Assembly: GCF_014066305.1 (NCBI RefSeq)
Contig: NW_023501039.1
Location: 1,302,001 to 1,366,000 of the forward strand
Length of the DNA: 64,000 nt
Origin: Letharia columbiana
Lineage: Eukaryota > Ascomycota > Lecanoromycetes > Lecanorales > Parmeliaceae
Reading direction: 5' to 3'
Both the position numbers and the translations under genes were made by a program. The notes under the pieces were generated by a model that had not been told where the DNA came from, ran no database searches, and saw nothing but the letters and a program-made list of their open reading frames with translations. Positions 1 through 64,000 of the stretch are shown here, piece after piece. Every line of letters starts with the position of its first letter. The stretch's first letter is position 1.

Positions 1-2060
1 GCGGAATAACGCGCTAAATATGGCACTAAATTCGCTCCGAAATAGCGAGTCTAGAGTACCTACCTGACCTTAGAGCAGTGAAGATAAGCAAAAAGCTCTC
101 GCTGGAATAACGGTAGCTATCTACAAGGATCGCGGACAGGACGTCAACGGGACCCCTAGCACTTTCAGTCAGTCCAGACTTCAAATGTCGAACAATGCCT
201 GGGCTAGCAACGGCCGCGACAGACAACATTCATACAATCCACCCTCAGAAGGCCCTCCGACACCCTCTTTTAATTCTCAAGAGGTGCGAGATTGCTTGAA
301 AAATGGTAAAACTATAGAGACATAGCATCTTATGACTAAGTTTTGACGCGTATCAGCAATCAAAAACCTCACCTCCGAAGAAGTCAAAGCATCAAAGTAC
401 CAGCCGGGAGCCGCAAATAACACGAGATCTGGGCAAGCTTGGGCTTCCAATCGTATGTCTACCAGCCTTCAAAACTCACTTTACTCAGCACTGATGATCT
501 ATAGCCAAGAACATGAGCAATGGTAAAGACTTCTACGTCGAGCTTCGCAAACAGGTGACCGCCATGCAACAGGGTGGCGAACGTGCTGGTGTGTACATCT
601 CGTTGCATTTATACCTCATCTGAAGTTGCAAGATAAATTCCGGAAGCGGAATGGTTCTTTATTCCATTAGAACTGCCTCATTACTCGAATTATTGCTCGG
701 AAGAAGAGATGCTGACTCCGAACTCTCCATAGGCGGATAAGATAAAACGATACACATCAACCCCTAGAGCCTTCCCGTCTCTGCTACATAAACAGGACTC
801 TAGAATAGGGGCTCGCCTTGGGACTTTTTGGTCCCCACTCAAGCTTGGCGGCACTCAGCAAAGCAGCAGTACAGCAAACGCTGCATACCGACAACAGCCA
901 GGCCTAAGATCGAGAAACACGCATGTTTACCTTGTTGGCCTCTTCGCTGCAAGATCGTGGTAGCCCGCTTGATCAGCTATTCGACGCTGATCAAACGCTT
1001 GGCGTCTACTTCATACGAGGTGTACCTGCAGGACTAGAATGTGTTCAAAATGTGTGGGCACAGCATTGCTTCTACATCGCATGTCTTAATAGGGTCCAGG
1101 CGTGCTTTCAGAACAAGCGGCAGTTGCATGAACTTAGTCTACAGAGTACTTTCCACAGAAACACTAGGCGTGGATCGAATAAACACCCCAAAAGCTTCCT
1201 CTCCGCTCCTCGGCATGATGAAGTTTTGAGGTCGCACCCCTAGGTGTTGTTGGAGGTATTTAGTTCGTATTAGGTTCGATTCCTAATGGCGCTGTTACAA
1301 TGGTGTTGCGGTGCTTCTTATTTTCCCTAGGCTGCTTGATAAAGTAATAAAGCGAAGCGTCTTGTCTTGTGCTTAGTGCCTCAGTCTGCACTTCGACTCA
1401 CCACATGTCACACTGCTCGCTCGTGATGGTGACCAAAAAGCAGGCACTCGAACATCGCGCATTAGCTCGGTACCCTAGGCTATCCGATAATGGAGGTTAG
1501 GTGCAAGCTAATCCGCCATAGGCAGGTAAAGTTTCCGTCTCACTGCGTTTGATTGTCCGACTGGTTGGTGTTCATCCGACATGTGCAGAGGCTTGCATAA
1601 ATTTCGTTATCCCACCGCAGCGAGCGCAGAGAATCTACCCCACCTGCAAGAACCAGCGCTTAGCATCGAAACAACCACTCTGATTCGCTAAGCCCATTCG
1701 CAACTGAGGGTTTCCTTCTTGTATACCGTGGATGGGAACTGGGGAAGACAAGATATATAGACGCTTCGCAGCTCCAATTACTGTTCTCTCTCCACCTCTT
1801 GCTCCACTACCTGTCCTTGTCTTTGATTTAGTACTTGCCAATTTCTTCTCATCTGATCGATTGGCTGGTCCAATTCTGACATCGCTACCTCCTTTCCTTG
1901 ATCAAACACGCTTATCACATTACTCCCATACCTTTCCTGTTGACCAGGCCATCTTCCTCCCTCATCCTTGCATTCTTCTGGCAATCCGCCACAAGGCTCC
2001 CACGATTTACATCATCCTTCCCTCACCAACATTCATCATAATCCCGGCGCCACTGTCAAT
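1..2060. other. Left-end stretch without a supported gene
   Basis: No reading frame here has convincing codon structure or a recognisable domain. The longest ATG frame (923-1243, plus, 106 codons) matches nothing I recognise. Base composition is ordinary and not AT-rich, so there is no RIP signature. The segment from about 1730 to 2060 is pyrimidine-rich and is probably the promoter and 5' leader of the gene starting at 2061. Confidence 0.5.
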
Positions 2061-2423
2061 ATGCTTGCCCGAGCAGCCAGACCTAAGCTTGCCGTTCTCA
2101 CCGCCACACCGACTACCCTCACTAAGTCTCCCCTTCCACGGACACCCCTCTCACCTTCCCCAATGAGCCCCACAGTCCGTAATACCCGCCTCAACCAGCG
2201 AGGTTTCTCCACCTTGCAGCCACCTACATTCGCTTACGCCGAGCCCTCAAATACCAAAAGCATTCTCAAGAAGGGACAACCTTCACGCTCGACAGGAAAG
2301 AAGCTTCAGTTCAGAGAGGAGCCTGCGGTCCGATGCATCAGTCCTGTTCCAGAGGATTACCACGGCACATACGTGAAGATGAGCAAGGACGAGCGAAGAT
2401 GGGGAAGCGGCAGGATCTTGTGA
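2061..2423 (+). CDS. Small conserved-looking hypothetical protein
   Basis: This is a single-exon frame of 120 codons. I chose the ATG at 2061 because the frame upstream of it has no ATG and looks like a pyrimidine-rich leader. The N-terminal half is rich in Ser, Thr and Pro (residues about 10-50). The C-terminal half has a short motif run: a SILKKG segment, a basic KKLQFREEP stretch, and a terminal block with PEDYHG followed by KMSKDERRW. This layout of a basic SILKK patch plus a terminal DERRW block suggests a small regulatory or scaffold protein, but I do not recognise the family. A second open frame overlaps its end (2333-2593) in another phase. A missed intron or an indel near 2410 could therefore extend the protein, but nothing shows this directly. 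Confidence 0.5.
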   Translation: MLARAARPKLAVLTATPTTLTKSPLPRTPLSPSPMSPTVRNTRLNQRGFSTLQPPTFAYAEPSNTKSILKKGQPSRSTGKKLQFREEPAVRCISPVPEDYHGTYVKMSKDERRWGSGRIL

Positions 2424-4615
2424 GAGGGAAATGGAAGGGTAGTGGGGGCCGCATTCCCTACTTTGCCTCTGGTCGAGCGGTCTTCCGCCCGAAAAACGCG
2501 CCGAGCCGTTGGAGCTCTCCGGGTGATAGACAAGGCTATGTGGCAGAAGACCTTGGGGAGAGGCTAGCATATGAGGACGTATTCATGAGATAGATGACAA
2601 TGAAGCATGACATTTGCAAACGTACTCTTTGGTGACCTGGATACATCTCGTGACAATAATTCCATGGGATGAATAATCGCCATGGAGCTAAGACTGCAAA
2701 TATAGCTTTGACGTTGAAGGCTCACAACCTGCCACGAAAATGTGTTCCGTGGTTTCCGTTTGGTCCTCATTATCTTAAGCTAAAAGTGTTCAAAGAACCG
2801 AGCAAGTGTAAACGGCCGAGGTGAGACCTTCTTGATACTCTGCAAGGTCCCACAGCAAATATTCTGAAACATGGTCCTAAGTGTACGGAATCGCGTTAGA
2901 ATTATGGAAAGCTGAACCTAGCATAAGCACTTGGACGACGTAGGAGAATTAACCCGAAAGCCGTTGAAAGATAGCCCCGCAACATCCCGCCCACGAAAGC
3001 CGAAGTTCAGGTGACGAGCGAGGCGGTGCAACAATGGTGGTGATGGGTATGTACGTACCTGCAGTAGCCGTACCTGAAATTTTAACTCGAGTAGGTAAGC
3101 GTCAGGGGGCGAAGCCAGCTTTCTTCAAGGCAATTTGAGGCAGGCTGGCAGCTGGTTTGAAGGAAGTCAGAGATACGTATCGTTCTTGTTCCAGGGCGAA
3201 GTCGGCCAAGCCAAAATCTGAAACCCGAGGACTTTGTGTGTCAGATTGGATTCAGCAGACGAGGCAAACTTCTCAAACACGAGGACTCGTGTTTAGAAAG
3301 GAGCGCGGTAGATGATGCTGCGCCCATGGATGATGGTGAAAGCCCCAAAATTTGAAGGCAATTTGTGAGGCTCTGTTCTCAGCGTTCTGCCATCACAGCA
3401 CATTGTGGTCATGTGGGAAAGAGTCGCTCTCGGATGTCTGTCCGAGCACCCATCGTTGCATCGCATTGTCAAGCCGGAGATGAATTTAAACCAATACACA
3501 CATTTACACTTATCCGTTACATCAACGGCGTAGTTGCCTTATCCGGTAGGGTTTTCCTCCAGAAGATCACTTCGGCGCAAGGTCTACTGTTTACAAGGTG
3601 GAATATCCGTGGAGGAGTCGGCGAGGCTCCCAAAGTCAAAAGCCATCCCCAAATTCTCAATGTGCCTCTGTGCCTCTGTGCCTTCTGTGCCTCAAACAAA
3701 GTCCTTCGACTCTCAGCACGAACTGATGAATACATTGCGATTGCAGCGCATGATGGAGATCTGCACACCCTCTTCCCAGGTTTCCCCACTCGGCCAGCTC
3801 GCCGATTTTGGCACTGTGGTAGGCATCAGTGATGCAGAGAAAGGGCAGATCAAAGCCTCAATCTTTTAGAAGTTTAAAAGTATAGTAGGTAAGTACACTT
3901 CAGTAGAGAAGGGTGACCCGAAAATAGAAGTGATCTTCACCCATCGTAGACTAGCTCCCGCCCTTGGCACCGCGCTTACTTGCTCCCAACCGCCGGACCA
4001 GCAAGCATGGAACAAAGATAGAACAGATAGAACGGAGAAGTCAGCACCTAAGATAATTGGCCTATAGAACGAGACCTCCTCCAAACTTGCCGGGTCTTCA
4101 TAGGTCGACCTTGTTGACGCTTCTTCCCCTCGTGGCCGAAGAAAGCTATGTTTCACATTTTAGCTCCCTAAAGAAAAACATTCCAACAATAGCCCTTCTC
4201 TAGCCCTTCTCCTCTGGCGCCAAGGCCAAAACAGGTACCACCAGAGACCGCCATCATGGCCTGCATACCCAGCTTGCTGCAAAGGATTATAAGTTCGTAT
4301 GCTTCGCCTCAACCGCATCATGTTTACTTCTTCACAACGCAGGAGTAGTCGGTAAAACACGACCAGCGATCAGGGGCATTCTCTTACTGGTACCTTCTCT
4401 GCTTCTCTGCTTAGCCTTCTCTGTTTCTTCGCTTTTCCTTACCATCCACATGCTTCCTGCATCATAAGCCTTTCCTAGCTTCATCTTGCATATATAACCC
4501 CGCGTCCTGCCTTGTCTTCCAGACGATCTTTTCCTTTCTCTGTATCTCTTCCTTCTCCTTCCTCCCGGTGAGGTTACATCACAGTCAATCATTACGTACT
4601 TTTCTTTATCATAAG
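2424..4615. other. 2.2-kb intergenic stretch
   Basis: I see no supported gene here. Overlapping plus-strand frames around 3365-3869 have no recognisable domain and no clear splice structure. A short tandem run of the type tgtgcctc lies at about 3660-3692. The last 200 bases before 4616 are pyrimidine-rich with a tatataac-like element near 4490, which suits a promoter for the Myb-like gene. Confidence 0.5.
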
Positions 4616-5595
4616 ATGCCCAGAGCACCCAAGCCCACTACTACACAACACCGATCAACGCCTTACCCAGTCGCTACTTCAACCACCTTATTACCTTCAG
4701 CTATGGCGTCCCATCACACATCATCCCAGGCCTCGGCCTCGGCCTCGGACCGTCATGCATCCCAGTCCTGGCCTCCAGAGAACGACGAGCTGCTCATGCT
4801 TGCTCGCCAACGAGGTCTCAATTGGCAACCCATTGCCTCCCAGTACTTCCCAGACAAGACCGCCAATGCCTGCCGCAAGCGCCATGAAAGACTCATGGAC
4901 AAGCGGAACAGCGCCGATAATTGGGACGGCGTCAAGGTAGAAACACTAGCCAAAGCCTACGTCGACGTCCGCGAGCAAATGTGGAAGATCCTCGCCGACA
5001 GGATCGGCGAAAAGTGGCAGAATGTTGAAGCAAAGGTATGCCACCCTACTTGTGATCGAACAAAGTATACATTGGTTAACAAGTGATCTAGTGCATGGAG
5101 AAAGGCCTGAAGACCCTCCAGACAGCGGGCCGTACAGCCTCACGGCGCGAAGCTCGCGCAAATCTAGGCCATGACTTCGACTCCGACGAGATCATAGACA
5201 GTCGCTTTCCGCCATCCCGGCGTGAGCGCTCCCGATCGCATCAAGATGAAGAAGACGGCTTCAACGATAGCGCCATTGGTCCTGAAGATCATCCATTCGT
5301 CAACGGCAATGCTTTCGGATCGAGCAGAGATGACCACCAGCCAGCCTCTTACTCCGCTGGCGGCATATCTAATCCTTCACCTTCCTATAGCTCCGCCCGG
5401 TCGTTTAGCATCAACAGCAATGCCTCCTCTTCATTGGCAGGGTTTACGCCCACAGTGACAGCCGCACCTCAATTTCCTTCTATTCACCAGCAACCACAGA
5501 CACTTCCGAGCTTCAGTGCTGCCTTTGGCATGCCAAGTATCTCAGCCGTTTTGCATCACTCGCCGCATCATTCGCCGGCTGTTACGACTCACTAG
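4616..5595 (+). CDS. Myb/SANT-domain DNA-binding protein
   Basis: Two exons (4616-5035, 5092-5595) encode 307 residues. The intron (56 nt) has GTATG, a TTAAC-type branch site and CTAG, and falls between codons. Exon 1 carries a Myb-like repeat at about residues 49-93, with the spaced Trp residues typical of the fold (SWPPENDELL, then GLNWQPIA, then a basic RKRHERLM helix). A second, weaker repeat at about 100-150 has WKILADRIGEKW and spans the splice junction. The remainder is Ser/Pro-rich and low in complexity, as in many fungal Myb-like factors. By family it should be a nuclear DNA-binding protein, but its targets cannot be told from the sequence. It converges with the QRI7 gene, whose stop lies 298 bp away. 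Nothing about the gene looks damaged. Confidence 0.85.
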
Positions 5596-5861
5596 CACAA
5601 TGACGACGAACGGATATTGCACTCTGACTTATACTACTTACGATACCTTTTTAGACCTCTTTCTTTTCTTATCAGCCTTCGTTTTCTACGTTTATATTTG
5701 CGGGGAACACGTTACAATGTGAAGAGGACGATTTTCCTTAATTTTTGTACGATTAGAGATGGTGGTGTATGACTACCAACTTTCTTTAATTTCAGATTTA
5801 CGAAAAAGCGTGCTTCATAGCTTGTATCATTAACTGTCTAATGCTTAAACGTCATATCCAC

Positions 5862-5883
5862 GATCACCACCACCACCACCACC
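5862..5883. repeat. CAC trinucleotide microsatellite
   Basis: About six CAC units lie in the short convergent intergenic region between the Myb-like gene and QRI7. It is a simple repeat with no evident function. Confidence 0.8.
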
Positions 5884-5893
5884 TCAAGACTTG

Positions 5894-7437
5894 CTATATA
5901 TCCCGTTTTCTCCAATACTCCGCACCCAGAATCCCTCGATCTTCTGCATTGGGGTCAATTGACCACTATACCATTTCGGTGTCAGAAATTCTCTTCTTGG
6001 ACGGGTTCCTGAGTCTGATGATATGTTTGAAGAATATGGAAAGGGTATCAACCGTTCAGGAAGGGCGCTTACTTTCGGTAGCGGTCTGCATCTCAAATCG
6101 CTCTCCCATCCATTCTCATATATCTCCATGCCCGTCCAAGCAATCATAGCGGCATTATCGGTGCATAGCTCAACGGGTGGGAAGATGAGCGTGACGTTTT
6201 GGAAACCACGGGCTGTGAGGAAGGAGCCGAGCCTATCATGATCCTAGTCAAAAAATGCTAACACATGACTGCAAATAGCAACATCAACGGCAAGGACTTA
6301 CACAGTTCTCAGAAACGCATTGCTAGCCACGCCGCCGCTAACAACTAATGTTCCTACCCCGCTCCCTTTCTTCCTCAGATCTCGTAATGCCAATACCACT
6401 CTACTGGCCAAATGTTCAAACGCAAGCCTCATGCTCTCGCTCGCCAGCTCTATCCTCTCCTCATCTTGCATCTTTTCTTTCCCTTCATAGATCCTCTTTA
6501 CCGCACTACCGAGTCCGGAGAACGTAAACTCCATGGCTTTACTCTTTGATCCTGACCTCGTTTCCGCAAGTGGTGGGACGAGCGCCCAGCCCCATTTGGT
6601 AGAATTTCTTGCAAGCTCTTCTGCGCGACTAGTGGGTGCAGTGTAATTGTGATCGGCCGAGCCATTGGGGAAAGCAAAGCGCTCAAGATGGCGGCCGTAC
6701 ATTATATCCGATCCTTCCTTCAATACATCAGGCGGGAGCACCAATCGCGCGATTTTGTCGATACAGTCGCCAATAGCTATATCTGTCGTCGTAGCGAGTA
6801 TGGCATGATCGCATATTTCCTTCGAATGCACGAGCAAAGTGTGACCTCCTGAGACGAGCAGAGAGAGGAATGGGAAAGGGGGCGCTGCGTTGGGAGAACT
6901 GCCAGAAAGAGCCGAAACGAGGCGAGGCGTGAGCGCGTGTGCTTGCATGTGGTTGACGCCCACGAGAGGGATTTGCCACGCGACCGCGAGGCCTTTCGCG
7001 GTGTCCAGGCCGGTAGCGAGGCTGGAGCGCATACCCGGTCCACGAGTGACTGAGATAAAGTCGGGCTTGGAGTTTCCTGTATTTGGCAAGACGTGGAGGG
7101 CCTCTGAAATCAGAGCCGCTAGATTCTCCTGGTGGGATTCGAGAGATACAATTGGGTGTACGCCGCCATGGGCGCTGTTGTTGGCTGTGATTTTCTGGTG
7201 GAAGTGGAGCTGTGTATGAGGCGCCGCATCATTGGATTTTTGGAGTATTGCTACCGATGTGTCGTCACTACCACACTCTTGTCAGAACAGATGGTGAATA
7301 ATTAGATCAAGAGGTCATTTATACCATGAGGTTTCAATGGCAAGGGTCAAGAGCTTGCGGCGGCTATGCGCGAGATTTGCTGCTCGTGCGAAGGAAAGTG
7401 CTGGACGTCGCAGACATCTTGAATGCAATACCAGCAT
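5894..7437 (-). CDS. QRI7: Mitochondrial tRNA threonylcarbamoyladenosine synthase (Qri7/OSGEPL1, Kae1/TsaD family)
   Basis: Four exons read 7437-7325, 7267-6302, 6232-6073 and 5965-5894, giving 436 residues. The family transfers threonylcarbamoyl from TC-AMP to A37 of ANN-decoding tRNAs (t6A) and, as Qri7, works alone in mitochondria. Evidence: an N-terminal Arg/Ser/Ala-rich, acid-poor leader (residues 1-28) typical of a mitochondrial presequence; the ASKHA motif LAIETSCDDTS (32-42) split by intron 1; the metal-binding HMQAH (His144, His148); SGGHT; a GGVASN block near the end of exon 2; and a C-terminal block ending DPNAEDRGILGAEYW. I placed introns 2 and 3 by requiring this conserved frame. 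Intron 2 uses the acceptor GATAG rather than the nearer alternatives, which give stops. The start is the only ATG in frame upstream of the ETSCDD motif. The promoter is shared with AGC1. Confidence 0.93.
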
Positions 7438-7864
7438 CCGTTTACCGGCAATAGCTAGGGAGCAGAAAACACAAAAGCATCAAAGCACCATGTTCTATAA
7501 TAACTGCCCACTCTATCAGGCACTCGAGGGAGCATGGCGAAAAAATACCGCGGCGGAATTGGTCCGTGCCCGACAAAACCCAAAACAGATGGCCTGTTGG
7601 AAGTCAATTTCATTCACCTCGTCCGCGTTGATCACTCTTGAATCCCCATTGAAAGACCCTCGCGCCTCATCTCAAACATGTCTCGTTGGTCAAGACCTAC
7701 GCAGGAGAAGCAGCACTAGCAAAAGGGTTTCTTGACAACCTATAACCTCTCCCTAACCCCTGGAGAAGCTCGGTGGACCCTTTTGCGGAGGCTACGAAGA
7801 CCCAATCTCTGAGACAGAACGAAGCAGAAAGCTCTCCTCGCCTGTGGGCACTTGTTGAGAGGCC
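7438..7864. promoter_or_regulatory. Divergent promoter region of QRI7 and AGC1
   Basis: This 427-bp stretch separates two divergently transcribed nuclear genes for mitochondrial proteins. I see no coding potential beyond short accidental frames and no clear TATA box. A shared promoter is inferred only from the gene arrangement. Confidence 0.5.
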
Positions 7865-10090
7865 ATGGCGACTGCGAAACAAGCCGTCACGGAATCTCTC
7901 CTAGGGACAACGAGAGAGCCCGAACTTTCACAACAGACCAAAGCTACATTCGACCGCAACGCGAGGCAGGATGAGGTTACAGATGATTACTATATGACCG
8001 AGGAGGATTTTGTGAATGCAATTGCACCCGCCAGTGAGAACTATGTGAGCTCTCGCCCCAAGCTTGCTCCGTTCAAAAACTGCTTGCGAAAGAGACCTGC
8101 TGACCTTGTTTCGGTCGCAGCACAAAATAAAAAGGGAGCAATACGCTATCTTGTTCCAGATCGCGGATCGAAAGAGGATTGGACGAATAACTTTGCAAGA
8201 CTGGGGGAGCTTCGAAAATCTACTTGCCAAACCGGACGCTGAGTACGAGATTGCCTTTCGTCTCTTCGACGAAAGTGGCACAGGCACAATCAAGTACGAC
8301 GATTTCCAGAGACTCTACAATATTAACAAGGGATCCGACACGATTCCATTTGATTGGGGCAGTGAGTGGGCATCCCTATACGTGGGATCAAAAAAGCACC
8401 GTCACGATATCACATATCCACAATTCTCCCAAATGCTGCGGGGCCTACAGGGCGAGAGGATACGGCAGGCATTCCATATCTTTGACAAAGACCACGATGG
8501 ATACATAGAGCCCGAAGATTTCCAACGCATCATTCTGGAGACTGCACGGCACAAATTGTCAGACCATTTACTCGAAAACCTACCTACTCTATGCAATATC
8601 TCGACAGGCAGCAAAATCTCGTACGCGAACGTGCGAGCGTTCCAGAACGTCATAAGGGAAATGGACTTGGTCGACCTCATTATTCGGAACGCCACCAAGA
8701 AGAGCCAGGATGGTACAATCACACGGACAGATTTTCTCAATGAAGCGGCACGGATGACAAGATTTTCTCTAATTACACCCATGGAGGCTGATATTCTCTT
8801 CCATTTCGCCGGCCTTGACGCACCCTCGGGTCGACTGTCGCTCCAAGACTTTGCCAAAGTCCTCGACTCTTCATGGCAGAGCGCATATGCGCTGGGAATC
8901 GGGGCAGCAGGTGCTGCCTCAGAGACAGCCGAGAAAGCCATCTCGACGACACGAAGTTACTTACATATTGTACTGGAATCCGCGCACCATTTCGCTCTTG
9001 GAAGTATAGCAGGTGCTTTTGGCGCCTTCATGGTCTACCCAATCGACTTAGTGAAGACGAGAATGCAGAATCAACGAAGTCAACGCGTTGGGGAGATGTT
9101 GTATAAGAATTCCATCGATTGCGCAAGGAAAGTCATCAAAAATGAAGGCGCGAAAGGCCTGTACTCAGGGGTTCTCCCACAGCTGGTCGGTGTGGCGCCT
9201 GAAAAGGCTATCAAGCTCACAGTCAACGATTTGATCAGAGGCCACTACAGTAATCCGGAATCGGGAGCCATCTGGTGGCCACACGAAATCGTTGCTGGCG
9301 CTTCAGCAGGTGCCTGTCAAGTGGTACGTCGTACGTCTTTCGTCTCAAAATCGTTTTGCTGACTTAGAACCAGGTCTTCACGAACCCTCTGGAAATCGTC
9401 AAAATAAGATTGCAAGTACAAGGAGAAGTTGCCAAAACAGTCGAGGGCGTTCCTCGAAGATCTGCAATGTGGATCGTGAAGAACTTAGGTCTGGTCGGCC
9501 TGTACAAAGGTGCAAGTGCTTGTTTGCTGCGAGACGTGCCGTTCTCCGGCATATATTTCCCAACTTACAATCACCTCAAACGCGACTTTTTTGGCGAAGG
9601 GCCAAATAAGAAGTTAGGTATAATCCAACTCCTCACCGCAGGCGCGATTGCTGGTATGCCCGCAGCATACCTCACCACGCCTTGCGATGTCATTAAGACT
9701 CGTCTTCAAGTCGAAGCCCGGAAAGGTGACACTAAGTACACCTCTCTCCGGCACTGTGCGAGTACTGTATACAAAGAGGAAGGCTTCAGAGCTTTCTTCA
9801 AAGGCGGACCAGCTCGAGTGTTGAGATCGTCGCCCCAATTCGGTTTCACGCTTGCAGGTTACGAGGTCCTACAGAAGCTGCTGCCCATGCCAGGAAGCCA
9901 GAGCGAAGGACTTTCAGTTGGGGCCCACGCTGAGCCTGCTGTCGGATTACAAGAAGCGAAGGCACCGTTGCCGTATTTGAGAAGTCGAAATGCACTAAAA
10001 GTCATCCTAGATTTGGACGAGAATTTTGGAAGGCCCAAGATCCCCGCTGGCAAGGGTTGGGTGCCGCTGTCGGGGGTTGGTGCGAATTGA
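7865..10090 (+). CDS. AGC1: Mitochondrial aspartate/glutamate carrier (Agc1/aralar-citrin type)
   Basis: Three exons (7865-8044, 8121-9323, 9374-10090) encode 699 residues. The protein exchanges aspartate for glutamate plus a proton across the mitochondrial inner membrane and feeds the malate-aspartate shuttle. The N-terminal half is a regulatory EF-hand region; loops at about 110-121 ([12 protein letters not shown]) and 182-193 ([12 protein letters not shown]) keep the acidic calcium ligands. The C-terminal half has three mitochondrial-carrier repeats with signatures [10 protein letters not shown] (367-376), [10 protein letters not shown] (466-475) and [10 protein letters not shown] (564-573). 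Its length matches AGC carriers of animals and filamentous fungi, which carry the EF-hand half. Both introns are phase 0 (76 and 50 nt), and I chose acceptors that restore the conserved sequence (YHKIKREQY, and QVVFTNP). It converges with the HhH-GPD-like gene downstream. Confidence 0.95.
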
Positions 10091-10266
10091 TTGCATAGTA
10101 AGGGTGGGTGAATCATAGAGTGACATTAATAGTAGGTGGTATGCATGGCGCGCGGCTCGTTCTTTCTACTGCATTGCATCAGAAGTCCAGAGATTTCGAG
10201 ACGAGTCCATAGACAGGTTGCACATCAGCTTCACAGACTTTGTACAATGAATAGGCAGTAGAGATC

Positions 10267-11211
10267 TCAGGCCGCCTCGGACTTTACAGAGTCTACATTG
10301 CCTTCCAGATCAGCCCCGACCGCTCTCTCCAAGATTCTTACAAACGCTTTCCTTTTCTTCTCCTCTTCATCTTTAGCCTCGATATCCTTCACGTCAAGCT
10401 TCTTCCAATGCTCATCCAACATATCACTCAACTCCTCCGCACTACCAGGCAACCCCAATTTCTCCGCCGCCGCCAGCGTCCTCTGATCAACGAAAGGATA
10501 AAACTTCGGCCAAACACCCTGTATCCTTCGCGCGAAAATGTCGAGCCCCGTCTTCCCCAACCCCTTCACATTCTTCCTCAACATCTCCCTCTCCCTTTCA
10601 TAATCGTGCTCACTCTCCTCTCTCACCCGCTCCAGACTCACGTCCTCGTCCCCATATCCCAAGCTGTTGACGACTGCGTCGGCGAGCAGCACCAGCTCTT
10701 CGGCCGTTCTCTGCCGGTGCTGCGTCCGCGCCTTATCCAAGGCTTCCCTGCAGCCCTCGTTTCCGGCTTCTCGAATCTTCTTCGGCGTGGTGAATTCGTA
10801 CGGCGCATTGAAGATCGTTCGGATGGATCGCAGCCCCAGCATGTGGCCGATAGGCCGGCTCAGTATCACGGCGCAGACGAGCTCTTCGAACGGGGTGAAA
10901 GTGGATGTGCTATAAGTTTTGGTTTCCGCCCCACGGGTCTTGAGGTCTTCGATCTCGTCTTTCGGACGGCAAAGGTCCAAGGAGGTGGGCGAAAGGAGAA
11001 AGTGGAGCATCTTGACGACGTCGACTGGGGCGGATGGTGTGCTGCGAGCGGAGCGGCGTGGGACTTTGTTTGGTCCAGATGCGGCAGGCGCTTTCCGCTT
11101 CTTAGATGTTCCATTAGATTTGCTCGTTGAGGGTTCCTCTTTGGATACAGCCGCTGGCTCGGTGGACTTGTCGACAACAAAATCTTTGGTCTGAGCTTTT
11201 TTGGGAGGCAT
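10267..11211 (-). CDS. HhH-GPD-like (DNA-glycosylase fold) protein, uncharacterised
   Basis: This is a single exon of 314 residues. The N-terminus (1-60) is Lys/Ser/Pro-rich and includes a basic KKRKAP stretch that could be a nuclear localisation signal. Residues about 105-250 look like a HhH-GPD fold: an FEELVCAVILSRPI helix, a helix-hairpin-helix of the type VKGLGKTG at about 215-222, and a PFVDQRTLAAAEKLGLP segment in which Asp242 sits where the catalytic Asp lies in endonuclease III-like enzymes. I see no lysine in the position used by bifunctional glycosylases and no iron-sulfur cysteines. The acidic, Lys-rich C-terminus is probably disordered. Base-excision repair is an inference from the fold only. 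It is divergent from BUB2, and the intervening promoter has E2F/MBF-like sites. Confidence 0.8.
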   Translation of the reverse strand: MPPKKAQTKDFVVDKSTEPAAVSKEEPSTSKSNGTSKKRKAPAASGPNKVPRRSARSTPSAPVDVVKMLHFLLSPTSLDLCRPKDEIEDLKTRGAETKTYSTSTFTPFEELVCAVILSRPIGHMLGLRSIRTIFNAPYEFTTPKKIREAGNEGCREALDKARTQHRQRTAEELVLLADAVVNSLGYGDEDVSLERVREESEHDYEREREMLRKNVKGLGKTGLDIFARRIQGVWPKFYPFVDQRTLAAAEKLGLPGSAEELSDMLDEHWKKLDVKDIEAKDEEEKKRKAFVRILERAVGADLEGNVDSVKSEAA

Positions 11212-11279
11212 TGCAGTCGATAGTCAGAGGATTGAATGGTGGTGGGAAAGCCATCGTGTCAAGCACCGGATGTCAGGGG

Positions 11280-11372
11280 TTTTGCGCCAAAATGCAATAG
11301 GTCGACGTCATGAAGCAGCCCCTGGAGCGATTGAAGTTGCCCTTACAGTAGCTTGACGCGCCAAACACGCGA
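11280..11372. promoter_or_regulatory. Cluster of E2F/MBF-like sites between the HhH-GPD-like gene and BUB2
   Basis: Within the 348-bp divergent promoter lie tttgcgccaaaa (about 11281-11292, reading TTTTGGCGC on the minus strand), tgacgcgccaaa (11354-11365) and cacgcg (11367-11372). The TTTGGCGC and ACGCG cores are the binding elements of E2F and of the fungal MBF/SBF G1/S factors. Co-regulation at G1/S is inferred from the motifs and from the roles of the flanking genes. Confidence 0.45.
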
Positions 11373-11559
11373 AGTGCCAAGCATCATGCTTTTCGAATCT
11401 ACGATGGGAAGATCCCGGGAGCGGTTTCCCAAGCTAGCATCCTTGTCCCACTGCCACACATTCACATTCTGATTGATATTGATCTATTAGCCTTTCATCT
11501 GGAGAATAATTTCTGTCTCAAAGTTCAATATTAGTATCGTCTTTGGGTCCAATTGAGAT

Positions 11560-13030
11560 ATGACGAGCTCTCCCAGCAAGAATGCTCCTCATCTACCTCC
11601 TTCCTCTGCAGGTCCACACCTCGGTTCACCTAGAAGCCTGGGCCGACTTCGACAGCAAAAATCCGCTCATCAATTGTCATCCAATTACTCTGCACTCAAC
11701 GGTCCTTCTCTGATATCCCAACAACGGCAGCAGCAGCGAATTACAGGCATAACTCAAAATACTCCAATACCACCTCCACCTGTCCCCGCCATACCTTCGC
11801 CGCAGAAGCACATCCGAGCACGCTCCAACAGCGATGCGGTGGTCCCACATCCAGTAAATGTTGGACCGTCGCTGAAGCGAATCCAAGTGCCAAAGAAGCC
11901 TGTAGACCCCAAAGACGAATTGAGGTCTCTCATACGACATGGACCAAGAGGTGATATGCCGGATGCACTACAGAGTCTTCGACACTGGATCTTGGTTGAC
12001 GGTTTAGAGGCGGACAATGATGGCATGGTAAGGTTCTGGCAGCACCTCAAGGATGACTGCTGATACGGCTTTCGTAGTCTGATCTCCGCATCTATGTCTG
12101 GCTGATCCTCCTAAACTCTCCACCACTTCCAACAGACATCTACCTCAATCTAATACGCCGTGGCCCTTCCCCAGCATACGCTAAAATACGCAATGATACG
12201 CATCGCACTCTGATGACAAACGTGCTGTTTCAGCGACGAGTCCGGGAGAACTCCATTATCCGCCTTCTCAATGCAGTGGCTTGGAAATTGTACGATGCTA
12301 AGTCAGATCGATTGACGGATTCGGGCAGAATCACCAATGCCTCCAACGACCTTGGCAGCCCAGAATTACAACATGCTTCGCCAGCTATAAAGCACGCAAA
12401 AGGAGCCTCGACAGCAACGAATGAAGGCTCCGAGGCAGGTGGCTCTGAACCGGGAATCTATGTTCAAGGCATGAACGTGCTTTGCGCTCCGTTTTTATAC
12501 ACGTGCCGAACTGAACCGCAAGCTTTCATTGCTTTCTATCATTTCATCACCCGAGAGTGTCCCGGCTACATTCGTGGTGCTATGGATGGTGTTCACAAAG
12601 GGGTCGCCTTGGTGGAGAGATGCCTTACCGTTGCCGATTCAAGACTATCAGCTTATTTGACATCTAAGGGAGTGAGCGCGCAGATCTACGCCTTCGCATC
12701 AGTTCTAACCATGTCTGCATGCACGCCGCCGTTACCTGAGGTTCTTCTACTCTGGGACTTTCTCTTCGCTTACGGTTCGCATTTGAATATCCTGTGCATC
12801 TGTTCTCAACTCATGATGATGAGGGAGGAACTTCTTGCGGATCCCAGGTATGTAGCAGAGACCCGCTGTCTAAATACGTATTCAAAGGCTGATATGTGCG
12901 TGCCAGTCCCGGCAAGCTGCTCAGATCTTTCCCACCACTGCAGGCCAAAGAGATCATTGCGTTGACTGTCAACCTCGTCCGCAAGATTCCCTCCGACCTC
13001 TACGAAGAGCTTGTACACCATGCAGAATGA
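11560..13030 (+). CDS. BUB2: Bub2-type TBC-domain GTPase-activating protein of the mitotic exit/septation checkpoint
   Basis: Three exons (11560-12027, 12078-12847, 12907-13030) encode 453 residues. Bub2 (Cdc16 in fission yeast) acts with Bfa1/Byr4 as GAP for the Tem1/Spg1 GTPase at spindle poles and delays mitotic exit or septation until the spindle is positioned. An extended Ser/Pro/Gln-rich N-terminus (1-115) precedes the TBC region. Exon 2 carries YLNLIRRGPSPAYAKIRNDT, the IYVQGMNVLCAPFLY motif with the conserved YxQGM-type signature, and EVLLLWDFLFAYG. The C-terminal exon ends in a conserved SDLYEELVHHAE-type tail. A roughly 50-residue Ser/Asn/Gly-rich insertion sits inside the TBC domain before the YVQGMN motif, as in other filamentous fungi. 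Introns are 50 and 59 nt. The start follows a pyrimidine-poor leader and is the first ATG of the frame. Confidence 0.9.
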
Positions 13031-13773
13031 GGAATATGCAGGAAGACGTCGATGGCCAGATTTCTGGTCACATGCGTCCACTACTCAAGATCATTGCTTC
13101 GACATTCTCCGATAACTAAGGGAAAACATGATAGCCTGTTACACGAATGAAGGTATCCCTCTCCTCCGACTTTATTGCACTCTACAATGAGACAGCTGGA
13201 AGGTGCGGTCATCTTAAACACTGTGGACGCTAAGCACTGACCCGAGTGAGCCCGAGACGCGCCTCGGAAGAATTCGCCCAACACCAGTTTCATCGGTACA
13301 ACGCCGTGAAGTGACGGGGAAGGGGGTTTTTTTCTGCGACTATTCTTCGAGGGTGCATTGATGCTGGAGTATTTGTTTGGATTGTGTATGTTGCTTGCGC
13401 GGGGTTCTGCAGGAACAGGTTCGTAAAAAAAAAGGTTCACGATCAGCTAGAGTAGGTACTGCGTTTCGACCGGAATGATCTTTTCCGAGAAAAAAATTAA
13501 AAAGTATCATCGGATCACTGAGTGGACATCCACGAAACTAACAACAGGTTCAATCCATCGTGTTTGTCTTGTCTGGACCCAAGCATATAAGGAACGAGTG
13601 TCGGCAGGAAAACTACTGGCTATATCTATATACGTATCCCCCACAAATACATGCCCCGGGCTCGTGGATACAAACTTAAACAAAAAGATGTCAGAGATTA
13701 TATTACCAATCAAGAATGAACAGTAATATTGATCCCAAAAAGTCGTCCGTTCCGGCCCACGACTCCGTGCCAT
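13031..13773. other. Convergent intergenic region, BUB2 / sulfate permease
   Basis: This 743-bp stretch holds the two facing 3' ends. Short frames on both strands have no recognisable domain, and I see no RNA gene or repeat. Confidence 0.5.
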
Positions 13774-16458
13774 TCAAACCCCCTCGGTACCCACTCCCTT
13801 GGCCACAGCCCCGTCGCCTCTCATCTCCACATTGGCGACGGCGCTCTGCAGCGCGCTCGTCAGATCGACGTGGAACAGCGGCTTGTTGAGCCCGTGCACG
13901 GCCGCCACCCGGGCCCGGGGGCCCTTGCCGCCGCCGTACGCTTTGCTGTTCTCGAGCTGCAGCGCGAGATCGCTGCCGCTGGTGGAGCTGGCGGTGTCGA
14001 GGCCGCGGGCGATGGCGTCGGCCTTGTCGCCGCCGATGCTGCGGCTCCGTGCTTCCTCCGTCCGCTGGCGCCTCAGCGCCTTCTCGTTCACGTCGTACTC
14101 GGCGGCCGCCGCCGCGCTGTTCTGGCCGCCGATTTCCGCCACGCTGAAGACGGGCTTCCAGCGCTCGAACGCCGGCGCGTCGCCTTGGGGGGTGGGGAAG
14201 CCGAAGCCGGCGGAGGCGAGGGCTCGCTTGGTCCAGCGGTTGTTGATGCAGGCGAGGTGCCAGTCCACGGTGTCCGGGGAGGCGTAGCGGTCGAGTTGGT
14301 TGCGGACGTCGATGAGGTGTTGGACGGACGTGATGTCGACGTTGTTGACGGAGGAGAAGTCAAGGATGATGGCTTTGAGGGTGGGTTTGTCGGGTTGGAT
14401 GGGGATGGGTTGGCCGCGGCGAGGGCCAGGGTCGTTCCAGGGGCGGTCCTGGGTTGCGTGTTAGTTGATGCTACGGGGCAATGGGTTTGGAGGAAATGGA
14501 GCTTACGCCGAGTCTGGGGTATTGGGCAGGGTTGGTGCGGCGGGTTTCTTTGAAGATGGTGGCGACCATGTCATCGAGGTAGTGGTTGGCGTTAGGGTAG
14601 TTGAAACCCTCAGAGAAGCGGTACATGAAGATGCCCGGGTATGGTGATTCGACGTCGACTTCGGGATTGGAGCCATCATTGTGGCTTATTGGGAGGAAGA
14701 GATTCCGGGTGGATTTGTCAGGGTCGTTGGAGCCGAAAGAGCCGCTTTGACCGTCCATGTGATCTCCAATGACCGAATGGATTTTCACTTTGCCGATGAA
14801 GCGACCTTTGGCTTTGACGACGCGGAATAGCAGTACGGCAACCGAAACACAAATTGTTGTATAGATACCATCCTCGATGCTGGCAAAGACAGTCACAATG
14901 ACACCGGCAAAGAAGATGATGACTTCCAACGGAGAGATGCGCCAGAATTGGTAAATGGTGTTTGGGGGCGTGATCAGGTCCCCGACTGCGTGGATGATGA
15001 CCGCTGACAAACTTGCGTTGGAAATGTAGAAGAAGACGGCAGGCAGCGCGTAGATGGCAAGAAGGACCACGAGGGCGGTTATTACACCAGCGAGCGGAGT
15101 TCGCACGCCGGCTTTCGCCTTGATGGCCGTTCGGGAGAAAGATCCCGTAGCTGGATAAGCTCCAAGGAACGGGCCAAGTAAATTACTAACTCCAATAGCT
15201 ACCATCTCCTGGGATGGGTCGATCGTGTAATTGTTGATACGACCAAAGGATTTGGCGATCGCGATATGCTCGATGAGAATCACAATGATGGATGCGGGAA
15301 GCTGGTTTGCGAAGGCTTTGATGAGCTTCTTGTTTATTGTTGGGACTGCAGCGTTCTTAAATCCTCGGGGCACTGCGCCCAGAATCGCGATGAGAGGCTT
15401 CTTGCGGTGATGCCTGTTCATGAGCCAACTGATCAGGGTGTAGAGAAGAATGACGAAAGCGGTTCGGAGGGTCGAAATGAAGAAAAACGTCTTGGCTCTG
15501 TGTGGCATCTTTCGAGCTCCATAGTTACAAACACTCCGTATCATGTATAGCATAGTTAAAGCGGTCAGGCCCAAGGCAGCGTCGAGCTTGGTTCGCCCGA
15601 GATGCTGCAAAATGTGGATGAAGACCTTGTAGGTGGCGTCTCTGTTGGAGAATCCAGTGATGCCCATTAGCGCGGGGACTTGACCAACAGCGATGTTCAA
15701 GGCAGACCCAGTCATGTAGGCGGAAATAGCGGACAGAGAGATGAAGTCGACTATCCAGCCACAACGAATAAGCCCGATGAAGCAGATGACCGCACCAGCA
15801 ATGACAGCAAGTGCTGAAGCAATGATGTTGGGGTGATCTTTATATTCGGGAAGCACCTTGATGACTTCGGTGACCACGGTGCCGGTAACTGTTGACATGA
15901 CGGCGACGGGCTATCAATCGTCAGCAAAAGCACGACAAAGAGAGACCTTTTTTTACACTGACGCCAATGGTAATATCCTTGGATGTGGCGAAGAACCAAT
16001 ATATCAAAACGCCCATGAATGAAGAATACAGACCGAACTGGACGGGAAGCAGGGCCAATTTGGCATAAGCCATGGATTGAGGAACGACGACAGCTCCCAC
16101 GGTGATACCTGTAGATCCGTCATCAATTGACCGATCCATGAGCCCAAAGGGAATGCGACCGACCTGCGATCAAATCTCCGACGAGCCAAGACGCATTGTA
16201 GCGGCCAATCCAATGAGTAAAGGGGAAGAGATGATAGGCCCAGTTTGTAAAGGTACGAGGAGTAGGTGCGATCTGGCTGATCCACTCCAGTGATGTCGGC
16301 TCCTGTTCGACAAAGGTGTCGGCTGTGGATACAGAGTAGGCCGATTCGCCTCTTGTCAGGTCTACTTGGCCGGCTCCGGTTGGATTGCGATATTGCAGCT
16401 TGATCCCCAAAACCTTTGCGAGGCCATGGCCAACTTTGGCGGCCGCACGCGAAGACAT
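13774..16458 (-). CDS. SulP-family sulfate permease with STAS domain
   Basis: Four exons read 16458-16164, 16108-15963, 15910-14507 and 14448-13774, giving 839 residues. The family imports sulfate with protons at the plasma membrane (Sul1/Sul2 of yeast, CYS-14 of Neurospora). Evidence: the SulP signature at the exon 1/2 and 2/3 joins (DLIAGITVGAVVVPQSMAYA, and DITIGPVAVMS, both restored only by the chosen splice sites); many hydrophobic helices through about residue 560; SRTAIKAKAGVRTP in the transport core; and a C-terminal STAS domain in exons 3-4 with IILDFSSVNNVDITSVQHL. The C-terminal tail (after about 700) is Ala/Arg/Gly-rich and probably disordered. Introns are 55, 52 and 58 nt. The last exon has markedly higher GC at third positions than the rest. 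Which anion it prefers cannot be told from the sequence. Confidence 0.93.
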
Positions 16459-18685
16459 GTTCTTTCCTCAGCAAATGCCAGCAGGTAATACGACTGAGGT
16501 CGATGGGCGGGCCCTCGATTGGCTTTATGCCGACTCGGAGGATGTTGTTGACCTTCCACTCCGCCTTCAGCCTTTTCAGAGTATGAGATCAGACAAGCAG
16601 CAGAATATCAGCAATGGCAGACGAGGTAGATATGAAAAAGGTGGCAGAGCCAGGTAGAGTAAACGGTGAGCAAGGATCTCTACAGGGACGTGTCTTGCAG
16701 CATGTATATATGTGTGTAGATGTATTCTAGGTGCATGGAAGCTAACTGAATTGGTGGATGACAAGCGGCCTCTTTTCGAGTCCCGAGGGTTCTGGAAAGC
16801 ATGGAATTTCCCCCTAGAGTATAAAAGTAAAAAGATTGTCGTGGCTTTCGCCAATCTAGGAGCTAGAGTTACTTCTCCATGGAAAATGGTAACTTAGCAG
16901 AAAGATGAAAAAGACAGAGAGTCACGAGTTGATGAGGAAAAAGGAGAAAAAAGTGCCGATGCTTGAGGCACTTCTAGGCCTATGCAGGTGCAGGTGCAGG
17001 AGGGTGTGGTGTGTGGGGGCCTCGGAGGGATGTAATGTCTTCGGGTGTAAGATGAGTCCATGACGATCCGGCCTTAAGGTACTTTTCATCATCATCATCT
17101 GTGGAGCTTTTTTCCCATTTCCCAGGAGGATCGTGGACCATGTCGTCCCTAGCAGCTTGATATGCTATGGCGTGCTCGGGCGTGATGCCGTTGAAGGACG
17201 AATAAGCGTCGAGTATGACGCTTAATAACCCATCTTAGGGCTGCTAATCATTAGCCCCTCGGCCGGCAAGGATCCAAGAGTAGGATGATCTGGGGGACAT
17301 AAGACGTGCTTTCTAATAAGGCGTGCTTTCTCGTGGCTTGTGCACCAATTGCCAATATCAGTGCATGTGCATCCATCTGATCCAATTCATTGCTGAGAGC
17401 ACCCCCGCGGCCGAAAGTGTGGGGGGCGTCGAGGCCGCGTCTCAAGTGGACAAACATCTTGCTGGTGCTGGTCAAAATAGGAAAAAGCAAACGACATAGC
17501 ATTAATGAATAATCTCCTAGCCATCCGACTATTTTCCAGCTGTCACCTTGATGTAACGAGCCAGAATGGAAAAAAGGCCGAATGTCACAGACTTCACTTC
17601 TATTTTCCAAACCTTACAAGTAAAGGGACCACCCTCAGTCGAAATGCCCACGGCAATTGGCGTCAACAAGGCACGCGATCTTTTCTTTGCGCCAAGGTAG
17701 GTCCAGGACTGGAAGATACAAATCTGGTTTTGAATCGGTGATATCCTAGACGCGTTGCCGGCCCTGGAACTAGGGTGGTGCTATAATTGCCACTCAACCA
17801 CTGGAGCTTTCCGGCCAAAGGGTCATCCCCAACTGAAATCATGTCCCAGTGCCTACAGCGTAAACCCCCAGTCTCACACATCCAAGCGTCCCGCCTTTCA
17901 GCATCGGAAGCCACAACGATCGCCGCGAGCAGCACTGTCATGTCCCCATCCATCTCCCACGACAAACCAAGACGAGCCATGCGACACCGATGGTTCCATA
18001 TTCATAAGGACATCCCCGTCCACGCCGTCGTAGCTCATAGTCCGAGGGTCAGAATCCACAACCTCGGCTTCCGAGACGATGACAGCAATAACGCGTCGGA
18101 CAGCGTGGCAGACTGGTTGAGCGGGACATGGCTCAAAGGCCATGCCGTAAGCCTGCCACTCCGCCACATATATTGGGTTGCTGCTGGAATATCCTATCGC
18201 GATTCCTACCGTTAGTGTTGTAAAAAGTAATAGTGTAGCTGTACTAGGCCCCCCCCCCCCTGATTGCACACTCCCCGTTCGCTCACGGGGTTGGCTGGAG
18301 CTGCTACCTCCGATTTTGTTTCACCTATCTTGACGAGAATCTCATATCCCAAGGTTCAAGGAGCCTCACACGACCAGAGACAACGCATTGCAGAAGTTTT
18401 ACCCGGTCGACTTTCGCAACATCGAACCAAGCCACAAAAAGTGAGGGAACAATGGCGGACGTGTCGACTGGTGATGAATCACAATGAAGAGTAAATAATT
18501 CGAATAGAATACACTCTACGCGTCTGGTACGTTTGGGCCCTAACATTGGTATCTTGGGCAAGGCCATCGAATCATAAAAGTACAGTGCTTATGCCTTCCA
18601 TAGATAGCAAAGCAATTCCTCCAATAACCCCCAATATGCCCGCGCCCTATCCTCCCACCTGCCTGCCATTCCTTCACTCACGCCA
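16459..18685. other. 2.2-kb region upstream of the permease, mostly non-coding
   Basis: It contains the permease promoter, the 3' side of SNT2, a 12-base C run at about 18249-18260, and one coding-like minus-strand stretch listed separately (16980-17234). Other frames (for example 17251-17610 and 17898-18269 on the minus strand) have no domain I recognise. Confidence 0.4.
16980..17234 (-). CDS. Possible 3'-terminal exon of an unidentified gene
   Basis: This is an open stretch of about 84 codons, closing at TAG 16980-16982. It contains PEHAIAYQAARDD, WEKSSTDDDEKYLKAGSSW and a Pro/Ala-rich tail. The mixed charged and aromatic composition looks like real protein rather than noise. The frame is closed upstream at about 17235, where CTAAT-like and TTAG sequences could form a branch point and acceptor. 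I could not place an upstream exon, so this may be an exon, a short protein beginning at the Met of DDM, or a relic. I do not recognise a family. Confidence 0.3.
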   Translation of the reverse strand, partial: DGLLSVILDAYSSFNGITPEHAIAYQAARDDMVHDPPGKWEKSSTDDDDEKYLKAGSSWTHLTPEDITSLRGPHTPHPPAPAPA

Positions 18686-21600
18686 TTAATGCAGCAAATT
18701 CCGTAACGATGGACTAGCACTCGCCCCATTGGCCAACTCACTCGGCCACCTGTTCTCGCTACCAAAACCCTCGGGAGGAGTCCTCGTCCGTGGAGGCGGA
18801 CTACCATATTCGAGGTAGGGCCCCTGCGCCGCCCTCGACGATGCACGAGCCTGAGGGACAGAGCCCATCGTCCTGGAAGGTGGGCTATCATAATCAGGGT
18901 ACGGTCCCTGCGCCGCCCTGGACGCTGGACGAGCCTGGGGGACAGAACCCATCGTCCGGGGAGGTGGGCTACCATATTCCGAGTATGGTCCCAGCGCCGC
19001 CCTTGACGATGGAACTGGGGGAGTTATCGTTCTTGGAGGCGGACTGCCGTACTCGGAGTACGGCCCCATCGCCGCCCTTGACGATGGAGCTGGGGGAGGG
19101 GTCCTCGCTCTCGGAGGTGGACTACCGTACTCGGGATACGGCCCCATCGCCGCTCTCGATGATGGAGCCTGGGGTGGGGTCCTCGCCCTTGGAGGTGGAC
19201 TACCATACTCAGGATACGGCCCTCTCGCCGATTGTGAGATGGTCGGGACTGCGAATGGATTCTCTGCCGCCTCAGGTGGGCCGTGAGGTCCCTGCCCATG
19301 CTCGCGCATTGATGGCGAACGCATCGGGTGTTGCGGTGGTGGCACATGAGGGCCCCGCATCGCAGGTGGAACATATGGCACCTGATACAAGTTGCCTGAA
19401 CTGTCTCGCCGATACTGGAAAGATGGTGGCTCGGCGGGTACGCCATTCACTAGATGCGGAACGTGGAACTGAGGTGGTAATCCGCGATGGAGTACCCCTC
19501 GCGTATCGCGGTATGTTGGTGTAGGTCCACGATAGCCGGGTTCTGGATACTGGGGAGGCAGCGGGGGTGGAGGGTAATGTTGTGGAGGAGGCGGTGCCAC
19601 CACAGGAGGTGAGTGCGGTACAACACCATTCGATGCACGTTCTGGGCCGTGATAGTTCTGTGCTGGCTGGTTTGGCCATCCATGATATGGTTCCTGAGTC
19701 GTCGGTTGGGGTGTTGATGGCCAGATCAAGTTTACTTGTGGCGAGGACTGTTCAGGCTCAGGTGGAGAGTGATTTTCCGGCTCAAGTGGCTCGGATGGAG
19801 GAGGCGTTGGGGTAGGTGGAGGCGTTGGCTCCCTGAGCTTGCGTAAATGACATTTGTGACAGAAGAACTTTGGTGGCTCATCGATATCATTCCCAGATGG
19901 CAAGCCCTGCTCTCCAGTTGCGACCCCGTTGGAGCTGTGCCCGGGTGCCGGACCTGAAGCTCTGCTGTCTTCAGCTCCCCCTCCACCAAAATCACCATTA
20001 AGCATTGGTGCCGGCTCTGCTTGAGAAGACGAAACAGGCCTACCGGCAGAGTCGCTGTGCGGATCTGAACCATGTCCGTTGACGCATCCGTTTGAAAGTG
20101 CATCGGATGGCTGGGAAGATTCGGGGGGCTCAGCGGCGCTTTCAATTACTGTGGGTGCTTTCGTTTCAGAGACGGCTTTGGGCATTATCTCATGCCACTT
20201 CGGGCTCGCGTCAGTACCACACATGGCACACTCTTTCGCATCAAGCTTAGCAGTAATCTCTTCGCTCAAATGAACCACACGATCACCGTCTTCGTCAACT
20301 TCATCAGACCTAACTGTAAATGTCGACGGCGAGACCCTAGAGCTCCTGGTGGTGGGCGCCGATGATGAAGCTCCAACTGCAACACTAGCTGCAGTGGGAT
20401 TAGAACCGCGATGATTTGCGCCAACACTTCCAAGCTGTGCTGCAGTCTTTGTCGCGGCATCAACGATAAGCGCCTTGCGCAGCGTTCCGGTCAAAGAGGT
20501 GTCAGCCTGCTTGTGGCTGCGAGCAAAGACCTGGAGTGCGTTCAGAGTATCCTGCTGTTCAGACATGAGATGTACGGGATGCTTCGGTGGGTGATCCCTG
20601 CAGTAGACGACTGCTGTAGCGTTTCCCACTTCGCCACCCATGCCTACGGTATTGACCGCGTGACTGCGCGAGCTTTTGACGGGATTCAGATCGAAGCCGA
20701 GCATACCGCCATATTGCTGTGCGCAAGTCGGGTGAACATTTCCTTGACAGTGGCTGCAATTGATGCAGGCTCCATCGGTTCTTTTGCATAGTTTGCACAC
20801 TGTATTGTATTTGGCAACGGGAACAGCGCCAAATCCCTCTGCCGGCTCAAGCCTCTGAGGGTCGCCGAATTTTATCTCGGGATGAAAGATCGCACAAACT
20901 ACATGGACCCAATTGTTGCCCGAAGTTCGCTTGAGAGGCTGACGGGGCTGCTCCGGTCTCCCTTTCGCTTTCTGGTCGCGATGGTACAGCTCGGTAGCGG
21001 TGACAACCAGTTCTCGCTCCAACCTTTCCTTTTCACGCTCGCGATCTGTCTTCTTCTTATGAGACACCTTTGGAGGTTCCATGAGTTCCGTGTCAGTATA
21101 TGCGCGAACGGAACAGAGTACGCAGTCGTAGGTCGTTGAAAGCTGATGCCCAGAATCGTTCGCACACATGTCACAAGTCCACGTTTCTTTTGGTCGCTCT
21201 TTCGCAACGCCGTAACAATTTCGGTGTACTGTTAGCCTGCAGTACTTGCACTCAAGGTGTTCGTCGTTCAAGGGTTCGAATTCGTAGCAAACGGCGCAGG
21301 GCTGAAGCCTGATTCGGGGCTGTTCAGGTATAAGAGCTGGTTCAGGTGGCTTTTCGATGATCTTCTTTTTCGGAGGCTCGACAGGCACGCCATCTTGGGG
21401 TCCCAAAACCACTGGGTTGTCAACGGCTATCTTCTGCTTTTTCTTGGGACCATCCTGCCCTGGATGGATCGTCAAGTTGGGTGGAATTTCCACGCCAACT
21501 GATGCTGCCGCTGCCGCAGTGGTGGTGCTCATTCCAATCGAGCTGACCTCGTTGGCACTAACAAGCTCGATTAGGAGTTCCTCGTCAATCCTACGTCTCC

Positions 21601-24505
21601 ATGCTCTACCACCACCACTGGCAACCTTTTTGGCAAGCTCATTTTCGTTCTCCCATTGAATGCCATAACGGCGCCAGAGCATTGCGCAGCGCTGACAGAG
21701 CGCAAGCATTAGATGTGCATTCTTGTCTCTGCTGTTTTTGAAGCTGGGGTCAATGGGAACGGTTGTGCCTGGAGCTATTGCAGGTGCTCGGCGCCATTGC
21801 GGGGAATGGCGAGTCGCGCAGAATTTGCATTCGAAACCACGCTTCCGCATAGCGGCCTTCTGATTGTCGAAGGCAGAATCGTCGACATCATCTGCAACAT
21901 CATCTGCAAGCTTGGAGTCTACCTGTTGAGCCTGCTTTTTCCCCTTTCGTCCTTCGTAGTTGCCCCATACCTGCTTACCAAGGGGAGTCTTCTTCCACAT
22001 GTAGTAAATTCGAACAATGGTACCGTGCTTCTGGTGTTTCCCAACATGCCTAGAGATAGCTCGTAACTCCGATCCGTATCTGCTGACACCATCTACAAAC
22101 TTATTCCAGTCTTCTGGCGAAAGCTCTGGCTCCTTGAGGTCCTTGAGAGTCACCCTTCGAAGCTGTTGCAGTGCCTTCTCACTCTGGTAACCGTTTGCAG
22201 TTAATAGTTCTAGCGCTTTGTCAAGGAAATTGGTGTTGTGTCCTGCGAGGCCATCGATCAGCGTAGGGGCCAAATGCCTAGCGCGAACCATGTAATCATC
22301 AACCATCTTTTCGTGCTCAACAGACCCAAGACGATTTTCAGAGTCATCCCCTCCTCTTGTTGACGTCTCGCCAACTTCAGGCATTCGAAAATTCAGCTGA
22401 GCCGTGTTTCTAGGATCTCCAACGGGATAGTCTTCTCCCCGTGCAACATACCCAAGTGGCTCATCCATGACCCACTTCGGACGCTTCTCCTTTGTGACTT
22501 TATCAGCCTCGAGCGCTGCGACTGTCTCTTTGGTCAACTTGGCGTCCTTTTTATGACTGGTTCCCTTCATGTATTTTTTTTTGATATCTGCAGGCTTGAC
22601 GAACTCCACAGGTTGGCCCTGCCATACCTGCACATTTGCCTGATGTTTGGGCCCCAATCGAGAACTAGCTCGCGGATATATGCGATCATCGTAGTCGAGG
22701 GCATCTTCTACCCGGCAGTGAATGCCCAGGTATCGATATGGCCAGAGCTTCGCTTGCGCAATCTGCTCTGCTGTTGGTGGTCGAGATCCAGGATTCTGGG
22801 TATCTGCATCGTGTGAACCGCGGCCGTGGGCAGGATCCGCATGCTCATCTTCCTCCTCATCAATGACCTCCTCTTCCTCTCCTTCCATAACCTTTTCACC
22901 AACGATTGGGGTATTTCGGGCTTCGAGCTTCTTTTCCTGCTTGCGACTGCACGGTCCACATGACCATCCAAATCCACGAGCTGGCTTCTTGAGTAATGGT
23001 GGTCGCACACAGTTCATATGATAGGTGTTCTTGCAAACGGCACAATCCACTGAATCATTGCTGTTGACTATGGTTAGCGGTATGTCGGTCAAAGACGGTC
23101 TGGATGCACTTGCCTAGCACAATATCCCTGGCATCGCTTGCACGATTTGATAGCGCTGGTCAACTCTTTGCCTCGCCCTATCTCCACGATAACAAATTTC
23201 CACCGTTCATCCAAAACCTTTTTGACCTTGGCAGGAACGTTGATTACTTGACTTGTAGGAATGACTTCATAGTAGCGGTGTATATAGCGATCGAATAACT
23301 TCTCATACCAGAAGGAATCCTGCATCTTCCTGTACTGATCTAGGTCTTGTATGTCGTTTCTATGCGTGATGTGGCATTTTCCTCTCAAAGATGTTATAGG
23401 GCATGTATCGGACTGCATTGACGCAAAGACCACTCGAGTGTCATTGACTTTGCGTTGCATATCTCGTGGGCGGAGATACCAATTGACGCGCAATGCGTCA
23501 ACAGGTTGACTGAGGTCGTTGTCGATATGGAGGAATTCCATTACCCGCGCCAAGTAGTATGGCTCGCCAGGAGGTTCGCATACCAGATACACTTGATCTG
23601 TACAGAAGTCAGCGACCGGACGATTTGGTTTGACATCTGTGCATCGTCCGCTACGAAGGAACAGCCAGAACATTGGACGTACCGTTGACCGCTAAGACCG
23701 TTCCATCGTCAGCCTTCAACTTTCCGTTCTTGAGATAGCCTCGACAGTTTTCGAAAGTCATCAAATTCGTCTCTCTGGATGCCTTGGGGTTTGGAACACC
23801 CGCTGTCCTTCGCGCTATGCCAGGTGCAGGAGTTTGAGTTGCGGCCGGGGAGATATGCGATGAGGCAGGCACATTTCCGGGTGCTTTGCGCTTTCTTGAT
23901 GGCGCCGGAGGTGCGGTATTGGGTTCAGGATTGACAGAAAAGCTCGACATCCCGGGAAGGTGATCTTTTGGAACGCTTGGAATTGCTGTTTTGGTGTTCG
24001 TCGGTGGTGCTATGGGCGCCGTGGTTGATGAACGACGAATGTTAGCGGCTGATGGCTTATCGCCGTCTCCTAATTGTGCAGTGTTGGGTATGGAAGGTCC
24101 TGTGCCAGCATGTGGTCTTTTGGTAGAGCTCCACTCGTATTCCATCTCGAGTTCCCGATCTTCGGCATAGTTGATTCGTGAACTTCCTGTTCTATTCCGA
24201 GACCTCGTGCCGTACGGAGAGGCCCCTGTTGCATCCATGGTATTGTTAATTTGTTGATCCGACGGCATGGACGAGGAGGATGATGTTGCGGTCATTGGTT
24301 GCGAGTCGAGAGTCGACGACTTAGCCACAGAGTGGGTGGGCAGACGTGGATTGTGTTGAGGCGACTTGGAGGATACGCGTGGTGGCAGCGAAGCAAAGCC
24401 TGATTCATTTTTCGCACTGGCGGGGCGTGAATGAGGTGCAGGATGTTTCGGTGGATCTGCCATGGCCGGCCTATCAAATTTTGCAGAGCCATTATCATCC
24501 GCCAT
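18686..24505 (-). CDS. SNT2: Snt2-type chromatin protein (BAH, PHD, SANT, GATA-like and extended PHD domains)
   Basis: Three exons read 24505-23683, 23636-23114 and 23060-18686, giving 1906 residues. Snt2 is a histone reader: in budding yeast it joins Ecm5 and Rpd3 in stress-response repression; in fission yeast it sits in the Lid2 demethylase complex. Domains in order: disordered N-terminus with a basic SRKRKAP patch; BAH at about 290-420 (QVYLVCEPPGEPYYLARVMEF, RVNWYLRPRDM); first PHD at about 440-487, split by intron 2; SANT at about 763-810; GATA-type zinc finger at about 860-910 (CKFC, CQRC); second PHD at about 1037-1082; extended PHD at about 1095-1240; a second CxxC...CxxC finger; and a very long Pro-rich tail with tandem repeats. 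Intron 1 is 46 nt. Intron 2 (23061-23113) is GC-AG. The protein is longer than yeast Snt2, mainly through the tail. Confidence 0.93.
18790..19235 (-). repeat. Coding tandem repeat in the SNT2 tail
   Basis: Six imperfect copies of a 76-84-bp unit each encode about 26 residues of the type GPYPEYGSPPPR, followed by a Thr/Pro or Val/Pro spacer and SSRAAM. Unit starts lie near 18792, 18876, 18960, 19036, 19114 and 19194. All copies stay in frame. Such repeats can vary in copy number between strains. Confidence 0.85.
23061..23113 (-). other. GC-AG intron 2 of SNT2
   Basis: The donor is AG followed by GCAAGT, an otherwise perfect consensus with C in place of T. A CGCTAACC branch site and CAACAG acceptor follow. 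Only this 53-nt excision rejoins the first PHD finger in frame. The nearby GTGCAT donor leads to a stop with every acceptor I tried. Confidence 0.8.
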
Positions 24506-25644
24506 GCCTGCAGCCGAGCTGTCCTCGCAGGTAATTCCTACGAGGACAACCGCCTTGATTGATCAGGTATTGCTGGATGGGTGATGCTACATTTGCGAAG
24601 GGGGCACATTAAGTATGTATGAAAGACGGGGAAAAGTGTGGAAGAGGACGATGCCTGCTTGTGGCCAGCATGTGATCTGTGGAGGAAAGTCTCGCGCTTG
24701 TACTGAGGGACCGATGCGGCTCCTGAGCAGGTCACCAAATATCCTGAGGGTTTTTACTGGAGAGCAGCTTATAGTGATCGCGTGTGTATTTAATGTTAGA
24801 GCGCAGGGGGGGAGCTATTAGAGCGAATAATGACCGAGGAAGGAATTGATGGGAGAAAAAGAGAGCCGGCGGGGGGGGAGGAGGGGGAGAAGTATGAGGT
24901 TGAGGACAAAAGACTTGAAGGCAAAGCTGGTGAAGGATAAAGTAAAGTAAAGTGTCTATGGCCTTTGGCTTTGGGCTTCGGCTCGTTAGGCGTAAGACAT
25001 TTTGGCGCGCCGCTAAAAAAGATGCCTGCCATTGCCAAAAATTCCCCCTCCACTCGTCCCTTACTCTTCCTTGTTGGATGTTCAACTTGATACGAGACTC
25101 CAACTCCAATTCATTCGACTTCCTGCGAGAACTTCGGCATATATGTAAGATCCTTTTTGGTGGTCTTGCTAGCAATCACATATTGCTACAGAGCTATATT
25201 CTCCTTGGAACCATTTACCGGACTGCTGCTGCTGCTGAAGCCTGCCTTTCCCCACCAATCTCGCTGTCGCATGTCAGTAAGCTTACCGACAACCTGATAT
25301 TCCATTTTTCCTAGCTTCACAATGCATCGAGGAGCTTAGAAGCTGAATTTCTATGACCACGGCGCAAAGTCAAGTGTTCGCTGTCCTCTCAGTTCCCTTT
25401 CAGTGCCTGTCTCATAGGCCAGACGTTTTTTAGGCCCAATTCGGTTAGAGTCGAATTGGCCCGCGTCATCTCTTGGCAGAAACTCCGAACCCCTCTGGTG
25501 CCTCGGAGCTGTACCGTAGTTAATAAGGTAAACAGAAGAAATCATCGCCAACTCTTCCGCTCCTTCATTATTCCTTCATCATTCATCCTCTTCGCATTTC
25601 TCTCTCCGGCGCTTTGGAGTCATGAGCTTTCGTTACCATGTTCT
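24506..25644. promoter_or_regulatory. Divergent promoter region of SNT2 and the HELQ-type helicase
   Basis: This 1.1-kb stretch has no convincing gene. It has a G-run near 24870-24890, a tandem taaagtaaag element near 24942, and a tttggcgcgccg sequence at 25001-25012 that matches an E2F/MBF-type core. Other frames here are pyrimidine-rich noise. Confidence 0.45.
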
Positions 25645-28495
25645 ATGGCTTCTTTAGCAATGGCGCAACCCGGTGGTGCCGGCTGGACAACCACCATCGA
25701 CTTTGTCCACCAACAGCAATACAACACCAAATCTTTGCATGGCATCAAACGTTCTCATAACGAAATGCGTGCAATTTCACCTAACAACCACAACGGTGCA
25801 TTTCAGGATATCATCCCTGCTCAAGAAGTCTTCAAGCGCCAACGGCTGCATGCAGGTGGCAAGAACCGCATTGAAGCTAGCAGGATATGCAGTGTTACTA
25901 GCGGCCCAGACATTTTGAACAACGAACAACCCTCAAGGCAGATATCGGCATCCACCCCAGGACCATCACAGAGTCCGCTGCTTCTGTTGTCTCATCCACG
26001 CTACTGTCTCCCAGAAAGATTGGTCAGCAATTTTGCTTCGTTGGGAATCAATAGCATCTACCCGTGGCAATCGTCCTGTCTTTTGGGACGTGGACTGTTA
26101 AATGGCGAGAAGAACCTGGTTTACACCGCTCCAACCGGTGGCGGAAAGTCTCTTGTGGCTGATGTGCTCATGTTGAAAAGAGTAATTGAAGATCCCACCA
26201 AGAAAGCCATCTTGGTGCTTCCGTATGTGGCTTTGGTGCAGGAGAAGCTCAAATGGCTCAGGAAGATTGTCGACGGTGTGGAAAAAAAGAGTGTCAGCTT
26301 CGGAAGCCAGACCAGCACGCAGCTTCCTGCATGGCGCAGACCCCACAATAGCTCAGTGCGCGTCGTGGGTTTTTTTGGAGGAAGCAAAGCACGAGCTTCA
26401 TGGTCCGACGTCGATGTGGCCGTTTGCACTATCGAAAAGGCAAATGCGCTCGTCAATACGGCCATTGAAGAGTGCACTATCAATGATCTAGGAGTTGTTG
26501 TTTTGGATGAGCTTCACATGATTAACGATGATCATCGAGGCTATCTAATGGAGCTAGTAGCCAGCAAGCTCCTGAGCTTGGAGCGGTCAGTGCAGATAGT
26601 GGGAATGAGTGCGACTTTAACGAATGTAGAAGTTTTGGCAAATTGGCTAGACGCGAAGTATTACAGCACGAAGTATGTACCTGTCCCTATTGAGGAATAC
26701 TTGGTCTACGACCGCTCTATCTACCCTGTCTCAACTTCCAATGCGTTTTTGAAGACTGCCAGCCAACTCAATTCGACTCAGCCTTTTCCGGTTGTCTCTC
26801 CTTCACGAATGATTCAAATATCTGAGCATAACGAGCTCAAGAACCCGTTAACTAACGCTGTCGTTTCTTTGGCCGTTGAGACTGCAAAGGCTGGCTATGG
26901 TGCCTTGATCTTTTGCAGTGGCCGCCAGGGATGTCAGTCGACTGCTTCCTTGGTCAGTGAAGCGATGCCTATCCTTTCCGATGTGGACGAGAAGATGCTG
27001 GATCGAAGGAAAGACGTAATCAGTGAACTTCGAAGCCTACCAGTAGGTCTCGACGATACGTTGGACAAGACTGTGATGAAAGGAGTCGCTTTCCATCATG
27101 CCGGCCTCACTGTCGAGGAGCGAGACATAGTTGCCGAAGCCTACGATAAGGGCGTCATCAGCGTCATCGTAGCCACATGCAGCCTTGCGGCAGGCATCAA
27201 TCTGCCAGCGAGAAGAGTCATACTCCAAGGAGCCAGGATGGGCCGGGACCTCATCGGGCCAGCCATGCTCAGGCAAATGAGAGGTCGAGCTGGTCGCAAA
27301 GGCAAAGATGAGATTGGCGAAAGCTATCTCTGTTGCCAGAAGGCTGATCTTGAAGAGGTAGCGCAGCTACTCGAGGCCGACCTTCCCATGGTGGAGAGTA
27401 GTCTGACGCCCGAAAAGCGTGGCATTAAGAGGGCCCTCTTGGAAGTCATAACAGTTCGGCTCGCCACGCATACTGGCGCCATCCAGGAGTATGTTCCGAA
27501 GACTTTGCTCTATCACACCATGGATCGAGTATTGTTAGACACCATGGTGTCGAAAACACTAGAAGAGCTCATAGAAGATGGACTTGTTACTATGGACAAT
27601 TTCGGTAGCTACGAAGCTACTCTCCTGAGTCAAGCTACAGTCGCTTCGTGCCTGACTCCCGAAGATGGCATCTTTTTACATGGCGAGCTTCGTCGGGCTC
27701 TCCGAGCCTTCGTTATGGATGGAGAAATGCACATTTTCTACACCTTCACACCACTTTACAGCTCCCAGACAGACATCAACTGGCCCATCTTCCGTCGAGA
27801 AATGGAAAACCTGGATGAGAGCGGCGTTCGAGTTCTCGAATTTGTAGGCGTCAATCCAGGCCTGGTCAACCGAATGTAAAGCATCCCCAGCCTTGCTCCC
27901 ACAACCCCTTTTTAACATACCACCAAACAGGGCAAACAGCGCGAAATCCCTCCCCGAAACCACGCCCTCAGAAATCCACGCCGCCCGAATCTACCGCCGC
28001 TTCTACGCCGCCCTTCAGCTCCGCGACCTCTGCAACGAAACACCCATCCACCTCGTCGCTCGCAAATTCGAAGTTCCCCGCGGGTTTGTGCAGACTCTCG
28101 CCCAAATCTGCGAAGGTTTCGCAGCGGGCATGATCAAATTCTGCGACAGAATGGGCTGGGGAATGCTCAAAGCCGCTCTCGAGCACATGATCGACCGCCT
28201 GAAAGCCGGGGCGAAAGCTGATTTGTTAGACTTGGCGAAGATTCCGTTCGTGAAGAGTAGGACCGCGAGGGTATTTTGGGAGAATGGGTACAAGGGTCTG
28301 AGGACCATGGCGGAGGCTGAGGCGAAGGATTTGGTGCCGATATTGCTGCTGGCGCAGCCGAAGAAGTCGCGGTTGGATGCAGGTGAGGAGGCCAAGTATC
28401 ATCAGAAGTTGCTGTTGAAAGCGGAGATTATCGTTGGAGCTGCGAATAGACTGTGGGAGAGACAGCAGCAAGTTGAGCTCGAAGCGGACATTTGA
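25645..28495 (+). CDS. HELQ/Hel308-type superfamily 2 DNA helicase (helicase half of Pol theta type)
   Basis: Two exons (25645-27875, 27931-28495) encode 931 residues. The family unwinds forked DNA in a 3'-5' direction and acts in replication-fork repair and crosslink tolerance. Seen: a disordered N-terminus (1-110); a Q-motif-like region YPWQSSCL; Walker A TAPTGGGKS (161-169); motif II DELH (288-291); motif III GMSATLTN (about 320-327); motif V near VATCSLAAGINLPARRV; and motif VI QMRGRAGRKG. Exon 2 carries the helical C-terminal region ending in a KAEIIVGAANRLWERQ stretch. No DNA-polymerase domain follows, so this is HELQ-like rather than full Pol theta. I took the ATG at 25645; upstream codons in the frame look like an untranslated leader. 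Met6 (25660) is an alternative start. The intron (55 nt) is phase 2 and restores RMANSAKS. Confidence 0.9.
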
Positions 28496-28614
28496 AATCG
28501 GACGAAAGAATTCGAAAGTCTAGCAATTCGGACATTTCCAAGCAGTACGAATGCCCACAACTGACGGATCAAAACCATGAGGCCTCAGTAAATATTTGCA
28601 TGCTTTAACTTTAT

Positions 28615-29902
28615 TTACAAGATCACACACTTGAAAGGCAAACCACAGGGACCACTTTCCTTTTTCTCGGCAACAGGTTCCGCAGCAGGCGCACCTTCGC
28701 TCTTGTTGACATGATCCGGATCGTTTGTTCCGACAGTCGTTGCCTTTGTCCCATCGCTAGCACCATTACCAGCACCAGTAGTTCCGCTTGTTGCTGTCGT
28801 TCCTACCGCAGCTACGGGTTCCTGTTGGTTGGACGAAGGAGCAGCCGCGGTATTGGCGACGACCCCGCCGGACGGATCATCTAGTCATGCGAAGTTGACC
28901 TTCGACACAGCCTTGTAGAAGGACTCGCCCTCTACGCAGATATCGAAGTCAGCATTGTTTCATCGGTGCAGAATTTTCAAGTTGCAAGACAGGTCTCGGG
29001 AGCAGATGTGTCTTCTGGCTCCCGAAACATGTCTTGCGACTCGACTTAAGTAGCAAATAGGGAGGATCAGCTCCGAAATGTACGTACGTGTCTTGGCTAG
29101 GCTAAGTTCCTGCTCGGTAGGCATGCGCGAGCCGTCAGCACCCTAAGAAAGCACATTAGTCAAGGCATCCCTTGTGCGTTTGCCAAGAGGCGTTAGCTGG
29201 ACATGAATGGAAACTCACGGCAAAAGTCCCTGCACCCCACGGAGTACCACCCCTCACCTCCTCCAAATTCGCCAACGTCGCAAACGCCGTGGCGTAACCC
29301 AACGGTACATAGATCATGCCATGGTGCGTGAAAGTGCTCATAGCCGCCAACGCCGTGCTCTCCTGTCCTCCTCCCTGAGAGGCGGTACTGATGAAGACAC
29401 CAACATATTTCCCGTAGTATCCGCCAGTCTGCCACTGCTTGCCAGTCTGGTCCCAGAAGGCTTTCCACTGGGTAGGGAAGTTGCCATAACGGGTGGGAAT
29501 GCCAAGGAGGAAGGCGTCATATTTTTCAAGCTCGTCGGGGGTGATGAAGGGGATGGAGCTGGATTGGCCGGGTGCGTGCATCTTGGAGAGGACCTCTTCG
29601 GGGAGGGTCTCCTTGACTCTAGAAGAGGAAAAGCAGGTCAATTTCGCTCTCTTGCGCACCGAGAGGGAGTCAAGTGTTCTCTGGCCCAAGTCGTTGTGCT
29701 TGGAATTGGAGTGGGGACGCACTGGTAGACATCGGCCTTGCCTCCGGCGGCTTCAATGCCTGATTTTTCTGCTTCGGCGATCTTTCCGATATGGCCGTAC
29801 ATGGAATACTGTATCAATTGAATCAGTAGATAAGGAAGGTGATGGATAGTGGTAGTGGGGGGTTGGAGGACGAACGTAAACAATGGCGATACGCGGAGCC
29901 AT
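28615..29902 (-). CDS. Pst2/Ycp4-family flavodoxin-fold NAD(P)H:quinone reductase with a possible readthrough CaaX tail
   Basis: Five exons read 29902-29876, 29808-29723, 29618-29219, 29142-29088 and 28931-28885 (TGA), giving 204 residues, the usual length of WrbA-like fungal proteins (Pst2, Alt a 7 type). These bind FMN and reduce quinones by two electrons, limiting oxidative stress. Seen: the flavodoxin start IAIVYYSMYGH split by intron 1; [43 protein letters not shown]; and a C-terminal [14 protein letters not shown] block. The terminator is TGA followed by CTAG. The frame then remains open for 89 codons to TAA at 28615-28617. The extension is an Ala/Thr/Gly/Ser-rich linker ending in [13 protein letters not shown], whose last four residues form a CaaX box with Leu (geranylgeranyl type). 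With readthrough the product would be 294 residues. Intron 4 is long (156 nt) and contains a hairpin. Confidence 0.9.
28881..28887 (-). promoter_or_regulatory. TGACTAG stop-codon readthrough context
   Basis: The stop of the Pst2/Ycp4-type gene is TGA followed directly by CTAG. UGA CUA(G) is the established leaky-termination context in fungi (peroxisomal isoforms of glycolytic enzymes) and animals. Here the downstream frame is open for 89 codons and ends in a prenylation box. The CTAG could also serve as a splice acceptor that bypasses the stop in frame (intron 28881-29087). Confidence 0.7.
28981..29040 (-). other. Hairpin inside intron 4 of the Pst2/Ycp4-type gene
   Basis: Arms 28981-29003 and 29018-29040 are imperfect inverted repeats (20 of 23 positions pair as Watson-Crick, plus one G-U wobble in the transcript), separated by a 14-nt loop. 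The hairpin occupies the middle of the 156-nt intron. It could bring the donor and acceptor closer together, or it may be a small palindromic insertion. Confidence 0.75.
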
Positions 29903-30378
29903 GTTTGCGAATTGAGCAGACGTTGATTTTTGGTACGATTGAGATTGATATGAATTGAGGTGACTGAGCTCTCAGATGAAGATAGAGTAGAGAGAGGTAA
30001 AGAGTAAAAAGTGAAAGCAAAAGAGGTTTGAGGGGCCCCTCGATGATTATATCATGAACCCGGCCAATCTGCCGGCCCCACCAAAGACTGCCCCGCTGCC
30101 GTTGCTTGCTAATGATGAGTAAAGCACCACAAATCAACCTCCACCCCCACCCCCCCCCCGCCTCCTATTAGAAGTTGTGCATTGTGCGGCTGTGCCTTGC
30201 ATAAGTGCAATGTTCCCGACACGCTAATAATGCACCAGCGTCGCAAAAGATTTCGCCGGGCTTGGTGGACGGCAGCAAGATCAAAACATACTTTAGGTAC
30301 AACGCAACAGCTGCTATCTACCTTACCTACTCGTAGTATAGGCAGAACTTCCTTCGTAAGCTATTGTTCATCTGCAAT
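29903..30378. other. Promoter of the Pst2/Ycp4-type gene and 3' side of VPS53
   Basis: This 476-bp region has a C-rich run near 30140-30165 and no supported coding sequence. The reading frame over 30182-30805 is an antisense shadow of VPS53. Confidence 0.5.
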
Positions 30379-33179
30379 CTACCCATCTTCGACACCCTTT
30401 GCTGCTCCAAAACGGCCACCGAATCCAGTCAAGTCCCTTTTAAAAAACTTCCCGATATTCCTCAAATTTTCGTTCAGATTTCCGGGTGCAATAGCTTCTC
30501 TCCCACCATCAGGAGACTGTGGTCGGCGATTTTGCGGCGGCGGACTCGCCATTCTTGAATCAGCGGGCGTACTCAACATGCTCGAGCCTAAGGCCGGAGT
30601 GCCAAAGCGGTCTACACCGTCTCTAGCAGCCGTCATGATTGCACTGCCAAAAGTAGAGGGATCAAAGCGGCCAGGTAGATTCGAGGTGCTCAGGCTTGCA
30701 GCAGAGGAGAGTGAGCCAATGCCTGTAGGGATGGGAACGCCTCCGCCAACACTACCGCTACCCCCTCCGACCACTAAGGGGGTGAGAAGCGGGGACGACT
30801 GCTGAAGGTCCTCGTTCCTTGGAGAGGCGCGATGAGCTTGGAATAGCTCGACTAAATGCGCTTGGTCTGGCTTTCGGATGCCTTTGAGATCGAGTATCTT
30901 GCGGAAGTTGGCATCGGATTTGTCGGCAATGTGGATGAGGTACGCTTGAACAAGCGCTTCCGGTGGGGAGGGACGCACTTGCAGCGTCTTCAGGATAGGG
31001 TCGACGCGGGACATAGCTTGCGAGACGCGCTTGATATAACTAGATGGAGCCGCTGTCTTTGGCGGCGAGTTGGAGGTGAGTAAGTCTTCAAAGCCTTTCT
31101 TCAGGACGTAGATGTCTAGCAGCATCTGGTTTGCTTCAGCAAAGGATCTTTTGACAAGCTCATAGGGCTTGTTACCTGTTCAGCGCCGACTTCCGAGATA
31201 GGCTTGCACTGGAAGATGTTGGCGACATAAGCATTCGCTGTCAGCTCAACGACGTTATCGCAGAACGCCCTCGCGTATTGCTGCTTATGTAGCATGCCCA
31301 GAATTTCTCCGGCTCTTGACTTAACCCGTTGAAGCATCTCGGCGACATACGAGCTCTGATCTCCAACGCTCTCCATTTTGCTCCACCCAGTGTTGCGCAT
31401 CTCTCGCCATGTGGGCTCAATGTCGAGTTCCACCTTGCGTACCAGGGCACGGACCGTTGCACTTGCGATGCCCATAAAAGCATCTGCCTGACTCTGAAGA
31501 TCAATACTAGTTTTCAGATCATGGTCAATGCGACTTTTGATCTTTTCTTCGAGTTGTGTACTAGTGTTGAAGCAGTAGTCCGCAGTATTCAGGACAAGTA
31601 CAATGTCCTCGATCTGTGGCGTCCTTGACGGCGTTTGCCCACTCGGACGTTCGCTGATGTAATAGAGAAGGATTTGTTGCGCGTACTGATCTAGATATTT
31701 GGCGAATACCTTTGTCAACTCTACAAGTCTTGCACCAGAAGACAGCTTAGCACATTGAGCTAACGTCAACCTATAGAAGCTGAACAACTCAGTGGATGAC
31801 GATATAACCATCTGTGGAGAGAAGTCCTCGTCCGGCTGTCGTGGTGGTTGAGCACGATACTTCGGGATCATTGTAGAGAGATGCCTGAAAATTTCAGCGG
31901 GTCTCCATTTATTTAATGATGCATGGAGAGACGTACTTGTCCTGTGATTCTACCCATAGGCTTAGATAAGGTTCGAAAGCCTCGGAGATGGCCTGACTGA
32001 AAATTGGCGATTTCTCGTCGTTCGAGCTCAAGGTGTCCATAGAGGCGCGAGACTACAGGAAAGTCAGCCAATGACAACCGTAATCGAATCCAGCACCAAC
32101 TGTACTAGTGAACCGTCGCTCAAGGCCATGCTCGAAGTCCAAAGTCTCCTGAAGACAAGAAAGCAGAAGGTCCACATCCAATGTCTGCCCGTCTGCTCTC
32201 CGCATGGACTTCTGCAATATGCCCCTGAAGTCCTCTCTTGTAGTCTCACAAAAGGCATTGGCCAACAGCTCGTTGACACGCCAAAACGGAGGAAACATGG
32301 CCGCATGCTCGTCATCGTAGGTTTTGAGCAATCTCTTGAACCAGGAATATCTTCTCGAGATGTTGTCCAATGACCCTGCCTCCTCACTGCCTCTGAACAA
32401 TTGTCGATATTCTCGTAGCTGCGTGTTGCAATACCATGTTATGAGCCTCGCTCGGGCGTTTTCCCCCAAAGCATCCATGACCGAGCAAGCCTCCGCCAGC
32501 ATGCCTTTCCGCTGTCCTATCTCACCCTTGGCAAACGTGACCTCGAAGTCCTCGCAAACCTGCTCCAACATTTCCCTCTGTAGATCTGACACGTTTTTGC
32601 TGAGCGTAGCAATCTGATCGATCGAGCGGTACGATTTGAAGTGGGCCATGAGCTGTATCACAGCCTGTAGAAGCTGGGCACATTCTCGGTATTGGCGAGA
32701 GCTACTGAGTCCCCGGAGCTGTTCGTAGGCCGTAGTAAGCATTTGTAGTCGTTTCAGAGCCGTCATAGAAAGTGTAAGGTTCCTCTTTGTATTATCAAGC
32801 CGTTTGATGTCGGCCGTCATCTCTGTTATCGCTCCTTCGGTCTCAATGGCTCGCTGCCGAACTCCCTCCACTTTCTGGAAGAGCTCGCCGAGATCATTCT
32901 GAGCGGTCTGTATACGCTTGACGCTTTCGACATCGGAAGCCGACTGCTGCTGCACATGGGCAGAGATCTCTTGGTCGAGTTCATGTTGGTAGATGCGTAG
33001 GGCTCTGGAGGTTTTTGAGACGGAAGAGAGGCTTGAAGGGTGCGAAAAGATGTTGTCTAGATGATGGATTACTTGGAAATCTTCTGTGAGATGTCAGCTC
33101 AGCATAAATCTCTTGTGCTTCTTATAGTACCAGCATCCAAGGAACTCAGAGGTGCCGTGTCCACGTTCAGCTGCGGCAT
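30379..33179 (-). CDS. VPS53: Vps53, subunit of the GARP tethering complex
   Basis: Five exons read 33179-33131, 33083-32101, 32052-31937, 31884-31176 and 31125-30379, giving 867 residues. GARP (Vps51-Vps54) tethers endosome-derived vesicles at the trans-Golgi. Seen: an N-terminal block typical of Vps53 (LDNIFSHPSSLSSV) joined by intron 1; a coiled coil at about 40-120 (TEGAITEMTADIKRLDNTKR, then NLTLSMTALKRLQML); and the family stretch FSQAISEAFEPYLSLWVESQ in exon 3. The C-terminal exon has conserved AEQMLLDIYVLKKGFEDLL across the last intron and a disordered Ser/Gly/Pro tail. Introns are 47, 48, 52 and 50 nt. Intron 2 uses a weak GTTGGT donor, chosen because the stronger GTACAG four bases upstream breaks the frame. 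I have less confidence in that one junction than in the others. Confidence 0.9.
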
Positions 33180-33588
33180 GGAGCCTGCCAACCCATGAGC
33201 GAGCTTAAGACTTCTAACGCGATAGAAAGTAGTGTTCAAGCCCTTGAGAAAACATGAAAGGCTTTATAGAGGGTGGAAAGGGTATTGAGGCTCAGAAGAA
33301 TGAAAAATTCTCTTCTGATGTAGTAAGTCAGGTGTTTCTCCGAATCGACTGGGGATTATTTATTACAGGGGGTAGCATATTGGGTCTACAAGATTCAAGA
33401 AGAGTGAATTGAATTGGAATAGTTTGGTTTGAATTGATAACTCAGGGTCTGGTTCGATTAACAACAACACGAGCAGGGCAGTAGAGAACTTCCCCTTCTG
33501 TCAATCTCCGGCTCTTCCAACAGAATCTCACAGAAGCAGACAAACCAGAACGCAAAGGTGCTATCATGATCCCGCCCCCCCACCTCCA
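33180..33588. other. Short intergenic region upstream of VPS53
   Basis: This 409-bp stretch holds the VPS53 promoter and the 3' flank of the secreted protein gene. It includes an AT-rich part at 33350-33440 and a C run near 33574. I see no gene in it. Confidence 0.5.
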
Positions 33589-34320
33589 CTAGGCACATGT
33601 AAAGCACATGTCATCCAGGTCTGAGTAGCTAACGACACTGTTTGCAACCTTACCTACCCCCGGTATGAGACTCTCCGGTGTCGGAGAAGTCAGCAACCCG
33701 CCAAGCTCCTGATTGCAATAGAAACCACAGTCCTGCGTCACGTTATATAATGTCAGAAAATCAGAAGCCTGTCCCGGCACTCTTCTCTTCTGTCCATTGA
33801 AACCGAATGTGCTCGCTGATGGTTTGCTATGGTCGACATTGTCCACGTCCTCTTTGAATCTGTAGCAAAATTTGTTGCCGTCAAGGTATTCTGTACAGAC
33901 CTCCTTCTGTTTGCTGATGTGGTCCATACATTTGGCGGGCTTTGTACCATTGGAGTTGTGAGGCGCTGACGAGGTGCAATTGACTGAGATGGAGTAGTTG
34001 CGGCTCAGATGGTAGTTCCAGTAGTTGAACAGGTACTATCAGAGATATCGGAGTTAGCAAAGTACACACTCCTATGACATGCCCTCGGGCTACTGAGTTG
34101 GTTGGAAGAGGGAACATGGACTTTGAACACGTACGTAGTAGCCGAAGGTAGCATCTGGCGATAATGGATCGGGACTCTGACAGTAGCATTGCGTGACGTT
34201 GAGAACATCGCCCACTGGATCAGAGGGAAACAGGGTGTGGAGGTCTGTCCCCTTGAGGGTCTGAGTAGCGGTCGTGAGCAGAGGAAGCATGAATGCGAGG
34301 AGCATCATGAGCGGAGACAT
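33589..34320 (-). CDS. Secreted cysteine-rich protein, unknown function
   Basis: Two exons (34320-34135, 34035-33589) encode 210 residues; the 99-nt intron is phase 0 with GTACGT and GATAG ends. Residues 1-20 form a clear signal peptide (MSPLMMLLAFMLPLLTTATQ). The mature part has ten cysteines (even number), several as C-x-C or C-x3-C pairs near both ends, and at least five N-glycosylation sequons (NVTQ twice, NYSI, NCTS, NGTK). There is no membrane anchor, GPI signal or catalytic motif I can identify. Small, glycosylated, disulfide-rich secreted proteins of this type are common in plant-associated and saprobic fungi; an effector or cell-wall role is possible but unproven. It lies next to the GH18 chitinase gene, in the same orientation. 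Confidence 0.82.
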
Positions 34321-34938
34321 AGTCGGTCAGGGGAGACACGGATGGCAAGCTGATAGTGTTGCGGTGCTCTCAAGCTGGTAGAGACTAGCGACGAGGGCCT
34401 CTCACTGCATATCCTTATCAGCTTGACCATGAAAGCGGTTTGACATGGCATACAGATTGGCTAATTCTGATCTGGAGCTGATCAGAGACGTTGCCTCGAG
34501 ACACAACTGGAGAGTGCTTATACTGGAATGCTCTGGTGGAGGTCAAGCAAACTGCAGAATGGAGACAGTCCGCGTGTTGGTAGCAAAGACAAACGTTAGC
34601 TTGAGCAGCAGAGTAGAATGAAGTAATAATAACGTTGTGCTGTCGAAGCCGATTGTAGCAGATACTCGGTCCTTGTCCTGCGGTGGAATGATTGTATGTA
34701 AGAGAGTGGAAGAAAGACCGTGACTTCATACAATTTAAAGGATTACAGGATCGTCATGGAGACAAGGTCTGCACTTTCCGAATGAGGAGGATGCAGGTCA
34801 GTTTGGGCTTCGGTTTTGCTCACTTTGACTGGCGCCTTCTCAAAGATTTTTAGCTTTTGGGCAAGTTCCTTCTCAAAGGACGAGCATGGGGAGACACCCC
34901 AAATATTCATCTATCTGGTTTCAAGACAGTGCGACTTG
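34321..34938. other. Intergenic region between chitinase 3' end and secreted-protein promoter
   Basis: This 618-bp stretch has no supported gene or repeat. A short frame at 34418-34729 on the minus strand has no domain. Confidence 0.5.
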
Positions 34939-36268
34939 TTACACTCCGTTGGAATGCTGAGGATACAAGGATCGGTAGCTTGCCTCCACTAAGCTTGTGG
35001 AGTCTTGCGTGTCTCCCGTTCCAGTCCAGAAGAACAGCCCCGCAAGACCCTCTTTCAGCGCAAACGTAGCCTTCATTTGGACAGTGTCAACATCATCATA
35101 GCTCACAAAGCCGCCATCACCGCCGACGCAATACACGGCACCTGCTTCCTTATCAAGATTTACAACAGCTCCGGGCCGTGGCAAATCCTTGTACTCGAAG
35201 CTACCTTCCTCGCCTGCATGGCCTGTGAAACGGTCTCCTGGCTTGCTAGCACCCAGGAAGGAACGTCCATACGCAGGGACGCCAAGCAGAATCTTCCTAG
35301 CCTGTACGCCTCGCGACTGGGCGTAGGCCACTGCTGAGCTACATGAGACTCTGGCAGCCTCGTTGTGAGGGTTCTTCGGGCTGTAAAGCTGGGCGTGATG
35401 ACCACAAAGATTTGTCCAAGGTCCGGAGAAATCGTAAGTCATCAAGTTGATTAGATCCAAATGAGAAGAAGCTTTGCCAAGATCAATGTTCCTTAAGGCC
35501 CATTCACCAGCAGGCAGGGCAGAGGTCAGGATATAACTTGGGGCAGGCAATTCTTTCCGAAGTGCTGCAAGTAATTGGACGTAGTGCTGGCCTTGCTTAG
35601 GATCCGATGGATGTTCCCAATCGACTTTCTAAATGTCAGCTACGGCAGGAGCCCAGATATTCATGTGACCGCTTACTATCTACGCCATCAAATCCAAATG
35701 CATCCACCATCTGTCTTGCGCTTTGGGCAAAACTTGATCTGACGATTCCATTGCTGGCGACTGCAGGAAAAGGAGCACTACCTTCTCCTCCTCCGCCAAC
35801 CGAGAGAATTGTCTTGATGTTCGGATAACGCTTCTTAAGAGACCTCAGATCATTGAGACATCCTTTCACGCTACCATCGCCGTTAATGTCGATCTCGCTG
35901 TCGGCGTACTCGTCGCTGAACTGCAGCTGCGTGAGTATCGACCAGAGAAGCCAACTTTGAAAATTACATACAAACAAATGACCCTGATTTCTCACCCTGC
36001 AAATTTCATTAGTAAATACAATTGAACATGACGAGAATGCCCACCATGCAAATGCGTAGAAGAGGTGAGTGACATATTTCAAATTCAGCGAGGACGGAGG
36101 AAATCCCTTGTAGACTCGCCAATTTGGGTAATAGACGGCATTGATGGGGAGAGATTGAGAGATTTTCTCGACAGGAACTGGTTCAACTTGCACTTGGCTC
36201 CTGGTTTTGAATGGGTTCAAGGAGTGTGCCCGCCAACCCGGCTTGGGTTTGCCCTGGGATGAAGCCAT
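34939..36268 (-). CDS. GH18 chitinase (class V type), probably not secreted
   Basis: Four exons read 36268-36045, 35996-35972, 35926-35677 and 35624-34939, giving 394 residues. The enzyme cleaves beta-1,4 links of chitin with retention through substrate-assisted catalysis. Evidence: AVYYPNWRVYK near the start of the barrel; HLFYAFAWV; KTILSVGGGGEG; the catalytic DxxDxDxE motif restored exactly when intron 3 ends at GAAAG (FDGVDIDWEHP, with Glu as acid/base); LMTYDFSGPW; VPAYGRSF; and LFFWTGTGD near the end. There is no signal peptide: the N-terminus is Lys/Gln/Ser-rich. It therefore resembles intracellular or non-classically released fungal chitinases that act in hyphal autolysis or wall remodelling. 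Exon 2 is only 25 nt. Introns are 48, 45 and 52 nt. No chitin-binding module is present. Confidence 0.9.
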
Positions 36269-37655
36269 GTAAACCGTGTTAAGAGAGGTGAGATTTAGGG
36301 AAGAAAGAGAGGAGGGATGTCTCTTACAACTGATGGAACATTCGCTCTCAGTCTCCGGAAAGGGCAGCCATGTATTAGAAGCAGAGGATTTTAGAAAGTT
36401 GAGAGCTATCACATCATTCCATTACTTATTACAACTTACAAGACCGTGGGCGATTTCTTGACACATCCCGTCCCGCTTTTTAAACACAACAACAGCGCCA
36501 TGGGAGCAAGGAAAATACTCGTATACGGATCCGGTAATGCCCGCTACCCGGTACATGCCCGGTCTAAAATCCGATGAATCTGAAACTTCAGTAATTCGTC
36601 CTCTTACAACAGTAAAATAAAAATATTAATAAATCAAATCATAGAACGTAGAATAATATTTCTAAAACTTCAAGAGTTTTCTAACTCGGAGTTATATTGA
36701 TAACGTTGTATGATAGTGTAATAAAGTCTGCCCAAATTCTGTAAGCCGTACGCCGCGTAGCGGAGCGGGGGTAGGCTCGGGGGGTTTTCGGGAGGATATT
36801 CCCCAAAAATCCCCCCCGGGATTATCGGATTTAAGACTGTGCATTACCAGCTCTGCAGTTGCCGTGGCTTGTGGAACTCGAGCTTCCAAGGGCTGCTTGA
36901 ATAAAGCACAATATAGCGAGAAAAATGAGGCAGGGTTGGCGGGAAAAAAACCCCTGGCGGTCGATAGAACGAAAGCAGCGGAAGACTCTATTGCGGTTGT
37001 GGACCAGGGTGATTATGCCATGATGAAGGACTTTGGGAAGACCCCGCAATAAGTCGAGCTTTTCGACGCGATATCCGTTGGTCGAACTCTACGGTCACCG
37101 ACCATTCCTATACTACTACGCTGGAATGATATCTGAAAAGGATTGTTATCTGCCTCCCAATAGGAACCGACGGACTTCGAGAGTAGCCTCCTACCGATAG
37201 ATCAATTACCATCACGTCGATTTTGGGCTAAGGGGTAGCCTTCAAGGACGGTCGGAAGCACAGCTCCCTACTATGCCGACGGACGTATGTGGAGTATGAA
37301 CAGGAATGCTAATAGTAGGTAGTCTACACACTGAAATACATATAAATATCTGTCTGCGCTTGATTCGAGATGAAGGGTGAGCTTAGCTCCTTGAACGCTC
37401 TTTCCTGATCCGCCTGGCCGTTGCTTTGCTTTTGGCAAAATGGATATAACTCTTGGAAGGAGCATGGGAGATAGTAGATTCAATCATCTTAGATGCCATT
37501 CCCGTTCTCTCTTTTCTCTTTCTTTCAACATCGCTCATCTACTGCCTTTCAATAAAGGGGGGGAGAGAAATACACACACCTCCTTTTTTTATAAACCCTA
37601 TTAATTATAAAAAAACCACCCAAAAAAATTAATTACCTCCCGGGCCCCCCCCACC

Positions 37656-37689
<34 letters not shown>

Positions 37690-38000
37690 AGAGAAAGAAG
37701 AGGGAGAGGGAGAGGGAGAAAGAGAAAAAAGGAAGAAAGGGAGGGGAAGAAGGAGGTAAACCAAGAAAAGGTAACGAGACCATGTTTGGTACTTTTCAGC
37801 TGCAGGAAGGCCAGGTGGCCAATAGGTAGTGGATATTCGAGTACGATAGGCGTATTTCTATTAGCAACGAGAGAGGGTAGCCCCCCAATCAACTATCCCC
37901 AAAAAAAGAAAAAACAAAAAACCTCCCCTTAACAAATTTTAAAAACCTTTTTTTTTTTTAATTTTTAAAAAAAAAAAAGGAAGGAATTCTTTCCTTAAAA

Positions 38001-38037
<37 letters not shown>

Positions 38038-38101
38038 AAAATTAATAATTTAACAGGCGGGGGGGCCGAAAAGAAAAAAAAAAAAATTAAAAAAAAAAAA
38101 A

Positions 38102-38138
<37 letters not shown>

Positions 38139-38159
38139 ATAATAAAAAAAAAATTTTAA

Positions 38160-38209
<50 letters not shown>

Positions 38210-38235
38210 AAGAAAAAAAAAAAAAAAAAAAAAAA
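36269..38235. other. Intergenic and low-complexity region left of the retrotransposon
   Basis: From 36590 to 36735 the DNA is AT-rich. It is followed abruptly by a GC-rich block at about 36748-36825 (gtacgccgcgtagcggagcg, then G and C runs) that looks like a transposon-end or repeat fragment. A run of about 35 A lies at 37656-37686, and long A tracts broken by odd short insertions fill 37900-38235. I see no gene. Frames rich in Phe or Lys here are homopolymer artefacts. Confidence 0.5.
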
Positions 38236-38236
38236 G
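37900..38236. repeat. Long poly(A) low-complexity tract (left flank of the Gypsy element)
   Basis: Nearly continuous A runs are interrupted by isolated T, G and short GC motifs. Several runs exceed 30 bases. No known centromeric or telomeric repeat has this form. It resembles corrupted consensus or gap filling in an assembly. The element's expected right-hand LTR in transcription order (its 3' LTR) should lie here and is not recognisable. Confidence 0.7.
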
Positions 38237-38482
38237 ATCCCAAGGATCTTAGGGATCCAGCTAAGCGAGCTATGCTATATATGGCTAGAAAGAACGACCC
38301 CGCAGGAAGCACCTTCCGACTACTACGGAACAAACAAGACAGAGCCCCAGCGACTATGAAGCTATACACAAATGTAGACAAAAGCTGCTTCTGTAGAAAA
38401 CAAAGCTGTAGCATAGCATAGCACCTGAAGAAAAAACAAAACAAAACACTGTTCCTGAAGCCTTCCGCAAGCGCATGTACTT

Positions 38483-41400
38483 CTAAGAAAGCACAAACTC
38501 CGCTCCGTGAAAGCATGTACTTCCGGGAAAGCATAGACTTCGGGAAAGCATGAGTTCTGAAGCTTTCTGCAAGAAGCATGAACTTCCAGGAAAGCTTCTA
38601 ACGGGGACGTCGGGTAGTTTGCTGTTGTGGTAATGGGGGGTAGCGGGATCCAGGAGGTAGCCTGTACGAGTAACGAAGTTCTTGAGGTGATCTCCGTGAA
38701 ATGCGTGTCTGATCTTTCGGCCATTGAGTTGTACAAGTGTGAAGGATCTTCCATGGGATCCACCATATCCACTTATTCGGAACGGACCTCTCCAGCGGGC
38801 TTCCAGTTTTCCTGTATCCTTCTGGTATAACATGACTAGATCACCAACATGATGCGTGATTTGCTTGATTCCCTTGTTGTACCGGGAAGCCATGTCCTCC
38901 TTCTGCTGATCCGAACGCTGCCTGACCGTATCATGAAGATCCGCCCGGTGAATGAGGTATTGTCGTACGATCTGAGCATGGCTAACAGGATCCTCCAGCT
39001 CAGCTACCCAAGCAGGAACGTCACGTCCGGGAAGTGCACGTAAGGTAGACATGCTGGCAGAAGCTTCCGGCAGCGGTCCGAAAAGGATGCTGGTAGAAGA
39101 AATTCCCAGGTGTTCGATGACTCGTGTATTGACGGAACCTCCAGTCTTTGGCAGCCGCTGATCCCATTCCAGTCCGGTATGAAGAGAATCCTTGCGAAGC
39201 ACCGCTTCCAGTAGTTTGTTGCAGACCTCGACCATTCCCGTGCTCTTGGAAGCACCAGAAGGGCTGTATGTGACGGCAATGCCTTCGGATCTCAAGAATT
39301 CTTTCAACTCATCATTAAAGAAATGCTGACCGCGATCGAGGTAGTAGGCATGAGGCTTCCTGTACATAGCAAAGAACAACTTGAGACACCAGATGACGTT
39401 CTCCACATTAGCAGACACAGTGGCAAAGGGAACCGTGAACCTACTCATGTAGCAGACTTTCACGAGTATGAAAGTAGATCCTGCTTTGGTAGTTTTGAGT
39501 GGGCCTATGAAATCCATTCCCATGAGCTGGAAAGGGTACGTGACTTTGATAGGATGTAAAGGCTGAGATCTGGTAGCAGGTCCATGCTTAGCACACTCGA
39601 GACACCCGGCAATGTACTTCTCAACATCTTGTGCTTTCCCAGGCCAGTAGCAGCTGCGTAGTCTTGCCAGGGTGCCAGTCTTAGCCCAGTGTCCGCTTTC
39701 GTCATGAACTTCCCGGAGCACAGTGAGCACCTTTCCTTCCGGCACGCAAGGTAAGTACACGCCTCCTCGAAAGATCCACAGGATATGTCGCACCACTCGG
39801 TACTCAAAAGCTTTTCGGAGCAGCGTGGCAGTGGGAGTCGAAGATCCTACGGTAAGAAATTCGTAGATTTCGCCGAACCAGGTGCTGCTGCGGTAGGCTT
39901 CAATCCAAATCTTGATATTCTCATCGATCTTGCCGAAGGCTTCCGCAGGTGGTTCCATAGTTTCCGTAGCAGAAACAGCTTCCAGCGAGAAAGAAGAAAC
40001 ACCATGCAGCGTGCCTCTATCAACGACCTCAAGTTGCTCCGATTTGGTGAGTGCTGCTAGGAACGAATCGAATCCATCCTTGCCGTCTTTCCAGATCCAT
40101 TTCGGGCCATGGTTCTCCAGTTTCTGTCGTACTCGTGTGACTGTGATATTCTCTGAGCATTCAGCATCGAACAAGGTCCTCGATAAGCCGTCGGCAGCTT
40201 TGTTTCGAGGCCCAGGTATGTACTGAATAGTGAGATTCAAGCGACGGAGTCCATCAGCCCAATGCCCGTAGATTCCCTCGTGAAGATCTGAGTCGAGGAA
40301 GTGCGTGAGAGGCTTGTGATCAGTGTGTACCACAGTAGGCTGATACGGGTGCTTGCATAAGTAGTCATACTTCTTGCAGAACGTGACAATGGCGCAGAGT
40401 TCTCGCTTGTAAGTAGGGTACTTCTTTTGAGTGGGACTGAAGGTAAACGAATCGTACAAGACAGGCACTTCTTCATCCTTTCCCGTTGCGGTAGGCTTCT
40501 GAGATTGTGAAGCTTCTGGCAGGGTGGGGGCATGGTACTGTGTGATAGCACACCCAGCTGCAAAACCGGAAGCATCAGTGTACATGTGAACGATTCGGCT
40601 CAAGTCAATGCCGTACATGCTTGTTCTCGTAGCACATTTGATGCGTAGGATCTCGAAGGATAGCTGTTCTGCTTGAGTCCACCGCCATTCCACCTTTCCC
40701 GTAAGTCTGGAAAGAGGTCTCGCGATTTCCGCGAAGTTCTTCACCCACCGACGCGTGATGCCGACAGTTCCTAAGAAACCTCGAACTTCCGACTGATCTG
40801 AAGGAACAGGCCACTTGGCTACTTTAGCAACCCGTTCTTCAAGAATGTGGACATGTCCTCCAATGACATGAGTCACGCCCAGGGCCTTGATTGATGATGC
40901 AAATAGCCGCAGTTTCTTGAAGGACAATAGCAACTTGGCCCACTCGACTCTAGGAAAGAAGTGATGCTGCAGGAAGGAAAACAGATCCTCGAAGTCGTGG
41001 AAGCCACCAAAGAAGTCGTCCATATAGAACGTGAGAGGCGGTGGGATCTCAGGATCCGGCGAATGTAGCAAGGAAGGTTCCGAAGGAATAGGACCAAATG
41101 CTCTGTAAGCTAGCTCTGTCATGGTAAAGCCTGCAGACTGTGATCCCTGCTGCATTCTCGTAGGCTGCACCTGACCGATGCCTGAAATAGTGAAAGCAAA
41201 GTAGTGCCTGTCGTCAGGATGCAGAGGTATCGTGAGATACGCGTGCTTCAAATCAGCTGAGAACAAGCATCCATGACGTGGATTGGATAGGTGATCGTGA
41301 ACTTTCGAGCTTAGCTCGAGATGAGCTCCTGGAAGAAGCTCCGTGACACGGGAATAATCGAAAGTCATTCGGGGCTCGTCAGTAGGTTTCGGATCCTCGA

Positions 41401-42031
41401 CTTTGTCTACCATGACAGCCCGTGCATTCCACTGAGACAGACGTCCATTTGCAGGCTCAGTGAGTTCATAGACACCACCTTCGAGACCGTCTTGAACAAG
41501 CTTTCTCAGCCACCACTCCGTGTGAGGAGGCCAGCGTTTCTGAGATTTCGAGGAAGCAGGCTTCGTGCCAGGTGCAATGCGTACTCGATGCGTGATGAGA
41601 TCCGTGCAAGGCAGGTCTCTCAGATCTTCCCTATTGAGATGCTTGTACTGGTATAGCAGTCGTAGCACCCGTAGTCTCTGCTCTGCTGTGGTAATGAGCG
41701 GTCCGAGGACTGGTCCCAATCCTAGCTTGCTAGCCCATTCTTCAAGTTCTGATAGTGAGGGATGCTGCGGAAGGCTTCGGCGAATCATCCTTCTAGCAGG
41801 AAATGCTTGCTTGAGAGGCACCTGTGGAAATGATGGTGCTGGCGTTCCCGAAGCACTGAAGGCTCCGGCAGACCAGCCTGGAAAGCTCACAATGGTTGCT
41901 TGCTTTGGTAAAGAAAAAGAATCAAGGACTTTGAAGGTGACGACAGGGGTACTCAAGGGGCTTGAATCCTTGAGGCAGGCTTCTGCGAGCCCTGGCAATT
42001 TAACGTCCTGCTTAAGACAGACTTGATTCAC
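38483..42031 (-). CDS. Gypsy pol: reverse transcriptase, RNase H and integrase
   Basis: This is an open frame of 1182 codons; the first in-frame start is GTG at 42031, overlapping the stop of the upstream protease frame (TGA 42028-42030) in the -1 phase. Reverse transcriptase: KHAYLTIPLHPDDRHYFAF and the catalytic YMDD at 336-339. RNase H: MYTDASG at about 483-489 and VHTDHKPLTHF at about 568-578. Integrase: an HHCC zinc motif (His777, His781, then CLEC near 810), and the DD35E triad Asp840, Asp899 and Glu935. A C-terminal GPF-like segment (ARWRGPFRI) follows; I see no chromodomain. The product is probably made by frameshifting from gag-pro, or the offset reflects a sequence error. The final 40 codons include degenerate repeats. 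Confidence 0.88.
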   Translation of the reverse strand: MNQVCLKQDVKLPGLAEACLKDSSPLSTPVVTFKVLDSFSLPKQATIVSFPGWSAGAFSASGTPAPSFPQVPLKQAFPARRMIRRSLPQHPSLSELEEWASKLGLGPVLGPLITTAEQRLRVLRLLYQYKHLNREDLRDLPCTDLITHRVRIAPGTKPASSKSQKRWPPHTEWWLRKLVQDGLEGGVYELTEPANGRLSQWNARAVMVDKVEDPKPTDEPRMTFDYSRVTELLPGAHLELSSKVHDHLSNPRHGCLFSADLKHAYLTIPLHPDDRHYFAFTISGIGQVQPTRMQQGSQSAGFTMTELAYRAFGPIPSEPSLLHSPDPEIPPPLTFYMDDFFGGFHDFEDLFSFLQHHFFPRVEWAKLLLSFKKLRLFASSIKALGVTHVIGGHVHILEERVAKVAKWPVPSDQSEVRGFLGTVGITRRWVKNFAEIARPLSRLTGKVEWRWTQAEQLSFEILRIKCATRTSMYGIDLSRIVHMYTDASGFAAGCAITQYHAPTLPEASQSQKPTATGKDEEVPVLYDSFTFSPTQKKYPTYKRELCAIVTFCKKYDYLCKHPYQPTVVHTDHKPLTHFLDSDLHEGIYGHWADGLRRLNLTIQYIPGPRNKAADGLSRTLFDAECSENITVTRVRQKLENHGPKWIWKDGKDGFDSFLAALTKSEQLEVVDRGTLHGVSSFSLEAVSATETMEPPAEAFGKIDENIKIWIEAYRSSTWFGEIYEFLTVGSSTPTATLLRKAFEYRVVRHILWIFRGGVYLPCVPEGKVLTVLREVHDESGHWAKTGTLARLRSCYWPGKAQDVEKYIAGCLECAKHGPATRSQPLHPIKVTYPFQLMGMDFIGPLKTTKAGSTFILVKVCYMSRFTVPFATVSANVENVIWCLKLFFAMYRKPHAYYLDRGQHFFNDELKEFLRSEGIAVTYSPSGASKSTGMVEVCNKLLEAVLRKDSLHTGLEWDQRLPKTGGSVNTRVIEHLGISSTSILFGPLPEASASMSTLRALPGRDVPAWVAELEDPVSHAQIVRQYLIHRADLHDTVRQRSDQQKEDMASRYNKGIKQITHHVGDLVMLYQKDTGKLEARWRGPFRISGYGGSHGRSFTLVQLNGRKIRHAFHGDHLKNFVTRTGYLLDPATPHYHNSKLPDVPVRSFPGSSCFLQKASELMLSRSLCFPGSTCFHGAEFVLS
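38490..38600. repeat. Degenerate short repeats at the 3' end of pol
   Basis: Several imperfect copies of a unit like ggaaagcatgnacttccgg occur over about 110 bp, covering the last codons of pol and its flank. The origin is unclear; it may be part of the 3' non-coding region of the element. Confidence 0.55.
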
Positions 42032-43890
42032 TGAAAATCCTGACGCTTGATCTCTTCAATATCTGACAAATCATCCCCAGAATCAGAAGAACTATCAGAT
42101 TCTGAAGAATCAACTTCCTCAACGGAAGCCTTTGGCATGTCCCACTTGATAGCTTTCGGGGTAGTCATGGCGGACTTGGGATACATCAACAAATTGTGAT
42201 CTTTGCAGAAAACCATTTCCGGACCCACGATTCTTCGGACTTCCTCGCCTTCCGATCTGTCTCCCAGGAAAATGGTAGAAAGGCGGATCGAAATGAAAGC
42301 ATCCACAGTCCAAAGCCACGGAATCCCGAGGATCAGACTGAGATATTCAGATCTCCCTGATTCCGTGACGGACACAACTTCCGGAGCCACAAAGCATCGA
42401 ATGTTTCTCCAGATTCCTTCCACACCAATCGTAAGCCACACCCAATGTTCTAGCACGGTATCACGATAATCCGCCGTACGCATGGAAAGGCCTTTAAATC
42501 CAATCTCCGAAAGCAGGTGGAGATGTAGGCCTAGAAGGCGTGCCAGTCCAGAAGACATCACATTCATATCGGAACCTTGATCCGCCTGAGTATGAGATTT
42601 CTCGAGGCTGACGTCGGATCCATCCTGTTTCCTTGCAATAATGGGAATGCGGAACGCCTTGTCCACACCCACAAGAGAGCTCAGGAAGCGTGTGTGCTTC
42701 TCAGCTTCCATAGCAGAAACATCAACCTGGAATACGGATACTGACGTAGCAGGGTTCCCCAAAGTCTGCTGGGAAGGCTGAGATAAAGGTGCTTGAGGTG
42801 CAGACGTAGAAGGAAATGCCGGCATGGGTTGATAGGCTTGCGGATACCCTGGAGGTAGCACAGGCATCTGTGGAATTTGTTGAACAAAAGTAGGCTGGAA
42901 GCTGACTGGAGGTGCTTGCGTAGCATCTGCAGCAGGCTTCGGAGTTCGTTTCTTGGGAACCCGAGTGCAAAGGCGCTTCAACTCCTTACACATAGCAGGT
43001 GACCATGCCACAAGATCCATCATACTCATGTCGACTTTGGTACTCTTAAGCATATGTCGGATCGACATGGGAGAATCATATTCTGATCCATTGAATAGGC
43101 CTACCAAAGGCTGAGGTTCTGCCTTCTTACCGACTCGCTTCTTGCCCTTGCGTTTAGGACGCTCTTCTTCCGAAGCAGCCTGGAATAGGTATGGCTGGTT
43201 CTGGAAAGAAGGTCCTTGACCCATAGCTGCCGAAGGCTGCTGCGGACCTGCTTGGGTAGGAACTTGCGGCGGGTAGAAAGAAGCACCGGGATTCAGGCTG
43301 GCATCAGGCTGCTTTTGCTGATGCTGAGGCATCTGAAACTGCTGTGGTATGAATTGCTGTGGTTGAATGGGTACTGATTGAGGCCTCTCAGGTTGCTTTT
43401 CTTGTTGCCGCTGAGATGCCGGTGCCGGTGCTTCTTCCACGTGAGCTCGCTTGTTAGGTCCTGATCCTTCACCGAGGAAAGCTTCGGCGGTTTTCACGTC
43501 AGCGGAACGAGATCGATTCAGCCCTGCTACTCCGAACTGCACTGAATTAGAATGAGGAGAAATGTAAGAATCCATGGAGCTTGAAGGCGTCACTTGACCC
43601 GATCCAGCAGAAGAAGAAGAAGAAGAAGAAGCTGCGGAAGGCTTCGGCGAAGGGGTGGTCCCGTAGGGTCTAGAAGATCCATCAAACTCCCCGAACCCAA
43701 CGGAAGCAAAGTTTGACTGTGGATTGTCCCCGAAAACAAGCATCCTCAGGTACGACTGTTCCCAAGCAGGTAGTGAGGCACCCTCACAATGAGGAGAGAT
43801 GTGACCCTTGGTACCACACTTGATACATAGCTGACCGTCTTTCCCGTAAGACCAGTGGATTGTGCCATTGATGTAAGGGTTTTCGAAGTG
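42028..43890 (-). CDS. Gypsy gag C-terminus and protease frame
   Basis: The frame is open from just after a TAG at about 43891 to TGA at 42028. At its upstream end it encodes a zinc knuckle of the form C-x2-C-x4-H-x4-C (about 43800-43845), which in an intact element ends gag. A long Pro/Gln/Ser-rich linker follows, then a retropepsin-like region with ADQGSDMNVMSSG, in which an Asp-x-Gly-type active site is followed by the usual hydrophobic stretch, and LGIPWLWTVDAF. The first ATG in the frame is at 43743, downstream of the zinc knuckle, so the frame probably depends on the upstream gag start. Confidence 0.75.
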   Translation of the reverse strand, partial: HFENPYINGTIHWSYGKDGQLCIKCGTKGHISPHCEGASLPAWEQSYLRMLVFGDNPQSNFASVGFGEFDGSSRPYGTTPSPKPSAASSSSSSSAGSGQVTPSSSMDSYISPHSNSVQFGVAGLNRSRSADVKTAEAFLGEGSGPNKRAHVEEAPAPASQRQQEKQPERPQSVPIQPQQFIPQQFQMPQHQQKQPDASLNPGASFYPPQVPTQAGPQQPSAAMGQGPSFQNQPYLFQAASEEERPKRKGKKRVGKKAEPQPLVGLFNGSEYDSPMSIRHMLKSTKVDMSMMDLVAWSPAMCKELKRLCTRVPKKRTPKPAADATQAPPVSFQPTFVQQIPQMPVLPPGYPQAYQPMPAFPSTSAPQAPLSQPSQQTLGNPATSVSVFQVDVSAMEAEKHTRFLSSLVGVDKAFRIPIIARKQDGSDVSLEKSHTQADQGSDMNVMSSGLARLLGLHLHLLSEIGFKGLSMRTADYRDTVLEHWVWLTIGVEGIWRNIRCFVAPEVVSVTESGRSEYLSLILGIPWLWTVDAFISIRLSTIFLGDRSEGEEVRRIVGPEMVFCKDHNLLMYPKSAMTTPKAIKWDMPKASVEEVDSSESDSSSDSGDDLSDIEEIKRQDFQ

Positions 43891-44970
43891 CTACGCTCGG
43901 GTATATCTTTTGGGGTAGGCTGATAGTTACGGAAGCGACTGCCAGCTTGGGATTCGGGGGTCCGCTCCTGCCAGCGTTTCCTTTGTTGGGATTCTGAGCT
44001 AAGATCGGAGCTGGAGCCGGAGCAGGAGCCGGAACTTCATGTGAAGAACGACGATACTCTGGGGGTTGGGATTGCGTGAAACGTTGAGGTCCCGCGGAAG
44101 CCTCTGGCAGCTGCTCCGGTGGATCCGCATGGAAGGACCAAGACTGATAATGTGAGGGCCTCGGAGCTTTGGCAGCTTGATGAGAAGCAAGCAAGGAAGC
44201 CACCTGTTGCTTTGGCAAGTTTCGTTCCACGAGAGATTTGTAGAACTGGAGCTGGTCGGATCTCGATTCTTCATCCAAGAGCTTCTGGATTTCGGCGTTG
44301 GTACGCCGTGCTTCTTCCGCGAGATTGTAGACCATGTGTAGAGATCTGTCAGAAGATGCCATGCCTCTCGTTGCTTCCTTTCGAATCTCTTGATCATTCA
44401 ATCCTCTGATGAAGGCACGGAGAATGGTGTCGAGCATGGTAGATTCAAGGAGGCTAAAAGCAGCACTGGGAGTAGCAGCGGGCCTATCCTTGATCCCAAC
44501 TCTCTGCATCAAGTTGGTGACACGCTTGAAGTATGAAGCAAGGGATTCTTTCGGGACGTTGATGTAGGTCTGCAATCTCAACATCGAACGGGATCGCACT
44601 TACTTCCACAGCTTTCGAGGGAAACTTCTCGCAGAATATGGCCCGGAACTGCTGGATTGTTTGCTGGGAACCGGCGTTCTCTACTTCGGTAAGAAGTCGG
44701 ACAGCTTCTGGGTGACTTTCTGACCACTCGAAAGCATCGTCGACAAGAAGCATGTCAAGATATCCCAGATACTTGGCTGGGGGAAACGACCTTCTTCATC
44801 TTGGTAATCCTCCATGTCGAAGTCGAACTTTCGGAGCCACTTTGATGCTGACATGCCAGTGGTCCCGAGAAGTTACCACATGTAGCAAACGTAGGGCGAG
44901 GCATGATTGCTTTTGTAGTATTGCTAGGAAGGGTGCTAGACTGTACGGGAGCTTCAGACTAATCTGAAGA
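43784..44970 (-). pseudogene. Gypsy gag N-terminal region, frameshifted
   Basis: Capsid-like gag coding sequence is spread over three frames. Breaks lie at about 44779-44783 (a run of five G on the plus strand), about 44590-44600, and about 43885-43895 before the zinc knuckle. The parts include a helical capsid-like region (LASYFKRVTNLMQRVG, LDTILRAFIRGLNDQEIRKE) and a Pro/Gln-rich linker. As written, no single frame can make a full gag. I cannot tell mutational decay from sequencing indels. Confidence 0.7.
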
Positions 44971-45220
44971 AGGCGTGCTCCGGTAAGATTCTGACGACGA
45001 GACTGTGGAATTCGTAGGACTATTACCGAGAGGAATTCTCGAGAAGTCTGGGGCGTCAAGACGGTAATGGTAGGCCAATTCCTCAAGGAGATTCCTGGTG
45101 CTCGCCAGAATGATGATGCTATGACTTGCTTCCGTAGTAGCAGAGATTCCTGGTAAGTGACGGCGATGACCTGGAAATCGAGTTGGGTGACAGCAACTTC
45201 TTGAGGTACTTGCTAAAGGG

Positions 45221-45238
45221 TTCTCGAGTCTCGAGAAG
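45221..45238. repeat. Short palindrome in the 5' non-coding part of the Gypsy element
   Basis: Arms ttctcgag and ctcgagaa are separated by one base. The palindrome lies in the segment expected to hold the leader or primer-binding region. I did not find a clear tRNA-complementary primer-binding site beside it. Confidence 0.6.
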
Positions 45239-45254
45239 TGGTTTTGTAGATGAA

Positions 45255-45307
45255 AGAGGTTTTTTGACCTAAATACCCAAAAAAATTTTTTTTTGGTGTG
45301 GTTTTTT

Positions 45308-45352
<45 letters not shown>

Positions 45353-45517
45353 CCCAACCAAAAAAAAAAAAAAAAAAAAAAACAAAAAAAAAAAAAAAAA
45401 AAAAACCCCCCCAACCCCAAAAAAAAAAAAACAACCACCCCCCAAAAAAAAAAAAAAAACAACCCCGTGGGGGTAAAAGGAAAATTATATATTTATAAAA
45501 AAAAAAACAAAAAAAAT

Positions 45518-45548
<31 letters not shown>

Positions 45549-45872
45549 AAAAAAAAAAAAAAAAACACCCCCACCACCAACCACCCCAAAATTTAAAATA
45601 AAAAAAAAAAAATTAAACCCCCCCCCCCCCCCCCCCCCTTTTTTTAAATAGTTGGTGGGGGGGGGGGCCCCCAATAAAAAAAAAAAAAAAATTCTTTTTT
45701 TTTTTTTTTTTATTTTTTAAAAACCACACCCCCCCCCCCCCCCCCCCCCCGGCTTTTTTTGTTTTCCCCCACATTTTTTTTTGGGAAGTTAAAAAAAAAA
45801 AAAAAATTTATTTATTTTTTTTTTATTTTTTTTTTTTTTATTTCTTTTTTAATAACCCCCCAAAAACCCATA

Positions 45873-45956
<84 letters not shown>

Positions 45957-45964
45957 CAAAACCC

Positions 45965-46000
<36 letters not shown>

Positions 46001-46337
46001 GCCCCCCCCCCCGCGAGACCCCTCCAAAAACCCCCAAAAAAAAAAAAAAAATAAAAAAAATAAAAAAAAAAAAATAATAATAAAAAAAAAAAAAAAAATA
46101 AAAAAAAAAAAAAAATAAATAAAAAATAATAAATAAAAAAAATAAAAAAAAAAAAAAAAAAAAAAAAAATTAAAAAATTTTTTTTTAAATTTTCTTTTTT
46201 TTTTAATTTAAAAAAAAAAAAATAATTTAAAAAAAAAAAAAAAAAAATAAAAATAAAAAAAAAAAAAAAAATTATAAATTAATAATTAAAAAAAAAATTC
46301 TTAATTTTCAACACACAAAAACCATAAAAAAAATAAA

Positions 46338-46370
<33 letters not shown>
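45255..46370. repeat. 1.1-kb A/C/T homopolymer tract (right flank of the Gypsy element)
   Basis: The tract consists of very long A runs with blocks of 20-40 C and short T runs, with almost no G. It replaces the position where the element's upstream LTR should lie. Reading frames in it encode only Lys, Asn, Pro, Phe or Gly runs and are not genes. An assembly or consensus artefact is the most likely explanation. Confidence 0.75.
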
Positions 46371-46373
<3 letters not shown>

Positions 46374-46625
46374 AGATATGTTGGCAACATCAGCTTTATG
46401 GTCCGCGGGTCCTTTGATCTTCTTGTCAAGGGAACCTTATCTTTGGATCGTGGCCTCAGCATTAGCTCTCTAATCGAATGATCAATGACTAGCCATATGT
46501 GATAACGAGCCGCCTTCGAGAATCCAGGAGGAGAGCTGACTTACTAATTACTCGAGCCTCTACTATATCGTCCAAACGTCTCATACAACTCGTAAATCTG
46601 CTCGGCTGTACCAGCTCTATACACC
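46371..46625. promoter_or_regulatory. YTH1 upstream region
   Basis: This is 255 bp of ordinary sequence between the homopolymer tract and the YTH1 start. The promoter may be truncated by the tract, so upstream elements cannot be judged. Confidence 0.4.
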
Positions 46626-47378
46626 ATGGCCGCCACAGTCGACCACCGTGGAGTTACGCCGATGAATTTCGATCACCAAAGCCCTAACGAATACCAAAAG
46701 CCTCCAACACCTGAATTTGCCTTCTCCGACTTCCTCAAACGCGAATACCGCTTCGGTCTCGATCCTAACCGACCGGTCTGTCAAGCAGACCGCCAAGGCC
46801 TCTGCCCATTGGGCAATCTGTGTCCTGATAAACACGGCAACCATCACAACAACAATCTTGTTTGCAAGCACTGGCTGAAAGGTCTCTGTAAGAAGGGTGA
46901 CCAATGCGATTATCTGCATGAATACAACATACGGGCTAGAGCAGAATGTACGAACTATAATCGCAGTGGATATTGTGTTAGTGGAGAGGATTGCAATTAT
47001 CTACACGTCGATCCAGCAACGAGACTGCCTCCTTGTCCGCATTACGAGAAGGGATTTTGCCCTTTGGGTGAACGTTGCAGCAAGAAGCATGTGCGGAAGA
47101 CGTTGTGCAGATTCTACCTTGCTGGCTTTTGCCCTTATGGAAGGCAATGTAAGGAAGGTGCGCACCCAAGATTCCCAGAGGATTTGCCGAAGCCTACTCT
47201 GAAAGTTGAGAAGACGGCGGAGGAGATAGAGGCAGAGAAGGAGAGACTGCGGGAGGAGGCTGATCGACAAGAGCAGAGGGAGTACGAGAGGAATGAGAGC
47301 AACAGAGGAAGGGGTAGAGGTAGGGGTGGTGGAGGACGGTATAATCCTAGGAGGCGAGGAGGAGGTCACGATAGATGA
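46626..47378 (+). CDS. YTH1: Yth1/CPSF30, CCCH zinc-finger subunit of the mRNA 3'-end processing complex
   Basis: This is a single exon of 250 residues. Yth1 binds the polyadenylation signal region of pre-mRNA within the cleavage and polyadenylation factor, and contacts Fip1. Five CCCH fingers are visible in order between about residues 52 and 175: VCQADRQGLCPLGNLCPDKH, VCKHWLKGLCKKGDQCDYLH, ECTNYNRSGYCVSGEDCNYLH (written here as adjacent parts: ECTNYN then GYCVSGEDCNYLH), PCPHYEKGFCPLGERCSKKH and LCRFYLAGFCPYGRQCKEGAH (LCRFY then CKEGAH). The C-terminus is a Glu/Arg coiled region followed by an RGG-like Gly/Arg tail. Finger 3 departs from the usual aromatic pattern of the family at NYNRSGY. 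The start ATG has a good context (ACCATGG). It converges with the DUF1776 gene. Confidence 0.95.
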   Translation: MAATVDHRGVTPMNFDHQSPNEYQKPPTPEFAFSDFLKREYRFGLDPNRPVCQADRQGLCPLGNLCPDKHGNHHNNNLVCKHWLKGLCKKGDQCDYLHEYNIRARAECTNYNRSGYCVSGEDCNYLHVDPATRLPPCPHYEKGFCPLGERCSKKHVRKTLCRFYLAGFCPYGRQCKEGAHPRFPEDLPKPTLKVEKTAEEIEAEKERLREEADRQEQREYERNESNRGRGRGRGGGGRYNPRRRGGGHDR

Positions 47379-47949
47379 AGTCCTGCTCATGTCTGAAATG
47401 TTCGAAGAATACTCAAAGGTGTTCCCTGCCGATCACAGTTTGGTGACCGTAAAGAGAGGAGGAGTGTTGAATCATGCAGTCTCTGGACTTCGCTAAGCTC
47501 GGGACCGGACATATCATCCTTTAACGACAAATGACAGTGGCTTGGAGTCTTGAGCCGGGTGTTGAGAGAGGTTATCCTCAGCACACCGATTGAAGCGAAA
47601 CCGGTCTATGCCATCCCTCCGCCATGGAATGCGTCAAGCAATGTCCGCTACCCAGAGGACAATATGTGGTTGATTGACGAGGGAGCGCAACGAAAATCTA
47701 GCACTGAAAGGAGTCCGGGCTGCTGATACGATCTGGTTATGTGCAGAAGCACCGATGAATACTGTTGGAGTACTCCAACCATTTGGTCCAAGCCATAAGC
47801 TTTGATTCGTGCCTATATTGAGCATCGTGGTACTGAGATGAAAATCGAACGCCAAACGCCATGCCTCCAATACATTCCACCTGCTCGTATGATTGAGACG
47901 AGATGAACGCTAACTAATCCTCTAACCCACCACGATTCCTCCGGTACAC
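47379..47949. other. Convergent intergenic region, possibly holding an alternative exon
   Basis: This 571-bp stretch lies between the YTH1 stop and the DUF1776 stop. On the minus strand 47634-47880 is open in the phase expected for a spliced continuation of the DUF1776 gene (see findings). Otherwise I see no gene. Confidence 0.45.
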
Positions 47950-49392
47950 TTACCTGTCATCACCGTCATCCACCTTCTCCCACTCAGTACTACCTTCTAC
48001 AGAACCCTCTTTCTCCGCCGTTTCAACAATATTTGTCTTAGCAGCCCCCATCATCCAGCCCACAATCCCATCCGGAACCCATCTCCCCACAAGTTCATAA
48101 CTCCTGGCACCTCGTCCCACAAAGATCGTCCCATTTCTTCCCTTGCCTCTCGCCATAGCATCAAAAACTCCGTTGTGCAACTCGCGCAAGGATTGGCCCT
48201 TCGCCGGCTTCTCGAGTCCTTTTTGCTCGAGCCTCCGCCTCGCAAATTCCGCTCTCGGCGAGTACTGGCTCGGCACAAGCTGCTGATTGTCTGAGAGACT
48301 AGGACCATAATCGAAGTGACCAAGCCGGAAATGTACGACGTTGACGCCTTGGACCTGCACCTCTCGGCGTAGTGTGGAGATGTACTGGTTCAAGGCACCC
48401 CCTATGATACTCTCGGCGGCGTGGGAAGGCGGAGTGAGCGAGGGTACGATCGAAGGGTTGAGGAACAGGAGGGAGGATTTTTGGGAGACAAGGAGGGGTA
48501 AGAAGGCGTGGAGAGTCGTGAACGGTGCCACGAGGTTGGTGTTCAGGATGTCAGACCAGTCGGGTGGGGAAAGGGAAGTAACAGGGCTGACAGGAAGGGT
48601 AACTGCCGGGAATATTACGAGGGAAGTCAGGTGCAGGTCGTGAGGTGGAGCGTTGGAGAGGGGATGCTGAGGAGTATTTATGTGTGTGGTGAATTTCTGG
48701 ACGGTTTCTTCTGTAGAGGAGGGCTGTAATAAAGGGTTAGCAAACCCTGTCTGGCTTTTGAGACGCAGGAGGTATACAGATGTAATATCCATGTTAAGTG
48801 GCCGAATGTCAGCTCTTGACTCGGACTGGACTATTTGTTCCTCGGATAAAGTGCTGACTGGGATGTAAACAATGAAGCCTCGCCTTTCGAGATCTAAAGA
48901 CAGCGAACGAGTAAGAGGCGAATACGGGGATCCAGCGAGGATCACGACCTCCGTCCTGGATCCATTCTTAGCACGGCCTGCCCGTCTCTTGACTCTATCA
49001 TTTCTCTTCCGCCGCCATACAATGAAGGCTCCCGTACCAAGGAATGCAACCACCGCTGCTGTCCACGCCCGATGTTCGGAAACCCAGATTCGAGTAGCTT
49101 CGAAGTAACCAAGGGGGATAGCTATAACAGGTACTCTGTGCGGGACAGGAGGTGGCTTCGGCTTAATCGAGTCTGGAAGCCAAGGGGTGTCTCGAAATGC
49201 ATCTTTCAATGAACGGCCCACAGACTCGAAATGACGATCGATAGCCTCAGTGAAGGAGTTAACTGACTCCAGGATACTCGACATTTCAGACGTGACGTGA
49301 TGGTGGAGAGACACGCTGTCCATGAATATCAAGCTGTTGAGCTTCGCCAAGGTGAAGGACGAGGGTAAGGACTCCTCGACTTCGAGGGGCAT
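47950..49392 (-). CDS. DUF1776 family protein (SDR-like fold, fungal), single membrane segment
   Basis: This is a single exon of 480 residues. The family is restricted to fungi and resembles short-chain dehydrogenases in overall layout; no activity is established. Seen: an N-terminal amphipathic region; a hydrophobic segment at about 109-126 (TAAVVAFLGTGAFIVW) followed by a strongly basic stretch, which suggests a membrane-anchored protein with a cytosolic or matrix C-terminal domain; a VVILAGSPYSPLTRSLSLDL nucleotide-fold-like beginning at about 150; DILNTNLVAPFTTLHAFLPL like the SDR N-x-x-x helix; and a SHAAESIIGGALNQYISTLR helix. I see no complete catalytic Tyr-x3-Lys. Met24 (49323) is an alternative start. 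The stop codon is embedded in a perfect splice donor (AG then GTAAGT), so a longer spliced C-terminus is possible. Confidence 0.85.
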   Translation of the reverse strand: MPLEVEESLPSSFTLAKLNSLIFMDSVSLHHHVTSEMSSILESVNSFTEAIDRHFESVGRSLKDAFRDTPWLPDSIKPKPPPVPHRVPVIAIPLGYFEATRIWVSEHRAWTAAVVAFLGTGAFIVWRRKRNDRVKRRAGRAKNGSRTEVVILAGSPYSPLTRSLSLDLERRGFIVYIPVSTLSEEQIVQSESRADIRPLNMDITSVYLLRLKSQTGFANPLLQPSSTEETVQKFTTHINTPQHPLSNAPPHDLHLTSLVIFPAVTLPVSPVTSLSPPDWSDILNTNLVAPFTTLHAFLPLLVSQKSSLLFLNPSIVPSLTPPSHAAESIIGGALNQYISTLRREVQVQGVNVVHFRLGHFDYGPSLSDNQQLVPSQYSPRAEFARRRLEQKGLEKPAKGQSLRELHNGVFDAMARGKGRNGTIFVGRGARSYELVGRWVPDGIVGWMMGAAKTNIVETAEKEGSVEGSTEWEKVDDGDDR

Positions 49393-49711
49393 AAATACGT
49401 TTAGCCAAGGATTAGCCGATTATACTCACGTGATCCCACCGTAATAGAGACTCCGTGGCTCTGCTCTATTTCTTCTCTTTCCTTCTTCAATCAATATCTT
49501 CCAATGTAAGGGTAGGCTAGCTGACCTTTGGAGTTGGGGCTGTGGAGGAGCCTTTGAAATCATGTGAATGGCAGAAGGAATTCGTAAGCACGATTCTGGA
49601 TACATCTGGAGGCAATGCACCACCTCACACGATGGTCTACCACGAACCAAAGTCTTCTCTTCTGAACTGTTCTCATAGCTACCAATAACCTTCCCCAACA
49701 CAACTGTCAAC

Positions 49712-51066
49712 ATGGCCTTCGAACATGATCCTGCTGTCTCCGAGTATCAGCATGAAAGGTCGCGCCCCCGAGAGGCGGAGGCGCTGCAAGCCCTCCGCAA
49801 AATCGCCTCCCTGGTCAAGCCCATAATGAGACAGCGAGGGTGGAAGGTCGGTGTTTTGACGGAATTCTATCCACCGGAACGTAATTTGTTAGGGTTGAAC
49901 ATAAATAAAGGACAGAAGATTTGCCTGCGCCTGAGGTATCCTGGCGACGAGCGTCAGTTTCTTCCTCTGGAGGAGGTCACGGATACAATGCTACACGAGT
50001 AAGAGTACTCATGGCGCTGTACCATCTACATAACTAATAGCCGTTTCTCAGGCTCTGCCACATCGTCTTCGGACCCCACGACGAATCCTTCCACAACCTC
50101 TGGAACCAACTCCGCGACGAGTACGACCAACTTATTCGCAAAGGCTATACAGGCGAAGGCTTCCTCTCCACAGGCCACAAGCTCGGCGGTAGGGGTCGTA
50201 TCCCTATGCATGAAGCCCGTCGCCTAGCTCGCGTCAACGCAGAGAAACGACGAACTCTCACGGCAGGATCAGGGCAAAAGTTGGGAGGTGCTCCTGTACG
50301 GCGAGGCGTGGATATCAGGAACGTGATTGCAGACGCCGCAGCGAGGAGAGCTGCGATTATGAAAGGCTGTGCTAGCGGCGTTGGTGCCGAGCGTGAGAAG
50401 GAGATAGACAAGGAGACGAACAAAAAAGGGTTTCGGACCAAAGCAGAAGAGGATGATGCGAACGAAGAAGCTATTATGATCGCCTACATTGATCTCGTCC
50501 AGGAAGAAGAGAGAGATAAGTACGGTGACGCCTACATTCCGCCCAGCAAAGAGAACCCCGCTGGCAGCCAAGGAGGCTTCAACAGAATCAAATCAGAATC
50601 TGGAATCAGATCTAACCGTGCACCACCAGTTCCAGCATCCAAAAAACCCATACTTCCTATCACCAACACGGTTGATCTAGGCTACGGACAAAGCACGCCT
50701 CCCCCCCACACTCAACCTCCATCCACCAAACCCCAAACACCATTCTCAGACCCCTGGACCTGTGAAATATGTACCCTGGTCAACCCAGCCAACTATCTCT
50801 GCTGCGATGCCTGCAGTACCGAACGCTCGTTTCCCCCGCCTTTGCCCCTATCAAACACTCAGAAAATTGGCTCGACTCAAGCTAGGCCTAGCTCAATCAG
50901 GGATAGTAATTCCAAGAAAGCAGTAAAGTCGCTCATGTCTCTTGAGGCTACGACGTCGCAGCTGCCTAAGAAGCCGATAGGTTGGTCTTGTCATTCCTGT
51001 GGGAACTTCATGGAGAGCGAGTGGTGGACTTGTGCTAGGTGTGGGAGTATGAAGCAGAGTTCATAA
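49712..51066 (+). CDS. WSS1: Wss1-like WLM-domain metalloprotease for DNA-protein crosslinks
   Basis: Two exons (49712-49998, 50052-51066) encode 433 residues. Wss1 degrades proteins trapped on DNA, such as topoisomerase adducts and SUMO-modified proteins, with Cdc48. The WLM domain spans about 10-190. The zinc motif HELCH is split by the intron and restored by it (His95, Glu96, His99), with His105 in FGPHDESF as the third ligand. NLLGLNINKGQKICLRLR and GGRGRIPMHEARRLARVNAEKR are typical of the domain. The C-terminal part has two RanBP2-type zinc fingers (WTCEICTLVNPANYLCCDAC, and WSCHSCGNFMESEWWTCARC), as in Wss1 homologues of filamentous fungi. The intron is 53 nt, phase 2, with TAACTAAT before its acceptor. 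The ATG at 49712 begins directly after a CAAC context. Confidence 0.93.
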
Positions 51067-51683
51067 TGGGCACCTTGTGGGCGAGGTACGAAATCAAAGT
51101 GGCACTTCCAAGCGGTACAAGAACCTGAAACACGGGTGGAACCCACACCCACAAGAAGGTTTCTTCGTGGTTGAACGCTCAACCTGACGCCAATTTATGA
51201 ATGAATGACGACTTTCCTCGGCATGATTCCTGAAGCTGGCGCTAAAGTAGAAGGACTCAGCGCCCAAGACTGCAAATTCTTGGTAGCTCGCCTGCTTAAC
51301 CATGGTGAAGGCGGGCTAAGAGGGCCACATAACCTATGAGCAGATGTGATACAGTGATTCTTGCATAGCGCGGAATAATCTGCTTGCTGGCAGCAAGATG
51401 GCAATGATCAATACGAAGCATAGCGACGGCGTTCTAAGCTCTATCATCAGGAAGGAAAAAGATTCGTGCAGTTAGCACTTGCTGATAGGTAGAACCACTT
51501 GCATCAGATTTAATCAAACCATTTAAAAATACTATTATTGGCATACTGCTATCGCTGAATCGCTATGTAATTAGAATTATGTCAAGTGAAGACTCAACTT
51601 GACGCTGCAACGAAATGATGCTGTATTATTCATTCCTCTACCCTTTCTTATTCCATCCTTTGAGCCTCGCCAATACTCAATCC
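51067..51683. other. Convergent intergenic region, WSS1 / PhoD-like gene
   Basis: This is 617 bp with no supported gene. Composition becomes AT-rich between 51500 and 51620. Confidence 0.5.
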
Positions 51684-54600
51684 TCAATTGGCCGGGGGAC
51701 GTCGGCCAGAACTTTTCTCCTCGATATCCTTGACCTTATTCAGGAACTTTCTCCACCCTGTATCTTTCTTCTCCGAATACGCCTCAATGCCACTATAACC
51801 CTGGGAAGCGGGCCTCGATGAATTCTTAGGCGGCTCTTCTTCATATTCCTCGCTCTCGGAGCCGCCACTCTCAGGATACCCTGGGGCGCCAGTCTGGACA
51901 CTCGTATGAGCGTCGGCGGAGCTCGGCGGGTTAATCCCACCGTTCGCTGAGGAGCTGTTGGCACGCGCCATAGGACCAACACCCAGCATGCGGTCGACCT
52001 TACTCGGCTTGCGTTGGTACCCGCTGTTCGGATTTGGGGGACTCGCATCAAGATGCTGGTGATAATCAACAGAATCATACCGTGCCTCGTCATAATCAGA
52101 ATTAACGAACTGGCCTTGCTGCTGACCCAGCTCTCCATATTGCCTTTTCTGCCTTGGCGGCATCGAGAAGGGTTTCTGTTTTGTTTGTCCAATCTGCTGG
52201 TTACGATCTTCGAAATCTCTTTGCCTCTGGGGCCGCTGATCGCCATATTCCCGTTCGAGAGGGGGCGTCTGATCTCGATACTGCCTCCTTTGGGAGACTC
52301 CAAAGCTCCATCGTCGAGGTTTGACTGGTTCAGTTTCTGCCTCGTCCTCATCCTCATCCTCAGTCTCACCCTCGCTCCCACTTGGTGTTAGGCTGTCTTG
52401 CCGACCCCAGTTGCTCCGACCTTGACTGCCGGCCAGAGTGTTTCTCCTGGTACCTCTGATACTGTTAAGCCGAGATAAAAGGCCCTTCTTCTTATACGTC
52501 TCGGTATTGACGTCTCCTTCTCCTTCGTACCAAAGTGCTGGAATTAGAAGCCGGTAAGGAACGGTGATACCTGCTGGATCTTTCTGGTTGACTTCACAGT
52601 TCAAGACTAGATCCAGTCCATGCTCAAGATTGATGTGACCTGTCATGTCATCCAGGTCTCCTCCTTTCGCTGCAGCTTTCTCGCTCATGTTGGTCGGACG
52701 GCGGTGGAAATTGCCGGGACGTGGAAGAGGGGCGGAGCTATGGCGTTGATCGCCATTGCCGCTGATGGTGACAGCTCTTTGAGGTATTTTGGGCTGAGGA
52801 GGGAAGTAGCCATCAGGCGGAGGCGAGGATGAAGAATCTCCAGTGTCGTACTTGTTTGAAGGCGGAAAGTCGTTGCTTGGCGGTGGCCCACGACCTGAGA
52901 GTCGGCGAATGAGATTGCCAGGTTTTACATCACCCCTTGTTAATGATAGGGTCCTTTGAAGGCGAGTTGGAGGGGGCGGAGACTCGTCGCTCGGGGTTTG
53001 CGGCTCCGACTGAGGTGGTGTTGGTGGAGGTGTGGAGCCTGGATAGTACTCTCTAATTGAGCACCAATTTCTTCGTGGCAAAAGCCTTTTGTTATTTCTT
53101 AGCTTGCCATTCACATCATGGATAAACATTGGAATCATGTCCTCATCGGTGTCACCGTCGAGATGGTGAGTCTTGTTACGCTTGTTGAGAATATCGGCCA
53201 TATTGTTCGGTGGAGGCGTATTGACGATGGCAGATGAGATGACATTGGCCATGTAGCGATGGTCTCGGTCCTTTGGTATCTTCAGCTTAGGATTTGAGTA
53301 GAATTGGCCGACCGCTGCTAGATGAACATCACCACTAGTCGCTCGTTAGTATCGAAGAAACTCCCAAAGCTGTTCTTTGAAACTTACCCAAGGATTGTCA
53401 CCCTTACCGACTTTTCTGCAGCCAGTTCCTGAAGCTCCTGGACAAACCAGTTCCTCTCTTGTTTGTGATTCTTCGCGGTCCAGTGATCGTCCAGATCATC
53501 TAAGATCTCCACGCCGCCGTCGAATTTGTTAAGGAAGCCTCCGAGCATACCAGCTCGGCCTAGGGCTTTGACAGGGTCCATCACTCTGCTTGTGATCAAG
53601 TTCTCGAGCCAAACTAATCTTGGATAGGCGATAGGTACACCGAGCACCACGACAAGATGTTTCGTTTCACCCTCAACGATCTCTCTTCGGCACCTATCCA
53701 ACACTATCTGATATGTAGCCTCGCTTAGGATTTCTTCTCTCTGTGCTGGATTAGCACAATCACGGGATTTCGTTGTCTGATCTTCCACTTACTGTTCGCT
53801 CTGTGCGACAATCAAGAGCAAGAAGCGCGACATTCTTCCCAAGAGAAACAAAAACACTCCTACTAGGCTCGTTGATATAAGGCCCAGGTGCAGATCCCAT
53901 GAGCCAACTTGGCTCATCAGCGGGCCCTTCGTCTGGAACACTTTGGTGCTGAAACAGCATATAGTACTTGAACGCTACAGCTCCGAGACCGCAAAATACT
54001 GGCGTGCTCATAAAGTGATGCGGGTAGGAACCAAAACCATCGATGATATCTGCGGAAAGGTTATTAGCCACCGATCATTCGTCATATAAGTCCGTTGCAG
54101 TGTCAGACGCCATCACATCGAACACGTGGATGGCGCAGTGAGATCTGCCAGATGAGAGGTCTGCTCCGATCACAAACGTACCATGATCATCCCACATGTT
54201 TACCATTGGGATTTGGGAACTGGCCATGCCGAAAAGACCTTGAGAGAACCACATAGAGTACCTTTCCAGATAGAAAGTCTCGAGTTCCTCATGCATCGAC
54301 GGCGAAAAGTCAGCTTCATGTTTGTGATGTGGATTCTTGATCTCGAGCCAATTCCGAAAAAGTGGGCTTTGGCTCATGACAGCATCGTTGTAAATCTGGT
54401 CCCCTCCACCAATCATGACATGGAACGGTCGTGTCTGATGGCAATTGAGCACATCTCGCCAGAGAGGGTCAGGCCCAGAGAAGTTATCCGGGCTGTTCCT
54501 TTATAAGCATGAATCCTTTCACTAGATGTCCAGACTTACTTGACGCTCATACTAAAACCGTTGCAGCTATGGAACATCACGTTCATTGATTGGCCTCTTC

Positions 54601-57385
54601 CGGGTATCCAGAATCCCACAGACGGCGAGCCATTGATACTGTAAGCAACGCGAGTTTGTTGTACACTCAGCTCGACTTCCAGATTAAAACGCCAGAAGGT
54701 AACACCACGCTCTGCATGGAGTCGAACACCCCTGACTTGTTGACCTCTCTTTGGTGCCCTCTCCCCACGACCTCCAATCTTGGGATTCGTTTGCGATGTT
54801 CCATTACTACGTCCTGGATGGAAGTCGGGAGTACCATAAGCTGTCGGAACCGCAGCAGTACGGAATTCCTCGAAAAGCCCGTCATCATCTTCAAGACGCG
54901 ACAAGTCCACGCCTTGCTCGAGATCGTCTACAGGCTTGACGTATACGGTCTTTCCACTTCTTGACAATTTAGGCAAGCCCGCTATAGGATCCATATATTC
55001 AGCAGGTAACTCGTGACCGTCTTCGGCATCAATATGTTGCGGTGGTGGAGGCAAGAGATCCATTGCTTCTGGGAATAGGCGCAAAGTTGGTGCAGGATCA
55101 TATGATGAGTCGGCATCCGCTGTGACGATCATGACGCTACCTCTCCATGCCTCGCGTTCGCTGCTGGATGGGCCACTTCTAGTCTGCATCTGCAGTCTGT
55201 CTCTCTTCAGGCCTGTGTAGCGCAAGAGAGGACCACATTTCAGGTAGAGTGGTGGATCAAAGGTAGCGAGTGCTGGAGCTGGCCGTATGCGGACAGACCG
55301 CATACTCAAAGTTAGCTCTTTGCTCAAGTATGGCTCGCAAATATGTTCAAAGTGTGCAGGGTCGTGATCAGCAAGATTGGTACATGAGTAAGAGTACACA
55401 GACGAAAGACCTGAAAGCTGCTCATTCTTTGTACGATGGAGAAAGTGGGACACATGACTTTCATAAGGCGATCCCGAGTGGTTTCTGACCCTCCGAAATT
55501 GCTCGTGCCCCACATATTGCCTTGTACGAATTGTGCGTTCGTTTGAGGGCGACTCTGCAGATCTTGTTGTCTGACTAGAAATGGAACCTGGTATCTTACC
55601 GTTGTTGTCCTGATAGTCTCTTTGGAGAGGTTGTGCCTGTCTTGCTCTTCCCGATTTGCGGCGACTGTCAGACCTGCTCTCTTCCCACCACGTATCCCCT
55701 TTATCTTTTGACTCTTTCCCGGAAACAAAATCAGCAGCCGAGAGTCTTGCTGTACCTCCTTGCTTCCACTCGTCAAGATTTCTTGGCCTAGCATTGGGCT
55801 GTTCGTACGCACTGGCAGTGTGGTTGTGACCTCGATGCAAGATGGTGGAGAGGTGATGTTTTCGATCTGCGTGACCCTCGATCACTCCCTGCGACCCACT
55901 GCCAAATCCCACGATCTGTCTGGCCTGGATACCAGCAGCAGTTTGTGGAGGTATTCCGTATTTTGTAGCCTGCCCTTGGTCCTGTACAGTATGCCGTGGT
56001 ACAGGGTCTGGTGCGCCTCCATAAGTTGCGGCTGACGCATCTTCATTCAATCTCTCCACTCTACTATTGTACAGCTCCTTTTGTTCTGTGGGTACGTCTC
56101 TGGACGGCGTCCGTTTTCCCACCGTTACTGCGTCTCGACGAAATTTGTCTCTCCGAGCAGCACGTTCTTGATCTGATCTTGCCAATGCTTCCGTTCCCCA
56201 ACTTCTCCTGTGACTGCGCGAGTCTGCCTTGTCCATATCGCTAGAGTAGGCATCAAGATCTTCAGTATCCTCTTCGCCTTGGAATCTCACGCCTCGTCCT
56301 TGGTGCTGGTCGGACTGGGGCGTCTCGGTCGATCTTGTAGATGTCTTGCCGGTACGATTTGAAGACAAAGGCTGGTAGGAGTCAGAATATATCCTTCCTG
56401 AAGTTCGTTGTGGTTGTGATTCGCGAACCGGTTGTTCTCTGTGCCCGTCAGGCCAATTGACTTCAGTCTGGTCAGGAAATCTTCGTGATTTAGCAGCACC
56501 AGTATATCTAGAAACACGTCTTGATGTGCTCCGATCCGCGGCAAAGTCACTTTCTCGACCAGAGTCGTGCTGCCTGTTGCGGGCCTGAGATTCTCGAAGC
56601 TTTCGTTCAGCAGCCTCTACACGTGCTCGTTTCTTTTCTTTGCTGGTAAGCTCGACCTCGAGTTTCTGCAACGGCGAATGCTCTGGCGCCCACTCTCTTC
56701 CTTGTGGTTGCGCTACACTGGCTGGAGCACGTCTAGCACTCGGCTGGGTAGCAGGAGACAGAGTTTCTGGGGTTTTCTGAGCTGTTGCTGAGCTGCTTTT
56801 TCGACTTGGAGGATTGCCACTTCTAGATTCGAATTGTCGTGGGCTTGCTGGATTTGAGAACCGCCTGGGTGATATAGGACCGTTAGGGGGAGGGTATGAG
56901 TCTCTTTTGTGCTTCTGGATTTCTGAGTATAATCCACCAATGGGACGATTGAGACTTCCTCGTCTCTCTGGCCGTGCTGGCTGAGGGAGGGGCTCAGGGT
57001 TGAGATCTGGTGGTTCTGCGGGTAGTGACTTTCCGGTCAGAACACGCGCTCGCTCTGCAAAAGAGGCTGGAAAGTTGCCTTCGGGTGGGCTGTAGGTCTC
57101 GGTGCCATGTGGAGGACGGTACGAAACAGGTGGTGCTTTCGGTACTTCGGGAGCAGGAGGTTGTGGAAAGTTCTCGATTGGTGTCCTTCCAGGTCCAGTC
57201 CCAGTTGGCCTTCGCCTTTTGGAGGTCGTCCTTGCCAAACCATTGGTTGGAGGGGATCGATCCCCGCTTTGCGACGAAGGCAGGGACGATTGGAGTGGGA
57301 GATTTGGATTAACCCTCAACGGGCCCTGATTTAATTCTGTGCCTGCATCGTACAGTCGCTGCATTTGCATGCGCTGTGTCTCCAT
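51684..57385 (-). CDS. Giant PhoD-like metallophosphatase with long disordered N- and C-termini
   Basis: Five exons read 57385-54540, 54492-54182, 54049-53793, 53740-53388 and 53334-51684, giving 1805 residues. The PhoD-like fold hydrolyses phosphoesters with a metal centre. Catalytic-domain landmarks, all restored by the chosen splice sites: GFSMSVNPDNFSGPDPLWRD at the first join, VMIGGGDQIYND (metal-binding Asp), NMWDDHDIIDGFGSYPHHF at the second, LLALDCRTERT, HLVVVLGVPIAYPRL, DDHWTAKNHKQERNW, and GGDVHLAAVGQFY (metal-binding Asp and His). About 700 N-terminal residues are Arg/Ser/Pro-rich and disordered with possible coiled coil (KEKKRARVEAAERKLRESQA), and about 450 C-terminal residues are Ser/Pro-rich. 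Similar long proteins occur across Pezizomycotina, but substrate and location are unknown. Introns are 47, 132, 52 and 53 nt. The ATG at 57385 opens a frame without upstream alternatives. Confidence 0.88.
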
Positions 57386-58187
57386 GGTTTTGTCCTGAGG
57401 GTTGATAAGAATGGAGAAATCAAACGCTCATCATTCGAGGCGCATGGAGGTTGAGCTCTCGAGTAAATGAATGTAGATTGCTCAGGTCGAAAAAAAGAGG
57501 GTCATTATGGCAATGATGTTTGATAGGTCAAAGATTGATGTATACACATCTTCATAGCTAACTGGCCACATATGTCCGGCACACTGAAATGGAAAAAGCG
57601 AAAGCAGAAGAAAAGCTACCAAAGTAAACAGGAGCTCTCGTCACATTGGTGACATGGCTGGAGAATCAAGGTTAGCACTTTAAGCCAGTCGCCAAGCTTC
57701 CAGCCCCCAATCAAATCCACCGGCCCGCCAACCGAGCTCCATCGTGGCAGCCACTGGCAGGCTTCAGGCGGGCCTCCAGGCTCCCGTTCCCCCTCTGGCG
57801 CGAACCCCCCAGTCACCTCTTATAGGGCTGCAGCCGCAGCCGCAGGTGCAGTCAAAGTTAAAGTAAAGTAAGTTGACAAGGTATTCACAGAGGACTATCG
57901 CCCTCCTCGCACGACCTAATCATCATAATATCCTACACAAAACTAGGGCTTGTTCTTCAGTGCAGCGTGCGGTCACATTCTGCACATCTTTCGTTACAAT
58001 TGGCGTTGATGGTAGTCGACTCACTCGCAGCTTGACAAAGAGCATTGTCTCCAAGTCACACCCATTTTGCACTTCTCGAAGCATCTCGTATCCAATCTTG
58101 ATTGAGGAATTTTTAACGGCTCTCCACCGTTCACAGCAACCCCATTCCTGTTTCATGGCGCTTCTGTGAAGCCTTTGTTTTCAGATT
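57386..58187. promoter_or_regulatory. Divergent promoter region of the PhoD-like gene and KEX2
   Basis: This is 802 bp between two divergent starts. It has a short cagccgcag repeat near 57828-57845 followed by a taaagtaaag element near 57855 that also occurs in the SNT2/HELQ promoter (near 24942). No gene is supported. Confidence 0.4.
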
Positions 58188-60817
58188 ATGCTGCTTCCGA
58201 AATGCCTAGGGTTGCTGGCATTAGTATGCCTCTCCTCGGCAGCAACTCCACGCGTTCGCACCCACGAAACCCACGACTACTATGCCCTTCATCTCCGATC
58301 CGATGCCTCGCCTCAACAGGTTGCGTCAGCTCTTGGCCTTGATTATGAAGGCAAGCTAGGAGAGCTCCCGGATCACCACACCTTTTCCTCGCCCCGCCGT
58401 AGAAGGCATGCAGCGGATGCTATACTCGAAGACCTACGACGGCGGCGGCGGAGACGAGACTTGACTGGACTTGGTGCTTTGCAAGGAGTTTTATGGTCGC
58501 AAAAGCAGAAGACTAAGGCTCGCATGGTGAAGAGAAACGTCCTGCCTCCCATACCACATCGGGCGCCCCCTGTCCCTGGAAGTAAGGAAGGTGCAAAGCC
58601 TGCTTCTGTCGCAGATGTACCTGTGAATACAGAGCCTGTCGCGAACCCAGAAGCTGTGACCCAGAGGACAGACCTGGCAAGGGAACTCAGTATCGAAGAC
58701 CCCATATTCAATGAGCAATGGCATTTGTTCAATACCATACAGCTTGGCCACGATATAAATGTTACTGGTGTATGGAAACAGGGCATCACCGGCGAAGGTG
58801 CCACTGCCGTTATGGTCGATGATGGTATTGATATGTACAGCGACGATTTGAAGGATAATTACTTTGCTCAAGGATCGTACGATTTCAACGAACAAACGGA
58901 TGAACCCAAACCAAGACTCAAAGATGACAGACATGGCACAAGATGCGCTGGGGAGATTGCTGCTGTCAAAAACGGGGTCTGCGGTGTGGGCGTGGCCTAC
59001 AGTGCCCGGATTGGGGGTCTCCGGATTCTTTCGAAGATCATCACAGACGAAGATGAAGCATCGGCGATGAACTATGCGTATCAGGACAATCAGATATACT
59101 CCTGCTCATGGGGTCCTCCAGATGATGGACGGTCAATGGATGCTCCGGGTATCCTGATTAGAAAGGCTGTAGTAAACGCCATTCAAAAGGGACGACAAGG
59201 AAAGGGAAACATCTATGTCTTCGCCGCGGGAAACGGTCGCGGATCTGGGGATAATTGCAATTTTGATGGATATACGAATAGTATCTACACGATTACCGTC
59301 GGAGGTATTGACAGAAAAGGTAAACAAACATATTACTCGGAACACTGTTCCGCTCAGCTGGTAGTCACCTACAGCAGTGGCAGCGGGGATGCCATACATA
59401 CTACGGATGTGGGCGTCAATCAGTGCTACGCGAACCATGGTGGCACTTCCGCTGCTGCGCCACTGGGTGCTGGTATATTCGCCTTGGCATTGTCAGCTCG
59501 ACCAGAGCTCACTTGGCGGGATTTGCAACAAATTCTCGTCCTGACTTCGGTTCCAATCAACGAGGATGAAGACTGGGATACAACCTACATTGGGAGGAAG
59601 TTTAGCCATGCCTACGGCTATGGCAAATTAGACGCATACGCTGTTGTTGAGAAGGCCAAAACCATCGATCTCCTTAAGCCACAAGCATGGTTGAATTCGC
59701 CATGGATGCACGTCAAACACCCCATCCCTCAGGGAGTAGAGGGGCTAATAAGCACATTTGACGTCACCGAAGACCAAATGAAGAAAGCCAACCTGGAAAG
59801 AGTCGAACATGTCACTGTCACTATGAACATTGAACATACCCGCCGTGGCGACCTCAGCGTCGAGCTCCGAAGCCCTGCAAATCTGGTCAGCCACTTAAGT
59901 GTAACACGCCGCTTAGACGACGCAAAACAAGGTTACGTTGACTGGACTTTCATGTCTGTAGCCCATTGGTAAGCTCGCATTCTGCCTCCACTCCAAGACC
60001 TCCAAATCAATTGACATAATCTAGGGGAGAACCCGGCATCGGCAAATGGAGCGTTGTCGTCAAAGACACCGAAGTAAACGAGCATAATGGTTCCTTCACT
60101 GACTGGAAATTGACTCTTTGGGGCGAATGTGTCGATCCTTCATCTCAGGAGCTCCTCCCTATGCCCAAGGAGGACGATGATGATGATCACGATGTCATGA
60201 CCGCCTCTCCATCGTTCGTGAGCGTCGCTCCTGTCACCGGCGAAACCGACCTCCCCGCAAACCCGACTGACCACCAACACCGCCCCGTAAACGCAAAACC
60301 CACAGGTAAAGCAAAACCCACAAGCTCAGATCATCAGACAACAACCACTCCATCTGTATCTGTATCTGCATCGGCATCTGCATCTGTATCTGCTACCGTA
60401 ACCAGTCTTCCCTCAGAACCACCCGAAGAAGACACAGAGTCTTCCCATTTCCTCCCCCATTACTTTCCAACTTTCGGCGTCAGCAAGCGCACCCAATTCT
60501 GGATCTACGGCGCCTTCGCCATCATCGTACTTTTCTGCGCCGGTCTCGGCACGTACTTTTTCGTCCAGCGCCGTAAGCGTAGGAGAAGCGAGAGGGAGGA
60601 CTACGAGTTTGAAGTGCTGGATGATGAGGATGTGGCGCTGAATGGTGGCGTGAGTGGGAAGAAGAAGGGGAGAAGGGCGGGAGAGCTATATGATGCATTT
60701 GCGGGGGAGAGCGATGAGGAGGGGCTGTTGAGTGATGAGGATGATGAAGGGTATAGGGATGAGGGACCGGCTGAGAGAGCGGCTGAGAGAGGGAAGGAAA
60801 GCAGAGATGAGAAGTGA
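58188..60817 (+). CDS. KEX2: Kexin, late-Golgi proprotein convertase
   Basis: Two exons (58188-59968, 60025-60817) encode 857 residues. Kexin cleaves secretory precursors after Lys-Arg and Arg-Arg in the trans-Golgi. Seen: a signal peptide (1-19); a prodomain with very Arg-rich linkers, ending at the likely autoprocessing site Val-Lys-Arg (114-116); the subtilisin triad Asp211 (VMVDDGID), His249 (DDRHGTRCAGE) and Ser421 (HGGTSAAAP), with oxyanion Asn349 (AAGNGRGSGD); a P domain at about 490-640, split by the 56-nt intron after VAHW; a Ser/Thr/Pro-rich stalk with SVSASASAS repeats; a transmembrane helix (IYGAFAIIVLFCAGLGTYFF); and an acidic cytosolic tail containing YDAF- and EDYEFEV-like sequences that could serve in Golgi retention. 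Length and order match Aspergillus KexB. An extra roughly 60-residue linker follows the processing site. Confidence 0.95.
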
Positions 60818-61069
60818 GGGCTCTTTTGGATGGCAGCTTTTGTTGGGAGGTTGCAGAGTAATTTGGGGCTTGCATGGCGTGGAGTTCCTTTAGCATATTG
60901 ACATCAATAACAGAATTTTTCCATTCATTGCCATTTGCTTTACTTTCACCATGAGTATTGGTAAAGTATTATTAAGTATTCGTTGCCATATGTCATGATT
61001 CCCTCATGCGTTACTTCCTTTGCAAGGTACCTTACATAGGTATGTACAATCGTTACCCCATCACCCTCT

Positions 61070-62552
61070 TCACTCTTCCTCCGCCTCCATCTCCCTAATA
61101 TAACTCTCCCAAGTCTCCACCACTCCGGAATAGAATTCCACATGCTTATCCGCCAATGCTCCCAAACAATCCCTAAACTCGCTCGCCTTGATCCGCTCAA
61201 AATCCCCCACCTCCCTCACCACCTCTCCATCAAACGCCTCTGTCGTTCTTCTCGCATCTTCTACCTCACGCACTAGCTTTTCAATCTGCATTTCCAGTTT
61301 CCGCACCCTATCTCTTCTACTTACCTCATGATCTACTCCTCTCACATCTTCAATCTTCGAGCGTATGAAGCCGGTGGGACCTTGTGATGTATGGCCAGAA
61401 GAGGCAAGGGTGTCACGGTCATAGGATGCCTTGGTGAGGTATTCGGTCAGACCTTCGTAGTCGAGTTGTTTCTGCTCTCTGGATTTGAGTAGGGATTTTA
61501 ATGATGAGGTGTAGGCTTCCATGTCCCGTAAACTGCCCAGGTAGCTTTGGTCCGTATGTTCCTTCAGCGCCGTTATACCCTTGGCGATTTCTTCCACACC
61601 TTGGGCAAATGCATGTACTGGGCCTTCTACACCTGGTTCCAGAGCTCCTAGTTTCATGAATTGGATGCTCAGGTCTGTGTAATCAGATTCTAGATCTCCT
61701 TCTCTGCGAGCCAGGCGTGCTACTATACGGGAGACGTGTCCAAGATCTTCGTCGAGTTTGTCCGCTTTCTCCCGCACTTCGATGAATCGTTTATCCGGCT
61801 TGTGGACTTTAGAAAAGGCATTAACAAATGTGTCTGCGAAGTTGTCGAACACCGAAGTGCCTGATTCAGAGACGCTGATGCTGCGTTTAGGATGAGTCCG
61901 CATAGTTGAGTTCCAATCTGTGGATTCGAGGAAGATCATGAGCAGGGCGGCGCGGCGGAGTGTCGGGTGCAAGACGAGTCGTTTCAGGAAGCGGTGGAGG
62001 GAGTGAGCTCTTCGATGGGTAAAATCAGGCCCAAAGCGGTCGCCGCGGACGTATTCCATTTTGTGCTTGTCTGGGAGAGGGGGGACGGCACATTGAGGGT
62101 ATTCTCGGCAGAGCATCTTGTACAGGAAAACAAAGTCGGTGAAGCGGCGACGTACTTTGACGGTGGATTTCTGGAAAGAGGCGAAGTCGGTCTATAATCA
62201 CTTGTTAGCAAATACTTGATTCGTAGTTTGAGCAGTGGGCGCTTGGATATTGGAAATGGCAGAAACGTACCTTCGTGGTGACCATGTAGGAGACGTATGA
62301 GTCTTTCGTGCCATCGTTCTCCTTCAGAGGTGTATCCACTGTACAATCCAGTCTCCCATCACCTATGCCCGCAAGGTCCACAGGGTCTGCGTCTGCGCCT
62401 GCCTGTGCTGAGCTATGGCTTGCTTTCCTTTTACCGGTTGATTTTGCTCCATATGCAGTCTCGTCCGGTCGACTGGTTCCTGCAGTGGTGGGTCTTGAAC
62501 TGTCACTGTCCGGATCGTTCTGCCATGACACGCTGTCGAAATCGTTGTCCAT
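61070..62552 (-). CDS. SNX4: Sorting nexin Snx4/Atg24 (PX-BAR protein)
   Basis: Two exons (62552-62271, 62191-61070) encode 467 residues. Snx4 binds PI3P and forms tubular coats with Atg20/Snx41 for recycling from endosomes and for selective autophagy. Seen: a disordered N-terminus (1-75); a PX domain at about 80-205 with YMVTTKTDFASFQKS across the splice join, the PI3P-binding RRRFTDF and PPLPDKHKMEY motifs, and FLKRLVLHP; and a BAR-type helical region to the end (DKADSKL-like KADKLDEDLGHVSRIVARLA, then FRDCLGALADKHVEFYSGVV). The intron is 79 nt, phase 0, with GTACGT and TATAG. I chose the ATG at 62552; the frame upstream has no ATG and contains leader-like sequence. Length is typical of the family. 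Confidence 0.92.
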
Positions 62553-62689
62553 GAGTAGCCTTGGGAAGTGGAAAGCAGTTTTAGCTCTGTAAAGGGCGAC
62601 CGAAACGGGGCAGAGATTCAGATCTTGTTGCGGGGAAAGGAAGGGTAACAAAGATCAGTGCTGCCTTGAGTATGTAAGAGATATACATG

Positions 62690-64000
62690 CGAGCTTCTTT
62701 AAGTCTCTTAATTTATAAATAGAGTTATTTGGTAATATCGTATTCACTAGACGGAAATTACTCCTTTATATGTTTTATTTATTATATTTTTTAATGTAAT
62801 TTATTTTAATTTTATCGAGTACTTTATAAATATCTATATTGATCGTAGGATGCAATATTAATGTAGGTATATTTAATAAGATAATAAGGTATCGAACTAT
62901 ATAGGTGGAAAGGAGGTATAATATAGTAGGAGATGCCTCCGCCAAGGCTCGCTAGGCTATAGGAAGGGATATCAAGGATACGCTTGTAATACTACCCTTT
63001 ATTAAATTATATTCCATATTGGTGAGTGAAAAGGTAGAAAAATGGGTATGTATACACGCTTAATATCTGAAAAATGGTAAAGCAGTAAAGAAATAACCGT
63101 GTCTAGAATCTTTAGTGACCTTTCTTTAAGGGCGGTATTGTCGATAGTAGCTCTTCTTATCGTACTTACACGTCGTTGTCGTGATTTAGCGTATATAGAG
63201 AGTCTAGCTGGGAGGAAATCGATATAATATAGCGAAAATAAGGTCTATAGACGTGGGTAAATAATAGTAATTTTCGAATCCATATCTAGCGGGTGGAATA
63301 TCGGTGAAATAATACGACGTGATTAGTCGAGAGCTCTCGAATTAAACCGAGCCGTAAACGCTAAAACCCTATTCAATATCAGTAGTTTCTCCGTGGGGTG
63401 CCATACAACCGATACCGATAAAGGCTCCGCGGCGCGTGGTCCATAGATACGTCCTGCTTCGAAGATACTTGGTGTTATCGCAGGGCCTCGCCCTATATAA
63501 TATTATTTCCGATCGACTGGCCTGGGAATCGATTCTCGCCCTAAAAATAGGTATTGCGAGACTCTGTTTCATTTATTAAACGGGTGTCTGAATAGTTCTA
63601 AATCTCATCAGTCATTCTTTATAGGTAGGCTCTTCGAGATATCGCTTTAAAGTCGTCTACTGTCCTAGCATTTTCGAATTTATCGTCATCGCATTATATT
63701 AGATAATATTATTATCAGGCCTTTCCACTTAACCTTATACTTAGACGCTTAATTAATTTAAGATAAGTATTTTTTAATAACCTTTCGTTCGATCGTTAAT
63801 AGTATATATTTCGGCGAGAATTCCTATCCTAATAATAGATTATTTACTATAAGACTTAGAGATTATAAAGATATCGTTTCTTATGCTTAATAAAGTTTTG
63901 CGATAAGAGATTTCATAAAGCCTTAATCTTAATAGATTTCTCTTATAGTCTAATTTAAAGAGCATTAGATAATATTCTTCTATTTAAGACCGTTCGCCTA
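62690..64000. repeat. AT-rich, gene-free, RIP-like region at the right edge
   Basis: Composition changes sharply near 62700 to AT-rich sequence dense in TA steps (taatatta, attatattag, tataatat), without open frames of note. Excess TA with loss of CA/TG is the mark of repeat-induced point mutation in Pezizomycotina. GC-richer islands occur at 63360-63560. I cannot tell which repeat family it came from. Confidence 0.65.

Follow-up and report, generated by a model that had tools for sequence, protein, structure and literature searches.

In fungi, metabolic enzymes can carry cryptic peroxisomal targeting signals that are exposed by stop codon readthrough or by alternative splicing, as reported for PGK, GAPDH and Tpi1, with UGA CUA as the leaky stop context (PMC4207609 and PMC4973966). 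For PGK and GAPDH the two routes are reported to form a mosaic between species (PMC4973966), and in Ustilago UGA CUA is described as sufficient for readthrough (PMC4207609). In animals, the readthrough extension of Drosophila Syx17 is reported with a predicted farnesyltransferase signal (PMC3840789), and human readthrough extensions have been screened for prenylation sites (PMC4359377). Yeast Pst2 and Ycp4 belong to one protein family, of which Candida albicans Ycp4 has about 90 extra aa that end in a CAAX box; in that yeast the family is described as protecting membranes from peroxidation, with all four GFP-fused proteins located at the plasma membrane (PMC4556627).

The gene described here belongs to the same family and lies in a 64,000-nucleotide window of the Letharia columbiana genome, that is, the whole stretch of DNA analysed, to which all positions refer. 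It is read from the minus strand in five exons and encodes a 204-aa protein with the C-terminus SKVNFA followed by TGA. Exon 1, with the start codon, lies at 29876–29902, and is followed by exon 2 (29723–29808), exon 3 (29219–29618), exon 4 (29088–29142) and exon 5 (28885–28931, TGA included); the resulting protein runs unbroken against its relatives. The donors of the four introns are GTTCGT, GTGCGT, GTGAGT and GTACGT. Each of the four introns has a CTNAY branch-point match 14–23 nt ahead of its acceptor; for CGTAG, the acceptor of exon 5, the distance is 18 nt. The positions given in a preliminary description of this DNA were all correct, and the strand, which it left unstated, is added here.

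The 204-aa protein scored 210.9 bits against NCBIfam NF002999 (cut-off 141) and 204.8 bits against TIGR01755 (cut-off 132.5), matched the Pfam domains PF03358 and PF00258, and aligned with yeast Pst2 (5mp4, E 7.6e-74) as far as residue 200. These family profiles and the Pst2 match bear out the earlier naming of a Pst2/Ycp4-type flavodoxin gene; judged by its sequence, the product is a WrbA/Pst2-type NAD(P)H:quinone reductase of the Pst2/Ycp4 family. A search of the genome (52.2 Mb in 161 contigs, an assembly that is possibly incomplete) matched this gene only, through two of its exons. On the plus strand, convergent with the gene, lies a long helicase-like ORF (25645–27879) followed by another ORF that ends at 28495 and does not overlap the tail described below.

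The enzyme closes in TGACTAG (28881–28887, minus strand), a stop in a context reported for readthrough (PMC4207609), and the same heptamer contains an acceptor that is apparently used by the Letharia lupina gene model. The frame then stays open for 89 codons (28618–28884) until a TAA at 28615–28617. This extension is an Ala/Thr/Gly-rich linker with a conserved end (28618–28653), in which a Cys (CGLPFKC) stands six residues ahead of the Cys of the CaaX box. The box itself, CVIL, is a prenylation-type C-terminus with an aliphatic a2. The enzyme length and its stop, the open frame, the linker composition and both cysteines agree with the preliminary description. A count over both strands of the 52.2-Mb genome, at any position and not just at stops, gave 2429 TGACTAG heptamers, compared with 3805 copies of the reversed pattern. 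A possible 12-bp RNA stem (28804–28852, minus strand) starts about 33 nt past the TGA. When folded against shuffles, a segment of 97 nt gave a z of −2.34 (5 of 200 shuffles equal or better) and one of 64 nt a z of 0.09, and the stem is suggestive only as a possible stimulator of readthrough.

The openness of the tail is in itself weak evidence, because 140 of 5000 dinucleotide shuffles (2.8%) also stayed open and an open stretch of 87 codons exists in one antisense frame. Stops across the tail number 0, 4 and 3 in the sense frames and 1, 1 and 4 in the antisense frames. The plus-strand reading of the tail interval, which supplies those 87 codons, was rejected as a candidate since it lacks a CaaX tail. 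Open-frame statistics by themselves were therefore dropped as proof of the tail. Third-position GC was lower in the tail (0.45) than in the core (0.67), which was counted against readthrough. It is the conservation of the CaaX end in relatives that places the tail far beyond chance.

Relatives were compared as 233 distinct listed proteins, comprising the best 120 of 5034 from a first search and the best 120 of 3831 from a second, which used a tail-bearing profile and biased the lists towards tails. A Cys at −4 was found in 76 of the 233, a proportion that does not represent a frequency because of that profile; the tailed L. lupina protein (P0001) was already among the best 120 of 5034 in the first search. 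Conservation of the CaaX end in orthologues had been set beforehand as a test, and 75 of the 76 listed relatives with Cys at −4 keep a CGLP-type end, the lone exception being P0068 from Lasallia. Among these 75 listed proteins, Cys at −10 is present in 74, a1 varies (V, T, D, N, A, S, E, I or L), a2 is I in 49, V in 22, M in 3 and L in 1, and X is L in 34, Q in 23, M in 12 and another residue in 6. An aliphatic a2 combined with a variable a1 is the pattern that prenyltransferases would enforce on CaaX boxes. The 75 proteins fall into six classes of Pezizomycotina (Lecanoromycetes, Leotiomycetes, Pezizomycetes, Dothideomycetes, Eurotiomycetes and Sordariomycetes), where class membership was looked up for one species per class and the other proteins are presumably placed correctly. 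On these comparisons of protein sequence, the tail is a real and old peptide. The short forms also end at the same point, with 46 of the 110 listed proteins of 190–210 aa ending in VNFA and 67 in Ala.

A search with the last 43 residues of the tail returned 2 candidates, of which the single match was Letharia, and the tail-end DNA pattern had 0 matches in the genome-contig collection. Its 1 match among viral contigs (L004) was taken as chance, the frame there being broken by several stops and lacking a CaaX end. The pattern GPCGLP occurs at 4 places in the L. columbiana genome, and the remaining three are not at a CaaX end.

At the place of TGA-CTA, 8 of the 233 listed relatives have Trp-Leu, within W-L-D-G-S in six of the eight. 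Seven come from metagenomes (P0132, P0139, P0141, P0143, P0155, P0179 and P0193) and one from GenBank (P0185, Sarcosagium campestre). P0132 and P0155 also have Trp past the CaaX end (CTIL-W-K and CAVL-W-...), in place of the final stop, which indicates that TGA was rendered as Trp in both; a gene-calling artefact has thus exposed the codon, and on this protein evidence TGA at the site is certain in these two. It is likely in the other five metagenome proteins, while P0185, under the standard code, is presumed to have TGG. The Leu codon after the site would be CTN or TTR, of which CTN is compatible with the leaky context. The TGA CTA context, whose conservation the preliminary description had proposed to check, is visible in relatives through their proteins, with the TGA certain in those two.

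Among metagenome proteins that reach the end of the tail, Trp-Leu is present in 7 of 8, P0169 being the other; the set is a selected one, because a caller without splicing reaches the tail only if nothing stops the frame. The core reads without introns in P0155, whose longest contig is 1349 bp, and in P0179 (927 bp); their contigs are probably spliced mRNA that retains this site. The best named matches are Halenospora (Leotiomycetes) for P0132 and P0155, Tricharina (Pezizomycetes) for P0179, and Flavoplaca, a lichen fungus that we take to belong to Lecanoromycetes, for P0141.

Against readthrough stands the finding that 69 of the 75 listed CGLP-ended proteins lack Trp at this position, namely 68 GenBank entries and P0169; the 68 GenBank long forms presumably contain a predicted intron across the stop. 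The long form could be made by splicing out a minor intron that includes the TGA, which would link core and tail in frame; the last intron might, for instance, use CTAG as a second acceptor. We regard such splicing as unlikely in this gene. With the CTAG acceptor, the intron here would span 207 nt (29087 to 28881), begin with the good donor GTACGT and preserve the frame. The L. lupina protein P0001 reads AKT-H-D-W-SGGVV, consistent with a join at the CTAG acceptor, and P0194 from Wetmoreana (AQ-DGS) may be a join of the same kind. A splice scan of the window covered GT-AG pairs of 40–400 nt that skip the TGA with the tail in frame, donors inside intron 4 included, and returned 53 in-frame pairs (29 from exon donors alone) with 14 distinct acceptors. 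None of these 14 acceptors has CTNAY 6–45 nt upstream, compared with 3297 of 8521 AGs (39%) in the window, whereas all four real introns of the gene have it in range. For the CTAG acceptor the closest CTNAY is 69 nt upstream, beyond the normal acceptor. The absence of branch points in range makes splicing less likely, although a weak branch point could still work.

The protein models bear on the same question. The CTAG form would drop the last helix (14 residues), which lies mostly inside the fold, the Pst2 match extending to residue 200; in 71 of the 75 listed long forms this helix is kept, at least in its QGxxFY beginning. Compared with the 92%-identical P0132, in which they are in frame, the Halenospora model P0173 is short of 13 residues, VNFAWLAEGSAKE. 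An intron of 39 nt is implausibly short, yet P0173 would need one if its DNA matches P0132 in length, and the model looks like the work of a stop-avoiding gene finder.

Among the 25 listed CGLP-ended proteins assigned to Sordariomycetes, on known taxonomy or best match, a join after AK/AR-x-x at a G-starting codon is seen in 14; the other 11, mostly from Fusarium and kin, have no such join. Short forms that end in GA* (x-G-A), AFGA being one case, could, as read from the proteins, hide a GTGCGT donor over the stop. P0169, a Sordariomycete-like long form that is stop-free and lacks Trp, comes from an intronless contig of 1058 bp, so that lineage probably has an mRNA free of the stop. We infer that true alternative splicing is likely in part of the Sordariomycetes. 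In P0169, P0060, P0144, P0190 and P0232, from part of this class, the short-form stop may overlap a splice donor (GTGCGTGA), and if it does, splicing versus retention would select the form made in those fungi.

For the Letharia gene itself, readthrough is the probable origin of the long form and is preferred over splicing. The tail could alternatively be a decaying relic of an ancestral, always-long Ycp4-like protein, untranslated in this lineage, and the extension of C. albicans Ycp4, about 90 aa with a CAAX box (PMC4556627), suggests that the tail may be ancestral. This reading is nevertheless very improbable: the 89 codons contain no second stop, the conserved end is intact and the prenylation rules are conserved across classes. 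P0001 differs from this gene by 2 residues in the core (1–189) and by 1 in the last 85 residues, a pair too close for this comparison to carry strength. A sequencing or assembly error that replaced a sense codon by TGA can be practically dismissed since, despite Trp at the site in P0185, the relatives P0003 and P0004 (88–91% identity) end at the same residue and the L. lupina model likewise avoids a stop.

With readthrough, this WrbA/Pst2-type NAD(P)H:quinone reductase would be made in two forms from one gene. Ribosomes would mostly terminate at the TGA and release the 204-aa soluble enzyme, and a minority would decode UGA in the CUA-G context as an amino acid, adding about 90 residues with a flexible linker and the CaaX end. 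CVIL would then be prenylated, the terminal Leu suggesting geranylgeranyl, and the upstream Cys would perhaps be palmitoylated. The tailed enzyme would be attached to membranes and reduce membrane quinones, for example ubiquinone. WrbA-type enzymes are oligomers, so that a small number of tailed subunits could take untailed ones with them. The supply of both forms by one gene, suggested in the preliminary description, gains from the conserved tail and CaaX end and from Trp-Leu in the eight listed relatives, while splicing remains a rival route to it. A point against a tail-based reading is that untailed C. albicans Pst GFP fusions were also reported at the plasma membrane (PMC4556627); the tail may not be essential for this location, or the untailed proteins may be riding on tailed partners.

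On a broader reading, for which we consider the case evenly balanced, one quinone reductase gene would yield a soluble and a prenylated form across Pezizomycotina, with the prenylated form arising from readthrough at UGA-CUA in Lecanoromycetes, Leotiomycetes and others but from a stop-swallowing intron in Sordariomycetes, and with yeasts keeping separate genes. Membrane antioxidant capacity could then be set directly by decoding at the stop, because oxygen, through ribosome hydroxylation, is reported as a possible influence on termination at UGA when C follows (PMC4207609). In the public models P0001 (L. lupina HO133_004455) and P0173 (Halenospora varia), the in-frame TGA is probably dodged by artificial introns, and other public models of the family end at the TGA. 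If the broader reading is true, some fungi have truncated public models of this family and others mis-spliced ones.

The parallel with cryptic peroxisomal signals of fungi, drawn in the preliminary description, holds in that the Letharia gene shares with those cases the UGA CUA (G) context, a metabolic enzyme and a hidden C-terminal targeting signal (PMC4207609), as well as, apparently, a choice between readthrough and splicing that differs from species to species (PMC4973966). It differs from them in its signal, which is not a PTS1 for peroxisomes but a membrane-directed prenylation box, placed at the end of a long tail. In the open-access literature we found no title on readthrough of this gene or on prenylation by readthrough in fungi, so the statement that no such case had been described stands for fungi as far as these titles go; it does not extend to animals, where a prenylation signal was predicted once, in Drosophila Syx17 (PMC3840789). 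That extension resembles the present one in carrying a prenylation signal, and differs in being a lone animal prediction on a different protein. With PTS1 readthrough known in fungi and prenylation predicted once, a readthrough-added prenylation signal would be a new form of a known phenomenon, and, if true, would widen cryptic readthrough targeting from peroxisomes to lipid-anchored membrane proteins. Unlike Candida, in which separate genes encode the tailed and untailed proteins, a single gene would here yield both and do the job of the separate yeast genes.
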